DNA from: Paraphysoderma sedebokerense
Taxonomy: Eukaryota; Blastocladiomycota; Physodermatomycetes; Physodermatales; Physodermataceae
DNA length: 64,000 nucleotides
Direction of reading: 5' to 3'
NCBI GenBank assembly: GCA_025602915.1
Contig: JAHLJZ010000024.1
Location: 62,001-126,000 of the forward strand
The notes below the pieces were generated by a model. It did no database searches. It was not told the DNA's origin and was given only the letters and a program-made list of their open reading frames with translations. The stretch's first letter is position 1. The number at the start of each line of letters is the position of its first letter. The translations under genes and the position numbers were made by a program. Below, one piece after another: positions 1 through 64,000 of the stretch.

Positions 1-1556
1 CCCGTCTCGTTGAATAAGTGATTCAAAGTCCCGAATACCACCACCAACACCAAAGTAAAGAGTTTTAGTGGCGATCAAGCTGTCGCGGTATTCCATTCAG
101 GATGGACGTAGAGTAACAAAATTAGTAGGCAATAAAAAATCTTGAATTCCTGGTATATTCAGACATACGCTATTCCACCTGGTTTCAATAATTTTTTAAT
201 TACGTTATACAGCTTGGGCTGAGAATGTGAATGATATATCGTTTCTGAGGTTAAGATAAGATCGTACTTCAGATTATGCTGCTCTTCCATTTGATCATGA
301 TTAGAGCGGAATGGTAGTGACGAAAAGAGGATAGTTTCCTGTGTTGGTTCGTGAATACGCAAATAAAAAGCCGGAATGGTAGAAGCATGAATATAATGAC
401 GGTAAGCAGGGCGTATAGACAAGTAAAAGTGGGAAAGGGCACAATAAAGAGTCGGTTAATTGGAACACAAACCGGTAACGTTTCCCAATCTCCATAGAAG
501 AATCTGCATTTCGCTTCCGCCACTTTTGAGAGTATGACCTCTTTTTCAAAATAGCCTGCCTGATCGATTTCATCTGAAGAGGGGGGATAGACCGTGTTCA
601 AAAGTACGTTTGGGATTGTAACCAGTTGAAGAACTTCTGAGTTATAATCAGCTAGATCTACATGCGATGCTAACTGAGTTAGACAGTATAGTGAGGGAAG
701 GGCTGAACCGCATCCGAGCTTTATGTTTTGGAATTTATGGAAAGGAGTTTATAAGTTCGGTAGGGGCAAGGGAAGAAAATGTAAGACGATCAAAGATGGC
801 GGATTAATATGTTGAATGAAGTGAAGAATATTGACGGAAGAGAAAAGAAAGAGGAAGTAATTCCAACCTCCAGCACTCTTCTACTCTGAATGAATTCTTG
901 CGGTTGTCTCATTAAATAATGAACCAAATCTATCGAGCATTCCCAAGTTTTCAGTCCTCGTATTTCAGAGATACATGATTAGATCGATCGCTAAGATAAT
1001 CGAAATCAATCGAAATGTCTTGACAAAAGACATGATAAATTAGCATATTCAAGAGAAGACATTAATCTAACCTTCATATTTTCCAGGAATCAAATCCGTT
1101 TTTTCAGCAATGGCATCAACCATCACTTTTTGCGATGTGGGCAGTTCTATCTGATTCACTCCATCAAGTTCGCCGGCCTCCGCAATTTCATCGTAAGTTG
1201 TGACAATTTCAAATTTTACATCGGAAACATTCCGCTTATATAGTATTTTTGAATTAATTGAATCAATTTCGGTGCTCTGAGGAGATGAACAGAACTGAAC
1301 CGATTCGCCGATAATTCTGATAGGTGATTGCGGTAGATCCTGTAGTATACAACAGAACACAAGACAAGAAATCATTAATACCGTTAAAATTTACCATTAT
1401 CTTTTTTGGCAACCCACGACGCAAGAGATAAAAACGCACGTTAGGAGATAACTGCGACGCAGGTACGTATGATGTCGATGTAGCGGTATGAGTGTTGCTA
1501 GGCTGAATCAGTTGTTGGACTTGAGAATCGTCTGGGAGAAAGTTGAATTTAAACAT
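1..1556 (-). CDS. HPM1: Protein-histidine N-methyltransferase, METTL18/HPM1 family (3' end cut by window edge)
   Basis: SAM-dependent methyltransferase that in yeast and humans methylates a histidine of ribosomal protein uL3. I read about five exons on the minus strand. Exon 1 starts MFKFNF, like human METTL18 (MTFQFNF). The exon around 1067-1260 ends in DLIPGKYEGG, matching the family's DLITGVYEGG. Near 640-720 lies KLGCGSALPSLYCL, the SAM-binding motif I, followed by an acidic loop (DLADYNSEVLQL). Then come CRFFYGDWETLP (about 480-530) and YDLILTSETIYHSHS (about 220-280), the family signature, and YFGVGGGIRDF at the left edge. The last residues of the protein fall outside the window. The start lies 187 nt from the oppositely oriented TLS1-like gene, so the two probably share a promoter. 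Assignment is by recognisable family motifs; exon borders are approximate. Confidence 0.9.
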
Positions 1557-1742
1557 ATTAAAAAAATGTATATTTCCCTTTGTGCTCCTTTCTGATTATT
1601 TTAACGATGAGAATAAAAATTTGCCTCAACCACGATTGAACTGTGGCTGAAGTGGGTTCACCCAAAATTTAAACTATCAAACTAGATTTCGATTCCTGTC
1701 TCGCTCTTTAAGTTTATCAAAATCTTTTGCTTCTACCTTACT

Positions 1743-3076
1743 ATGTCCGAAATTGTATTCAAGAAAAAAACTACGAAAGCCAAGATACGAAAACGTACGA
1801 CTTCGCTCGACACTGAGGATGAACCGTCCTCACTTGGTACATCGGCCAACGAATCATCCAACACTGATCAAACACAAGACGAGCAAGAACAGGATACATC
1901 CTCTATCCTCGGAGATTTCAAATTACTGCGAAAACTACGGACGAAATCCCGTGGTGTTGATGCTTCAGATTTAGAGAAAGGAGATGCAGAAACGAGGAGG
2001 AGGAGGAAACTAGAGAAAGAAAAAGAAAAGGAAGAGGACGATGATCCTTGGAAAATGAAGACCGGAGGGCTTGTCGATTTGGATGAAGTCAAAGAAAAGT
2101 ATGTTATTGTGCTCAGTTGGGAAGCTTCTTTAGAGTGTGTTGAGTTAACTATTTTGCTCATGTTCGCTTTGCAGGGAAGGCACATCTTTTATGGCCTCAT
2201 TCACAGGACGAAATCAGACGTTAGATGTGAACAAGCATCTGTAAGTGATCCATTACGTAGCACTGTACTGCTCTTATCTCATCAATTGTTATGTTACCTG
2301 TAGAGAAACATACATTGAAACAGAATTGAAAAAGAAACGAGGAGTCACGGTTGAAGAACAGATATCTCCTGAAGAAGATAAATCAAAATCATTAGAGGAT
2401 GAGCTATACAAGCTTCCCGACCATCTGAAGGTTTGTCAGATTGTCATTTTATTGGAAAATTCGTAAACGGAGAGATGAGCCAACGTCTGATCATTCGCTC
2501 AATCATCAGGTGGAGAAGAAGGCCGTCAACGAAGGCAATGTCACATTAAGTGCATCTATGTTGACAGCAATTCCTGAAGTTGATCTCGGTATAGAGTGCG
2601 TAGCTAAATATCTAGGTTGCCTTTGATGTACTAACACACTCTCTTATACTCGTTGACATTTTTTTTCTTCTATCCAAAAACCACCTGCGTCTGCATTTTT
2701 ATCTCTTAGTACTAAAATAAAGAATATTGAAGCGACACAGCGGGCAAAAAGGCAGATTCTGAACACTGCGCTTACTCATGCCCGACCCGATCCGTCCAAG
2801 CAGACATTCTCACAAAACCGATGGATTATTCCACACTCTTCTTTGCCTTCATCTGATCTAAATTCTTTGGCTAAATCATTGCAGAGTGACAGTAGAGGGG
2901 ACAATGTTGGTGTAGTGACCAATGACGGTAAATTGTTGAGTGAGATTAAAAAGGATAGAATAAGCGAGGAGGAAAGAGAAAAGAAGAGGCTGTATTGGGA
3001 GCAACAGAAGGAAAAAAGGATGATGGCGACTGATGAGATTGTGTTTGAGAGATTCAAGAAGAAAATGAGGCGTTAG
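1743..3076 (+). CDS. TLS1: TLS1/C9orf78 (Hep_59) spliceosome-associated protein
   Basis: Homologue of human C9orf78 and fission-yeast Tls1, nuclear proteins that associate with the spliceosome (Brr2) and affect splice-site choice. The N-terminal part is charged (KKKTTKAKIRKR) with a poly-E/K stretch. It is followed by DDDPWKMKTGGLVDLDEVK, matching the family's DDPFQMKTGGMVD. After an intron (about 2099-2175) comes EGTSFMASFTGRN, then ETYIETELKKKRGVTVEEQ, DELYKLPDHLK and TAIPEVDLG in later exons. The protein ends with FERFKKKMRR, as the family ends with YEKFKKMNRR. About five exons. The start at 1743 gives the shortest leader consistent with the basic N-terminus. No oddities seen. Confidence 0.92.
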
Positions 3077-4284
3077 GAGACGATGACTCTTGCAAGGTCC
3101 TTCACTGTTCATAATCGTGAGCAACGATGATGTGTCCTTCCGAGCTATGTTTTCAACTATCGTTGTAAAATACAACGATATGCTTTGTACAAATAATGAA
3201 CAAAAGAGAAATTGACTTTTTTCGTCCGCCGAAAGACACTATTAGAGATGATGTGTCTTTGTGTGACTTGAAATTCTCACACCCTTACGCAATAAAGGCT
3301 GTGGAATCTGATATAGTACAAATTTTGGGGATATTGCTGAAGATCAATTTTGCCCGGAAGTGGGAATTGTGACCAAAACTGAAGGAGCTAATGATTTTTT
3401 TTTTACGGTGTCACCAGCATGATGGGATTTACCGCTCATTACAATAGGCGCAGACGAGAGATTGCTTCGCAGCACATCACGTCATGATATAGCAGAATAT
3501 TTTGGAACCGAATATTTGGTGGTCTAGGGGGTGAGAGTCGGAGACAGTCACTGGACAGTTATGAATTTTTTAATCTCGACCAAGACAATCGTCCGCGCCG
3601 TTGGAACACAGGGACATAGGAGACAGATCAAGCGGACTTGAATAAGGATGTCGTAATGGGACAGGCGATGACAATGATGGCATTATCTCGATTTGTTGGA
3701 TGCAGCACATCCGAACAGTCGACAATCACCCACGTTGAGCAGTCTCGAAGGGGGCGACAGAGGACGGGCGAGGAGGAACTCACGGCAGGGACAATAAAGA
3801 CGAGCACGTCATTATATTCATCTAAATGGCATCTTTTTAATATACGCTGGCACTGTCATCCACAATCCACCCTCCGCTGATAAAAAAATTCCGTCCAATT
3901 TGTGGCACATCTCGCCACAATGTCTGATCCTATTGCCGTCCCTCTCGGTATCGATTAATTTTCCATAGTTGTTGGACCCTTCCCGCCCGTATCCTCCCCT
4001 CCTCGGTTTCCTGCTCTTGGTGACACCCTCCTTTTATCCGCCTCTGTCGCAACATAACTACTGTCGAGTGCCTCTTTGCCACCGTCCATCGGCTCTCTCT
4101 TTGTCTGTTTGAGATCCACGACTCTTATCCAGTCATTCCACCTCATACACCATTATCATTTCGAGGTAAACATACTTCAACCACGTTCGGGGCAAAAATT
4201 TTGGACAGACCGACAGCGTGCTAACTTTGTCTTTTGAATACGTCCATATGGGCCACTGCTCGATCTCGACTAGAACACATCAAA
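3077..4284 (+). other. Intergenic, no gene supported
   Basis: About 1.2 kb between the TLS1-like gene and the hybrid kinase. It holds only short open frames (such as 3638-3880 plus and 3955-4146 minus) that resemble no family and have no good splice partners. The 3' part is CT-rich and is probably the promoter and 5' untranslated region of the kinase. Nothing else recognised. Confidence 0.5.
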
Positions 4285-7200
4285 ATGAGCGATCAGGATG
4301 ACTATTCGACTGTCTTTGACGCATTCATTAAAATTTCAGACCTTGTCATCGTTCTGTCGTACTTTGCGATCCCACTGTTAGTGTTCTACCTTATTACGGA
4401 AATGCTTAGGCTGATCACATTGCTAATCATCATCTTTATCCTTGTTTACCAGACACATTTTCTATGTCACCAAATTTTTACCCAAGCGGTTCCCTTACAT
4501 GAAGCTTATATATCTATTCGTGACGTTTACGACTTGGTGGTATGTATTCCTTCTTTCTGTCGATGCATCCGGGAATTCGGACCGTTACCGTCGCTCGCCA
4601 TACATCGGGCCTGGTGCACTTATAACCGCGAACGGCTTCTCTCATTCCTAATATCTATTCTAATGATCTGTTTGTAGTGGAATTACGCATTTAACAGGGA
4701 TTTTGTTCAATTATGAACCGACAAATGTCGTCGTCAGTTCCAAAGTCATCACGTTAGTATTCTTCCATTGGTCGAGATACTCGGTAGAGGAGGGAGGAAC
4801 TAAATCAATTGCATTTAGTGCTATCATTTCCGTTGCCTTCACGATTGTCATGTTGAAAATAATGCCGAAGGCCTTTTCTTTGTCGTATCGAGTCATCTCA
4901 TTGGAAGAGGAATTAGACACCACAATGAGAAACGAGGAGAATTTGATGGTGTTGAATGGAAATTTGCATCATGTACGGTTTGCAAACGCATCTTCTTTCA
5001 TATTCATGAGTTCCTTGCAATATGTGATTCCTTGCCAAGAAAGAATGACCTCTATTAATCTGTTTAATACACTTTTTTTTAGTTGCGCCAACTTACACAT
5101 CGAATTCGCCGTTCATTAAAAGTGAAAGATGTCTGCGATGCAAGCTGCACCGAATTGTGCCATAGAATAACCTGTATCGACGAAGTCATGATGTTTCTCC
5201 AACGAGACGAGACTTCTGAAATCGTTGCAAAGAGCTGTCAGTCAGACGAACCTTGTGCGGAATATTCCTTAGCGATCCCATCTGACCACCCGCTGCTGCA
5301 ACGATGCAAGGCCGAACATCGATTGAAATTATCAAGGCGTGATTTAGAAGATATTCTTAGCGGCTTTTCTGGAGAAATTCCTGAATCTGGATTATTGCTA
5401 TATCTGGAACTTCAACGAATCGATGCTTTCGTGTTGCTGTGTTCTGCAGTTCCTGGGTATGTGAAGATAAATTTTGTATGAAACCTTTAAAATCTGTTTC
5501 CTAAACGCAATGTAACTTATCCAGATGGACGATAACGGAGCGAGATAGTGTATTTTTAGAAGATGCGTCAGAACAGATTAAGATTGCACTGCAGCAAGCC
5601 CTTGACCTGGAGAACGAGACGATTAGATTGCAACAGCTTGCAGAACAATACGAGCGATGTTCGGAACTGGAGAAAGCGAAAGAGGTATAACAGCTCTATC
5701 GACGTCATGCATACTTTTTTTTAAACTTTTGGTTAATGAAATTCTCTTATTAGGAAGCCGAAGCTTTAGTGAAAATAAAAGGAGAGTTCCTTGCAACGAT
5801 TTCACATGAATTGGTATGTCTCTGTTATTCTACTATGCATCATTAATTGACTAATGATTAATGTATAATTTATACAGAGAACACGTATGTCCTTTCGCTA
5901 CTCCCACATAATAATCAATATGCGGGGCCTAACGAACTTTATCTAATCATTTTATTAGCGATGAACGCTATTATTGGATTCGTGGATCTACTTCTTGTTT
6001 CGACTTTAACCGCCGAGCAGCGGGAAACTTTAGAGATCGTTGAGCAAAGCTCATGCACTTTGCTCAACCTCCTCAACAATTTACTGGACGTTAAGAAGCT
6101 TGAATTCTATGGTGATCAATTCCAACTCGATGAAACTGTGATATCAATTCGTGAAGTTCTCGAACACGCAGTGGACTTGCTTTACGCTTCCGCTGAAACC
6201 AAAGGGTTACAGCTTAATTACTTCGCCGACGATACATTGCCGGAGCAAATCATAGGCGACAAAACACGGCTTCGACAGGTTTTGGTGAACTTCTTATCCA
6301 ACGGTATAATTTCATTCAAAACTCTTGTTATTGCATAGATCCGTGTGTTGACTTTGATTTCTTAGCCATCAAATTTACTGAAAATGGCGAAGTTTCTATT
6401 TCTGTTAGCACCAAAGAGCCCCCATTACCATCATCGAAAGAATATCCTATATGCCGATTTTTGGATTATAGCCAACCCACATCATCCGCTAAAGACGCAT
6501 TGGGACCGCAGCAAACTATTTATATTCAAGTCGTAGATACTGGAATTGGGGTACCAGAAGATTCTATTCTGTCTTTATTCCAAAAATTCAAGCAGGTGGA
6601 CTCTAGCTTTTCAAGAAGGTACCATGGAACTGGCCTGGGACTTGCCATTTGTTCTAAAGTTCGTACCAAGTTTCTAGCGTCTTGCCTCACTTATTGGCTG
6701 TATACTAAAAATTAACTCCTTTCATAAAGCTCATACAATTGCATAAAGGGAAAATATGGGTCCAATCAAAGTATGTGCATCGACTTTTTCTCGGATTCGC
6801 TCCACAATCTTTTAACTCGGTTTTTTTTTTTGCGTTAGACCCGGAAAAGGAACTATCTTTACGGTTGCTATGAATTTCAAGCTAACGACATATGATGAAG
6901 CTATACGTCCTGCCAAGGAATATTCTCTTATCAAAAGCCACCTTCCTCGAGATATTATAGTAGTAGTTGATAATTTCGAAACGTCGCGTAAAGCGATTGC
7001 GCAGTTAGTCGATCTATGTAACGGCAATGCACTTACATTTGAGACTTGTGCCGAAGCGTTTACCCATATCAAGACTTCTAGTACGAAACCTGTTGCAATT
7101 ATCGTAGATGAAGAATCACTGTTACAATCGCAGACCGACATCACGTTTGCAAAACAGTTAGCTCAATTATCATCATTTATCTTGATCCAGAAGTCTATCT

Positions 7201-8031
7201 CCTTCCATGAAGACATCAATTATAGTCCGCTTTTGGGGAAGAAGTACTATCGCCACGTTCTCCATAAACCGCTGAAGAAGTCAGTCTTGAGACGTGTCCT
7301 CGGAGAAGCGATTGTGCCTGGTAAATCTCCGGAAGACTCATCGATTCTTGCCGCCCTCCAAACTCAGCCGGAGCGAGATTTGTGTTCGGCACATTCTACT
7401 TTCAAGCACGGAATTTTGGATCGCATAAAATATTCCAAGATATTGTGTGTGGATGATAATCCTACGAATAGATTGATAGCGTTGAAGTTACTCCAATATT
7501 TTGGATTTCAAAACACTATATTGGCAGAAACTGGACTTGAAGCAACCAGGATAGTGGCGGAACAACAAATTGATATTCTTTTAATGGACATAAGTACGTG
7601 TTCTTGACTCATCTGATACTGCTCTCACAATGACTATCTCTGAGATTAATTTAACCACTTCTTTCGCTTCAAATAGATATGCCTGGAATGTCTGGTAGGT
7701 TTACTTTCTGTCATTGCTTGACATATCAATCTTTCTAATCATGTTCATCTAGGAATCGACGCAACGGATGTGATTCGTCGTCAAAGTAATGGTCAAAGTC
7801 CATATATCGTTGCGATGACTGCTTCTGTGATGATGGAAGAGCGTGAAATTTGTCTTCAACACGGGTAAGTAAAGCCGCAGTTATTGTTTCAAAAAATTGA
7901 TTTTGACGATACTAACTGTATTCCCATTTATCAGCATGAACGATTTCCTTCCCAAACCTATCAATAGAGAAAGTTTGTTCGCGGTGTTGAAACGGTATCT
8001 TCAATATGCCGTGCAGAAAGCTGAAGATTAA
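4285..8031 (+). CDS. Ethylene-receptor-like hybrid histidine kinase (ETR-type sensor)
   Basis: Membrane sensor kinase laid out like plant ETR1. From the ATG at 4285, residues 1-110 give three membrane helices with ISDLVIVLSYFAIPL (ETR1: ISDFFIAIAYFSIPL) and, joined across the intron 4540-4677, WCGITHL (ETR1: LCGATHL). Asp19, Tyr26, Ile29, Pro30, Cys60 and His64 align with ETR1 Asp25, Tyr32, Ile35, Pro36 and the copper ligands Cys65 and His69. ETR1 Ile62 is Thr here. Next come LRQLTHRIRRSLKVKD and a GAF-like region, a coiled coil, the H box (FLATISHELRTPMNAIIGF), N box (NFLSNAIKFTENG), G1 (VVDTGIGVPED) and G2 (HGTGLGLAI). A degenerate receiver (about 6950-7310) lacks the phospho-Asp signature. 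A full receiver follows with CVDDNPTNR, LLMDINMPGMSG, the MTAS Thr/Ser region and the conserved Lys in FLPKP. All catalytic motifs look intact. About thirteen exons, two of them micro-exons. Ethylene binding is inferred, not shown. Confidence 0.92.
4453..4752 (+). other. Copper-ligand helix of the ethylene-binding module, split by an intron
   Basis: Exon 4453-4539 encodes HIFYVTKFLPKRFPY...FTTW and ends with TG. After the intron 4540-4677 (GTATGT...TTTGTAG) the next exon begins T-GGA-ATT-ACG-CAT. The join makes the Cys codon of CGITHL, so the proposed copper-ligand Cys60 exists only in the spliced message. An upstream intron at 4377-4452 (GTTAGT...ACCAG) joins IPL to HIFYV and reproduces the ETR1 spacing between IPL and FPY within one residue. 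Confidence 0.85.
5878..5884 (+). other. 7-nt micro-exon inside the H box
   Basis: The H box is split over three exons: ...ATSHEL-type residues end at 5813, AGAACAC lies at 5878-5884, and CG-ATG-AAC resumes at 5959. Introns 5814-5877 (GTATGT...ATACAG) and 5885-5958 (GTATGT...TTATTAG) are canonical. Joining restores ISHELRTPMNAIIGF without a gap. Skipping the micro-exon would shift the frame. Confidence 0.88.
7677..7694 (+). other. 18-nt micro-exon at the receiver phospho-Asp loop
   Basis: The exon before ends LLMDI-A just before a GTACGT donor. The 18 nt at 7677-7694, flanked by AAATAG and GTAGGT, plus the next exon starting GAATCGACGC, give MDINMPGMSGIDATD, the standard receiver loop after the phospho-accepting Asp. 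Confidence 0.85.
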
Positions 8032-8461
8032 TTTCCGGTTTCCATTGATACTGCAGAAGGAGATCAAATGATATTCAAAGGAAAACTATTCGATAACTGT
8101 GGCGTGCGAATATGAAAATAATTTATACGGCTGTTTGAATAATTCTCGTTAACGATAGGCAAGATAGATTGTAGTTTTAATTGTCTGGCTTGTAAATATA
8201 TGACAGCAAGTTAAATGTTTGTGTTGGAATATAGTGTTCACTTTTTAGTTAATGTTTCGCTAGATGTTTAAGGGCCGCAACAGTAACTGGCCGGATGAAG
8301 GAAATTACCATCACCCTGTGTCTACCTTCACTTTTCGAAATCACTTTGTACTTCCTACGGTTTATCGGTACAATTCCTGACCTAATTCATTCAGTATTAT
8401 AATACATATCGTTATAAAACTAGTGACCTTAACAGTGATTTGATTTATCCTATGCCATCGT
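8032..8461. other. Intergenic between convergent genes
   Basis: AT-rich 3' flank shared by the kinase (plus strand) and the first secreted paralogue (minus strand). Nothing recognised apart from likely polyadenylation sequence. Confidence 0.5.
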
Positions 8462-8712
8462 TCACCACTCCCAGATTTTCATTAAAGCTTTACCATGATT
8501 TCTAGCAAATTTTACGAAGGAACGATCCATACTTTGAGCCAGAGGCGATAAAATTTAACTTAAATAATCGATGGCCTATATTTACAGATATCCCGAGGAT
8601 TAACTGTGTCAGAAATTTCGAATGATTGAAATAAGTAAGGCACCCAAACGTCAAAGATACTTACAATACAGGATCCAGCTAGTTACTGTGTCGCGACTCC
8701 GGAAGTTGCATC
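8462..8712 (-). pseudogene. Decayed tail (former 3' exon) of secreted paralogue 1
   Basis: Past the stop of paralogue 1, this stretch still aligns with the last part of paralogue 2. A GTAAGTATCTTT donor is present, followed by a second exon whose end reads SFVKFARNHGKALMKIWEW-stop, close to the VRALMWIWEW-stop end of copy 2. In-frame stops before the donor (LPRSAAS-stop, then another) mean the present reading frame no longer reaches it. Confidence 0.6.
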
Positions 8713-10026
8713 CTAAGATGCTGCTGATCTGGGCAAATTTAGTAAATAAGTCGACCTATCCTCTAAGTAGTTTTCGCATTCCCTGCGAAGTACGTGGCGT
8801 TCATTTATAGGGTCTACTCTTTCACGTTTGACAGAGCTCTCTCTGTAGTGAAGTGCAATCGTGTTTATAACACTGTTGTAACGACGGATCAAATGGGCGA
8901 GAAAGTGGTAGTAGATGTTGGGATGGTCCCAGACAGTGTACAATCCTACGGCTGATGATTGGGGAATAAAGGAAGAGGACGCAGGAGAGTTGGAAGGTTT
9001 TGATGGTTCAAAAGTATGAATTCGGGATTTCAGTTTTGTTTGAATATGAGATTTAATGATATCGTAAGGTGGCCGATTGATTGGTGACCCCTGGGCGGCA
9101 AATAAAGAATTGTATCTGAATTCCAATTTCTGAATCAAATTGTCGATGTGTGCTAGCCGACATGTCGATGTCGTCGTGAGGCGGCTATGAGTTGGGTCTG
9201 CTCTTTGCAGAGATTGAGGCGAAATATAACCAGAAGAACTCGCGAAGACGAGGTCAAGAGGGTATTGTGCTCTCGCAAACATTGAGTCACACATTTGCTT
9301 GTGAGACATGGTTGCTGAACAAAGGGAACACAGATCGGATAGTTTATCAATATTGAAAATCAGGAGAGATAATGTATCAGCATCTAGCGGGCTACGGCGA
9401 GCTTCAGTTGATTCTGTTGACGTTGAGGGATTCAGATGGGGTAGCCTATCGAACGCTACCGACGCTTCTGCTGAGATTTGGATAGTATTTACAGATTTGA
9501 CATTAACCAAATTATGGTGATAATGAGACATAACCAACAAGTATTTTCCTGATCGCAAGAAAGATGGAGGGGTAAAAGTCAGCTTATATTCGGTATTTTC
9601 TGATATAATCAACAATTGTTGAAGTAGAATGGTCCCCACGCGAACACGTTTAGGGATCCGCAAAAAATCTGCCAGGATTCCGACATGATGGATCAATGAT
9701 GGCGGTTCTATCCTATCCAGATCTACAGTAAAAGTCATCTCTTGAACTGGCATAGAGGCGGTACGGAAAATCAGAGACACAGGGTCGGAGGGATTCCATT
9801 TTGATGAGGATAATATGGCTTCCGAAATTAATGGAGTTGACCATTGGCAAAATACATTGGCATGGCAGAATCCTTTATTTTCTTTGTATAGTTCGAACAG
9901 CGATCGAGCATTGGGTTCTATGCTACGATGGGTTAATGATACCGAATTTGTTGGCGAGACGAGCGTTATAGTGAATACAGCGACGACACATAAGCTCACG
10001 ATGCAACGGCAAAATGAAAAATACAT
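8713..10026 (-). CDS. Unrecognised secreted protein, tandem paralogue 1 (C-terminally shortened)
   Basis: One long exon. The start is set at MYFSFCRCIV because the second copy begins there; an ATG 15 codons upstream is not conserved. A signal peptide (SLCVVAVFTITLVSPTNSV) is followed by about 400 residues without a domain I know. Visible landmarks are GFCHANVFCQW near the N-terminus, LSDLCSLCSA, a conserved STCRLAHIDN segment, HPNIYYHFLAHLIRRY, and an acidic/basic tail ending NLPRSAAS. It is roughly 60-70% identical to the copy 4.5 kb away on the same strand, but nearly identical over its first 70 codons. Compared with that copy it stops early and loses a final exon. Function unknown; a lineage-specific secreted or surface protein is the simplest guess. 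Confidence 0.75.
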   Translation of the reverse strand: MYFSFCRCIVSLCVVAVFTITLVSPTNSVSLTHRSIEPNARSLFELYKENKGFCHANVFCQWSTPLISEAILSSSKWNPSDPVSLIFRTASMPVQEMTFTVDLDRIEPPSLIHHVGILADFLRIPKRVRVGTILLQQLLIISENTEYKLTFTPPSFLRSGKYLLVMSHYHHNLVNVKSVNTIQISAEASVAFDRLPHLNPSTSTESTEARRSPLDADTLSLLIFNIDKLSDLCSLCSATMSHKQMCDSMFARAQYPLDLVFASSSGYISPQSLQRADPTHSRLTTTSTCRLAHIDNLIQKLEFRYNSLFAAQGSPINRPPYDIIKSHIQTKLKSRIHTFEPSKPSNSPASSSFIPQSSAVGLYTVWDHPNIYYHFLAHLIRRYNSVINTIALHYRESSVKRERVDPINERHVLRRECENYLEDRSTYLLNLPRSAAS

Positions 10027-10640
10027 AGTAGAAAGGGCGGGACAGATGATGTTACAGAAAAGTTGTTGCAAGAGGACCTGTCTGTCGGCCAGCTGGGCTA
10101 AAGAAAAAAGAGACCAATGGCAATGGGACTTATCATATCCATCCCTGTGATTTCCAAACTCAGGAGCGAAACGACATATCTGCGATCAATACGGTGTGAA
10201 GACGGGGTAGGACGCTGAAACGATTCGTTTTGCGAGCACGGATGAACGTTAAGCCGAGCTGAACCGGGTCCCTTTCACGTTTCACTTTGCAGGCCAGGGC
10301 AAAACGACCTAATCATCATCTACCGGTCCCCTTGGCGAAGTTTATTTTCGTAGATCTCCATTCTTCCATACAATTCCTATGCGACATGTAAGGAGAAACG
10401 ATTTTTCTAACTATGCGTAGACGAATCAAGCTTTTGCCGTTTACATGCCACTTCGGTGTACTTGGACCATTAGAGACCAGATCGTACCTTGTTGACACCT
10501 CAAATCCAACAAACGAGAAAAGCTAACCATGACTTTGGAAAGCACTTTTCGTTTACCATGCAATAAGTGGACGCAATCGGATAATCGATGGTTGATGAGA
10601 CTAAAATGTATCTTCTTATTGTATTCGATCTACCATCCCT
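10027..10640 (-). promoter_or_regulatory. Duplicated upstream region of paralogue 1
   Basis: The first 250-300 nt upstream of the start match the upstream region of the other copy (14505-14760) in blocks: GACCAATGGCA, then GAAACGATTCGTTTTGCGAG, then a ...CGTTT...GCCAGG... block. The tandem duplication therefore carried its promoter. The remainder (about 10320-10640) shows nothing recognisable. Confidence 0.6.
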
Positions 10641-11230
10641 TCACTGTTTCTTTTCCCCCATCGAGAGCTCTCCCATTTTCTCCAAATATTCGTACCAAAC
10701 TATAAAGTGAATACACATTAGAACTGACTGATTTAACAAGTAAAAGCCTTGCTGATAACACCGACCTGTACATAGTGCACAATTCTTTTTCAGCATGGAT
10801 GATGTTTCTGTGTAATTCTGAATAGACAAACGAAATTAGGAGAGTGAAATATAGCGTTCGGCTGGTAAATTACTATAGGAGGCTTACCATAGAAATAACC
10901 CGAGATAGATTAGGAACATCATTGAGTTTTTGCATTACCTTATTATTGAGATTGTCTAGATGATCCGAGAACACCGTTGTCAAAACAAGGATTAAAAGGT
11001 CTCCGCTTTTTTGACAAAAACGTAGCAACTGCCAACCTTGAATGGATAACTTCGGGTTAAAGGAAAGCATATCTGCACATTCTCTATATATGGATATAGA
11101 TTAATGAAGCCCTCCAGGCGCTGATGATTGACATATGAACTAGCCTAATATTCATATAAGCAACTTTAAGTTTATACCCTGGTGGAATATTGGGCGGTGT
11201 TATGTGCGGAGAACATTGTTGCTGCGACAT
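10641..11230 (-). CDS. Small hypothetical protein, three exons
   Basis: Three frames join cleanly. Exon 11178-11230 encodes MSQQQCSPHITPPNIPP. Exon 10888-11083 starts GECADMLSFNPKLS and ends SRVISM. Exon 10641-10817 starts NYTETSSMLKKNC and ends GEKKQ-stop. The introns have GTATAA...ATATATAG and GTAAGC...TATTCAG ends, and the second has a CTAAT branch-like site. The product is 141 residues with a proline-rich start, a leucine-rich middle and a Cys-containing stretch (NCALCTGRC). I recognise no family. The splice fit supports it, but the 3' exon could be wrong. It lies between the two secreted paralogues. Confidence 0.45.
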
Positions 11231-12924
11231 CAGAATGTGGAAATAGATATGGACAACGAAGAGACGAGACGATATAATTCTGGGATTTAACTCTCCGCAG
11301 ATTGTCTATTCTCTCTCATAAACGCCAGTCACGGGGATCGCTAAAGGAAACGAACACGGAGTGCAATATGGAGAGACAGAAGGATAGTGACGAAAACCGC
11401 TTCTTGGATTAAGTACATATTATTATCTTGATACAACAAGACAAATTAGATCCTCAAGTTATCTAGATTCATTCTACGAGATGTACGACGATGTCATGGT
11501 AGTTTACCTTTTCATTAAAGGTTGAAATTACTTTCTTAATGAAAGAATTTATGAGGCTTCATGTAATACAAATTTCGCACCGCAGTAAGCAGCTCTCCTT
11601 CAGTAATTCACACTGCCGTCAGCACCGAAAGAGCATGCATCATGGCAGGTTTCACGCTACAATGATTGAAATATTGTTATTATAATTTTTGCTTTCTTGT
11701 TGATGTACAACTCGCACAATAAACCTTTATTTTTCTCTAATTTGACTTCACTGATTCCGGATTCGAAACTGTTCCGACAAGTCATTCGGCAAAATGAAAA
11801 GAAATAAAATGCCACCTAGCGTAAAGCTTTGCTCCAACGCAATGATTCTAATGACTGATAACGATAAACAAATGCATTGAATAACTGATAATGCTGAAAT
11901 GCTAGACTATATATCAATTTTATACCAGACGATGTACAAAGATCTCGCATTGGTGCTGTCTGATATTGGTGCACCAAATTTTCAAGCCGCATGATGCTAT
12001 CATATTCCAATGGTTTTCTTTACAGTATAAAAAAGCTATATTATTCTAATAGTATACTTGTATATTGCTTTTAAATAATCCTATCATACAAGGTTCCATA
12101 CTGTACGATGCATCAATGTAGCTGGCGCGCGCCCAATATGCACAAGATGCACCATACTGGTCCATACTGCAGGGCGCTGTTTCAGTAATTAATACAGCAT
12201 GATGCTCAGCCAGTGCTCACCTCCTCTTATGTCTGATTTTGATAGTATCTGTACATAAGTATAGGTTTTTACCAATTTTTGACATCGGTCGTTCGCTAGA
12301 TTACAATTACAGCCCATAAAAGTCCATTCTGCTGCATGAAGCTTGAGGCATGTAGACGCATTCTCTCATTCTGAGTATGTTTCACAGTTTATATTAATTG
12401 TTCGCTCTTTATCCTTCTTTATTCTTGATACAAGTACATTTGACTATTATGTGCATGCTGCAGGATGTCGCCGAACCCATCAGTGACCCCACGCGTGACG
12501 CATACTGCAGGATGCATGTATCGAAGCTCCATACTGCACGGTGTTTATGCTAATCCAATAATCACAATGCTACGGTAATTACACAAATTACATTATTTGG
12601 GTGGATAATGATCGATGCATCAGTTACATAGCACATAATTTCTATAGTGTGAAATGTAGTAATTAAGCATCCTGCTGGATACAACAAAACTCTACTGTAT
12701 ATCTAACCATCCTTACGACACTAGAACTTATGAATGCGAAATTGTGTAATAATAACAATTTACAATCAAAATCATCTGCTGCAATATTGACGAAACCGCA
12801 AGACCCCGTCGCGATGCCTCATATTTCGTTCGGTCTTCCGCTACATATCTCTTATAAAAACTACTGACCTTTAATATACATTATTACATTCTACACGAAA
12901 ATAGATGATTTACCCTATCACCAT
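11231..12924. other. AT-rich spacer, no gene supported
   Basis: About 1.7 kb between the small gene and the end of paralogue 2. The longest frame (11816-12010, minus, 64 codons) has no splice support or family likeness. The part 12.09-12.55 kb contains a recurring short motif listed separately. Confidence 0.5.
12096..12543 (+). repeat. Short dispersed motif, (C)CATACTGCAGGATG-like, six degenerate copies
   Basis: Similar words occur at 12096 (CCATACTGTACGATGCAT), 12152 (CCATACTGG), 12162 (CCATACTGCAGGGCG), 12454 (CATGCTGCAGGATG), 12501 (CATACTGCAGGATGCATG) and 12529 (CCATACTGCACGGTG). Spacing is irregular (10-290 nt), so this is not a tandem array. The word is partly palindromic around CTGCAG. 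Function unknown. Confidence 0.5.
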
Positions 12925-14504
12925 CTACCATTCCCAAATCCACATTAAAGCTCTAACCCGATTGCTCGCTGATCTAACGAAGAAATCATCGAAAGTTTGA
13001 AACAGATTACCAGTGGATTTATATTGAATCGTCAATCCTTCAACACTACAAAAAATGTGGGATTTAATAGTGTCAGACCAATTTGAAAGAAACAATAGGG
13101 CACCAAATGCTAAAGATACTCACAACTCAAAACCGAATACGTCGACTGAATCAATTACGATCTGTTTCACGACTGACATTGTAGCTTTCACCTTAAATTC
13201 TATCGTTTTCGGCAAATTCACTAAATAAACTGCTCTATCTTCCAAGTAATCTTCGCATTCCTTGCGAAGCACATGCTCTTTTGTAATTGGGTCCACTTTT
13301 TCAATTGTAAATGGGATCTGCCGGTATTGAGCTGCCATTATGTCAATGATACTGTTGTAGCGACGGATCAAATGGGCGAGAAAATGATAGTAGATGTTGG
13401 GATGGAACCAGACATTGTATAATGCTAGGTGTGATGATTGGAGGATTAACGATGGGGATTTAGGGAGTTTGGAGCCTTCGCTGATTTGGGACTTGGATCA
13501 GGATATTTTAGTTTCGATTGAATATGTGATTTATGACTATCATACGGAGAAGGTTTGATTGGGTACCCCTGGGCAGCAAATATCGAAGAATACTTATATT
13601 CCAATTTTCGAATCATATTATCAATATGTGCAAGCCGACATGTCGATGTCGTCGTGAGACGGCCATGAGATCGATCGGCGTCTAGTAGAGCCGAAGGCGC
13701 AATATGATCATAATACTCAGTGAAGACGAGATCAGAAGGGTATTGCACGCTAGAAAAAGTTGTGTCACAAATTCGCTGCTGGGACTCGGACGCCGAGCAA
13801 AGGGAGCATAGATCGGCAAGGTTGTCAATATTGGAGATTACGAGAGGCAATGTATCAACATCCAGTCGGCTAACAGAAATTCCGGTTGGATCCGTTGGTG
13901 ATGAGAGGATTACACTGGGCAGCCGATCAAACGCGAACGACGCTTCTGCAGAGATTTGGACAGTCTTTGCAATGTCGCCGTGAAACCACCTTCGACCAGA
14001 TCGATGCTGAGACATAACTAATAGGTATTTTCCTGATTGCAAGAATGAAGGAGGCGTAAAAGTAAGCGTGTATTCACTAGATTCTGATATAATTAACTTT
14101 CGTATAATTGTCGCTACGTGAACATGTTTAGGGATCCGCAAAATCGCTGCCGGGAGTTCGACCGGATGTATCAGCGGTCGCGGTTCTATCCTATACAGAT
14201 CTACATTATAGGATACCTTTTCAACAGGCAGAGAAGCGGTACGGAAAATGAGAGATACGGAGTCGGAAGGATTCCATTTTGATGAGGAGAGTATGGCTTC
14301 CGAAATTAATGGAGTTGACCATTGGCAAAATACATTGGCATGGCAGAATCCTTTATTTTCTTTGTATAGTTCGAACAGCGATCGAGCATTGGGTTCTATG
14401 CTACGATGGGTTAATGATACCGAATTTGTTGGCGAGACGAGCGTTATAGTGAATACAGCGACGACACATGAGCTCACAATGCAACGGCAAAATGAAAAAT
14501 ACAT
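12925..14504 (-). pseudogene. Unrecognised secreted protein, tandem paralogue 2 (frame disrupted near 13.45 kb)
   Basis: Second copy of the secreted family. It opens MYFSFCRCIV with the same signal peptide and GFCHANVFCQW, then LADLCSLCSA and STCRLAHIDN. The first frame ends about 13446 (SLNPHR-stop). The homologous continuation (SLILQSSHLALYN, then HPNIYYHFLAHLIRRY and the DYLEDRAVYLVNLPK tail) is in another frame, and I see no intron that joins them. The 3' part keeps a second exon: donor GTGAGTATC near 13125, acceptor TTTTTGTAG, last exon starting VEGLTIQYKS and ending RALMWIWEW-stop at 12925. Either this is a young pseudogene or the assembly has an indel. Copy 1 is damaged in a different place, so the ancestral protein of about 470-490 residues can be inferred from neither copy alone. 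Confidence 0.65.
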
Positions 14505-14906
14505 ATTCGAAGGATGAGACGGGCGAATGCCCCAAACGACTTGTTGTAAAAGGACTTATCTGTTGGTCAACTGATGTCGAGAAAACAAATGACCAATGGC
14601 AGTTGCTTCCCTCCAATTTTCAGGTTTGAAGATGTGGCAGGAAAAATGATGAAACGATTCGTTTTGCGAGCGTTATCGCAAGCGCAACGCGTTCCTTTAC
14701 GTTTTTCTTTATCCGCCAGGCCCAAACGAACCCCCGAAGTATATTTCGTAAACCTCCACTCTTCAGTTGGCTATTCTAAATATGAAATTACATTTACAAT
14801 TTATATGTATGAGTATACTATACTACGAACCCAGCATTCCTTAACATGCATAAAACGGTGACGAATTCATCCGAAGACACCATAGACAGGGGCCCAGCAA
14901 CAGCAT
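14505..14906 (-). promoter_or_regulatory. Upstream region of paralogue 2 and 3' flank of the PPR gene
   Basis: Homologous in blocks to the region upstream of paralogue 1 (GACCAATGGCA; GAAACGATTCGTTTTGCGAG). The open frame 14574-14861 on the plus strand has no support. Confidence 0.5.
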
Positions 14907-16840
14907 TCAATTCTTCTTTGGTACCAATTCTACAGCTCCCGTTGCGTCGTCAATTACCCTAATCTGACGGCCCAGCTCTTTCTTTAACAGACCCTTCATT
15001 GATATGTCTACCACCCAGCGCCATCCTTGTAGATACAGCCATTTCACCCACTTCTTGACCCTCTCTTCGTCTCTTTCTTTGATGCTTTTCACCAATATCC
15101 ACCTTATCGCAGTCCAATGCACATCCAATTTCAGATCCTCGCACTTCGATATCCATTGTTCCATCCATTGTACACTTTCGCCTGAAAGTGATCCAAGCTG
15201 AACCAGCTTGGCAAATGTCTCTGAATTAGGTTCTACAAATTGGCTACGAAGATTATCATACACCCAAGATCCAGTTTGCTTAGATCGTGTTGCTACGCAC
15301 ACGGAAAGAAGAGCATTATATGTTTGTATGGTGGGTTTCAGACTATAATCCGGAATAGACTTGAACAGAGTAAGTGCGCGATCAAGGTCAGGGAGTTGGG
15401 CACATGATGAAATGAACGTGTTAAAATGAGTGATACTGAGCGGGGACTGAGAATTGGATGAAGATTCGAGATGAAATGCTTTCAGTTGTTCGAATGAAAC
15501 GTCCCATGCCCCAGCATTACTGCCAATCCTAGCTACCAGAGGTTCTAACACTTTCGAACTTATCAGGTGTCCTTTCCCCATCTTCATTGTGCTTTGATCA
15601 ATAATCGGAATGAGTTTCAAACAGGCGAGAATGTTTCCACTCTGAGAAAACGCTTGTATGATGGACGAATAATGGTGAATTGATAATTCACAACTCGACC
15701 GCTTGATCTCTTTCAAGATTAAAGACACTAGATTTGTATCCCCATGTCTGCTGGCCAGCTGCAGCATACTCTGAAGGACTCCCATATCAATGAAAAAAGA
15801 TGGATTCGAAGATGTATACCGATTTAGATGATTGAAGCAATCCACTGCGTAAGAATACTAAAGGCAGTCTGAGCTAACTAACTAATTGAAACCATACTGA
15901 TGGAATAAACGAACCTCGTTGCCATCGGCGAATCCCGCTGCCCAAAAAGCCCAATCGGAACTCCGAATACCGTCGGCAGCTTTGGTTTTCTTCCATATTT
16001 TGATAACCTCCCAAGTTCTTTCCCAGTTTCGTTTCGATAAACATTGCATGCTTAAAAGTCTTAGCGTTTGAGGTTTAAATCCGCTATAGCCGGAATAAAA
16101 GCCTTCTTCCAAAAGCGAAAAAGCACGATCTGTCTCCGCACTTTTCAAATGGGCAAAGATAAGGGCATTATAAATAGAGGAGGAATGTGGAATTCCAAGC
16201 GATTTCATTCTATCAATTATCAAATTTGCACGCTGCCACTCCCCTCTGTCAGCACAGACCTACGTAAAGTGAAATAGAGATCAACTCATGTTCGGGAACG
16301 AATGTTATGGTCACTGAATAATTTACTGACCTGGACAGCTAGCGCTACACATTCCGCTGAAGGTTTTATCCCTAATAATATCATCTCCTCGAGTACCTCC
16401 ATTGCACTATTTGGCATACTGGCGTTCTTCAGACATTGCAGGAAGGACTCGTAGACAGCAACAGTTGGTTGCATTCTTGATTTTCGCATCGCCTGCAGAA
16501 TCATAAATGCTTGATGAAGGTCATTCTGTTTGGCAGCATATTTAAGCCTTTTTAGCATGTCGGGATTAACCTCTCTAGAGAAAGTCGAGGCATTTTCAAC
16601 GAGTAGGGAGGGTGTAGAGGATGTCGAAAAGGCAGCTTTCGGAACACATTCGGATGACGATCGACCAAGATAACGCTGACGAAGGAAAATACTTCGACAA
16701 TGTACGGACGTAGAGACGTATGGGGAATTAATAGAGGTTATCCCGCAATTTGTAGGCATCATTTTGGACTTGCAAGCTCCGCAAACGGTCGAGGAACGAC
16801 TGGATATGGAATGAGTGGCCCTCAGAAACGGCGACGACAT
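14907..16840 (-). CDS. Pentatricopeptide-repeat (PPR) protein, probably mitochondrial
   Basis: Three exons: about 16330-16840, 15890-16262 and 14907-15846. The N-terminus is Ser/Arg-rich with few acids (MSSPFLRATHSISSRSS), as expected for a mitochondrial presequence. Repeats of about 35 residues follow, with PPR hallmarks such as DLHQAFMILQAMRKSRMQP, AVYESFLQCLKN, SAMEVLEEMILLGIKPS, SSIYNALIFAHLKS, ITHFNTFISSCAQL, RALTLFKSIPDYSLKPT and QTYNALLSVCVA. PPR proteins bind single-stranded RNA and usually act in organelle RNA processing or translation. I cannot say which member this is. It shares a 321-nt divergent upstream region with the WDR6-like gene. Confidence 0.85.
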
Positions 16841-17161
16841 GATGAGGCAAGGTTATAACGAAAGATAAATGACACGAGACGTTTAATCGACCATACTCTT
16901 ACATCCCAAGATGCGATATTGTATATCTTTCCTCTATACGAGTACGGTGCATCTGTTCTTCATCCATATCCAAGGGATCGTCAAAAGTCACGCGCCAACT
17001 TTTTTGTTTCGTGCTGCTTTTTGTTTACAAGGACAATCGCACCCTGTCCGATACGGCCGTGGAGGGATTGCATATCAAGAAGACTGAAATAGGCACATAA
17101 AGACGAGGAGAACGAGATTTGTGCATTGATACATCTTTTGAATCAGTTCAAAGCGCAGGAA
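16841..17161. promoter_or_regulatory. Divergent promoter region (PPR gene / WDR6-like gene)
   Basis: 321 nt separate the two start codons. No specific element is recognisable. Confidence 0.5.
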
Positions 17162-20100
17162 ATGAGTTCGACATCATTTAGGGCCCCTTCGAGTTGCATG
17201 TCGGACCTTGAGGTAAAAGCTACAATATATCATCCTAGTCTCAGAAGTAGAATTTACTGTTGCTCATTAATTTCTAATTAGACGCTGGCGTTCCGTGGTC
17301 CGGTGACGGCCCTTGCCTTCCTCAGCAACAACATATTAATTTCTGGAGCTGGGCCGTTTCTCAAATTCATCGACGTAACTAATGGAAGGATAATGGGAAC
17401 GGAAGATGTATTTTCGGGAAGCAGAATACATGAGATCGTTGTTGGTATGTGTTAGGGATGTGCTATGCTTCACTGTCTTGGCATTAATTAGATTTTGTTC
17501 AATGTAAGCCGCATACCCTATCCGGGATAATGACGGCCGCCGGACTACTTACACGATTGCCGTCTATGGTGGGAAATTGTGCAAGATGTACAAAGTAGTC
17601 ATTTCAATGACCGCTGAGTCTATTGAACATTTATCACTCCAACACCTCTACAATCACAACCATTGCGACTGGATAAAGAATGTCCATTTTCTTTATGATC
17701 CGCATTTGTCCGCTCACACCAACCCAAGTTCTTCGTATCCGAACACCGATGACCGTTTCCGAACAGACGTACCGACCCACGTAACTATTCTTACCGCGCA
17801 TAATGTACTTACGGTATTCTCAATCATACAGTCGTCCCATTCAGATGTCGAAGCCCGGTTGATACATTTTGTTCCCTTCATGTCCTTTCGCTCAACGAGA
17901 TGTATATTATACTCCGGCGGTGCTCACGGTTCCACTTGGTCGAATCTTGTGATTGCTTCCGGAACTGTGTTTAATGAAGTTCATCTATGGCGTTTGCCGA
18001 GTTTGGCGAGCCTTGACAATTTTTGCAACAAATCAAAGTCGTCAGGTTTTCAGCCGCACGGCGAAGTCATTCGAGTCGGAAATGTCATCGATGTAGACGT
18101 ATTTAAGAAGTTGGTAGGGCATGAGGGCGTTGTATTTTATGTTAGTTTTAGCAAGGATGGTAAATTACTATCGAGCACTAGTGATGACAGAACTGTCAGG
18201 TTATGGAATGCAGACCACAATGCACAGTGAGTATTTTGTTATATTCCCTTTATTTTGACGGATATATTGGCTAATCAGCTATTTTGCAGATGCGAACCTT
18301 TCCATACCTACTATGGGCATACATCTCGAGTTTGGCAATCCCGCATCTTGGAATCTCTTAATTATATAGTCACGGTTTCTGAAGACAATACCTGTCGCGT
18401 TTGGAGTTACCCAACTTTAGACGACGCAGAACAAGAAGCGAAGTGTCTGGCGGTTTTGTCCGGACATTCGGGGCGGAACTGCTGGAGCGTAGCCATTTCA
18501 AATGATCTTGGAGTTGTAGCTACTGGAGGAGCTGATGCTGGTATTAGGTTCTGGAATTTGAAGGAAATGAAAAGAAACCTCATAGGTTTGGTTTTTTTTC
18601 TAGTCTTTGACGTGACCATTGATCAGCTCGATACTAAAATATATCTGCGTGACCGCTTATAGAAACTCAAAATGAGCTCGAGTGCATACCTCAACCGCCT
18701 TCAACTTCGTATGAACCCGCCCTAACGGACGGAGTGAAGGTAATCCGGTTTATTCCCACGATCTCTCTACACTTACTTATACCATTCCACAGGACCGCAT
18801 TCGAAACTATATTATGCTCCCGGACGAGATACTGGCTTCCACTAATTTAGGTTACCTCCTTCTTTTTCATAACACAAAACGTATCTGGACGTCGCTTTTC
18901 TATTCGCCGCTCCTTTATTCATACACCGTTCTCGGCTCATCACCATGCGGAAAGCTCGTCGTTGCCGGCGCGATAGACGGATGCCTATTTATTCTGAATA
19001 CAGAAACGAAAAAAGTTCTCAAGCTTAAACCATTTGTGGATAAAGTTTACAGTATATGGATTCTTCCAAGAGCAGATAATGCCAACTCTTGGAATGTCTA
19101 TGTCCATTCTTACCCTGATGTTATGATGTGGTTTCGCACAGACTTTGATTGCCAAACAACGCAACAGATTCTTGTCGGTTTAGTCGCAAGATTGATTCTA
19201 CCGGAACCCAAATCAAAGGAAGTGTTGATGTATTTACATTTGGAGTTATCGGTCGACGAGACTATCTTAGCATTGACTTCGAGGCAGGGAGAGCTTTTAT
19301 TTTATGAGATTGGGCCGCATGTGAGAGATTCTGCGAAAAGGATGGAGACTCCAGAAGATTTTGATGATATATTTGAAAAGGCAAAATTGGAGGCAAGTGT
19401 GCTGAATACTGAAAACGAACCACCAGTACTACCATCGTCAAACGAAGGCAGCGACGAAAATCCGGAGATACCATCTGTTGAGTCAGTCGTCTCATCGAAG
19501 ACAAAATCTGGTCGCCGAGCACAGAAAAAACAAGCCCGGGGACAGATTCATACTATTACTCCGCAACTTTTGTCGCGTAAATTTACCATTCCATCGACAT
19601 TTCCCGATCCACCCAATCAAATTCACCCAGTTCTTTTATTCACCAAAGCGCATGGTCAAAGTGTTACTTGTGTCGTTATTCAAGAAGTCTTACCCGAACA
19701 CGACGCGGACGTACCCGAGTATGATGAACAAAACGAGCCTTCAATTGAAAATTACGCAAGTTCTGCCATTAAAGAGTACCGAATTGTAACCACTGGTCGA
19801 GATGGTGTATTCGCACAATGGCGTTACACTAGGACACCTTTGAAACGTAGTGATATCTCTCCGACAAGCTCAAATCGACCATCGTTTGCCAAGACCGAAC
19901 GGCCGAAGCTTCACGAAGATATTGAAGTGTCTGTCGAAAACAACAATAATTTAATTTGGTTGAAAAGAGTGACGAGGGAGCGTATAACGAAAGGATGGGT
20001 TGAGCGGTGTATACTGGTTGACAATGAAGTTTTGTTATTGGGATTTTATCAGAGACGGTTTTGGGTTTGGAATGAGACCAGAAAATTTAAGGTGACTATT

Positions 20101-21813
20101 CTACCAGACAAATTTCGAGTTTTTGAACTATATTGATTGTATCAAATTTTAGATGGTTTCAATTGCCTGCGGTGGAGCGCACCGTTTTTGGCATTTTAGA
20201 ACTCAGGATAGTGAGCTTAACAATGCGATGTTCACATTTATACGAAGAGAATACGTAAGGGACATTCTTGAATCGAATGTCTTATATTCAATTCTAATCA
20301 ATAATGACAGATTTACGCACACACACGATCCCAAAAAGCAAGTTCACCCTTTTCCTCCACTAAGCTGCAGCAAACCTTTCATGGTCGTGAAACTAGAGTG
20401 GTGAAGTTTTGTCGGGATGACTCCAATTGTCATCATTCAAACCCTAGCGTACGCAGTGTAATATCGAAATTGCACAATGTTCTAATCACGGCCAGTGAAG
20501 ACTGCAGTGTACGCTTTTTTGAATGTAAGTGGACGAGCAACCTTTTGTGATGCTGAAATCCATGTTACCCGCATTAACAAATTCTACCTAGACATCGATA
20601 ATGCCAGTTTCGATCAAAGATTACAGGATTTAACTTCAATGAAAAAGCACACTTCTGTAATCCGCTGTCTCGATATCTCTGTTGGAAATATTCCCCTGCT
20701 TTTCACTGCTGGGGGATGCGAGGAGCTGCGCTGCTGGAAACTGGAGTCGCACGGTAAATAAAGTTTGATCCTATGACCTCAAACGAAAGTGTTATTGATT
20801 TCTTCACAACTTTCAGGGTCGGCATTAACTGCGCTGGATTGCTCTGTGTGTCCTATTGTGTCGAGCGTACAGGAAACTAGGATAATGGATATCAGCGTTT
20901 TTCCCTATACTCACAATGAATTGGTTTATCACATTCTATGCCTTGCAAACTCAGACGGATATATTAGGGTACGCAAATTCCTTCTTTGTATATCTCATGA
21001 AAAATGCTCATTTCGTTTGTCTGCTTTCAAATACAGATCTTTGTCTTCGACGAAATGAACCAAAAATTTTATTTATTAAGCGAAAACAATCTTGGCAAGT
21101 GTTTACTGAGTGTTAAGCACGTCGCCGTTTCTCCGTCTACTTCATCAAATTCACTCGAATCTGTTGAAAATGATCATGTTGTCTTGATGTCGACTACTTT
21201 CGGGCATGTTCATGTGTTCTCCATATCCGCTGTGTTACATGCCTTCTTTGTTGCATATTCTGCCGTACCCGATCCAAAGCCAATCCGCGTTAAGACCTTC
21301 TACTTCACCGAACCTAAAATGAAAGAACTTTTCAAATGGAAGCCCCATCAAAGTGGGGTCAACTCGATGGATGTTGTGCGCGATGGAAACAAATTGCTCG
21401 TTGTGACAGGGGGTGACGATAATGCCTTATCCGTCTCAAGTATTGATATGAAGGACTGTAGTGTCAAAATGGAAACATATTATACAGCTCACGCCAGTAG
21501 TGTTACTTCAGTCAAAATTATTCGTGGGTTTACGAAGGCGGAAGAGACCGCCCAAGGGTTGTATGTTGCATCGGCGGCTGTCGATCAACGGGTTTCAATT
21601 TGGCGGGTTTCACCACTACAGTTTGCAAGCGGATCGGCGTCGACTCAAAGGGACACAAAGAATAGCGACCTGATTCAATTGATGATTAGTAAATTTGTAA
21701 ATGTACCGGATATTGGAGATATGGACGTTATGTTTGATGCTAGTACAGGTCAAGTTAATGTTGTCGCTGTCGGATTAGGAATTGAATTAATGAGGTGTAA
21801 TCTTTTAGCTTAG
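17162..21813 (+). CDS. WDR6: WDR6/Trm734 family WD40 protein
   Basis: Large WD40 protein of about ten exons. It starts MSSTSFRAPSSC and, after a short intron, LAFRGPVTALAFLSNN. Repeats include GHEGVVFYVSFSKDGKLLS with SDDRTVRLWN, GHTSRVWQSRILES with SEDNTCRVWS, and GHSGRNCWSVAISND with GGADAGIRFWNL. These match the human WDR6 order (GHVGIIFSMSYL, GHSARVWQVKLL, GHQGRGIRAIAA). The C-terminus (AAVDQRVSIWRV then FVNVPDIGDMDVM) matches WDR6 SASIDQRLTFWRL and HVPDVADMD. In yeast and humans this protein partners the Trm7/FTSJ1 methyltransferase for 2'-O-methylation at tRNA position 34. A Ser/Lys-rich insert (about 19400-19540) interrupts the repeats. Converges with FIG4. Confidence 0.9.
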
Positions 21814-22035
21814 ATGAATAAATAATAGAGAAATGATTCTAAATAGGGAACATGTCGCTACACTCTGAATATGGTAAAAAAAAACGTGCGCTAAGGAGAG
21901 TTTACGTTGATCTTTCAACTCAATGTATCAATGGTCCACATGCAGAACTGATGGACACATCTTGATCAATCTTTCCATAGTGCTTTATTTTACAACCCCC
22001 GATTGTAACGGAGGCATTATAAGTACATTATACAA

Positions 22036-25000
22036 TTATCGTCCTAACTTTCCGGCAGTTTCATTTTTATTCGTTTTTCCAACTTTTAAGCGACCAGTTG
22101 TCACCCAATTTCTGTAACCCTCGACTCTATTTTTCCAAACTTCGCCTTCGTCACTCCCACCTCCCCCATTGATACCTACACCGTAATGTCCTTCTTGCAT
22201 TTTAACACCCAAGTGTACATATCCTTCATATAGTCTCTGATCGTATGGATGGACGGACACGATTCTTTCAAGCGCTGTTTGCTGCGGTGCGGATATCGGT
22301 GTAAGATATGTGGAATAATATGTGTAGTCCGGATGAGAGGTGATAGAAAATCCTTGCTGATAGTGGCCAGACTCTGCAGAAGGAGTCAACGGGAGGTAAG
22401 CGGACGGTCGAAACTGATTAATGTAACTACAAAGTCGAAGTTAGTATTGGCAATCTTTAATTAGAGCAACCGCGACTCTTTAGCTACCGTTTGTATTCAC
22501 GAGTTTCGGCGCTGGAAACTTGAGGATCTAGTGACTTCTCAACTAAATTCGACATTGCTTTTTTACTTGCGCTTTCTTTCTCTTTCTCTTTGAGGTCCCG
22601 CTTCTTGTCTTGAGAGCCAAGTGTCTGATTTTGACCAGAGCCATTTACGAATAACGGAGGAAACAATGATAAACTTTGTTCTTGCAGGGAAGTGGAGCTT
22701 GAAGACGTAGAGAGTGGTTGAATCGGATTGGGTGCGTAACTAAGTTGGAGCCAACGCTTGAGCCCGTCAATGTTGAACCTATGGTTTTAATATCAAATTT
22801 TGTGAGTTAAATCAATTATTGCTTAACAGCCGCCGCATTGTATGCGAGGCGAGGGTGACTAAATGAATAAAAATTTCGAGCTTACATTACGGGTGGATGA
22901 GTGCGGACTTTGAAGGGACTGTAATCATAATTGGACATTTCTTTTGATGGTATCACCCTAGAAGTCAGAGTACAAGATATGTTAACTATTGATCATAGAG
23001 ACACTCTATGACATAGAGAAATTATGCGGCGTACTTCATTGTACTCATCATATTAAACGCAAATAAGAGACTCATTGAAGTGAATTGTCGAGGTCGGTAG
23101 TATTCTTTAAAGTAATCTTCATTCGCATTTTCCGGTAATCCTTTCTTCCAGGGCTCGATACATGCCTTGGTTGTTGCTGGCGGCAACAAATATCGCTTCG
23201 TCCACCAATCGATATAACTAAAATCAAAATTGCAGCGTCAGAAAGAACAAATAACGAAGCGAAGACAACTCAAGAATGTACCTTCGATTTTGGTTTATCG
23301 CTAGATCTAATGATATTGACTTTCGCCCTTTAGGGCCAAAATTTCCGAGGAAAAGGTTGATCGCTTCTTGTTTTTCAGCATCAGTGACTGTGTTGCTGTA
23401 ATATCGTCTGATGGTTTCCACCATATCACGCCCATGGCTTGCCCAATTGCTTTTACGATAGGTATCCATTGTGTTCACTAGATGCGACCCTCCGTATTGT
23501 AATGCTATTGTGTCGCCGTGATCTTGATACATCTCAGTTAACATATTCGTTGCATCGGTGTCGAAAGGCAGGAAAGGATGAGGGATGGCGCCAAGAGCGT
23601 AAAGTTGATGCGCGAAAGCGCATTTTCCTATAACAAACTGAGCGGCGTTGGTTCGATCGAGGCAATCTAGAATTTCCAATAAATCAGTTCAACCATATTT
23701 CAGACAAGAACCATATCAAGTAAAACCAAACCGATGCAATTCGTCCTAACAATGCCTAACTTGAAGTCAGCCATATAAAATTATCACATCAAGAGACGAG
23801 AATAATTTCTTACCTTGTTGTCGACGTCCGATAATCCTATCTGGCCATCTAAATCATCAACAGCATTATTAAATGTATATCAAACGAAGTTTTGCATCTT
23901 CCAACATACCCTTCGCCCCGTTTCAATGTATTTACATACGGTTCTGGTCCAGAGTGGAAAAATCCGGTAGATAGAACAACTTGTTCCGCAATATTTTCGA
24001 GTATTCCAATCACATCTTGGCCGCTAACGAAGAGTAATCGAATAAAGAATCGTCAGTTATTTTAAATTGAAAACAGATAAAGTGATGTTTTCACTAACGT
24101 CTTGCTAGCTCTTGACATGTCCCAAGCGATGTACTTTATGTTCATCTCCTGTGGCAAAAACTGATTAAGATACTCCACGGCCTGAGCGAATTCATCGCCT
24201 AATATCGACTCTCTTTTAGTCTTTTCCTTATTCTTAATCAAATTAAGTATAATAACAGGCGCGCCGTAGCGTTGGAAAAGACTATCAAAATGCAGAGCTG
24301 ATGCAGAAAAGAAGGGATCACGAATGTTGACTGAGGAAACATGCTGAAGTGGTTAGCTGAACAATGTCCGACTGCAGAATGTCGAGCAACAAATGCTACT
24401 TACGTTCTATAGGTGGCTTTGGTGCCATATTACTAGTATCTTGACTCCAATACAACGGAATTGACCCCCGATGCTGCACAAAACTCGTGTAGTGACGATT
24501 GTACCGCTCAGTGATAATTTTCAATTTGTCCGCTACCTTCCCATCTAAATCAGATTTCGACATAGTTAAGCATTTGAGGACTCCACCGGGAAGAATACCC
24601 TCGTCTGTACAGAACGGGCAAGGTAAATCTGGGGTTGGGAGGGGACGTAATAAAGGAGGTGTTGTAGTTGACGCGTCATGAACAATTTGTTCGGTTTCTA
24701 CCTCATTCGCAACAAAACCCTGTAAAAGAAGTGAATCTCACGTCAAGACTTTATCACCAAGTTATATAATAATTCGTAATAGATTGAAATACCTGACTGT
24801 TCACACCCCGTTTATGAAATCTAGCTCCGGCGAAATGCCTCGATCTTCTCGCAATTAGAGTGACATAAATTGGTCGACCAAAGACCGAAATCTCTAAGAA
24901 GACGAAACAGGTCATTCAAGGTTCGACAAAACCGCCTAATCCGGTCTGAAAGAAAAGAAGGATCGATCTACGTACTAGCTTGGTCGACGAAACCATGTAT

Positions 25001-26960
25001 TATATTGACCATCCAGACAGAACATTTCAATCCCCCAATCTCCGCATTTACCGGTTTACCTTTCCCTTTATCATAGCCTCTACCCTTCTCAGACTCTCCT
25101 ATGTCATCTCTGATATTCATACCACGCAGACCTGACCGTAACAAAGAGTAATTCCAGACAAACATATCGAGCGCCATACTTCGTGGATTTGAAGCTGTGG
25201 TCTCATTTCGTGTAGAGTTATTATCAGCAGACGGTGCATTCGGATCGGTGTTCGATGGAGTTGATGGGCAGGGCACAGAACGGAAAGAAGAGTTGTAGAT
25301 GGAGACAGGGTAAATGCATTTCGGACAGGCAAGGTTCCATGTCATATTATACTGTAAGGAGTGTGTGAGATCGTATGTATAGCTGAAGTAAAAATTCTTA
25401 TGGAGGTTGATGGCTTGGAAAGTTTGAATGTATCTAAAGAGCAAGAATAATTAATTGTTAGATTCATAAATGTTTCAACTCAGGTGATTGTATCAGTCGT
25501 CAACGAAATTAGACGGACCGTGCTTCCTCGATATTCTTCTCCACTCTAACCACCGCCGGATTTGTGATACTTATCAATTTGGTCTCATCAATGTGGAAAA
25601 TGGAATGGCCGCCTAATATTGCAACATTCGATTTCTTTGTAATTAACAAAAGGTAGTAGCCTTCCGTAAACCGTATGAATCCTGAGATTGAGAATTGTAA
25701 AGAAACATATCAGCCGATTGTTGCGTAGCAGATAAGGAACAAGACAAAAGGCAAAATAGCAATGGCCCAAAGTTTTCAACATTCTGGTTGTCTGAAGCAT
25801 CAAACGAAGGGCAAGGTAAACATAATAAGATAATGATCCGGTGGATGATACAAACCGCCAATCCCTACGGCTATGCAAACTCGATTTACCCCTCCGGTCG
25901 TCTTATTACCGTCTTCAATCATTCTTAACACCATTTCAATTTCCTCTCTGGTATAAATGACACCATCGTCCAAAATGTTCAGTCCCGATTCTTCCTGTTC
26001 GGCATGATGCTCGTCTTCTGTCTCTTCTTTGGAGTCCGCTTCAGATTTGTCAGATGTACGGTTTTTACGGGCTGATTGCGTAGGCTGAGTGGAAGATGGG
26101 GACGTCTGCGGCTGTGTCTGAACTGACTGTTGTTCAGGTGAAGTAGATTGAGGAACAGATCCATTTCTAGCATGCGAGATTGAAGTTCGCGACGGCAGCG
26201 GAGTTTGTGACGATTGATGCTGATTTGTAACTTGTGTCACCGATTGAGACGATGCACTCGAGTTTGTATTCGTTGGATATTCAGAAACATTTCTATCCAC
26301 TCTCATTCCACTAGTTGATTCGGGCCCTTCTTTCAAGGATCTAGTTTTACCGCGATTACTTTCGTCCAATCCCTGGATCCCCAACCCTAAACTTACATCT
26401 CTACCGTCATTATTGCCCTTTAATTTCCCTTCAATTCCCTTTTTGTGGTCTTCGGGTCTGCTTTCTTCAACTCCCGCTGTCAGGTTGCCATTCTTTCCAA
26501 CTTTAGGTTCTTCGTGTCGAGTTACTCCAGCAATAGTCCTCCCTTCAATTAAACTTTCTTCCTTTTTCTGTATTAAAACAGGTTTGCTATCGCTTTTATT
26601 ACTTTGTCCCTGAACTTTTGCAGGACTGGTTAAGTTGGCATTCCTATTGGCCGACGATATTGAAACCGGTGTCGGTGGCTGCGTGGTGGTGACCGAAGGA
26701 ATAGGAACTGTTCTATCGATTTTTAATATTCGAAAGTAGGCATTATTAGAATCTGTTCCTATTATGTAGAATCTCTAAGAAAATTGAATGTATTGTTTGT
26801 TGGGGAGAAAATACGTTAAATGACAATTAGTTGATGAGTATTCCGCCTCCGACTCGATTCTACTCGGGAAGAGTTAGGAACTAACAATAAAGGAAAAGAT
26901 AGCTACGGTTTTAGTTTCATAAAGGGTAAATTTTGTTAGAGTCAGTGTTGGCTTTGACAT
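22036..26960 (-). CDS. FIG4: FIG4 polyphosphoinositide 5-phosphatase (SAC domain)
   Basis: Phosphatase of the PIKfyve/Fab1-Vac14-Fig4 complex that sets PI(3,5)P2 on endolysosomes and vacuoles. Exon 1 (26907-26960) gives [18 protein letters not shown], joined to [19 protein letters not shown]; human FIG4 has KLVLYETRARYFLVGSN...YRVLKIDRT. Later come [91 protein letters not shown] and [10 protein letters not shown]. The catalytic CX5R(T) motif, CIDCLDRT, is assembled across an intron near 23665-23730. Then come [25 protein letters not shown] and [20 protein letters not shown]. Compared with human FIG4 there is a long Ser/Thr/Gln-rich insert of about 230 residues near the N-terminus (25950-26700) and another of about 60 residues near 24540-24700. 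About a dozen exons. Confidence 0.94.
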
Positions 26961-27201
26961 TATTAGATTTGTAGGAACTACTCCAGAGGAATTGCTCCGG
27001 GCGTGGACTGGATATGCGCAGAAGAATTCTCGCGAAGTCGGTACCACGGGCATTACATTAATTTATTTCTGTTATCCGGAAATTAACTCTAAAGCTATCA
27101 CTTTTTAAATATAGACTCTATATCCATTCTTTACTTGACACTTAACGTGTACAACTCACTCCTTTGGGCCCCATAAAAGTTCAACCCAAAATCAACTAAA
27201 T

Positions 27202-29421
27202 TCACTTTCTCCAAACCTTCCCGACAACCCACCCACTCACATTTTTTACCTTGTCCATGGCTGCGTGCGGGGACGCCATCATCTTCACATTACTCAATAA
27301 ACCGGACGAGGATTCCACTTCACTGTCCTCATCATTCTCGTCGCCATCCTCGGTGGTGACGGACGAGGAAGTTGACTGCGTCGAGTGACAACGTTCAACA
27401 GAATCGGCGTCTTGGTTGTCAGAATCACTACTGGATGACGAGGATGAATCTAAGTCCAAATTGTTCAAAGACAATGGGCGGTCGGGCTTGGTCGAGATTG
27501 TTCGGTCAGAATCTGAGGTGGAAGATGGTTCTAGTTCAGATTCGAGTTCTGAATCTTCAGCAGACGACGAACTCTCTGACACAGCAGTGGAAGAAGATTT
27601 ACGGTCCGCTGTAGAGGGAGAGGTTGCGGATTTGTCTGTGCTGACACTTGAATTGTCAGGGGCGGAAACTGACGAGGAAGGCGAACCAGTTTCACCGTTG
27701 AGCTTTTTAGAGTTTGGTTTTTCTGCACCGCCGTCTTCTGCATTGTCATCGGAAAATGATACGAAGTGGTCTGACGCAACTGACCTTTGGCGATTATGTC
27801 TCGATTTTCGCTTGATTTTTGTTTTTGTCGGAATTGGAGATAATCGAGGACCCGTGTCATTCGATTTGGAGGGCGAGACAGAGACCGCTGAATTCATATA
27901 CGCAGATCCGTCCGAGTCTTCATCCTTAGTGTTCTGACCGTTTTGCTTCCGATCACTGTCATCCAAAACTCGATATCTTTTCGGCTGACTTTTAGATGTC
28001 GCAGGGTGCTGTTCCTGATCACCGTCACTTTCATCATCACTGTCATAATCGGCTTCATCTTCCTGACAACTTTGATCCGAATGATTTGAAGGTACAGGCG
28101 TTCCAATTCGTTCCATCAATTTACTGGCCACATTTTTGCCAATTTCAACACTCGCCATTCCTAACCCAGTAGCGGTACTCAAGTCGATGCTCTGTAATCC
28201 TAAATTCTCCTTTCCTATCTCTACAAGATCTTTGGAAATGTCAATATAATTCGCAATTTTGTCTTTTTGAGACTTCACTTTCGAGGCAATCTTGTTCCTA
28301 ATGCCAAAGTGAGGAAACTGCTGAGCATTGGAGCCATCGACCAGGTTTGAGTCGGGGAGCAGTGAGTTTGGATGGTGTTGGCGGGAGTCGTTAATGTACT
28401 CAGATTCGTCAATCAGGGTGTCAGTGGATGAATTGGGTGAAAGCGTTACTGTTGGTGGTATGCCCTCACGCATTAATGTAAATGAACCAGGTTTAAATGA
28501 ATCATTCAGAGTGCCTTTACTTTCTGCGACAGGTAACGGGCTATTTGTGCCTAATCCAGTCTCAGCAGTGCGGATGATTTGATTGACGAAACCACCAAAA
28601 GGCAACACTTGGATTTTGTCGGAGACATGATACGTTTTGTCGACAAGTTTTAGTTTATCGGAAAGATGATATGCTTGATCCAGCTTAGATAACGTGGGCC
28701 CGGTCAACTGTACTGCTGATTTAAGAGCGAAGCCTAACAGGCCAGAGGTCGGACGTACAGACTCATGAACTAAAATAAGCCAGACTGTAAGTTTTGGTAT
28801 ACCGAAAACTATCTCAAACGTCTACTGAAGGAACAGTGGAAACAAGACAACAGCTCCGACCATAAGATAAATGCCGGAACAGCAGACAAGGGGCATACCT
28901 TGCATTCTTTTCTTTGACTCTTCTTCTTCCTTCTTCAATCTTTCCAATTCGTCCGGATCGATACCATGGTCATTGTACCACTTCCGTTTGAATTGTTCAA
29001 ATTCGTTAGCGGCGTCAAACAAGGCTTTCTTCTCCTCTTCCAGATGAATTCTATATGCGTCCAGCTCTTCTCTCTCACGTTCAAGATGCTGCTGCATCGC
29101 TTCAACAACCTGACGTTCCCTGTCTAGTTTCAGGAATCGAATGTTGAGTTGCTCCCATAATTGCAGACAATGCAGATTGGCGGAGATGGTAGCAGTGATT
29201 GTGGAATGGGCGTGAGTGTACCAATCGGGTGCTGTGATTTCGGGCTTTGCGTCTGAGGGAGCGGGATCGGACGAGACTGATGACTTTTTGAGAAAGTTCA
29301 TATTCCTTTCAGTGCAGCAGGAGAAGTCGGAGAGAGTGAAGGAAGGAATTTCGTTGGAAAGAGGAGAATGGGAGTCACGTGACTCGGAGTGGCTGCCGAC
29401 GCGCCCAGCGTGAAAAGGCAT
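27202..29421 (-). CDS. Hypothetical coiled-coil protein with long acidic Ser-rich region
   Basis: Two exons joined by an intron about 28772-28898 (donor CAAG|GTATGC, acceptor TTTTAG), continuing the frame as KRMQ-VHESVRPTSGL. The N-terminal part has TAPDWYTHAHSTI, then a strong coiled coil (LWEQLNIRFLKLDRERQ through KKEEEESKKR). The second exon begins with an amphipathic, helix-prone segment (LSKLDQAYHLSDKLKLVDK, HVSDKIQVLPFGGF), then about 300 residues dominated by Ser, Asp and Glu with basic islands (TKIKRKSRHNRQR). It ends NVSGWVVGKVWRK. I recognise no family. The helix repeats and hydrophobic ends would suit a membrane-peripheral scaffold, but that is a guess. The start could also be the in-frame Met at 29301. 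Confidence 0.7.
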
Positions 29422-29720
29422 CCACGGACGATTCGACAGAGGAATGAATGTGGATTGTGTCTATTGTGGATGTGGATGGGCGGATATGTATATGTGGATG
29501 TGAGGGTGGGGATTGCCGTGAAATGACATGCCGTGCGAGGGGAGAAAGAATAGACATGGACGAATGCGGCCTTGTAAGTGGACGAAATGGGAAGACGGAC
29601 AAGGTGGCCTTGCCAACAACCAAGTTCCAATTCCTTACATATCTTTAAACTAGATTCGTTGCTACTTCATCCATCATCTGTCAGTATCCCTATCTGCATA
29701 GCTGCCTCTAATAGTGTGAC
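29422..29720. promoter_or_regulatory. Divergent promoter region (coiled-coil gene / VPS25)
   Basis: 299 nt between oppositely oriented start codons. It contains a GT-rich stretch with repeated GGATGTGGATG-like words (about 29467-29500). No defined element. Confidence 0.45.
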
Positions 29721-30868
29721 ATGGCATCGCAACAGCAATTCGAATTTCCCTCAATACACAACTTCCCTCCATTCTACACGTTCGTTTCTATTTCCGTACA
29801 TCCTGCCACACCAAACCATAAAGCCTGTGGCACTGAACTAACTCATCTATCTTTATCTACCTGCACAATGTCCTCCTCTTCAACCTCACTGAATTGTTCT
29901 ACACGAAACTTGTGAATTGAAGTAAGCAACCCAACGACACCACATACAAAAAGCAGTCTCAACAGTGGGCAGAGCTGATATTAGCATATTATAAACATCA
30001 CAGAAAATTCGTGCTTGATTTAAATGAAGAGTTGAATGGTAAATTATTCTGTAACCAAAGTCTGAATCGTGGGTATTTTATTCATTCGTTTAAAGCCTTT
30101 GGATAGTACATGTCCGCTTTGACTTCTAAGGCAAATTGGCAGTTGATCTGAACACGGTTGTGTTACTCTCATATCGATAATAACACTATCGGTCGCATAT
30201 GTTTAATCTATACACACTGTAACTCATTGATTAAACTCTCCTCACAATTCAGGTCGTCTAAATTATGACACCCTTTTCTCAATCCTCACCGACTTGGTAT
30301 CAACCGGTTCAGCGGAGTGGATGCAAGACAAGTTTTCGAATTCCAGCCCAAATAAAAAGCGAGTTGGGAAGGTTTGCCTAATCAAATGGAGGAAAGGAGA
30401 GGAATGGGCGCGGTTGATTTTGGAATGGGTTTGTTTTACTTTCTACTATTTCCGCCTTAAGTTCCGATTGTTGGTACTGTCGGTTTCTGGGGCGACGGAT
30501 ATGGTGTATTTTACTAAATTCAGTTGTAAAGTTATCTGACACTTAGCTACCTTCTGTTTGTGTTTCCTAGGTTTTCAAGTCTGGCAGTACGAATTCGGTA
30601 CTGACAGGATACGAATTGCTACATGGAGAAAGTACAGAAAGTGAAGGTTCTTATCAACCCTCCGATATTTTCCTATTTGCTTGGCGGGGTGTAATAACCG
30701 TCGTTTTTTTGTCACGCATTAGAGTTCCACAACCTGCATCCGATTCTATTTCAGGAAGCCATACAAATATTGACCAAGCAAGGAAAATGCCAAGTGTTTT
30801 CCACCTCTTCATCGTCTGTTTCCACCAATATCACGAATGTTGAGGAAATGGGAATAAAGTTCTTCTAA
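29721..30868 (+). CDS. VPS25: VPS25, ESCRT-II subunit
   Basis: ESCRT-II winged-helix subunit that recruits ESCRT-III during multivesicular-body sorting. Five exons had to be joined. Exon 29721-29779 gives MASQQQFEFPSIHNFPPFYT. The exon starting 29923 gives KQPNDTTYKKQSQQWAELIL. Exon 30253-30428 gives LNYDTLFSILTDLVSTGSAEWM then CLIKWRKGEEWARLILEW. Exon 30571-30646 gives FKSGSTNSVLTGYELLHGE. The last exon, from 30723, gives EFHNLHPILFQEAIQILTKQG and ends EEMGIKFF-stop. Human VPS25 has FPPFFTLQPN, FLIMWRRPEEWGKLIYQW, NNSVFTLYELTNGED and DGRGVKFF at these places. All introns have canonical ends and restore the frame. About 170-180 residues, as usual. Confidence 0.92.
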
Positions 30869-31298
30869 CATTGTATTCGCATGTGATTCAGCAGCATGCT
30901 TCATTATACTCTGACATTGACAGTGGAGCAAAGTGGTGCATCATTCCATGAGTATTGTGTTGAAAGCATCGCCGAATATATTAGTACATTACATGAAGAA
31001 ATGGAATAAAATGAATATGCATAGATCTTTGATTTCCGGTCACGAAAGTTGTCTTTGTGTGCCTCGTCCACGTGACTCCCTCTTAACAGGATGTGATTCT
31101 TCCTGCCCAATCCCAGAGTAAATACTACATCCCAGATGCAAGATCTCTGCTGACATCTTTTGCCATCTTCAACTATCTTGATATATTCTGTACAGAGACA
31201 GTGTTTCTGTCTGGCCGACACCGTCTGATTCAATTTTCAACCATAAATCGACCCGTCCTCAATCCGCGCTCAAGTTTATTTTTTGTTCAAAACCGAGT
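30869..31298 (+). other. Intergenic, VPS25 to ARID2-like gene
   Basis: 430 nt, likely 3' flank of VPS25 and promoter of the next gene. The small open frames here have no support. Confidence 0.45.
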
Positions 31299-33988
31299 AT
31301 GGCCTCCAATGTACGGTTTCCTCCTCCCAGATCTCTTTGCTCTTGTTCAGTTCAAACATTACAAACTTGCATATCTAACTAGTCATATTTCTCGTTTCCG
31401 CAGTCACAACTACATGCCTCCTCTGAGAACTTCAACACTCAGCTCGAATTATTTTACAAACAAAACAAGTCAGTACAGACTCTACTCTTTGTAGTTCCTT
31501 GTTCTTTATGCTCTGTCCATCATCTTTGATGCCGATTAAATTAACTAAATCGTTTTTCTTAATTCTAGAATCGATCTTCGAACTAACCCCCGGATAGGAA
31601 GAACGAGAATCAATTTGTATAATTTATATTCTCATGTCATCGAGTTAGGTGGAAGCTCCAAAGTACGTTGATTTCGATTTTATAAATAGAACGTCGTAAT
31701 TTTAATCAACAATGAACTCACCTCTTCACGAAAATGATGATTCGCATTTGCTTTTGTTGTAGGTGGACACGGAGAATCAATGGACATCGTTAATACCGCA
31801 TTTCAATGGCGTCGCTGCAGATGAATTGCGTAACATCTATAAGGAGTACTTAGAGGCCTATGAGCAGGTGACTTTTTGGGGAAAACAATATGTTGTGAGT
31901 AATAAAAGGAAGAGTGGCAATGAAAGTCCAGGTAAACATTCTTGTGTTTGCAAGTAGGGTATTTCTCAAAATATGTATCTTAACCTTATGTTTATTCAGA
32001 TCCAACGAAAAAGTTGAAGAGAGAATCAAATTTTAAATCTTCCGCTCCACAAAAGCCAGCACCGTTATTCGAAGGTTCGTAGTAATAAGTCTTCTTCGCT
32101 CGCCCAAGTGTTAACCGTGATGATTGTGATACTTAGATACGGAATACACGGATGGAGGGTACAGTAATCGAATATTGTTGGCATTGGAATCACAGTTACC
32201 AAATGAAGTTGACTGGGCTCTGAAGAAACTTCTCAGTATTACATTCACCAGTGATAGATTCCAATTTTCGGTGATACCTGGGTTACTGGATTTATTGATA
32301 GAAATGATGAACGACTACATAGATAAAGAGATGAAACATATTAAAAAGATGTCTACACAGTCGAATGGATTGGCTCACGAAGCATCGCCGTTATCTTTGG
32401 CGTCAGAAGAGATTTTTCACGCCTATCAATCACGGGAGGAAAGAGAGCGAGTATTCCTGATATCAGCTATCTTGTGGAATTCTTCTTTTGCTGTCGACAA
32501 TATCCGAATTTTCGTATGCTTCCCTCCACTAAAAGAACTCATCGTTAAAGCATTATCTCTTCCCTCTTCCTCTTCATACCTTGAAATCAAACTCTCCCTA
32601 CTCGATGTCATGGACAACATTGCTTTCTGCTTTAAGCTAACTCCGAAAGACGATCCGTTAATACCAGTCTTGAACAAACTCGTCTTCGATAACGACAGAG
32701 GTTTGATTCTCGGTGCCATCCGAACATTGGTTCGATTAGCTATAATCGAATCAAACGATCAGGCATTGAAGTCAACCTTAGACCCTAAAATTGTTCCTCG
32801 CATGTACCAGCTGCTACTTCTTCCGGATGAAGAAATTGTAGCCTCAGTATTAGATTACTTCTATCAATATTCTCTTCTTTCCACTGCTATTTCAACGCAA
32901 TTCGCCGAATTGGCGCCAAGCAATCCGGTTAAGATCTTGATGAAGTTTTTAGGATATAAGATTCCATCGAACGTTGCCTTTATGCCACCCAAGATTGTTT
33001 TCCAAACCTCCAAACGGTCGGAAGCTGGGAAAGAAAAGGATGGGCTCACAAAAGATCAACAGACGAAGATTGCGGCGCTTGTAAAGGACGCTAATTTGTT
33101 GAAACAATTACTGTTTGAAACTTTTACTGTGATGTCAAATGGGACAGAATTGAAATTGGAGAAGATGGAAGAGCCAGGTCGATTTGGCGCTTGGTTAGTA
33201 ACAATTTCTGCGTATGTTGTGTTCGTTACGTATAATCTAATGCGTACATGCTGTTGGTGAACAGGATGGTCAAGACTTTAGAAGACGATCCGTCGTCGAC
33301 GCCCAATCTCGAACAATTGTACGAAAATTATAAGGCTTCGTGTAAGAAGGGGCCATATATCGGCATCACTGATTTCCTTAAATTAATGATGCTTCGATTC
33401 GGTTCCGTTCCAGTCTTGCCTGGTGCATCACCGACCAAATATCCTTTTTCTTTCTCTTCCTGTTCAAAGTTGACCGTGTCATCGATACTATATTCTTTTA
33501 TTCCTTAACTTTAAGTCTCCACTATCATCATTCCAGGTTGTCGAATCAAATCCAGTCCTTCGACCACTGAATCGAAGCCGGGTACTGAAGACGGGACCAG
33601 TGATATGCAGGATGTGCAATCCGAATCTTCGTCACTCTCTTCCGTCAAAACTGAACCAGTTCAGGCCCCACCATCTTCGTCATCAACTTCGACGCCCGCA
33701 AAAGATGTAAAACCATCTTCGCCGTCCCGAAAACCATCCAGCGCTGTCATCACCCCGCAATTTCAATACCTTTACCCAAATCAACTCACCTCCAGCCACA
33801 TCCGAGAAGAACTTTCTCAGGATCCGTCTGGTATTGCGTTAACGGCCGCATTGGTTTTAAGGAATTTTAGCCGGAATCCTTGGATGAAAGAATACTTTTG
33901 GGGCTGTATGGAGGAATTGGTTGTCGCGGCGGCGAAATACCCCAGGTTGAGTCGGTATCTTGGCACTGTTGTGTCAGAGGTAAAATGA
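31299..33988 (+). CDS. ARID2/RSC9-type chromatin-remodelling subunit
   Basis: Subunit of PBAF/RSC-class SWI/SNF complexes. The start at 31299 (MASN) splices to SQLHASSENFNTQLELFYKQNK, then IDLRTNPRIGRTRINLYNLYSHVI and VDTENQWTSLIPHFNG, an ARID DNA-binding domain (ARID2: LDLHGLYTRVTTLGG and KNQWGEIVEEFN). The body follows with LLALESQLPNEVDWALKKL (ARID2: LVLSLLSGLPNEVDFAINV), an armadillo-like helical region, and near 33267-33420 an RFX-like winged helix (LEQLYENYKASCKKGPYIG). The end, SSHIREELSQDPSGIALTAALVLRN, matches the ARID2 C-terminus (ITKHIRLTAALILKN). It lacks the long Gln-rich middle and C2H2 fingers of animal ARID2 and is closer to fungal Rsc9 in size. The exon join near 33422-33537 is uncertain. 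Confidence 0.85.
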
Positions 33989-34901
33989 TTCCAGATTTTC
34001 ATACTACCGGGGATGTAGGCTGCTTTAATATGTGAAAGCTGTGTACATTTCCCATAGTATAGTGAAAAATAGTGTAAGAAAACGAATGGTTGTTATTTCT
34101 ATCTAATGAATAATAGACAAAGGATGGTGAATATCAAACTGACTGGACTTGTAATTAACTGAATCACGGAAGGTGGTAGAATATAAGGCTCAAGTTTTAT
34201 GGTTTCAATTCATCATTGATTCGCTGCAGTGCTGCGAACGACATTTTATTACAGAGTTGATTTTTGTGGTATGCATAGTGCGCATTACCAATGTTAAATT
34301 CCTAGCAGAAAAGTGACCGATTGTCAGGCATTGGTTGCGCGACTTGCTCCGAGTCAGAACTTTCTCCCAGTCTGATTCATGAAATAAATTTGCAGTCGAC
34401 AAGTTACATATTCGAGAAGAGTAAACCAATTCACTATTGCATATAAAGAGTCCACATTTCATCCTTCTATTAGCCGTCTCATCAAGTATATATTGGTAGT
34501 ACTATGTCTGAAGGTAATGAGCTTTCCGTGCTTCTTGGTGTCCACTTCTACTGGAGGAGAAACGTGGAGTGTATATCTGATGAAGCCATATGTCTATTTA
34601 CTAATTCTGCCATTCAATTGTTGTATTTTTCAATTTTTTTGTCGCTGCAATTTGACGGGTCTTTTATACTGATACGACATCATTTATTCCATCCAACTTT
34701 GAACAAACGACATTCGAATTTCATATTTCGTCAACGTGAAATCTATGCTTACCCTGCGTCGCTACATGTTTAAAAAATTGGGCTTCATTACGATTGCAAC
34801 ATCAACTGATGATTCATTGTTGTCTTTGCCTAATTCCGCAACCTCGTCTTCATTCATCTGGCAACTTGACGTGAATTTCTTACTTTTATCTCCTGCGACC
34901 T
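33989..34901. other. Intergenic, no gene supported
   Basis: About 0.9 kb of AT-rich sequence before the SNARE gene. Open frames at 34504-34773 and 34736-34936 have no family likeness; 34736 may be part of a longer 5' untranslated region. Confidence 0.45.
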
Positions 34902-36224
34902 ATGACAACGATTATTTGGAACCCACCGTTGGTTGATTATGGATACTCAGAATTGAATGATTATGATGAGCAATTGCAGGAGGTGATACGGATGATCAGA
35001 AATACATTAACGGGGGAGGTATCAAAATTAACTGGCAGCGCAAGATTGGAGGTTCGTTATACTTTTACATTTCAAATGCCAGCCATTGGCGTAAGAACTA
35101 TTAAAGAGAATTGAATGACCATATACAGTTGTAAGAGAGAAATGGAGCTAATCGAATCATTTATTTTCTTGTACTGGGTTTACGTTGATGTGTAGAAATG
35201 CGATTATCTCAAAAACCGGTTAAACCGAGCGAGACAATTACTCAAAAGTTATCAAGTCGAAATGAGAGAATTACCAAAAGATAAGACAGCACCCTATGAA
35301 GAGGTTCGTTATTCTACTATTCCGTGGCATTCTGCGAGACAGGCATCCGTGTGAATTAACATTATGCTCCAATTATGAACGGTCTCTTATTCTAACTTCA
35401 TCCTGCGTTTTGGTGGATAATAACACTTTTCAAATCAGCGAGCGAAACATTTCGATAATGAATTAGCGAAATTGCAACAAGATTTGAATTGGGCCGTTAC
35501 CAGTGCCGAACGCGACAATACACAACCAGGGAAACACGTTAAGAGTATGTCAACCTTCAGGGTTCTGAGTAATGGAAGAATCTGTAACACAAGAAAAGCT
35601 GACATATAATATCATTTGATGGTTGAAAAGATGTCGATGAGATGACAGGAAAAGAAATTACTTCAACAGCATTAAGTATTCAAGAACAAAGTTTACAAAG
35701 TACAGCTCGAACTAAACAAGTCATTGCCAATACACTTCAGGTATTACAGTTTTCGCACAATTCATTCACTAATGTTGCTTCTGACCTGGTTCATTTATGC
35801 TTGACTGTACTTTTCCGTTGAAAATTAGATTGGAGCTGAAACAACAGATGTGCTTAAGCAACAGTCGCAGCAAATTCAGAATGTGAGCAGTAATGTGGAT
35901 GAAGTGGAAAGCAATCTAAAGAGAGCAGACAAACAAATGAGAGCAATTTTACGGTTTGTGTCTTTGCTCTTTTTACTTTTACCAGTGAAACTGGCCTGAC
36001 TTCCTACTCATTCTCTCCATTCGCATCTTCCTACTTCAAACAACGAAATAGAAAACTAGCGACAGATCGTGTTATTCTGGTCTTCATTTTCCTCATCGTT
36101 ATCGGAATAGTGGCTGCGGTCGTTGTATCATATTTGAAACCGAACGATCGATTAAGTCAAATTTCACGAGACATTGGGAGAATTTTCAACACTAATCCTG
36201 TCAATGGTACTAGAACAACCTAGT
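34902..36224 (+). CDS. NPSN-type Qb-SNARE
   Basis: Tail-anchored Qb-SNARE resembling Arabidopsis NPSN11. Six or more exons: YGYSELNDYDEQLQEVIRM, then CDYLKNRLNRARQLLKSYQ, FDNELAKLQQDLNWAVTSA, the SNARE motif (STALSIQEQSLQSTARTKQ, IGAETTDVLKQQSQQIQNV, NLKRADKQMRAILRKLATD), a membrane helix (VILVFIFLIVIGIVAAVVV) and a short lumenal tail from SYLKPND. NPSN11 reads ATDKCIMAFLFLIVIG and then ends ...VNPNN. It is closer to NPSN than to Vti1, whose C-terminus lacks the ATD-to-P-N layout. The SNARE zero layer is Gln, in the Q-rich centre. NPSN proteins act at the plasma membrane and cell plate in plants; their role in fungi is not known to me. Confidence 0.82.
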
Positions 36225-36571
36225 ATCTGGTTGAAACCTCCCCTAGTTCCAGAATTGAAATCGATGAGCTTAATTATCCGTCGTCTAGGAAGACGAGGAA
36301 GGAACAAATAGACATTTAATGTTATTTATCTGTAAATAATAAATGGGTTAACGTAGAGCAATGATTTTTAAACCATACACCAGTTCCGCTTAAACAAATC
36401 GCAGAGGACGCTTTGTTTCCCCATTCTAATCTCGCACGTCTTCGCTCAAATGTTTTCAAATTCAAAGTATTCCCAATACCAATAATACACCGATATATTG
36501 AACCAGAATAACGGTCTACACGACTTGAGAACAATCTCGTTGACAGTCTCAGCTCATTTAACATTTTCAAT

Positions 36572-37304
36572 CTACAAGTTTGAGCCGTAGGCTTCGTGGT
36601 ACTTTTGTGACGCCAAGTATTCCTCCCATGAAATTTTACCACTGCCAAACAAAACAAATTCTCGTAAGACATTGAACAATCAACAAGTGTTTGTACCAAA
36701 GTAGAAATCATGACTTACTCATTGTCTAAATCATCTTCGTCTAAAACGTGGTCAATCATATCTGTAATTTCTTTCAATTTAACAGTATCAGCATCGTATT
36801 CATAATCTGTGAACGCCGCTCTCATTTCGCAACCTACGGTGTGATGATACACGAGAAATAACGCATCCATCAGTTGAACTTTCACAACTATTTTCACATA
36901 GTACACACGGTTAACAGACCATCTAGTTTTTCGTCTTCATCGTAATCGTGAAGTAAAAAGAAATAATATTGCTCGTCGTCCTGGGAATAGTCTGTGTGCG
37001 TCTTGTTCAATTCTTCTTCTAAATGTCTGGATGGGCGAGGGAAGTTTGTTGTCAGTTTCGGTGACAAATACAAATATATTAATTGGTGTAGAGCATCACT
37101 GCAGTTATTTCCATCAACTGACGAAAATGTAGTGTCCACATTGATGGGATAAGAATAACCGAATAGTTAGGGCTGCCCAACTCACTTTTTGGCGTCATCA
37201 ATAATGTAATTGCTCTTTGCCTGCTTAATTGAACCATCACTTTTTATGGAAGCGAGTGTTATAAAGAGGAAGAAGAGACAGATTAGGACTCTTGTGAGAA
37301 ACAT
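36572..37304 (-). CDS. MCFD2-like EF-hand protein of the early secretory pathway
   Basis: Small secretory EF-hand protein like MCFD2, the partner of the cargo lectin LMAN1/ERGIC-53. Exon 1 (37186-37304) has a signal peptide (MFLTRVLICLFFLFITLAS). Joining gives HLEEELNKTHTDYSQDDEQ, YYFFLLHDYDEDEKLDGLL, LKEITDMIDHVLDEDDLDN and DGKISWEEYLASQKYHE. MCFD2 has YFKMHDYDGNNLLDG, ELINIIDGVLRDDDKNNDG and IDYAEF. The second EF loop is complete (D-L-D-N-D-G-K-I-S-W-E-E). In the first loop the position-12 Glu is replaced by Leu, so it may bind calcium weakly. The intron between the hands is best placed at about 36833-36907, which gives LLTVCCEMRAAF. Confidence 0.82.
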
Positions 37305-37635
37305 TTCGTTTGATGAATTTGTTGGAACTGAGCGAGTAAGGCCGCTGTCCGAGGAAGTCCCGTATGAAGGGTGAACCGCGAGTGAACATCATGTGAATCA
37401 AATTATGGTGCGTTCTACGCAAAAGTGACATTCAGCACCCAAGAAATAGTGCATCATATGCCAAGAGGAAAGAAATGAAAATGTTAGAGTAGATATTTTG
37501 CAAAGTGGGGTCGCAGATTGATTAGAACCTTGATATATTCTGTACAATTAGTTTCATTCTTAACAAATATCAATAAATCTGATGTGCTCCGTCTACAAAG
37601 TGATATGTTCCACAATTCCCAGTTTCTTCACCGTA
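37305..37635 (-). other. Intergenic between two minus-strand genes
   Basis: 331 nt between the casein kinase 2 beta stop and the MCFD2-like start; nothing recognised. Confidence 0.45.
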
Positions 37636-38620
37636 TTAAGCTACTGGCCCATTAACGCCATCCATATTAACATCCTCTGGCTCAAGTCTTACTCCATTCC
37701 CGTTCCCTGCCCTCGTCCGCCTTTGCAACTCCGTTCTCACCTGATCCTGCAATCTATGAACTTTACTCACTTCGTGCAATTTAAAACCAAATATTCTAGG
37801 GACATATCGCTCCAACGTCGTCTTATCCGGAACTAACTGTGGGTAAACTTGGAATAACATGTGAGGAAATGACGATGTGAAGTAGGCACCATCCAAAGAT
37901 GCGTGACGGACGGATTTAGGATTGTAAACATCTTCACAGAGGGGACAATACAGTTTGACTGGTTTTAGATTCGGTGTATCGACTAGACCAACTGGAAGTA
38001 ACGGTTGTGAATGACACAACGCACGCGGGCATTTTCCGAAATCTCCCTGTTTGTACTTTTCAACCTATTTCAAAAGGATATGTTGTTAGAGTAGTCTCGT
38101 AGTATTCTTACAGGTTTTAGTGATGTACCATTTTGCTCAATCCTCTATTAGTTATGATATATCTGGCATGTATTAACCCATATAAATGTCGAGCGGATTT
38201 CTCAACTTCTTCCCTGGTTTCTTCATCAAGGTCGTCCGGATCTGTATATTGTAACAATAGGCAAATTTAATATCAAGATTTAAGGATCTTGAAGGCACCA
38301 ATACCCAACATCACAGATGGAAGAACCCCAATTCCCAAGATGTATTCCCATCCAATATTTCCCAATCCCATCCGTAGAGCCAAACAAATGCGTGAGAACG
38401 TTGAATGGTAAAACATACCACATTGATCACATATAATATCCAAAGCCTGGTTGTAGTAGGGCACTTCAGCGTTTAGGCCGGTTAAATTGAATCTGTCCAG
38501 GATATACTCCTCGTCCACCTCGCAAAAGTATTCGTTGCCTTTGACGGATAAAAAAGAGTCCACCCAGTATTTGCCGTAACTCGATTCGGAGTTATTAGAA
38601 TCGTCGAAATCTGACATCAT
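37636..38620 (-). CDS. CKB1: Casein kinase 2 regulatory (beta) subunit
   Basis: Regulatory subunit of the tetrameric CK2 kinase. It starts with two Met codons, then [37 protein letters not shown] and [18 protein letters not shown]. Next comes the acidic loop [37 protein letters not shown] and [19 protein letters not shown]. The second zinc half-site is [16 protein letters not shown], followed by the conserved [18 protein letters not shown] and FVPRLYGFK-like YVPRIFGFK. All four zinc-binding cysteines are present. The tail (about 40 residues after the core) is rich in Arg, Gly and Asn. Three exons. It is divergent with the RNF212-like gene, with about 200 nt between starts. Confidence 0.96.
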
Positions 38621-38821
38621 ATCTGCACTAAAAAACAGGATGAGACTGTGATTTAAGTTTTCAATCTAGAATTAAAGAGTGGCAATTTGGCAATTGTTTG
38701 GTTGTTTGCCCGAAGTCACGTGTGCATCACTGCTGACAACCTTTCGCGCGAATTCCCTCCATCACCAGGATCGCGCCACCCCGCATATTTCCGACCTTAG
38801 CAAAACGAAAATCCGCAAATC

Positions 38822-40429
38822 ATGACAAATCAACCAGACGGATTGGAAGAGTATGAATGGGTTCACTGCAATAGGTACATTTTCTCAGTTTTCCGTTGAA
38901 TAGTGTGCCATGAGTCCACCGATTGACATGTGCTCCGTTCGTTGATAGTTGTTTCCGTGATGTCACCCCATTCAGTCAGGCAAATCGCTCCTCGTCAGTC
39001 ATCGAAGTTCTATCCAGTTTTTCGGTGACTCAGTGCGGTCACTTTATGTGTGCCTATTGTGTGGAGATACAGCTGAAGAAGGATAACATCGTACATTGCC
39101 CAATCTGCTCAGCCGATTCTATGATAGCAAGTATCGTGATTGATGGCAAGGTAATTCTATAGAAATAGATTACAGTTATTTTTATAGAGTATTACTGCCA
39201 TCCTACTCAATGGACGCAGGGAAATGGCATTACAAGCTGATGTTATTGAAAGTGATCTAACATGTCTGTGGATTTGGTTTGAATGTCAATGTAGATACCA
39301 GATGATTTCGAGCGATACTTTACACCCGCTAGTATTCAATTTGAAAAGGCAGTGGAAGGGTTTCGTGTATGTACATACAATGCATCCTGAAAATGTCATT
39401 CTGATTCTTTGCCCCAGTTTCAACAGACGAATATGAACTCGCTGTTACGTTTTTTAAAAGACAAAGTGACTAGACAGAAGGAAGTGATGGATAAAGTAAA
39501 AACTGAATTGTTAGCAGCAAAAGATCTAAAACGGTACAAGACGGTATCTTGTCAGAAGAATGAGAGATCGTTGATTGCTAGACTCACGGTTCATTACCTC
39601 CTGAATAGGTCAGTTATACAGTTAGAAGAGGAGAACAAAAAACTGCGGCAAGAATTATCGCAGTTTCAGGCTAAAAATCGGCCATCTTCGTCGTATTCAA
39701 ACATGTCGCAGGTATGTTCGTTTTTGACGTCGGTTATCATGACATCCCACTGATTTTCAGCGCGTCATACCTACATGATTAAATCCGCTCTCTAGCGTTC
39801 AAACCTTCCCAACCCTCCTGGCAGGCTTTCTTTAAAACCCTCTCAGTCCCAGCAAAAGTCGCCGTCTGCCTTATCACTACTTTCCTCCCCTTCTCCGTCT
39901 CGTCAAAATAGTTACGTTCGGCGCCAGGGGTCGGGCATAAGGGTCAAAAAAGAAACTTACCCTTATCCGAATCCACACCCTTCTCTCGGTACTATTCATC
40001 CAGAACGTCGAACACAGCAAGATTACAGGTTGAGACCCGACAACCAGGAACCGCATTTCCAATCTCGCAGTCAATCACCTTATCAATTTCAAACTCAAAA
40101 AGTATATCAACCCAGTGACAGACCAGGAACAGGGTTCAGTTTGAATAGTGGTGTCGGAGGAACTTCATCCGGATTTGGAGTTTTACCAAAGGCATCCTTA
40201 ACCAGGCAGAATTGGAGAGACTACAGCGGCAGTACGTATTAGTCTTGACAAAAGTCTATTACAATGCTTAAGTCGAGTCTTTTATGTTGTACTCATACCT
40301 AATATCGTAGCTTCAACATCGCGACCAGGAACTGGGCAACTGTATGGATCTGACAACGAAAACAGACATGTGCCAATTGATTCGCTGAGTACCAATGCTC
40401 GAAACCCGGGTTCTTTCTTCAGCCGATGA
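38822..40429 (+). CDS. RNF212/Zip3-type meiotic RING E3 (SUMO/ubiquitin ligase)
   Basis: Relative of RNF212, ZHP-3 and Zip3, which mark crossover sites on meiotic chromosomes. Exons give MTNQPDGLEEYEWVHCN then SCFRD, FSVTQCGHFMCAYCVE and IVHCPICSADSMIASIVID. Human RNF212 reads MANWVFCNRCF, FSLTNCGHVYCDAC and CLICKA at these places. A segment IPDDFERYFTPASIQFEKA and a coiled coil (RFLKDKVTRQKEVMDKVK; IQLEEENKKLRQELSQF) follow. The tail is long, disordered and rich in Ser, Pro and Gln, ending NARNPGSFFSR. This order (RING, coiled coil, Ser-rich tail) is the family layout. About six exons. Confidence 0.85.
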
Positions 40430-41470
40430 ATTGTTATTGCTACTATAATATGTTTAATTGATTTAAGCCTTCAATTGTTGCTTGATTTATAATCCCAGAC
40501 TTAAGCTACCTTGCCACTAATGGTGCAGTTGGAAATGGGCGGATTGTAGATAGTTTCATTTGCAAATCAATGTATTGATGACGAAATAATACTAGTCTTT
40601 TCCACGTCGTTTTGATGCACACCGTACGGGGTGCTTTGAAAAAGTTTTAGGTTCAAGCAAGACCGGACAATGGGATCAACAAGCTAATTAAGGATCAGGC
40701 GAAATGTACGAGAATTTCGAAGTAGATGTGAATTCGCTAATGCCATGTGTTTTCGGAGGGCAGCCTCATCGAAGGCCGAAGCGACGATGACAATCAGAGC
40801 CTACTCTGAGGAAGATTTTAGAATCCTTCCATATGACGGAGGATATTTCATTTTTTTCTGGATGGAGGGACATATGCTATCCTTTCAGGCCGTGGGTATA
40901 CTGCGACAGGGCAACGTGCTGTCTGGCGGTAGTGTTGGGGACGCCGTTGTGGGATGTGGATTGTGGAGGAAATAAGCGCAGGGTGACAATGGGGCGAGAG
41001 GAGCGTCGTGTTTCAGCGGGCGCGCGCGAGAGAATCGCTCCGTCCTGTGACCCGCGCATCCACCTCCAATGCCTCGATGTTGGAATACAGCGTGCTTAAT
41101 ATCCTCCTCCATCATGTCCTGCGATTGTGGCCTTTTTTTTTATTTTCTGTCCTCTCCCTCCTCCGTCCTGTCCGTCTTCCTGTGCTCTCAATTTCTGCGT
41201 AGTCATTATCCGCATAGCTGCAGACGCGAGGTAACCTGCATCCCCTCCCTTCCGGCCCAGGGCTTCGTCCTTACTAACCTCCCCCGTCGTCTGTTGGCAG
41301 ATATCGCGATTCGAATTGGAATGGCATCACTGCTGATCTAAACACCCGAGACCCCGATTCCCTGTTTGGAAGTGAGGTCAAAAGCATATCCGATTGACGC
41401 TTGACCGTACTCTTCGTCCTCATACATCGCATACATTATCATAGCATCGTCCACAAAGTTGTTCACCGCC
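40430..41470 (+). promoter_or_regulatory. Long upstream region of the CON7-like gene
   Basis: About 1 kb without a supported gene. The second half (40.9-41.4 kb) is C/T-rich on the plus strand and more GC-rich than the surroundings, like a long fungal promoter or 5' leader. Open frames at 40745-41341 on both strands have biased composition and no family likeness. Confidence 0.45.
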
Positions 41471-42987
41471 ATGGCAAATTCAACATTCAAATTGGCACCA
41501 CTCACGATTAACTCGTCACCAGCTGTTGTCGGGCAAAACCAAAATCAGACGCAACAGAAAGCATTATCGTCAAGTATTTTAACTCAACCCATCTCATCAA
41601 TAGCAATGCAATCCTCGCCTCAGATTTCAATTCCTGTTGACGCAATACATCAACCACCAATGTTGTCCAACGTCCTCCAGTCATCGTCTCATTTTCAAGG
41701 ATTCCCCGGCTCAAGTGATCGTCAGCCAAACAATAATGGGCAGCCGACATCTTCAGTTGGTGCCCCCTTAGCGGCAAACCATTCCCGCTCAATCTACGAT
41801 CCTTTCTATCCGCTAATTGCACCTATTAATCCTTCTTCCGATCAGCCTGTCCCGAAAAAACGGACTCGGCGAAAGTACGATGAGATTGAAAGAAATTATA
41901 AATGCAGCTGGCCTGGTTGTACCAAAGCTTACGGTACATTGAATCATTTGAACGCACATATTGTGATGCAACAACATGGGCAAAAGAGATCTCCAGAGTA
42001 TGTATTTCTTTTGCTGGCAATCTGCCAGGCTGCGTCTCTAACTTATCCTTCTGACGTTACAACAGAGAATTTCGTGAGATGCGAAAAAAATGGAAACAGC
42101 AAAAGGAAGAAGAAAGGAAGAGGAAGGAGGAAGAAGGCATCAGAAACAGCAATCAATATCATTTCCCGACGAATTCACTTTGCCGTCCGGTCTCTTATTC
42201 CGAACTCCCGTACTCTGGCCAATTCTACAGTCAAACGGGACATCAACAACAGATAATGAATATGTCGCTCAATGCGCCGGCCCAATTCACTCAGCAATCC
42301 CAACTTCATTTTCCCGTCCACAGCAATCTTAATCCCGTTGCAGGTCCATTACAGCATGTAATTCAGTCGAATCCGAATGGCGCCGTTCCATCCCCGGCAG
42401 CAGCGGGCCTTCAACATCTCACCATTTCAAACGAACGCGTTCATCCGTCATCTAATAACCAGTTACAAAGAATTAATTTTCCAGCTCCCTTGCCCACACC
42501 TGACATCACACCCGCGGCATCACCCAAAATTAATTTACACACAGAGTCTGTTGTCCCTCAGATGAAGCAAAACAGTTTGAACGCAGCAGTGGATCAAAAG
42601 TTCATATCGTCCATTCAAGATCATGCTTCCTTTCAACAGCAGTCTGTTCTTTTACAAGCCCCAATGAACACTTCTCAGACCATCAACATTGGAACCTTGC
42701 CCTCACCATCATCCGCAATGTCCAATCCCTCAGTCCTGTACGATCAAAGATCTTATACTATGAATCCAGTAAATATACCAAATGATTTCGTCCCTACGTG
42801 AGTTTGACAGAAATCTCTAACTATCTAATAGTATAATAGATACAACGATCCGAACACTAATGGACCCTACTTTGGCGTTCAAAATATCTATACAAATACG
42901 AACCAAAACAATGGCATAGGAAGGGAATCTACAGCAAACGATACTATGAATAGAATAATGAATATTGCCGAGTATAAGCCTTATTGA
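41471..42987 (+). CDS. CON7-type C2H2 zinc-finger transcription factor
   Basis: Single-finger regulator of the CON7 group known from filamentous fungi, where it controls conidiation and morphogenesis genes. After a Ser/Gln/Pro-rich N-terminus comes KKRTRRKYDEIERNYKCSW, then PGCTKAYGTLNHLNAHIVM, QQHGQKRSPE and, across a short intron, EFREMRKKWKQQKEEERKRK. Ascomycete CON7 has DYKCNYPGCNKAYGTLNHLN, the same Lys-Arg-(S/T)-Pro-Glu and the same charged helix. The C-terminal half is low-complexity (Gln, Asn, Pro, Ser). Three exons; the last ends RIMNIAEYKPY. The start is the first ATG, MANSTFKLAPL. Confidence 0.9.
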
Positions 42988-43331
42988 GCTAATGTTATCC
43001 GGACGTTTCGCATGTTAGACGGACCGGATAAAATAGATGTATATTTTGTATTCTGCACTTACGCGCGGATTTAATCTGTTATTGTACTATAAGTAATATG
43101 TTATTTCAAGTTAGAGGAGTATTCAACATGTAATCTTTCGTTTTCTTCAGCAGCAAGAGATTTGATGGGGCATTGATTCCGTTTATTGTCCTTACAACAA
43201 GCGCGTCATCGTCCCGTTGGGCCAGTTGACAACTTTCATCCTGCGATTCCGCATTACGACCCCCATGTTCGAAAACTTTTTTCGGACTCCATTCCTTCTG
43301 TTTCTTCTCACTTCAATTGAAACAATCCAGA
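42988..43331 (+). other. Intergenic, CON7-like gene to membrane protein
   Basis: 344 nt, terminator and promoter; nothing specific recognised. Confidence 0.45.
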
Positions 43332-44402
43332 ATGAGTGAGCTCGATGCAGGGAGCTCGATGGCGTTTATCGTGCTTAGTCTTCCCGGGTTTTCCCTCTGT
43401 TCCTACCTCTTATGGTGGACTTACTTTTCGCATAGACAACATCCAAATACGTTTAGGAAAGCATTAATATCATCTAGTTTTCTGATGAGTTTATTCAATG
43501 TTATTTTTACACTTTCTCAATTTATCGAAAAATGCCATAGAGAAGACTCCGTACAAAGTCCAGTCACTTTCAACGCATGTCCGACTGCATGGTTAAAACT
43601 CATAATTGTCATCTTATCTATTTCTACTTTATTCGTTATGTTTGTCTGTATGGTCCACTTTGCGGCTAAAGTACTCAAGTTCTCAAACATGCGGCTCCCC
43701 CGGTGGAGTTTTAATGCCGTTAAAGCTTTCGGTGGAATTCTAGCTCTAACTTACTTTGGTACAAGTCTTGCTGTTTTGGTTACACCGGCCAATTCCTCGT
43801 CACTCTCTGAATTAGCCGCTGTCAGTAATGCATTTTATAAAGTACTTTCCGGCTTCAGTTTTGTGATGGGCTCGGCAGCTGCGACGATGGCGCTGAAATA
43901 CGTGATATACGTGAAGAGTAGATTACGGACGCATCCAAGTTCGTTCAAATCGTTGCCAAAAGCAACTTCTACCAATACTGGAAATATTCAAACCAATCAA
44001 AATAATCAAAATATGCTGCCACCCAATGAGCAAAGAGATGAGTATATAAAGAATATAGCTACTTGCATCGTTGCTTTTTGGGTGTCTATTATTTGTCATA
44101 TTATTACTATCTTCGTAGCGCTCCCTTTTCCGTTCTCGGCTCTTCGCATTTCGTTTTTGACGTTGACATTCGCATCCGTTACTGGATTTTTAATTAATAC
44201 CCTTGCACTCATTAAATGCTCCCAAACTACAGTGGGTCCTGCCGCCTCAAAGAACAATTTGAGTGGAGTTGGAAGCGGAGCAGCGCAAAAGTAAGATTTT
44301 TGCCCAATTTCTTGCTTTGGCTGAGGATTAAATATGCACTCCTTTTTCCCTCATAGATCGATGGACCTATCAGTTGGAGTCTCTTCAAAAACCCAAACAT
44401 AG
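43332..44402 (+). CDS. Seven-helix membrane protein of unknown family
   Basis: Two exons; the second is only about 45 nt (SMDLSVGVSSKTQT-stop). The first has seven clear hydrophobic helices: AFIVLSLPGFSLCSYLLWW, LISSSFLMSLFNVIFTLSQ, WLKLIIVILSISTLFVMFV, AFGGILALTYFGTSLAVLV, VLSGFSFVMGSAAATMALK, NIATCIVAFWVSIICHIIT and ISFLTLTFASVTGFLINTL. A Gln/Asn-rich loop of about 40 residues lies between helices 5 and 6, and the tail is short and polar. The layout is receptor-like, but I see no GPCR class motif and assign no function. Convergent with the channel gene, 137 nt away. Confidence 0.8.
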
Positions 44403-44539
44403 AAGAATGTACTTAATTTGAAGTTCGCAACATTCAAGTGCGCCTCAATGTAGATAAAATATGCAAAAAGAATACATATTAATTTCATTTTATTGCGCGC
44501 TCTGGCAATACTGTACAAACGCGCAAAAAGAATATTGCT

Positions 44540-47500
44540 TTAGGATTTCGGTCCGCCGAGAGAGCTATTCCTGCCCAGGGATATACCAAATCCATCCCTA
44601 GTTCCACCTCTCTTTAAAGTTCCTTTATCAGCACTTATGACAACTCCTGCAGTACTATCTAGTTGACTCACATGCTGAGTTGACGCTGCCGCTGATGAAT
44701 AAAGTTGCGAGATCTTAGCCTTACTGAAAAATCCTTTGCTAGGAACCTTGATTTTGGTGAGCTTTGTATTGGAACTTAACATTGCGGCAGCTTGATCCTC
44801 TGCTTCCTTTGCTTTTCGGATCCGTTCTGCTTCCTCCGCGGCTTTCCGTCGTGCATCTGCCTCTTTCTTTTCTTGAATAGTTTTTTGTATCACTTCTTTT
44901 ACTGTCGGATGATGGGACAGGATTGCATTGAAATCTTCTTTCGAAAGCGCGCATAGTTGTGTGATGGCGTTCGTTCGTGCTGTCGCGGTACGGCGACAGT
45001 CTTCGAATAGAGCAATTTCTCCTGTAGCATCATAGTATTAGTCCAAACGAATGTAAGCAAAAGGATGTCGATATCATGGCCTACCAAAGAATGCTCCAGT
45101 TTTTAAGGTCACGATGATTTTGGATTCGTCGCCTGTGAGAATATCAACGCTACCTTCCCGTAAAAAATACATTTCCTTTCATTCACGGGTTACTCCGTTG
45201 AACGTCAAATTAGCAGAAGTATACCGTTCAACTCACATTACCACTATCTCCTTGTTTAAAAATATAGAAATTCGGCGGAACCGTGATGGTCGTTATATGG
45301 GTCGCAATGGCCAGTTTGAAACTGTCATCGGTTGACTTAAAAATTGGAACCGCGGATATCAAGTCGTAATATAGGAACAGGCATATCTCATGATGCAGGG
45401 TTCTCGGCAAGTGACCGAAGAATTTTTCCACGTCCACTCCTCGTCGTTGGATCCAGCCGAATTCCTCATGCTGCAAAACTTTTTCCTGTAATTTAGCAGG
45501 AAATCGGTTGGAAATCATGTGATGTTTCAAACCAGTGAGCATAAAGTTCCGCTGCTCGGCTAGCAAATTAAAGCTTTTAATCCGTATTCGCTTAATCGAG
45601 ATTAGGCACAATACTTGACATACCTGCTTGATCCAGCGCAGCTTTGGAATCCATAACCCTAATAATCGCAGCTATATTGCCAAAAATTGAGCCATAACAT
45701 ATTGCTCCGATCAAGATTTCGAAAATAGCGAAGTATATTTCAGAAAGGAGATCAACATCGCGGAACACGAAGAATAAGGCTCTCTGTCCATAGTAGCTGC
45801 AGAGAACTGTTAAAACATTTGGAAGAGATAAACCATCTGTACAGCAGATACGTACAAATTCCTGGGATATCGATAATAAAAGGGATAGGGTATTCCATTG
45901 GGATCTTTGCTTAGTTGTGCTTTATCAATCCATCTATTTGATTCCGTCAAATTGGTCTCAATAAGCCAAAATATGCAGCTATTGACATGAGCGAGATAGA
46001 CGAATACAATCATGTTTTTTAGTAATCGTGAAATAGCGACGTGCATGCGCGGAAGACTGAATTCGATAAAGCGGGTGGTAGATCTTCGAGTTCTCAAGAA
46101 TCGAACCAGTAGTAGGTAAGCCCACGTATTCAGTATTGGCGGAATGTTACTTCATCCGACGATAATACTCAGTTAAGGTTATGCAGACGAAAGATATTAA
46201 AAGAATAGTAAAAGCACATACGATGGTGAATAATCCCATCTTGCCTCAGACGAGTTCGGAGGGAAAATCGGGTTCCGACACACGATGGAGTTGCGAGTAA
46301 AATCTTTCGTCCCCAGTTCCATTATCAATGGGATAATTTCAATGGGAATACTGCCGATAACTTCCCACCACCCTTGCCTAGTATACAAATAATGCAATCT
46401 TCTTTCGTGTGCTTTTATGACAGGCTGCCCGTATTGATCATTCACAGGTCGATGAAGATTGAGCAAAACGTCGATTAACAGAAGCAAATCGATTAGAAAA
46501 TATATTGAAATCTGTACTAGTGTCGTGTCGCATATATACGCAAGAACATATGGAATACTGATCAGGTTATCTATGAAAATCAATTAGTTAAGGCTAGTAA
46601 AAGGCATCTCATACAATCAAAGACTTACAGAAATCAAGGAGACATATGATTGCGTCCGTAAAACCCCAAAATTTGCAGGTTGGAGTCTTATATAAATAGA
46701 TGAATCTCGACTTAAACCAATGCCACAGAGGATCTAGATACGATTCAAAATTCTGTTTCAGTTTTTGAAATAACTCAGAAAAGCAATAGCGTCTCCTTCT
46801 TCTGGTAGCAAATATATTGTCGATCGCTTGCTCCAACTCATCAGGAGAGCTCTTAATAACTTTAAGACTATCTTTCTGGTCTAAATGTGGAATATCATTT
46901 TCTTTTGATGGGACTATAGGTGTCGCATCGGTTTTTGATGGGTGCAATATAGGTTCGCCGATTAACAAGTTGGAGTTCCCCCGCGGCAGCAAAGATTGAG
47001 ATTGGACTAACTGCGATTTCGGATCACTTGGATCGGATCCTACAAGATCAGAGTCGGTACGCAAAATCGCGGCCGATTTGGTGATGCGTATAGAAGGTTG
47101 GTGGTCAATTAATGGAGCTGTAATCTGGAGAGTTTGTGGTTCCGAAAGGGAAACTGAGCCATCAACGACATTTTGCCCCAAATTCGCGAAGCTGGTATTG
47201 AGGGAGCGAGTAGATTGAAATACTTCATTTGTCGGATCATCCTCGACAGAAGCGTTGTTCTTGTTAGTCGGATCTGAAATACTTATGTTAGATCCCATTA
47301 TTTTGTTTAAACTAGCCCATATTGGTGCATCGGTAGGCTCTTGCGGATAATTCTTGTGAGCCTTTGCCATACTCGACAGTGTTGCGAGAAAGCTGTCGTT
47401 TGACAAAGATCTATCCGAAGCATATTGGGAAGTCGTTTTTGCCGATAACGGTTTGGGGTCTCCCGATTTCGCTGAATCAAGTTTACTGATGTCCGAACCA

Positions 47501-47619
47501 ACGACGTTATTCCTCAACTCCAAATCCGATGGGAATGGTGTTTGGAATGCCGCAGGCGAGGAAAATTGAATCTCTGGCCTCAATGTTTGATCAGGATTCC
47601 TGCTCGGATGATTGGGCAT
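44540..47619 (-). CDS. Cyclic-nucleotide-gated channel (HCN/CNG-like)
   Basis: Voltage-sensor-type channel with a C-terminal cyclic-nucleotide-binding domain. The N-terminal 250 residues are disordered (Ser/Pro/Asp). Then come YLYKTPTCKFWGFTDAIIC (S1), YFLIDLLLLIDVLLNLHRP (S2-S3 region), an Arg-rich S4 (LLLVRFLRTRRSTTRF), S5 (LLKNMIVFVYLAHVNSCIF), a pore with an unclear exon join (see findings) and S6 (IYFAIFEILIGAICYGSIF, then GNIAAII). After a C-linker the binding domain has FKQGDSGNEMYFLREGSVD, GAFFGEIALFEDCRRTATA (phosphate-binding cassette with the conserved Glu and Arg) and LSKEDFNAILSHHP, then a coiled tail. About eight exons. Similar channels act in zoospore signalling of blastoclad fungi. 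Confidence 0.87.
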
Positions 47620-47978
47620 GGTATAACCCCTGAATAATGCTGATGTGAAAGTGGTCAGTGAAACCAGCGAGGACTATCGCACGTAATGAAAAAGTTCAAC
47701 AAAAATAGGTTGGAGGTAACAACGGAAATAAGTACCTATACTGAGAGCTCAGCTGATTTCCAGGAGGTTAACAGAGCGCTTCTATATCCGATTAGATGTA
47801 TGTTAAGTGTGTATAAAGTTGGGTGAAAAAAAGTTTTGCTAATTCCAACTGTCCCACAGCCGATCGGCTGTAGATCTAACGCGAGGATGTCGACAGAATC
47901 ACAGATCCTCGTCGAGTTGCCGGCACTTTGCTTCTAGAGATACATACAAAAGATTCAATTTTATTCCTGCAAACCGAT
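47620..47978 (-). other. Intergenic, channel start to glucosidase II stop
   Basis: About 360 nt between two minus-strand genes; nothing recognised. Confidence 0.45.
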
Positions 47979-50900
47979 TTATGCATTAACAAAAATTTCC
48001 CATTCTAAGTCAGTCAGCTTAATTCCCGGTTCCTTCACAACAACCGAAGTAGCTTCTTCTCCATCGCCTATGCTTGGTGTCTCCACGACAAATTCGCAAT
48101 CCTTCTCCCACTTTCCATTCTCCACGGAAACTTTACCGCCACTAAGAGAGTATCTTTTCCTAACAACAGTGCTGATAGACTTGGGACGTCCGGCAATTCC
48201 TAAAATTTTCAATCTTTCCACACGGACGGTATTAAACTTCGTCAAAAATTGAAATTGTGTGGATGAATCCAAGCTAATATCTTTGGACTCCGAGATGATG
48301 ACATCTCTCAATTTAGCTGCCACATCAGAACTGCTTGACTTCTTTCCTTCCAATCTGACTTGACTGCCGGTAAGTTTGCCATTTTGCATTGCCATTCGGA
48401 TATAAGCATAGCCTCCTTTAAGGAAATCATAACCCAATCCATCATCAAAGTAAAGTTCGCCAGATGCCGATCCAGCTGAATCTACTGCAACGATAAGACT
48501 TATTGGATCGGCGAGCCCGACTGAAGATGACCTCCTAACGCGTTCCCGTAAGGTGACAATTGAACCCGATCGAAGGTAGTGAGGTAGTTTGGTGATGGGA
48601 GAACGGACGGAATGATGTCCAGGAGTAAAACGTCGTAGCGTATCTAGGTCGAACCAAGCCTAATATAATTTTTAGTCAAGATGGTAATTCCGGAATGCAT
48701 AAGAAAAAAACGCAAATACATACCTCGTTTCCAGGGAGGTACACTTCAATTTTATCTTGACTGGGTTGAACCACCGGCTTGACCAAGATAGCACTGCCCA
48801 ACATGTATGCGTCTTCAAGTGCCCAAGTTCTTTCATCTTGAGGAAATTCGAACATGAGCGGCCTCATTATTGCATTGCCATTCCACCAAGAATCAAAGAA
48901 AACAGTATAAATAGTGGGCAAATACATGTAGCGTCGGCGAATAGCATCCCGAATATAGGTCGTGTATGGTTCACCAAAAATCCAAGGCTCACGACGTAAC
49001 GTGTCAATGTGAGCATGTCCACGGAAGAAGGGTTGGAAGGAAGCCGCCTGGTACCATCTGACAGCAAGTTCTGCTGGGGGATTTCCAAAGAACCCACCGA
49101 CATCAGCTACAAATGAACTGTTAATCATCGCTTCGGCATGGTCAAATAAAACTAACGCAATTAGAAATTATGATGAACATTTCGTTCAGTGAGGACGTAC
49201 CTCCAGCAAAATCAATTCCAGCCACTGTTAAGGACAGAAGCATAGGTGTTGCAGCCGCCAAATGATCCCATTTGGCCATATTATCTCCTGTCCAGATGGG
49301 ACCATACCTTTGAGTTCCAACGAAAAATGCTCGAGACAAAACGAATGGTCTCCTTTGATTGTTGGACCGTGCTAAATGACCTTCATGCGAAGCTCGGTGT
49401 TGAAGCATCCCATATAAATTGTGAACGTCTCTGTGTTCCCAATCGCCTGCGTGAAGGTTATCTTTTGGCATAGTGATTTCAGGTCCAGAGAAGACGGATG
49501 GCTAGATATCAATTGTTGTTAACCACAAGTCTGCCAGTAACATAAGAAAAAAGCTATGTACCTCATTCATATCATTCCAAGTGTAGAGATCCAAGGTCGA
49601 ACCTTTGTATGTATCAAGCTTGAATTTTGAGGCCCACCACTCTCTGGCTTTATCACTCAAAAAATCAACCCAATGAGAGTTTCCGGGCCAGCACCATCCT
49701 CTGTAATCGTATCCAGCGGCGTCTTTTACAAAGTGTTTTTCTGTAGAGGCTTCGCTGCTGATATAATATCCAGTATCATCCTTGATGTGTGGATCAATAA
49801 TCGTAACCATTTTGCGCCCTTTACGGGTGAGATTTGCTTGCATAACCTCCGGCTCTCCAAACTTTGATGAGTCCCAAGTGAAATACCGTTTACCATCGGT
49901 GTGTTCGATGTCCAACCATAGGACGTCGTATGGTATATCGAAGCGATCAAAATTGCCATCTACCTCCGACACGTCGTCAGTATTAAGATAATTCCAACGG
50001 CATTGATGATAAGCAACGGAGAAGAGTGGTGGAAGGTATGAAGTTCCCGAAAGCGCCATATATTGCCGATGCACTTGGGCCGGAGCAGGACCCAGAAACA
50101 CGAAGAAATCTAAATCATTAGACTCACTAATCCAATGCGTCTTCGTAGTCGTCTCGGTTGAAGAAGACCCAGGCAGTATTTTTGAAAGAAGTGAACTCTA
50201 CATTTCACAATTAGTCACTAATGAGCTGACGTTGGAAAAAAAGGTTACACGAATTACTTTTGCCGATGACCTTTCGACATCTACCCATGTTTCGGAAGGA
50301 TTAAGCCAAAGCAAACCAACGGATCGGTCCCCTTTATGCGCCATTACAAATGGGACAGACCCATATAGTGCCATCTCGGATTCCAGTATGTATTCGAATA
50401 CATCGAGGTTATAGAGCCGATATGGTTCCGAGTGAGGTGCTCCATCCCCCCTTTGTAAAAGGAACCATTTAGAGACTTGCCTACTTACTTATCGAAGAAA
50501 TAAGGTACTCACTTTGTAGATTTAAGGTTGAAATCATCAGCGTGTTCTGGAATACCATAAATATGAGAGAAGCCAGGAAAAGTGAAGTCCATGGCAACGG
50601 CAGTGGGCCCTAACAGTTAAGAAGTACGGTTTCAATTTACTTGAAGTGTTTTCAATGGTGCCATATAGATTACTCACCTCTTGGTTTTGAATCTGTCCAA
50701 CCCTTGAAAGTCTCCTCCCATGCCCCGTCGTCATCGATTTTGTCCAGCTCGGTTTTTTCACCCTCTTTCGCCGTGTCGGTTGCACCTTCTTCCGAAGATT
50801 CAGGTTTCTTTCGCTGCTCTTCGAATCGTAGATACCCTCTCTCGTTTACTGTTAGAACATGAACACCGTCAACCTCAAAATCCAGTTTAAATGGATCGTA

Positions 50901-51389
50901 GGTTATGGTGACTGTGCTATTTTTAGGCTCCGCGAACCGCAATGTGACGGACTTTTCGTTGTCAGAAAGCTTCGTGAAAGATTTTTGAGTCGGAGAGTTG
51001 GCGTTCATCACAATGGAGTCAACGATATTCAATCTTGGTTTAAGTGGATTCTTTTCAGAAATCTTGACACGAACGGTTCCTTCATTCATTCCAGAAAGCT
51101 CGAAAGACAGGTCCACTTTGCGTAAACTGTTAGTTATGGTGCCACGAACAACACCATTAGCCTGTTCGAAGGACATTGAAGACTTTTGAAGAGTGTAAGG
51201 TGATTTCATAGAGTTCTTCGTGACATACTCGGCGTAGGCTCGACTGCGACGGTAGAAACTACTTTGCGATGACGATTTGAAATCCTCTTTCTTGACTGCC
51301 ATTGCTGGGGTGAAGAAAGAGAAAAGGATGACGGAAACAAGGACGGCTATATACACCGTCCGCATAGCTGACTTCGACATGACTGGCAT
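47979..51389 (-). CDS. ROT2: ER glucosidase II catalytic (alpha) subunit, GH31
   Basis: Trims the inner two glucoses of N-glycans in the ER. The start at 51389 ([16 protein letters not shown]) gives a signal peptide ending near [12 protein letters not shown]. The N-terminal GH31 sandwich follows ([35 protein letters not shown]), with an acidic Lys/Glu linker. Next come [76 protein letters not shown] and LYTWNDMNE with the catalytic Asp. Then [13 protein letters not shown] supplies the acid/base Asp, with [19 protein letters not shown] and [19 protein letters not shown]; the C-terminal beta region ends LEWEIFVNA. About six exons. No key residue seems missing. Confidence 0.95.
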
Positions 51390-51949
51390 AGTTACCACTC
51401 GGTTATAGCACGAGAAACATCAAAGTTTGAATGGGATGTGGTGATGCAATATTTGTTGTCAAAACAAAGTCATGACGCGAATACTGCCAGTGAACAGAGA
51501 GGGAACGGGTGAACCAACTGACTAAGGCGAAGTTGCCCATGGAATTATGTATTTCAATTGCAATGATTAAGTCTATTTGGATTGATCCATAAGAATACAT
51601 GGGGAAACATAGAGTCTAATCTGTCATCATTCTCAGCACAAACTGTTGCTCGACATCCAACACACTACCCCTTACATCTGCTAAATCTCGCATATGGTGT
51701 CGGTCAATTTTGAGTGCATGCAGTTGACTTTACAGTTATCTGAGAAAGGAGAACATTTATTTCTAAATGAACCCTATTGATACTTAAATGTTTTGTGGTA
51801 TAATTCGCCCACTCTTCTGCTTCTCTTAGGTTTGCACATTTGCTGTCGTTTCTGGTGAATCGAAATATGTTTGAAACAACGTATCCAAGATCTTTTCGGG
51901 TTACACGGCTTTCATAAATAACAAACGTACCTTAATCGTTGCTTGATTC
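51390..51949. other. Intergenic, upstream of glucosidase II
   Basis: About 560 nt, promoter of glucosidase II and 3' flank of the next minus-strand gene. No gene supported. Confidence 0.45.
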
Positions 51950-53922
51950 CTATATATTAGGTTCCTGTCCTTCTGGAATCAAGGCGGCCTAGAGGAAAGG
52001 AAAGTTCAAGACATCATAGGAGTTTACTTGTTAGAACAATCTGTTCAGTACCTGCTTTCGTCGCAACCGTCTTGGATTTTCATCAACTGGGTAATATGTG
52101 AGATTAATCTGCTGACGATGCACACAATCATACGGATAGCCATGTAGCAATCGATTCGATTTGGTGAGAAGGATTGGACATCGCGTCAGAAAGACTTGTT
52201 CCTACCTTTCCCGATTTCGAACCACACAATGATCCTGATTCTCCCGGTTTTGTGATATCAGTTTTTTTGAACGGATATCTGGCATTAATCACAGGAGGAG
52301 TGTGACTACCCATAAGCTGTGGTGTATCAGCGAAAGCGAATTCAATATTCTGGTTTTGTGGAGGCGACCTCGTTTGTTTGACAATCGTGTGATGCGAGGG
52401 CATATCAGGAGAGTGGGCTGCCAACAACGACGGTCTCTCATTACTTGATTGGGTTAATGGTGCTTTCTTATTTGTTTGCTCGTCCTTAAATCAATAACAG
52501 AAAATACGGACAATCAGTACAATTCTCCGTCTTCGATATATATATCAAGGAATACAAGTAGCATACCTTAGCCATCACTTCTGCAATGGTCCTTAGTGAG
52601 AAATTCGAGATGTCAGTCTTCCGGTAGCCGAAATTTTGAGCGTTGATATTTGCTTTATCTCGGGATTTCGCGTCCCCGGTGAGGAACAATTCTTCAAAAA
52701 TGTTGTCGGAACAAACAAATTGATTGAGTGTGAATGTACCCAAATGCTACACATACCACCTCCTTTCAACTGTTTGTTGGTCGGGACTTCCTCTTGGGAA
52801 GACTGATGTATACGAGAGGGTTGTCTCGTATGTCGCTCGAAGGGAAAGAAATCCGTTTTCGGTTCAGCAACCCGGCTTCTGGATGGTTTCTTTACTTCAA
52901 AAAGCTGCTGACGCTCAATTTGTCCTTGTGGTGACATTAGACCGGAATCTCATGGCAAAATAGCATTACTTTGAAACATGGATAATAATAAATACCGATT
53001 CCATCCTTTAATGGTAGTTTATTATTATGACCACCATTCTTCCCATCTCGTGGCATCTGAAGGCAGGAATCTGCCGCCATCATTATTTCTTTGACTCCGA
53101 CAGGATTCTGGTTTCGTTCTCTTCCCCTCTTTTCGCGCCCAATCGAACCTAAATTCAATTCAGAAGTCATCCATTAATGAAATTTGATGAAATCTCGAAT
53201 CGAACTGACGAATATGAGTGAAGGATGTATTCACTCACATCTCGTATAAGAACGGACGACACCATGGTTCCATCTAGGTTAATTGTAACACCTAGTGTCG
53301 GCGTTCTTGCAGCCGTAGACGACGACAGCCCAGCTGGAACCGCAACTGATTGATCAGTGTTTGTACAATCCAAGGATTGAATATCCATTCAACGCGAATT
53401 AAACCGTATGATTTGTAAATGAGACAATTGATGGCAAATGTCGTCAGCAAGTACAGGGGGGTCCGTTTTTTGGGAATATAAAAAGGATTTTTGTGATACC
53501 CGTATGGGCAAAATACGAAAGTGATTTACCAAAGTTTGGATTGTGCGGCGAGATGATGGAAAGACTCCGGACCATCAACCTAAGAAGATATCACCAGCTG
53601 ACTATAAATGAAAGTACACACCTCGATTTTCCGGTGCTTTTGTCAGTGCTGGTTTATATTTGAACTGTTCTGTGCTTCGTTGTCCTATCAATAAATTGGA
53701 AGTTTCCGGATTGACTGTCTCAATTGCGTTTTTGGCGTTATAACTTATTGCTCTTCGATGATCTCGATCTGCATTATTCACTTGCTTTTGGATATGATAC
53801 GGGTCAATAGGTGACATATTGTGATGAAACAGATCGCTCATGATTGATTTCCACTTCGAGGATTCCGCCGGATGCGAGGGTGCAATTGTCGAAACGATGT
53901 TCGCGTGAAGATCCGAGTTCAA
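51950..53922 (-). CDS. Hypothetical multi-exon protein
   Basis: Several short exons join with canonical introns. From 53388: MDIQSLDCTNTDQSVAVPA, GVTINLDGTMVSSVLIRDV, then SSIGREKRGRERNQNPVGV, GIGQIERQQLFEVKKPSRS, ELFLTGDAKSRDKANINAQ, FGYRKTDISNFSLRTIAEV, a Ser/Pro/Gln-rich exon (52225-52484), and at the end DENPRRLRRKQ spliced to AALIPEGQEPNI-stop at 51950. A separate upstream exon (53602-53922, MNSDLHANIVSTIAPSHPA) probably belongs here, but I could not join it cleanly. The protein is hydrophilic and mostly disordered, with one more ordered patch (GVTINLDG...LIRDV). I recognise no family. The exon model is tentative. Confidence 0.5.
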
Positions 53923-54080
53923 ATTCTTAATATGTCACTCGACGCCACTCTGATCTCCAGGGGTTCAAATATATTTTCTGGCAATCCATGCAAACAAAGG
54001 TCAAAATAAATAATAAACACAATATACAACTGCCGAATTAATAGGGGTACACTATTTCATTAGGCAATGATATTCTTTGC

Positions 54081-57074
54081 TCAGTCATCATCAGTGGCAA
54101 TGCTTTGATATTTTCCCATCAAAGAGTGACCTGCACCTTCCTCATCCGAGTCTTCGTCCCCATCAGTTTTCACGTTTGAATCCGAGCTTTTAGGTGTCAA
54201 GTTTTGAGTGCGCTAAGACGAAAAGCACATGAAATAGAAAAGATGAATGGTATTACGATTATTTGGATTTTTAACCTCCCCAAAACACCAAAAACGCTTA
54301 CCGAGTCTTGATATTCTTTCTTCTTCTGAGCCAAGTAGTTCGTGGCACTGCTCCAAAGCATAGCTGTCTTTTGCTTTGCTTTTTCCACATTAGCTTGGAT
54401 CGCTTCTGACGTTCCCGGAGGTATCCGACTCCCGATACCCGGACCAGGTGTCGGAGACCCTTTCGTGGCTGTATGATCAGCAGCTCTCATGTTATCCTTT
54501 TCTGGAGAACCTTCGACAGACTTCTTGGCTTGTTCTTGTTTATAATTTTCATACTCGGCCTTGAGATTACCTATTCTCATGTCAAATGGCAGAAATGCAT
54601 AAAATTGAGTTTCTTGTCCTGTGTTGAAACCCGTATAAGTTTTAAAAACACATACCGACGATGACCTTCATCTTTTCTGATCCAGTAACATAGGCAGCAG
54701 ACAATTGTTGTTGTAGCTTCTCTTTCTTTTCGTCGAGATGCATTTCAGAGATTCGACTGTTTTGAATCAATTTCAATACCTGTCAACGATGCAATTCTCC
54801 GCGCTTGTTATGAAACACAGAAAACGTACTCTTGCAGGCGCGATTGCACTTGCGCAATGGTAGTGTGCCCAGTACAAGGATGCCTTGGGAGAAGAAGTGA
54901 ATATACAATAAGGCTTCATGAATTCAATGGCTCTTTCATACCCAGGTTCGATTATTTCGGTAAGATCACCACTGACTTTTTCTGTCCAAATTTTGTAATT
55001 CTTTGTTTCTTTCCAAGTGGCGACCCATGTCGTACCGAACTCGGCTAAAAGAGACTGCTTCGACTGTGCGGAATTAGGATCTTCTGGCTACAATTCGAAT
55101 CCATAATTACCAATGAATGCTTTCTAAACATGAAGAAAGACAAGGAGTATCGAATAGCTTACTGGAACTCCCATCATTTCCGGTTCATTACAGAATGCCA
55201 CAGTCGAAACAAGCGAGAGCAAATACGATTCAAAGCGAGAGCGTACATATTGATCGCTACCCTCCCAATCAACAGTCGGAGTAGCCGGAGATCCCATAGA
55301 AGAGACCAGACCTAAGAGAAAGAAATAGGGTCGTTTGTTTGAGTGGAGTCTATTGGTTACATTCTTAGAAAGCGAAGGCATAGCCCACCATCAGCCTGCA
55401 TCGGTGTCAAAATATGATTGACTGCTTTCACTGTATCATCGATAAACTTCTTGTCTGGTGCCGTCAGACGAACCAATTCTGCCAAAGCAGGATTCAGCAC
55501 TTCTAAGGTCCCCGAATCAACCTAAAGGGAGATCAGCTGAAATAATCAACTTTGCAAAGTAACATCCGGAAAAACTTCTACATTTACGACAACGTCCACT
55601 CCGCATCCTCGATTGGTCGTGTAGACACTGTTTGTGCTGCCGAAAACGTATGATTTCGTTTCTGGCGATTGTAAGACATCAATCTGTTGTAAAGGCAGAT
55701 ACGGCTGGAAAATGGTGCCCTGTTAAGCAATGATGGATTAGCTTACTGAATTTGGCAAAAAATAAAGCAAATGTAAATGCTTATACCTTTCCAAAGACTT
55801 GTAAAGGGAAACCAGCTTTCTTGAAGAGATCTGCCTTTGATACTATAGAGTTTGATTTCAGTGAATAGGGATTCGCAAGTTTGAGATCAGCGCTAACTCG
55901 GACGATTTGTGACTGCGGGTGTTCTTGAAACTCCAATTTCGGATGACCTGCATCATCGAGGTGCATCATCAATTCTATCCAAATTCTTAGTCAGTACCGC
56001 AAAGGCAGCGTCTGTCCACGCATGAAAACGGACGAGATTACCTGGCATCAGGGATATCAAAGCGTACTGAGTTGTCGCGAGAGTATCGATATCTGTGCTG
56101 TGGAAGAAAACCTACAACAAAGCGTCATATTTAGATAAGCATATCTTTGTTGTTAGTATGGTAATCTTACTTTTTTTTCCAGCAACAACAATTTCATCAG
56201 AGTAAGGGATTTTGAGCGAAATCGGTGAACAAAATCTTGCACCGAGATTCCTAAATGGGAAGCCAATTATGGCAGATTAGAGATAAAAACCAAGCCACTA
56301 CGTCTTCCGGGTGTCGAAATATACTCACCGACGTTCAAAATCTCATCGGTGAGTTTAACTGTAGCTTTCAGGTTTTCGAACATTTCCTTTTGAAAAATAA
56401 AGTTATCTCTTGGGAATAACTTAAGAAGACGTGATTACGACGAGAAACAAACCACAATTATGCCTTTGTTACTAAAATCCTTTTGATTGAAGAATGCTTC
56501 AGTGGTAATGACAAGTTTGTCCTTGATTGCCCCAAAGACGGGCTCTGTTGACAACACTACGATTGCTTTCTGTACTCTTGAACGAGTAATATCGGCCGTT
56601 TTGTTGATAAGTTCCTGAATTCATTCGCATGAGCATATGTACGAATTTCTGTCTGGTTAGCTCCTTCAAACGATTACACACCTTAGCGTCTATCTGACGG
56701 TAACAGGACGAAGCTAGATACAAAAAAGAAGGGAATGAACCAAAGTACAGGAGTAATATAAATCTATGAGTTATAATTTCTTACAAAATTAGCAAAATTA
56801 ACAACGACGTAATACCAAAGACAGTTGATTGAGCAAATTCCCATTTTTGCACGGGAGGGAGGTGGAAAGAATTGAACGAGACATCCTTGAGATGAGCACC
56901 GTCGGGGAGAGCCTGAAATGGGAGGAAGGACCACTCTTCAGGCAAATCAATCTTTTCTGCGGCCTTTTCAGAGGAAGTGAGGGTGTCAGGGAGAGGAGGG
57001 TAAGCCCAGTCGACGATAGGGCCGAGGGTGTGGTGAAAAGAAGCGATGAGGACGTGGGTGATTGGGGAGGACAT
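54081..57074 (-). CDS. AVL9: AVL9 late-secretory-pathway protein
   Basis: DENN-related protein needed in yeast for exit of exocytic cargo from the Golgi. It starts MSSPITHVLIASFHHTLGP, then LPEEWSFLPFQALPDGAHL and WEFAQSTVFGIT. Human AVL9 has HIVVVGFHHKKG, LPEEWKYLPFLALPDGAHN and GATVFGISCYRQIEAK. Next come SCYRQIDAKVCNRLKELTR, later TLEVLNPALAELVRLTAPD, GSDQYVRSRFESYLLSLVS, AEFGTTWVATWKETKNYKI, LTEIIEPGHPCTGHTTI (human AEINPNHPFQGQYSV, joined across an intron near 54866-54958) and a Ser/Asp-rich tail ending KYQSIATDDD. At least twelve exons. Divergent with ODAD2, with a 515-nt shared upstream region. Confidence 0.9.
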
Positions 57075-57589
57075 TTGATATCCGGGTGGCAGGTGAGGAT
57101 GGAAGGAGCTGAGATGGAAGTGAGATGTATCTATCTCTGTGTGCTAGTGTAGATGTGAATGTGGATAAGATGCGGTGTCGTGGAGAGGAGGAGGAAGGAG
57201 GCAAAGCAAACCAGCGCAGGAGGAGCACGGCTGCCCCACCGAGACGACATCCCCAGACAACATCGCAGGGCAGCGACGGCAGCTCACGCCAGCACAACCT
57301 CCGCAGGGGACATCACAGCAGCGGCGGATACATGTGCACATATGTTCCTTGCTGGTGTGTACATGTATCGACACCCTGTGTGTACATGTGTATGCAGATT
57401 GGAGTGCGGAGTGTGGATCAATACTGAATTGAAAGAGGGAACGCGAAACCGCGTTGCTTCATGATCAGCATTCCCTCTTCCTCGTCCATCCCCGTCATCC
57501 TCCGCTCCTATCCACCATCCCCCTCCCAATCTCTCCCTCCCCGCTGTCATCCTCGCCCCGCATCTTTGTTTACCTTCCTACAACAGAGG
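57075..57589. promoter_or_regulatory. Divergent promoter region (AVL9 / ODAD2)
   Basis: 515 nt, GC-richer than its surroundings. Contains TGTGTACATGT twice, about 30 nt apart (57355-57396), and purine-rich tracts (57175-57200). Arg/Cys-rich open frames on both strands here are composition artefacts. I looked for an RFX X-box, as in animal cilia genes, and found no convincing full site. Confidence 0.5.
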
Positions 57590-60500
57590 ATGAGTCTCAA
57601 CCCTCCTGCTGAAAACGAGGTATCATTGCAAATCCTCCTCTTCTCCCCCGCATCCAAATTCATCTGTGACTAACAATCCTGAAAAAAATAGCAGCTCAAG
57701 GAAACTCTGGCAAGACTACAGTCCGAAAATGAACGTCTAAAGGCCAAAATCGCAAAATTAGAGACCCTATCAATTGAAAAGGTTAAATCAGACTTGTTCA
57801 CGCTTCAGTGTCTGGCAGGAAAGGACTCAAAACACGCTTTGCGATCCATTGATTGGGATACGGGTGCGTCTGATTTCCTAATTTCCGTTAATTTTTATTC
57901 ATAGATATGGGTATAAAGGTCTCACTCTGATCTGTTTATGCAATGTAGATTACACGTTTGCGAATGGATGGAGATCGCCACCGTGGCGTCATCAATTCGG
58001 AGAATTGGGATATCTTGTCGTGAAAATCTTTGACGGAGATAAATTGTTCATCACTGCAAGTCAAAAAGGATATTTCAAAAATAAAGGTTACAAAGTGGAT
58101 GGTAAAGGTATGTTCGAATTCTCGATAATGCTGGTTTCTCCATTTTGAGTTTGGCACTCAACTTCATCGTACACCGACGCATGTCTTGGTTTTGTCATCG
58201 GTTAGGGGGCGATGCAATCAATTATGAGCAAGTTGGAGAACTTTATCCTTCGCTTGTCGAATTGATCCGCGCACACAGCAAACATTTTGCTGATGTGGTG
58301 GACAAACCGTTTGGAGAACGCTCGGTAGAAGAGGATGAACCGCTCAGCCCTATTTCTCCTGGAGGGGATGCGACTCAGAGATCTGAAAAAGACAGAGAGG
58401 TGAGTGCCAAATGGGATGGTTCAGAGTGCTACGAATGAATCTTTATATATGCGACATTGCAGGACAATAATCACGATTCAGAAGCGGAAGATAAGACAAC
58501 CTCGACAAGACATGAAAATAGAAAATTTGAATCGCCTACAAAAAGGTAAACGATCTTTAATCGTCTTCATTAAACGACGAATCTATCTGCAATAAGTTGA
58601 AGCTGATTCTCATAACTGATATGATTTTGATTAGGACTGCAAATACGGTTAAAACCAAAGTTGAACCATCTTTTAAATGGAAGTGCGTTTCAATCCGCTT
58701 AGGTAGCTTTCAGTCTCCTTTTGACTAGTACTCACCTCAGTTTACTAGGCAAATAACGCCAGAAGACGTTTCAGGACCCACTGATAAGAATAAGAGGAAA
58801 AATATTAACAAGGAGCAGCAAACAAAGGTTTCTTTCCATGGTGTACCACTCCATTTCATAGAGGTGTAACATAACATTTTCAATCCTCTTACAGTCTCAT
58901 TCCCGACCAGATGGTGGGCGCAGATCACGCAGCCATCGAACAACTGATGATGAAGATGAATCTGACACCCAATCAGGTAATACCGTTATCTTAGTTGTTC
59001 GTAGTTTTTTTCTAAAACCCCATTCCACCATTAGAGCTATCATCAGAGGAAGATACACAAGACAAAAGACAAGAGAGCTGTAAGTTAAAACAACACGACT
59101 GCACACTTTTGAGTCTACACAACAAGTTAGCTGAATCAAAATTGTCTTATAGCTGATCCGATACCGGAACAATGGCAGATTCAAAAATTGGTGAAATATC
59201 TAAAAGCTGGAAATCAAACCGCAACTATCATCGCCATCTGTTCTGTCCGTGATTTTGATCTTCTAATTGGTGGGATATTACCCGACTTCTCGGTGTCGTG
59301 CGCTTGATACTCATTCAATTCAAATTTCATTTCTGATTTTTAGAATCCAATCAACTCGCAATTCGTAATGTAGGCGGTCTAGAAATTTTGATCAATTTAT
59401 TGGACACGGATGATTCCAGATGTAAAATTGGTTCTTTAAAAATTTTAAATGATATATCTCAGAATGGTATCCACTCATTTCATTGCAAGACATTGCGGAT
59501 TGTGACTAAATTTTGGTGTACGTTTCAGCACAAATTCGCCACTCGATCGCAGAATTAGGAGGGATGCAACCATTAGTTGAATTGTTGGGAGACAGTCGGG
59601 ACGAAATCAAGTGCCTGGCAGCGGAGACCATTGCCCATTGTGCCAAAAACGGTAGAGTAGAGTGGCTTACAAAACATTGTTGGGGTTTTGGCTGTACTGA
59701 TGTAAAATTCTTCTTTACGCCAATATCAGCTGCGAATAGAAGGTCGGTGCGAAAATACGGGGGAATTAAAAAGTTAGTGAGACTACTGAAATCCGATAGG
59801 GAGAGGGTAGCGATAAGTGGTGCATCAGCCTTATGTAGTTGCAGCAAAAGCGGTTCGTGAACATTTCCACTCTTTGTTACTCAAATGGTCTGTCAAATCC
59901 GACTGCAGCGTATATCTGATTTTTCCTTCGTCAGGCAGGAACAAGGAAGCCATTCGAGCGGCAGGTTCTATTCCGCTATTGGCAGAGCTCTTAAAATCTC
60001 AAAACGAAAAGATGCTGATTCCTGTAGTTGGGATTTTGCAGGAATGCGCTTCCGATGGTTGCCATCACTTTTTCGGGCCCTTTTACCTTGAAGTATGCTT
60101 AACTGATGAGTCTTCTATGTAGAGCAATATCGCATCGCGATACGATCTTCAGGAATGATAAAATTTTTAGTCGAAAATCTTTCCAGTAAAAGTGAAGAGT
60201 TGCAAACGCATTGTGCCAGCGCCATATTCAAATGCGCAGAAGATGGTATGGCCGCATATTCATTCATCTATGTTATTCGCTACTGATAATGTTATGTCGA
60301 AATGCAATCTAGACGAAGCTCGCAAATTTGTCCGACAGTATGAAGGGCTCATGCCGTTGGTGAGTCTACTCGAGATATCAGGCAATAAAGATCTTCTGGT
60401 GGCTGCTACCGGTGCCGTATGGAAGTGTGCACAGAATCGTAAGTCTACCATCTCATCGCCTTTTGCCAGAAATTGAAAAGTAAACACTCTCATTTTTTTT

Positions 60501-61674
60501 CCATTTTCTTTCTCTTTCTTACCAAGTCGAAAACGTCAACGCGTTCAACAAATTAAACACGGTCAAAAAACTGGTTGGCCTGATGGAAAATCAACCCGAG
60601 GAAGTACTTGTGAATGTGGTTGGAGCTTTAGGGGCATGTGCTTGTACCCTAGACGGAAGGCAGGCTATTCGGGAAAGTAACGGAATTACGCCGTTGGTGA
60701 ATCTCCTGAGGGGAACAAATCAAGGATTGTTGGTGAATGTGACTGCCGCAATAGGGGCATGTGCTTTGGATCGTGCGTATTATCAACTTCGTTTCGATTA
60801 ATCGCACAAAGTATTTGACAACTCTTGGCGCTTAGGTGACAGTATGGGCGTTATCGATCGGCTTGACGGAGTAAGACTATTGTGGTCGTTGCTCAAGTCT
60901 CCAAATCCTCAGGTGCAAGCCAGCGCTGCTTGGGCAATTTGCCCATGTATAGAACATGGTGGGTAGAGTTCTGATGTATGCTACTGGCAGTACGTTAACA
61001 ATATCTTTGCTCAGCTAAAGATGCTGGTGAAATGGTTCGATCCTTTGTTGGGGGCTTAGAACTCATCGTCAGTTTGTTAAAGTCTGACAACGTCGAAGTG
61101 TTGGCGAGCGTTTGCGCGGCTCTTGCTAACATATCTAAAGATGGTATAGCCTTTTTATTCTGTTCCTGGCTGCCACCTCTACTAAATTGTGTCAATGACA
61201 GAGGAGAACTTGGCCGTCATCACTGATCATGGTGTTGTTCCTATGCTTGCCAAACTGACGACAACTAAGCATGATCGACTCCGGAAACATTTGGCCGAAG
61301 CTATCGCTCGCTGCTGCCGTTGGGGAAATAACAAAATCGCATTTGGAACAGCTGGAGCTGTTGCACCCTTGGTAAATTATCTAAGAAGCCCCGACCTAGG
61401 TGTTCACAGGGCGACTGCACAAGCTCTCCATCAATTGTCTATGGATGGTATAGATCATTGATTTGGCTCTCGCCTCTACCCGCGTTCCGTGGATTAACCT
61501 CACATTTCATTCCCTATAGCGGATAATTGCGTCACGATGCATGAACATGGGGTTGTCCAGTTATTACTTGGAATGGTTAGTTCGCCCGACTCAGGATTGC
61601 AAGAGGCAGCCGCCGGAACGATTGGGAACATTAGACGGTTAGCGCTAGCCTGTGAGAAGGCGAGATTGTCGTAA
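57590..61674 (+). CDS. ODAD2: ODAD2/ARMC4, outer dynein arm docking complex subunit
   Basis: Axonemal ARM-repeat protein that anchors outer dynein arms on flagellar doublets. N-terminus: [10 protein letters not shown], a coiled coil ([19 protein letters not shown]), a segment [19 protein letters not shown] and [19 protein letters not shown], then a charged linker. The ARM array starts [19 protein letters not shown] (human [19 protein letters not shown]). It runs through [130 protein letters not shown] and [19 protein letters not shown]. Similarity to human ARMC4 is high throughout. At least eighteen exons; most ARM repeats are single exons bounded by phase-1 introns. Its presence implies a flagellated life stage. 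Confidence 0.94.
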
Positions 61675-62011
61675 ATTTCAGGTGTAATTAAGAGCAAGAT
61701 CCATGTTGTATAAGTCCCTATATGTTGTTACCTTAATTATAAATAATCGGTTTTTGTGTCGTCAATTTAGAAATTGAGAAGGTGTGGCACATGTACGCGG
61801 TTATTGTTATCTTCCGTCAAAGTACACCTTGTGTTCCAAAGTTATCATCTATCCAAGTGTGCCAAACACTAGTTCGGCTGTGTACTTCAAAATTCTAAGT
61901 TGCTAGCTCGGCCTCAGCGCATGGAGTTACTTTCAGCTGACTATCATTCTAGGGCAATGTCGTGTGACGTAATATTTTTAGATTGATACACCGCTTCCTG
62001 ATCCAACAGAG
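61675..62011 (+). other. Intergenic, ODAD2 to RhoGEF
   Basis: About 340 nt, 3' flank and promoter; nothing recognised. Confidence 0.45.
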
Positions 62012-64000
62012 ATGGAGGAGTCACTTCCAAAGACGAATAGAACTGATATCGTGCAAATTCCTGTCGGCCTTCGTTGCACTGGACTCCTATTATCGCGAAT
62101 ACAGGAAGATAGTCCTCATCTTAGGGACATCGTCGTCATTTCATCTTCAGCATTTGCGAACGAAAACGTATCTCCGCCAAGTTCTATTGAAGCATTCAAC
62201 AGAAAGCGAGCATTGTCGTCAGAACCATTGAAAATGTTGCAGAGTGATTTATCAAAAAAAGGGAATAGCCGGAAACCGGGTGCCATTGACACCAGTTTCA
62301 ACTTTGCATCTCAATCCTATCCAGGAGTAATTTCGCAACGAGCTCTGCAGTCTCAATGCACTTCACCGCCGCCAGCGGTTCCACCATCTCCCGCCTACCT
62401 CAAGCAATCCTTCTCCGTATCACCGCCGACAAGTCCACAACCTTCTTGCTCAACTGCGGGGCTATCCCCAAGAACATCTTCAATGACATCTCTGACAGCG
62501 AAATCCGTAGAGAAGATGAATAAGTTGAAAGAAGAAGTAAAATCTGAGTTTAAAAGTTCGGTTTCGATACCTCCTTCCCCTCGATTGCCGAGCTCTGTAA
62601 AATCTCTTCGAGACAAATTCGAACAATTCTCGTGCCAGCCTCAGTCAGCCGGGGCTAGGAAATCTTACATAGTTTCGCCCTCCTCACCAAGGAAACTTTA
62701 TCCGTCAAAAAAATTCTCGCCGACCGAAATATCGACCCCAGTTTTATTGGAAACTACAAATCCACAGTTAATTGAAAGATCTCTTCCAGCTATTATTCCT
62801 CATCAATCTTCCTTTCACCAGTCAACATCTTCCAATTCGCCGACGGCGAGCGAGCGTAAACGCGATAGTGTCTATTCATCCGATCCCGATTCCCCATCCT
62901 CCATCCCCACTCATACTCCCTTTCAACCCGCGAGAGCCGAATCCACGATATATACAGTGCGACAACCTACTTCAGTCCATCACACGTCATGTGTTTCGGA
63001 AGCTCCTCAGAAGGTAGCAGGGTCGTCTCCAGCCGTTGGGCCGAGTTCCCTTCAATCTCCTGTGTCCTTGCTTCCGTCGGAAAATACGGTTCTTCAACCC
63101 CTAGTTAAACAGTCTCAATCTCCTGCGACGCTCACAGAAACTGTAACCGATGCGGACGATAATGAAGACTTCGCAAGCCGGAAATTTCAGTTGTATGCGA
63201 GGAAAAGAGGGTCGTCATCCTCGTCTTCCCTTCCTGATCTTGCATTTTTGTCTGCAAGTATTGCTGATCTGCAAAATCTAACGTCCGAGGAGCGGCAATC
63301 ACTTGATGTACGTTACCTGATATATTGATGCAATGATTGAAACTCACAGTGTTATTTTCCAAGAGTTCACGCAGTGACAATCAATCCATTCGTTCGACGT
63401 CCACGGCTTCGGCATTTCCAGACTCATGGGCTTCCCGTATGTCCCCAGCCATTCTGAGTGAATTGTCATCTGAGGAGATTCGGCGTCAAGAAGTATGCTG
63501 CTTTCTTCATCCGAAGTAGCGTTTTTTGTCTGACCTTCGGTTATTAGGCAATCAATGAATTAGTAGAAACAGAATACTCTTTTAGCTACGATATGCAAAT
63601 GGTCCACGATTGCTTTTTGGAACCGATGAAAAGCAACGGTTTATTATCGGAACAAGAAATAGATGAAGTTTTTTCAAATTGGACTGAAATGATGATTGTC
63701 TCTAAGAATCTATATTCGGCATTACTGGCCAGAGTTAACGAGGAGTATCCCATTGTACAGTTCATCGGTGACGTATTGTTGAACGAGGTCTGAAACGATA
63801 ATATCTAAGTTCCGCCCGCAATCGCTAAAAAATGACTCATTTAGATCAGTCGATTGAAATGTTTCGCTTCATTTTGCGGTTTGGCGCAATATGGAGTCGC
63901 GAAGCTGAAAGAAAAGCAAAAAATAGATCAGAATTTGTGGGAATTCTTGCATGTAAGGCAAATTACCTTACTGCGCTCTTTGCTTGGTGGCTCACTGTTA
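62012..64000 (+). CDS. RhoGEF (DH domain) with long Ser/Pro-rich N-terminus, cut by right edge
   Basis: Guanine-nucleotide exchange factor for Rho-family GTPases. Exon 1 (62012 to about 63308) encodes about 430 disordered residues rich in Ser and Pro with several PPSP-type motifs (SPPPAVPPSPAYLKQ; VSIPPSPRLPSSVK), possible SH3 or phosphorylation sites. Then SSRSDNQSIRSTST and SSEEIRRQE, and the DH domain opens with AINELVETEYSFSYDMQMV, HDCFLEPMKSNGLLSEQEI, DEVFSNWTEMMIVSKNLYS, PIVQFIGDVLLNE and CFASFCGLAQYGVAKLKEK. The acidic start (E-L-V-E-T-E) and the FSNW...L..N..L pattern are DH conserved region 1. The rest of the DH, and probably a PH domain, lie beyond the window. Confidence 0.87.

Follow-up and report, generated by a model that had tools for sequence, protein, structure and literature searches.

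The gene at positions 4285 to 8031 of the window, by which we mean the whole analysed stretch of 64,000 nucleotides from Paraphysoderma sedebokerense (Blastocladiomycota), is, judged by its sequence, an ETR1-type hybrid histidine kinase by descent. What goes further than the first-pass annotation of this DNA is that in this gene, hereafter referred to as the window copy, a threonine (Thr57) takes the position of Ile62 of Arabidopsis ETR1, and that the same genome encodes a sister copy that retains all seven of the residues required in ETR1, including the isoleucine at this position. The class itself is known, since fungal ethylene-receptor homologs, including those of Allomyces and Catenaria of the Blastocladiomycota, were already published in 2017 (Herivaux et al., PMC5285503). 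That annotation had described a complete ethylene-receptor-like hybrid histidine kinase in a fungus-like genome. This view is upheld by the splice model, Pfam, the tree and the catalytic motifs, the host belonging to a flagellated phylum among the early-diverging fungi.

Fifteen exons on the forward strand can be joined to an open reading frame of 889 codons without an internal stop, and all 14 introns have GT-AG borders (Table 1). The start at 4285, the stop at 8031 and the introns at 4377-4452 and 4540-4677 had all been proposed before, and each of them proved to be exact. Intron 2 interrupts the codon for Cys60. The spliced product is 100% identical over 889 amino acids to the NCBI protein BKA69DRAFT_1124702 of P. 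sedebokerense. The deposited model and the window sequence apparently derive from one and the same assembly, which would be compatible with missplicing, a pseudogene or a contaminant contig. However, such an artefact is very improbable in view of the 14 GT-AG introns and the stop-free frame, the identical intron positions in the sister copy, and the clustering of the window copy with other Blastocladiomycota in the tree. A pseudogene or artefact was rejected on the basis of the open frame, the identical deposited protein and the shared intron positions. Ten other frames of the window were scanned with Pfam, and none showed a match linked to ethylene or phosphorelay.

Table 1. Features of the ETR1-type gene, in window positions.
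Feature	Position	Strand	Basis
Whole gene, ETR1-type hybrid histidine kinase, 15 exons, 889 aa (BKA69DRAFT_1124702)	4285..8031	+	Splice model, identical deposited protein
Exon 1: start, helix 1, Asp19, Tyr26, Ile29, Pro30	4285..4376	+	
ETR1_N (PF25487), residues 16-105, across exons 1-4	4330..4879	+	Pfam
Exon 2: most of helix 2, bases 1-2 of Cys60 codon	4453..4539	+	
Codon 57, ACG = Thr, at position of ETR1 Ile62	4529..4531	+	
Exon 3: base 3 of Cys60 codon, His64 (4688-4690), Lys82	4678..4752	+	
Exon 4: helix 3, beginning of long linker helix, Phe92, Pro101	4819..4972	+	
Exon 5: alpha/beta region, compatible with GAF fold	5083..5456	+	Predicted structure, sequence search
Exon 6: signalling helix C-terminal to alpha/beta region	5525..5684	+	Predicted structure
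Exon 7: H box, phospho-acceptor His332 (5805-5807)	5754..5813	+	Motif
Exon 8: 7-base micro-exon within H box (SHELRTP), same position in sister copy	5878..5884	+	
Exon 9: remainder of HisKA, beginning of N box	5959..6303	+	Pfam, motif
Exon 10: end of N box; G1, F and G2 boxes	6366..6658	+	Motif
Exon 11: HATPase_c	6730..6770	+	Pfam
Exon 12: remainder of HATPase_c, receiver-like region, beginning of receiver, phospho-acceptor Asp813 (7587-7589)	6839..7593	+	
Receiver-like region, residues 598-722, within exon 12	6942..7316	+	Predicted structure; no Pfam match over cut-off
Exon 13: receiver, 18-base exon	7677..7694	+	
Exon 14: receiver, Thr843	7753..7864	+	Motif
Exon 15: receiver, Lys865, stop	7935..8031	+	Motif

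The profile search of the joined protein that had been suggested as a check on its N-terminus returned ETR1_N with an E-value of 3.7e-17 and 62.8 bits, the cut-off being 27, a match that is far beyond chance, besides HisKA, HATPase_c and receiver domains. The pieces of ETR1_N in the unspliced DNA score below the cut-off. Placement of the N-terminus in another three-helix family was rejected, as it matched no other Pfam family at E ≤ 0.001. Among the five complete fungal N-termini scanned, the window copy nevertheless has the lowest ETR1_N score (the others reach 81.0, 83.6, 86.8 and 87.0 bits). A structure prediction built on an alignment of 46 proteins gave a model with a mean pLDDT of 85.2, which contains three N-terminal helices (residues 9-37, 47-69 and 76 onward) that are predicted to be transmembrane, a kinase and two receiver-like folds. 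The best 50 of 1467 Foldseek matches to this model were kinases and photoreceptors, which is uninformative for the sensor.

The claim that all kinase and receiver motifs are intact holds, with the catalytic motifs, including His332 and Asp813, being preserved. The kinase and receiver parts are indeed both there, but the description was incomplete in that a receiver-like region lies between them. The GAF-like part fared less well: it is not recognised as GAF by Pfam, the sole match of the linker piece at E ≤ 1 being an unrelated family (0.12), and the alpha/beta fold predicted for residues 150-257 is compatible with it. A PDB sequence search with the putative GAF piece retrieved the sensor kinase 6ozb (2.2e-4), for which the search does not give the fold; this hit, too, is compatible with a GAF domain.

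Asp19, Tyr26, Pro30, Cys60 and His64 are all found at the positions given in the first-pass annotation. However, the ETR1 spacing that had been ascribed to them is off by one residue, as Pro and Cys are separated by 30 residues in the window copy versus 29 in ETR1 (65-36). The additional residue is located in the loop that connects helix 1 with helix 2. When ETR1 numbers are assigned by spacing and published residue numbers rather than by alignment, the window copy has six of the seven residues that ETR1 requires, namely the copper-site residues Asp19, Cys60 and His64 (ETR1 Asp25, Cys65 and His69) and Tyr26, Ile29 and Pro30 (ETR1 Tyr32, Ile35 and Pro36). Lys82 is also kept. The seventh residue, Ile62, which was missing from the earlier list, corresponds to Thr57. 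At least two base changes would be needed to turn the Thr codon ACG into a codon for Ile, so that a lone sequencing error at codon 57 is unlikely. The seven ETR1 residues are reportedly required as a set, a result ascribed to Wang et al. (2006). In published passages, each of them is individually stated to be required or copper-binding: Ile62 is essential for ethylene binding (PMC6586836), an I62A substitution diminishes binding (PMC8879215), and Asp25, Cys65 and His69 form the copper site (PMC12643061). Ile62 is not named in the available portions of PMC3611092 or PMC3485614. Since the Ile62 requirement is confronted with a threonine, we do not class the window copy as a proven ethylene receptor.

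To place this substitution in a wider context, we used an alignment of 68 rows without land-plant receptors, composed of 67 proteins (the 70 distinct ones retrieved, less P0006, P0010 and P0011) and the spliced sister copy, which thereby enters twice. The Ile62 column contains Ile in 62 of the 68 rows and Thr only in the window copy; after removal of the misfit rows P0063, P0069 and P0070, which have no listed ETR1_N domain, it holds 61 Ile and one each of Thr, Met, Phe and Val (n=65). All seven residues are kept in 52 of the 65 rows with letters at every site, and 13 rows depart. If the 50 rows with the working label 'bact', assigned without a taxonomy check, are set aside, 16 non-bacterial rows have a letter at each of the seven sites, and the only ones of these to depart are the window copy and P0019, the model of which seems to be misspliced. 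Two further positions deserve mention. Phe92 stands in a column that is Thr in 63 of 68 rows, and Thr93, at the position of ETR1 Ala102, matches the change found in etr1-2, an ethylene-insensitive allele. The latter coincidence is weak because this column is variable (Ala 40, Val 13, Ser 11, Thr 2, Gly 1, Lys 1; n=68).

The sister copy, located on contig C16 (166372-170329), encodes 989 amino acids (BKA69DRAFT_239319, P0012) and shares the architecture of the window copy, but has one additional GC-AG intron in the receiver. All 14 introns of the window copy are found in it at the same positions and in the same phases, and the two proteins are identical in 433 of 964 columns. The deposited C16 model begins at helix 2, whereas genomic exons encoding helix 1 exist; the spliced sequence corrects this model, in which the first helix is hidden. 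A third genomic copy was not seen in searches that were run exon by exon and can therefore miss divergent copies. In the tree, which is devoid of land-plant receptors and omits P0007, P0008, P0012, P0063, P0069 and P0070, the two copies are sisters (support 100/99) and fall in one clade of 16 rows comprising Chara and 15 fungal rows (support 100/98). Chara and Neoconidiobolus have long branches. Further homologs were found in Blastocladiella, Sorochytrium, Allomyces and Catenaria, while a chytrid query added one protein, P0071, which showed no ETR1_N match and was kept out of the alignment.

Compared to the C16 copy, the sensor and receiver of the window copy have evolved faster, but its kinase core has not. 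With Sorochytrium as outgroup, changes unique to the window copy outnumber those unique to the C16 copy by 21 versus 5 in the sensor (p = 0.0025) and by 21 versus 18 in the kinase core, where the p-values of the 28 tests (7 regions times 4 outgroups) are uncorrected and the outgroups non-independent. Together with Thr57, this suggests that the chemistry was kept and that the affinity for ethylene was altered, perhaps lowered. We weighed two explanations against this one. The first, a serious but less probable one, is that ethylene binding was lost and that the window copy is an ethylene-insensitive or otherwise tuned partner, responding to another ligand, redox or copper state and perhaps forming a heterodimer with the C16 protein. 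Thr57, which one base-call error does not explain, the asymmetric divergence of the sensor and, in its variable column, Thr93 would fit this explanation. On the other hand, the copper ligands Cys60 and His64 are retained along with Asp19, Tyr26, Ile29, Pro30 and Lys82, other rows also depart from the seven-residue set, and threonine is beta-branched like isoleucine.

The second explanation, that the window copy is an ordinary fungal ethylene receptor of the 2017 type which tolerates Thr57, appears improbable. It would agree with the homologs in Allomyces and Catenaria, members of the same phylum (PMC5285503), with those retrieved here from four genera, and with the reported ethylene binding of Agaricus kinases that lack part of the residue set (PMC9603746). 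However, no second Thr occurs at the Ile62 site among the 68 rows, the departure is almost confined to the window copy among the non-bacterial rows, and the sensor divergence is asymmetric.

The homologs published from Allomyces, Catenaria and further early-diverging fungi, which bear out the earlier statement that such receptors have been reported in these fungi, combine a three-helix ethylene-binding domain with a hybrid kinase like the window copy, but are stated to have all crucial residues, with two sequences outside the alignment of that paper; P. sedebokerense is absent from its Table 1 (PMC5285503). Arabidopsis ETR1 (subfamily 1) shares the three helices, the kinase and one receiver, whereas the window copy has a longer loop, an added receiver-like region ahead of the receiver and a putative GAF region unrecognised by Pfam. 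The bacterial AzoEtr1 (Azospirillum) and SynEtr1 (Synechocystis) have the same domain and were shown to bind ethylene (PMC11819568); unlike the window copy, AzoEtr1 keeps all seven residues in a protein of 525 amino acids with PAS and kinase domains (PMC11819568), and SynEtr1 has a phytochrome-like domain (PMC6508509). The statement that Dikarya lack such receptors needs a caveat, as the hybrid kinases AbETR1 and AbETR2 of Agaricus bisporus, assigned to fungal groups II and VI, reportedly show ethylene binding in yeast and carry two of the three essential residues; AbETR1 has a putative binding domain with five transmembrane regions (PMC9603746). Binding may therefore tolerate change. Ethylene-binding activity has also been described for Rhizopus stolonifer and Neurospora crassa without naming a receptor (PMC9603746), and Rhizophagus irregularis is reported to show saturable binding by a specific receptor (PMC11819568).

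Taken together, we slightly favour the reading that the window copy feeds an altered, perhaps weaker, copper-dependent ethylene sensing into a phosphorelay, with the canonical role residing in the C16 copy, even though Thr57, Phe92 and the lowest fungal ETR1_N score count against it. More tentatively, following a duplication in the Paraphysoderma lineage, the C16 copy may have stayed canonical while the sensor of the window copy changed at a binding residue and the kinase of that copy was preserved. The algal parasite would then sense ethylene by means of a tuned pair, with the window copy as an altered-affinity or ethylene-blind partner. P. sedebokerense infects the green alga Haematococcus, and a role of the window copy in host finding, as proposed earlier, is speculation; the available portions of two papers on this species do not mention a histidine kinase or receptor (PMC9123766) or ethylene (PMC11797010). 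The natural pair of a canonical site and a site altered at a residue reported to be essential in plants offers a clean way to probe the role of Ile62 and to ask if a parasite of algae senses ethylene.

Under the favoured reading of altered sensing, the window protein would be a dimer in an internal membrane, with Cu(I) supplied by a RAN1-type copper ATPase and held by Cys60 and His64, which Asp19 would position. Ethylene, or a different small olefin, would act on the kinase by altering helix 3 together with the linker helix. Phosphate would be relayed from His332 to Asp813 and onward through an HPt protein to a response regulator, the canonical ethylene role being left to the C16 copy. A search for EIN3 gave no match, but the control genomes were silent too, so that this is no proof of absence. 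The same genome contains a borderline Hpt match on contig C80, which reaches 24.6 bits together with its neighbours at a cut-off of 24.6, and on contig C45 a copper-ATPase match above its cut-off, which we infer to be of the RAN1 type whose role has been described (PMC3611092).

Based on frames and splice signals, the gene at 4285-8031 (+) of the window is divided into 15 exons by 14 GT-AG introns of 58-138 bases each, and splicing leaves an open frame of 889 codons. A public protein search returned BKA69DRAFT_1124702 (P0001) of Paraphysoderma sedebokerense, a deposited protein of 889 aa that is 100% identical to the window protein. By taxonomy this species belongs to the fungal phylum Blastocladiomycota, order Physodermatales. 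It should be noted that the deposited and present models seemingly derive from one assembly, so this identity backs the splicing model rather than expression. Together with the ETR1_N match (Table), these findings uphold the observation of an ETR1-type gene in the first-pass annotation. The kinase and receiver motifs, described there as looking intact, were all found: an H box with His332, the N, G1, F and G2 boxes, and the receiver residues Asp-Asp-Asn 768-770, Asp813, Thr843 and Lys865.

Domains of the window protein and location of its sister gene on contig C16
Feature	Location	Pfam E-value
ETR1_N	residues 16-105	3.7e-17
HisKA	residues 323-385	1.1e-17
HATPase_c	residues 500-574 (best stretch)	5.8e-26
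Receiver	residues 764-876	1.6e-26
C16 gene, full-length ETR1-type kinase	L005:973-4930 (G000:C16)	

Among the best 60 of 265 matches in a PDB sequence search were 4pl9, 'Ethylene receptor 1' (1.4e-17, query 392-575), and 4mt8, 'Ethylene response sensor 1' (1e-13, query 298-385), both of which cover the kinase part and rank under other kinases. An AlphaFold2 model (46 sequences, mean pLDDT 85.2, pTM 0.61) predicts helices at 9-37, 47-69 and 76-146, an alpha/beta region at 150-257, the kinase, and a receiver-like fold at 602-721 before the receiver. Its best Foldseek match in the PDB was the hybrid kinase ShkA (1.2e-25), and no ethylene receptor was among the best 50 of 1467 matches. The predicted alpha/beta region is consistent with the proposed GAF-like part, and Pfam gave no GAF match at E up to 1. 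The receiver-like region between kinase and receiver (window 6942-7316) has no Pfam match over a cut-off and recurs in the C16 copy (48/125 columns identical).

The residue requirements for ethylene binding reportedly go back to Wang et al. (2006). Seven residues are given as required (PMC11819568); Asp25, Cys65 and His69 are described as the copper site (PMC12643061), I35, P36 and I62 are listed among the essentials besides C65 and H69 (PMC6586836), and Y32A, F61A, I62A, C65Y and H69A are reported to diminish binding (PMC8879215). In a 68-row alignment, the window protein has Asp19, Tyr26, Ile29, Pro30, Phe56, Thr57, Cys60 and His64 at these sites, which confirms the positions previously assigned to Asp19, Tyr26, Pro30, Cys60 and His64. 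The Ile62 column, marked nearly invariant also in a separate 46-row alignment, holds Ile 62 times, Val three times, and Met, Phe and Thr once each, the sole Thr being that of the window protein. Codon 57 is ACG, two changes away from any Ile codon. Phe92 is likewise the sole Phe in a column with Thr in 63/68 rows. Letters stand at every one of the seven sites in 65 rows, and 52 of these have the full set of residues. The remaining 13 comprise the window protein, P0019 (Allomyces arbusculus) and 11 sequences labelled bacterial; all 11 bacterial ones differ at Asp25 or Pro36, some of them elsewhere as well. Such sites thus do change in nature, and, as far as the aligned sequences indicate, the singular feature of the window copy is Thr at Ile62 rather than departure as such. 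The Ser of P0019 at the Cys65 column results from an inserted stretch, which looks like an unspliced intron, as if the deposited model were misspliced there.

A whole-genome profile search detected ETR1_N pieces in two locations, namely the window gene and contig C16; since the domain is spread over several exons, every piece stayed under the cut-off. Spliced, the C16 gene has 16 exons, one intron apparently being GC-AG, and encodes 989 aa with no stop. For ETR1_N its N-terminus reaches 81.0 bits, and all seven residues are retained. The two proteins are identical at 433/964 columns, and each of the 14 introns of the window gene has a counterpart in the C16 gene with identical column and phase. 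The deposited C16 protein, P0012 (BKA69DRAFT_239319, 940 aa), starts where helix 2 begins, so that this model lacks helix 1, the exons of which were left out.

In a 62-row tree, the two copies were sisters (support 100/99) and grouped next to those of Sorochytrium and Catenaria (97/93); the enclosing clade (100/98) comprised 15 fungal rows plus Chara. Judged by sequence, the window gene is an ETR1-type hybrid kinase by descent, a kind of gene to be expected in Blastocladiomycota. Herivaux et al. (2017; PMC5285503) report homologs of ethylene receptors from Rhizophagus, Conidiobolus, Catenaria, Gonapodya, Basidiobolus, Spizellomyces, Allomyces and Rozella, an ETR2-like EST from Blastocladiella was noted in 2006 (PMC1550239), and a review mentions receptors in algae, amoebae, diatoms and fungi (PMC6944256). 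A literature search for P. sedebokerense and ethylene matched one paper, on algal bacteria, and we do not claim priority. The earlier identification as an ethylene-receptor-like kinase holds with regard to descent; of the residues required in ETR1, Ile62 is replaced by Thr57. Two Agaricus kinases with two of the three essential residues are reported as ethylene binders (PMC9603746), which suggests that binding may tolerate change. The window protein is likely to function as an ethylene receptor in some form.

With Sorochytrium as outgroup, changes unique to the window copy versus the C16 copy numbered 21 vs 5 in the ethylene domain (p = 0.0025), 21 vs 6 in the receiver (p = 0.006) and 21 vs 18 in the kinase core (p = 0.75; all relative-rate p-values uncorrected). 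The window copy was faster with 4/4 outgroups in the ethylene domain (p between 0.0025 and 0.011) and the receiver (p between 0.0043 and 0.041), with 2/4 in the linker and GAF-like region (p 0.008 and 0.036), and with 0/4 at p < 0.05 in the receiver-like region. The contrast between sensor and kinase is modest (Fisher p = 0.035), and comparisons of this kind show quicker change, not its cause. The most useful outcome is a natural pair of one canonical copy (C16) and one altered copy (window).

With regard to pathway candidates, a copper P-type ATPase on C45 exceeded its family cut-off, and an Hpt match on C80 was borderline (24.6 bits with its neighbours, cut-off 24.6). An RTE1-family (PF05608) match at C37:163214-163878 (L042, L043) scored 40 bits against a cut-off of 29.4, so that one fungal genome holds both this match and ETR1-type kinases. 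According to PMC4334170, RTE1 promotes ETR1 signalling in Arabidopsis and has homologs that are widespread in higher eukaryotes, so the match is suggestive only. CHASE (cytokinin-receptor-type) matches occur on C68 (three places close together), C53, C34, C30, C32 and C27, with HisKA matches nearby on the same strand on 4/6 contigs (C68, C53, C34 and C30). At C101:27199-43383, four HisKA matches follow one another on the same strand, perhaps as tandemly arrayed histidine kinases. Lastly, two neighbouring minus-strand frames of the window (8713-10185 and 13446-14555), to which Pfam gave no match, each carry a hydrophobic segment close to the N-terminus and, being 67% identical over 352 columns, look like a local duplication.
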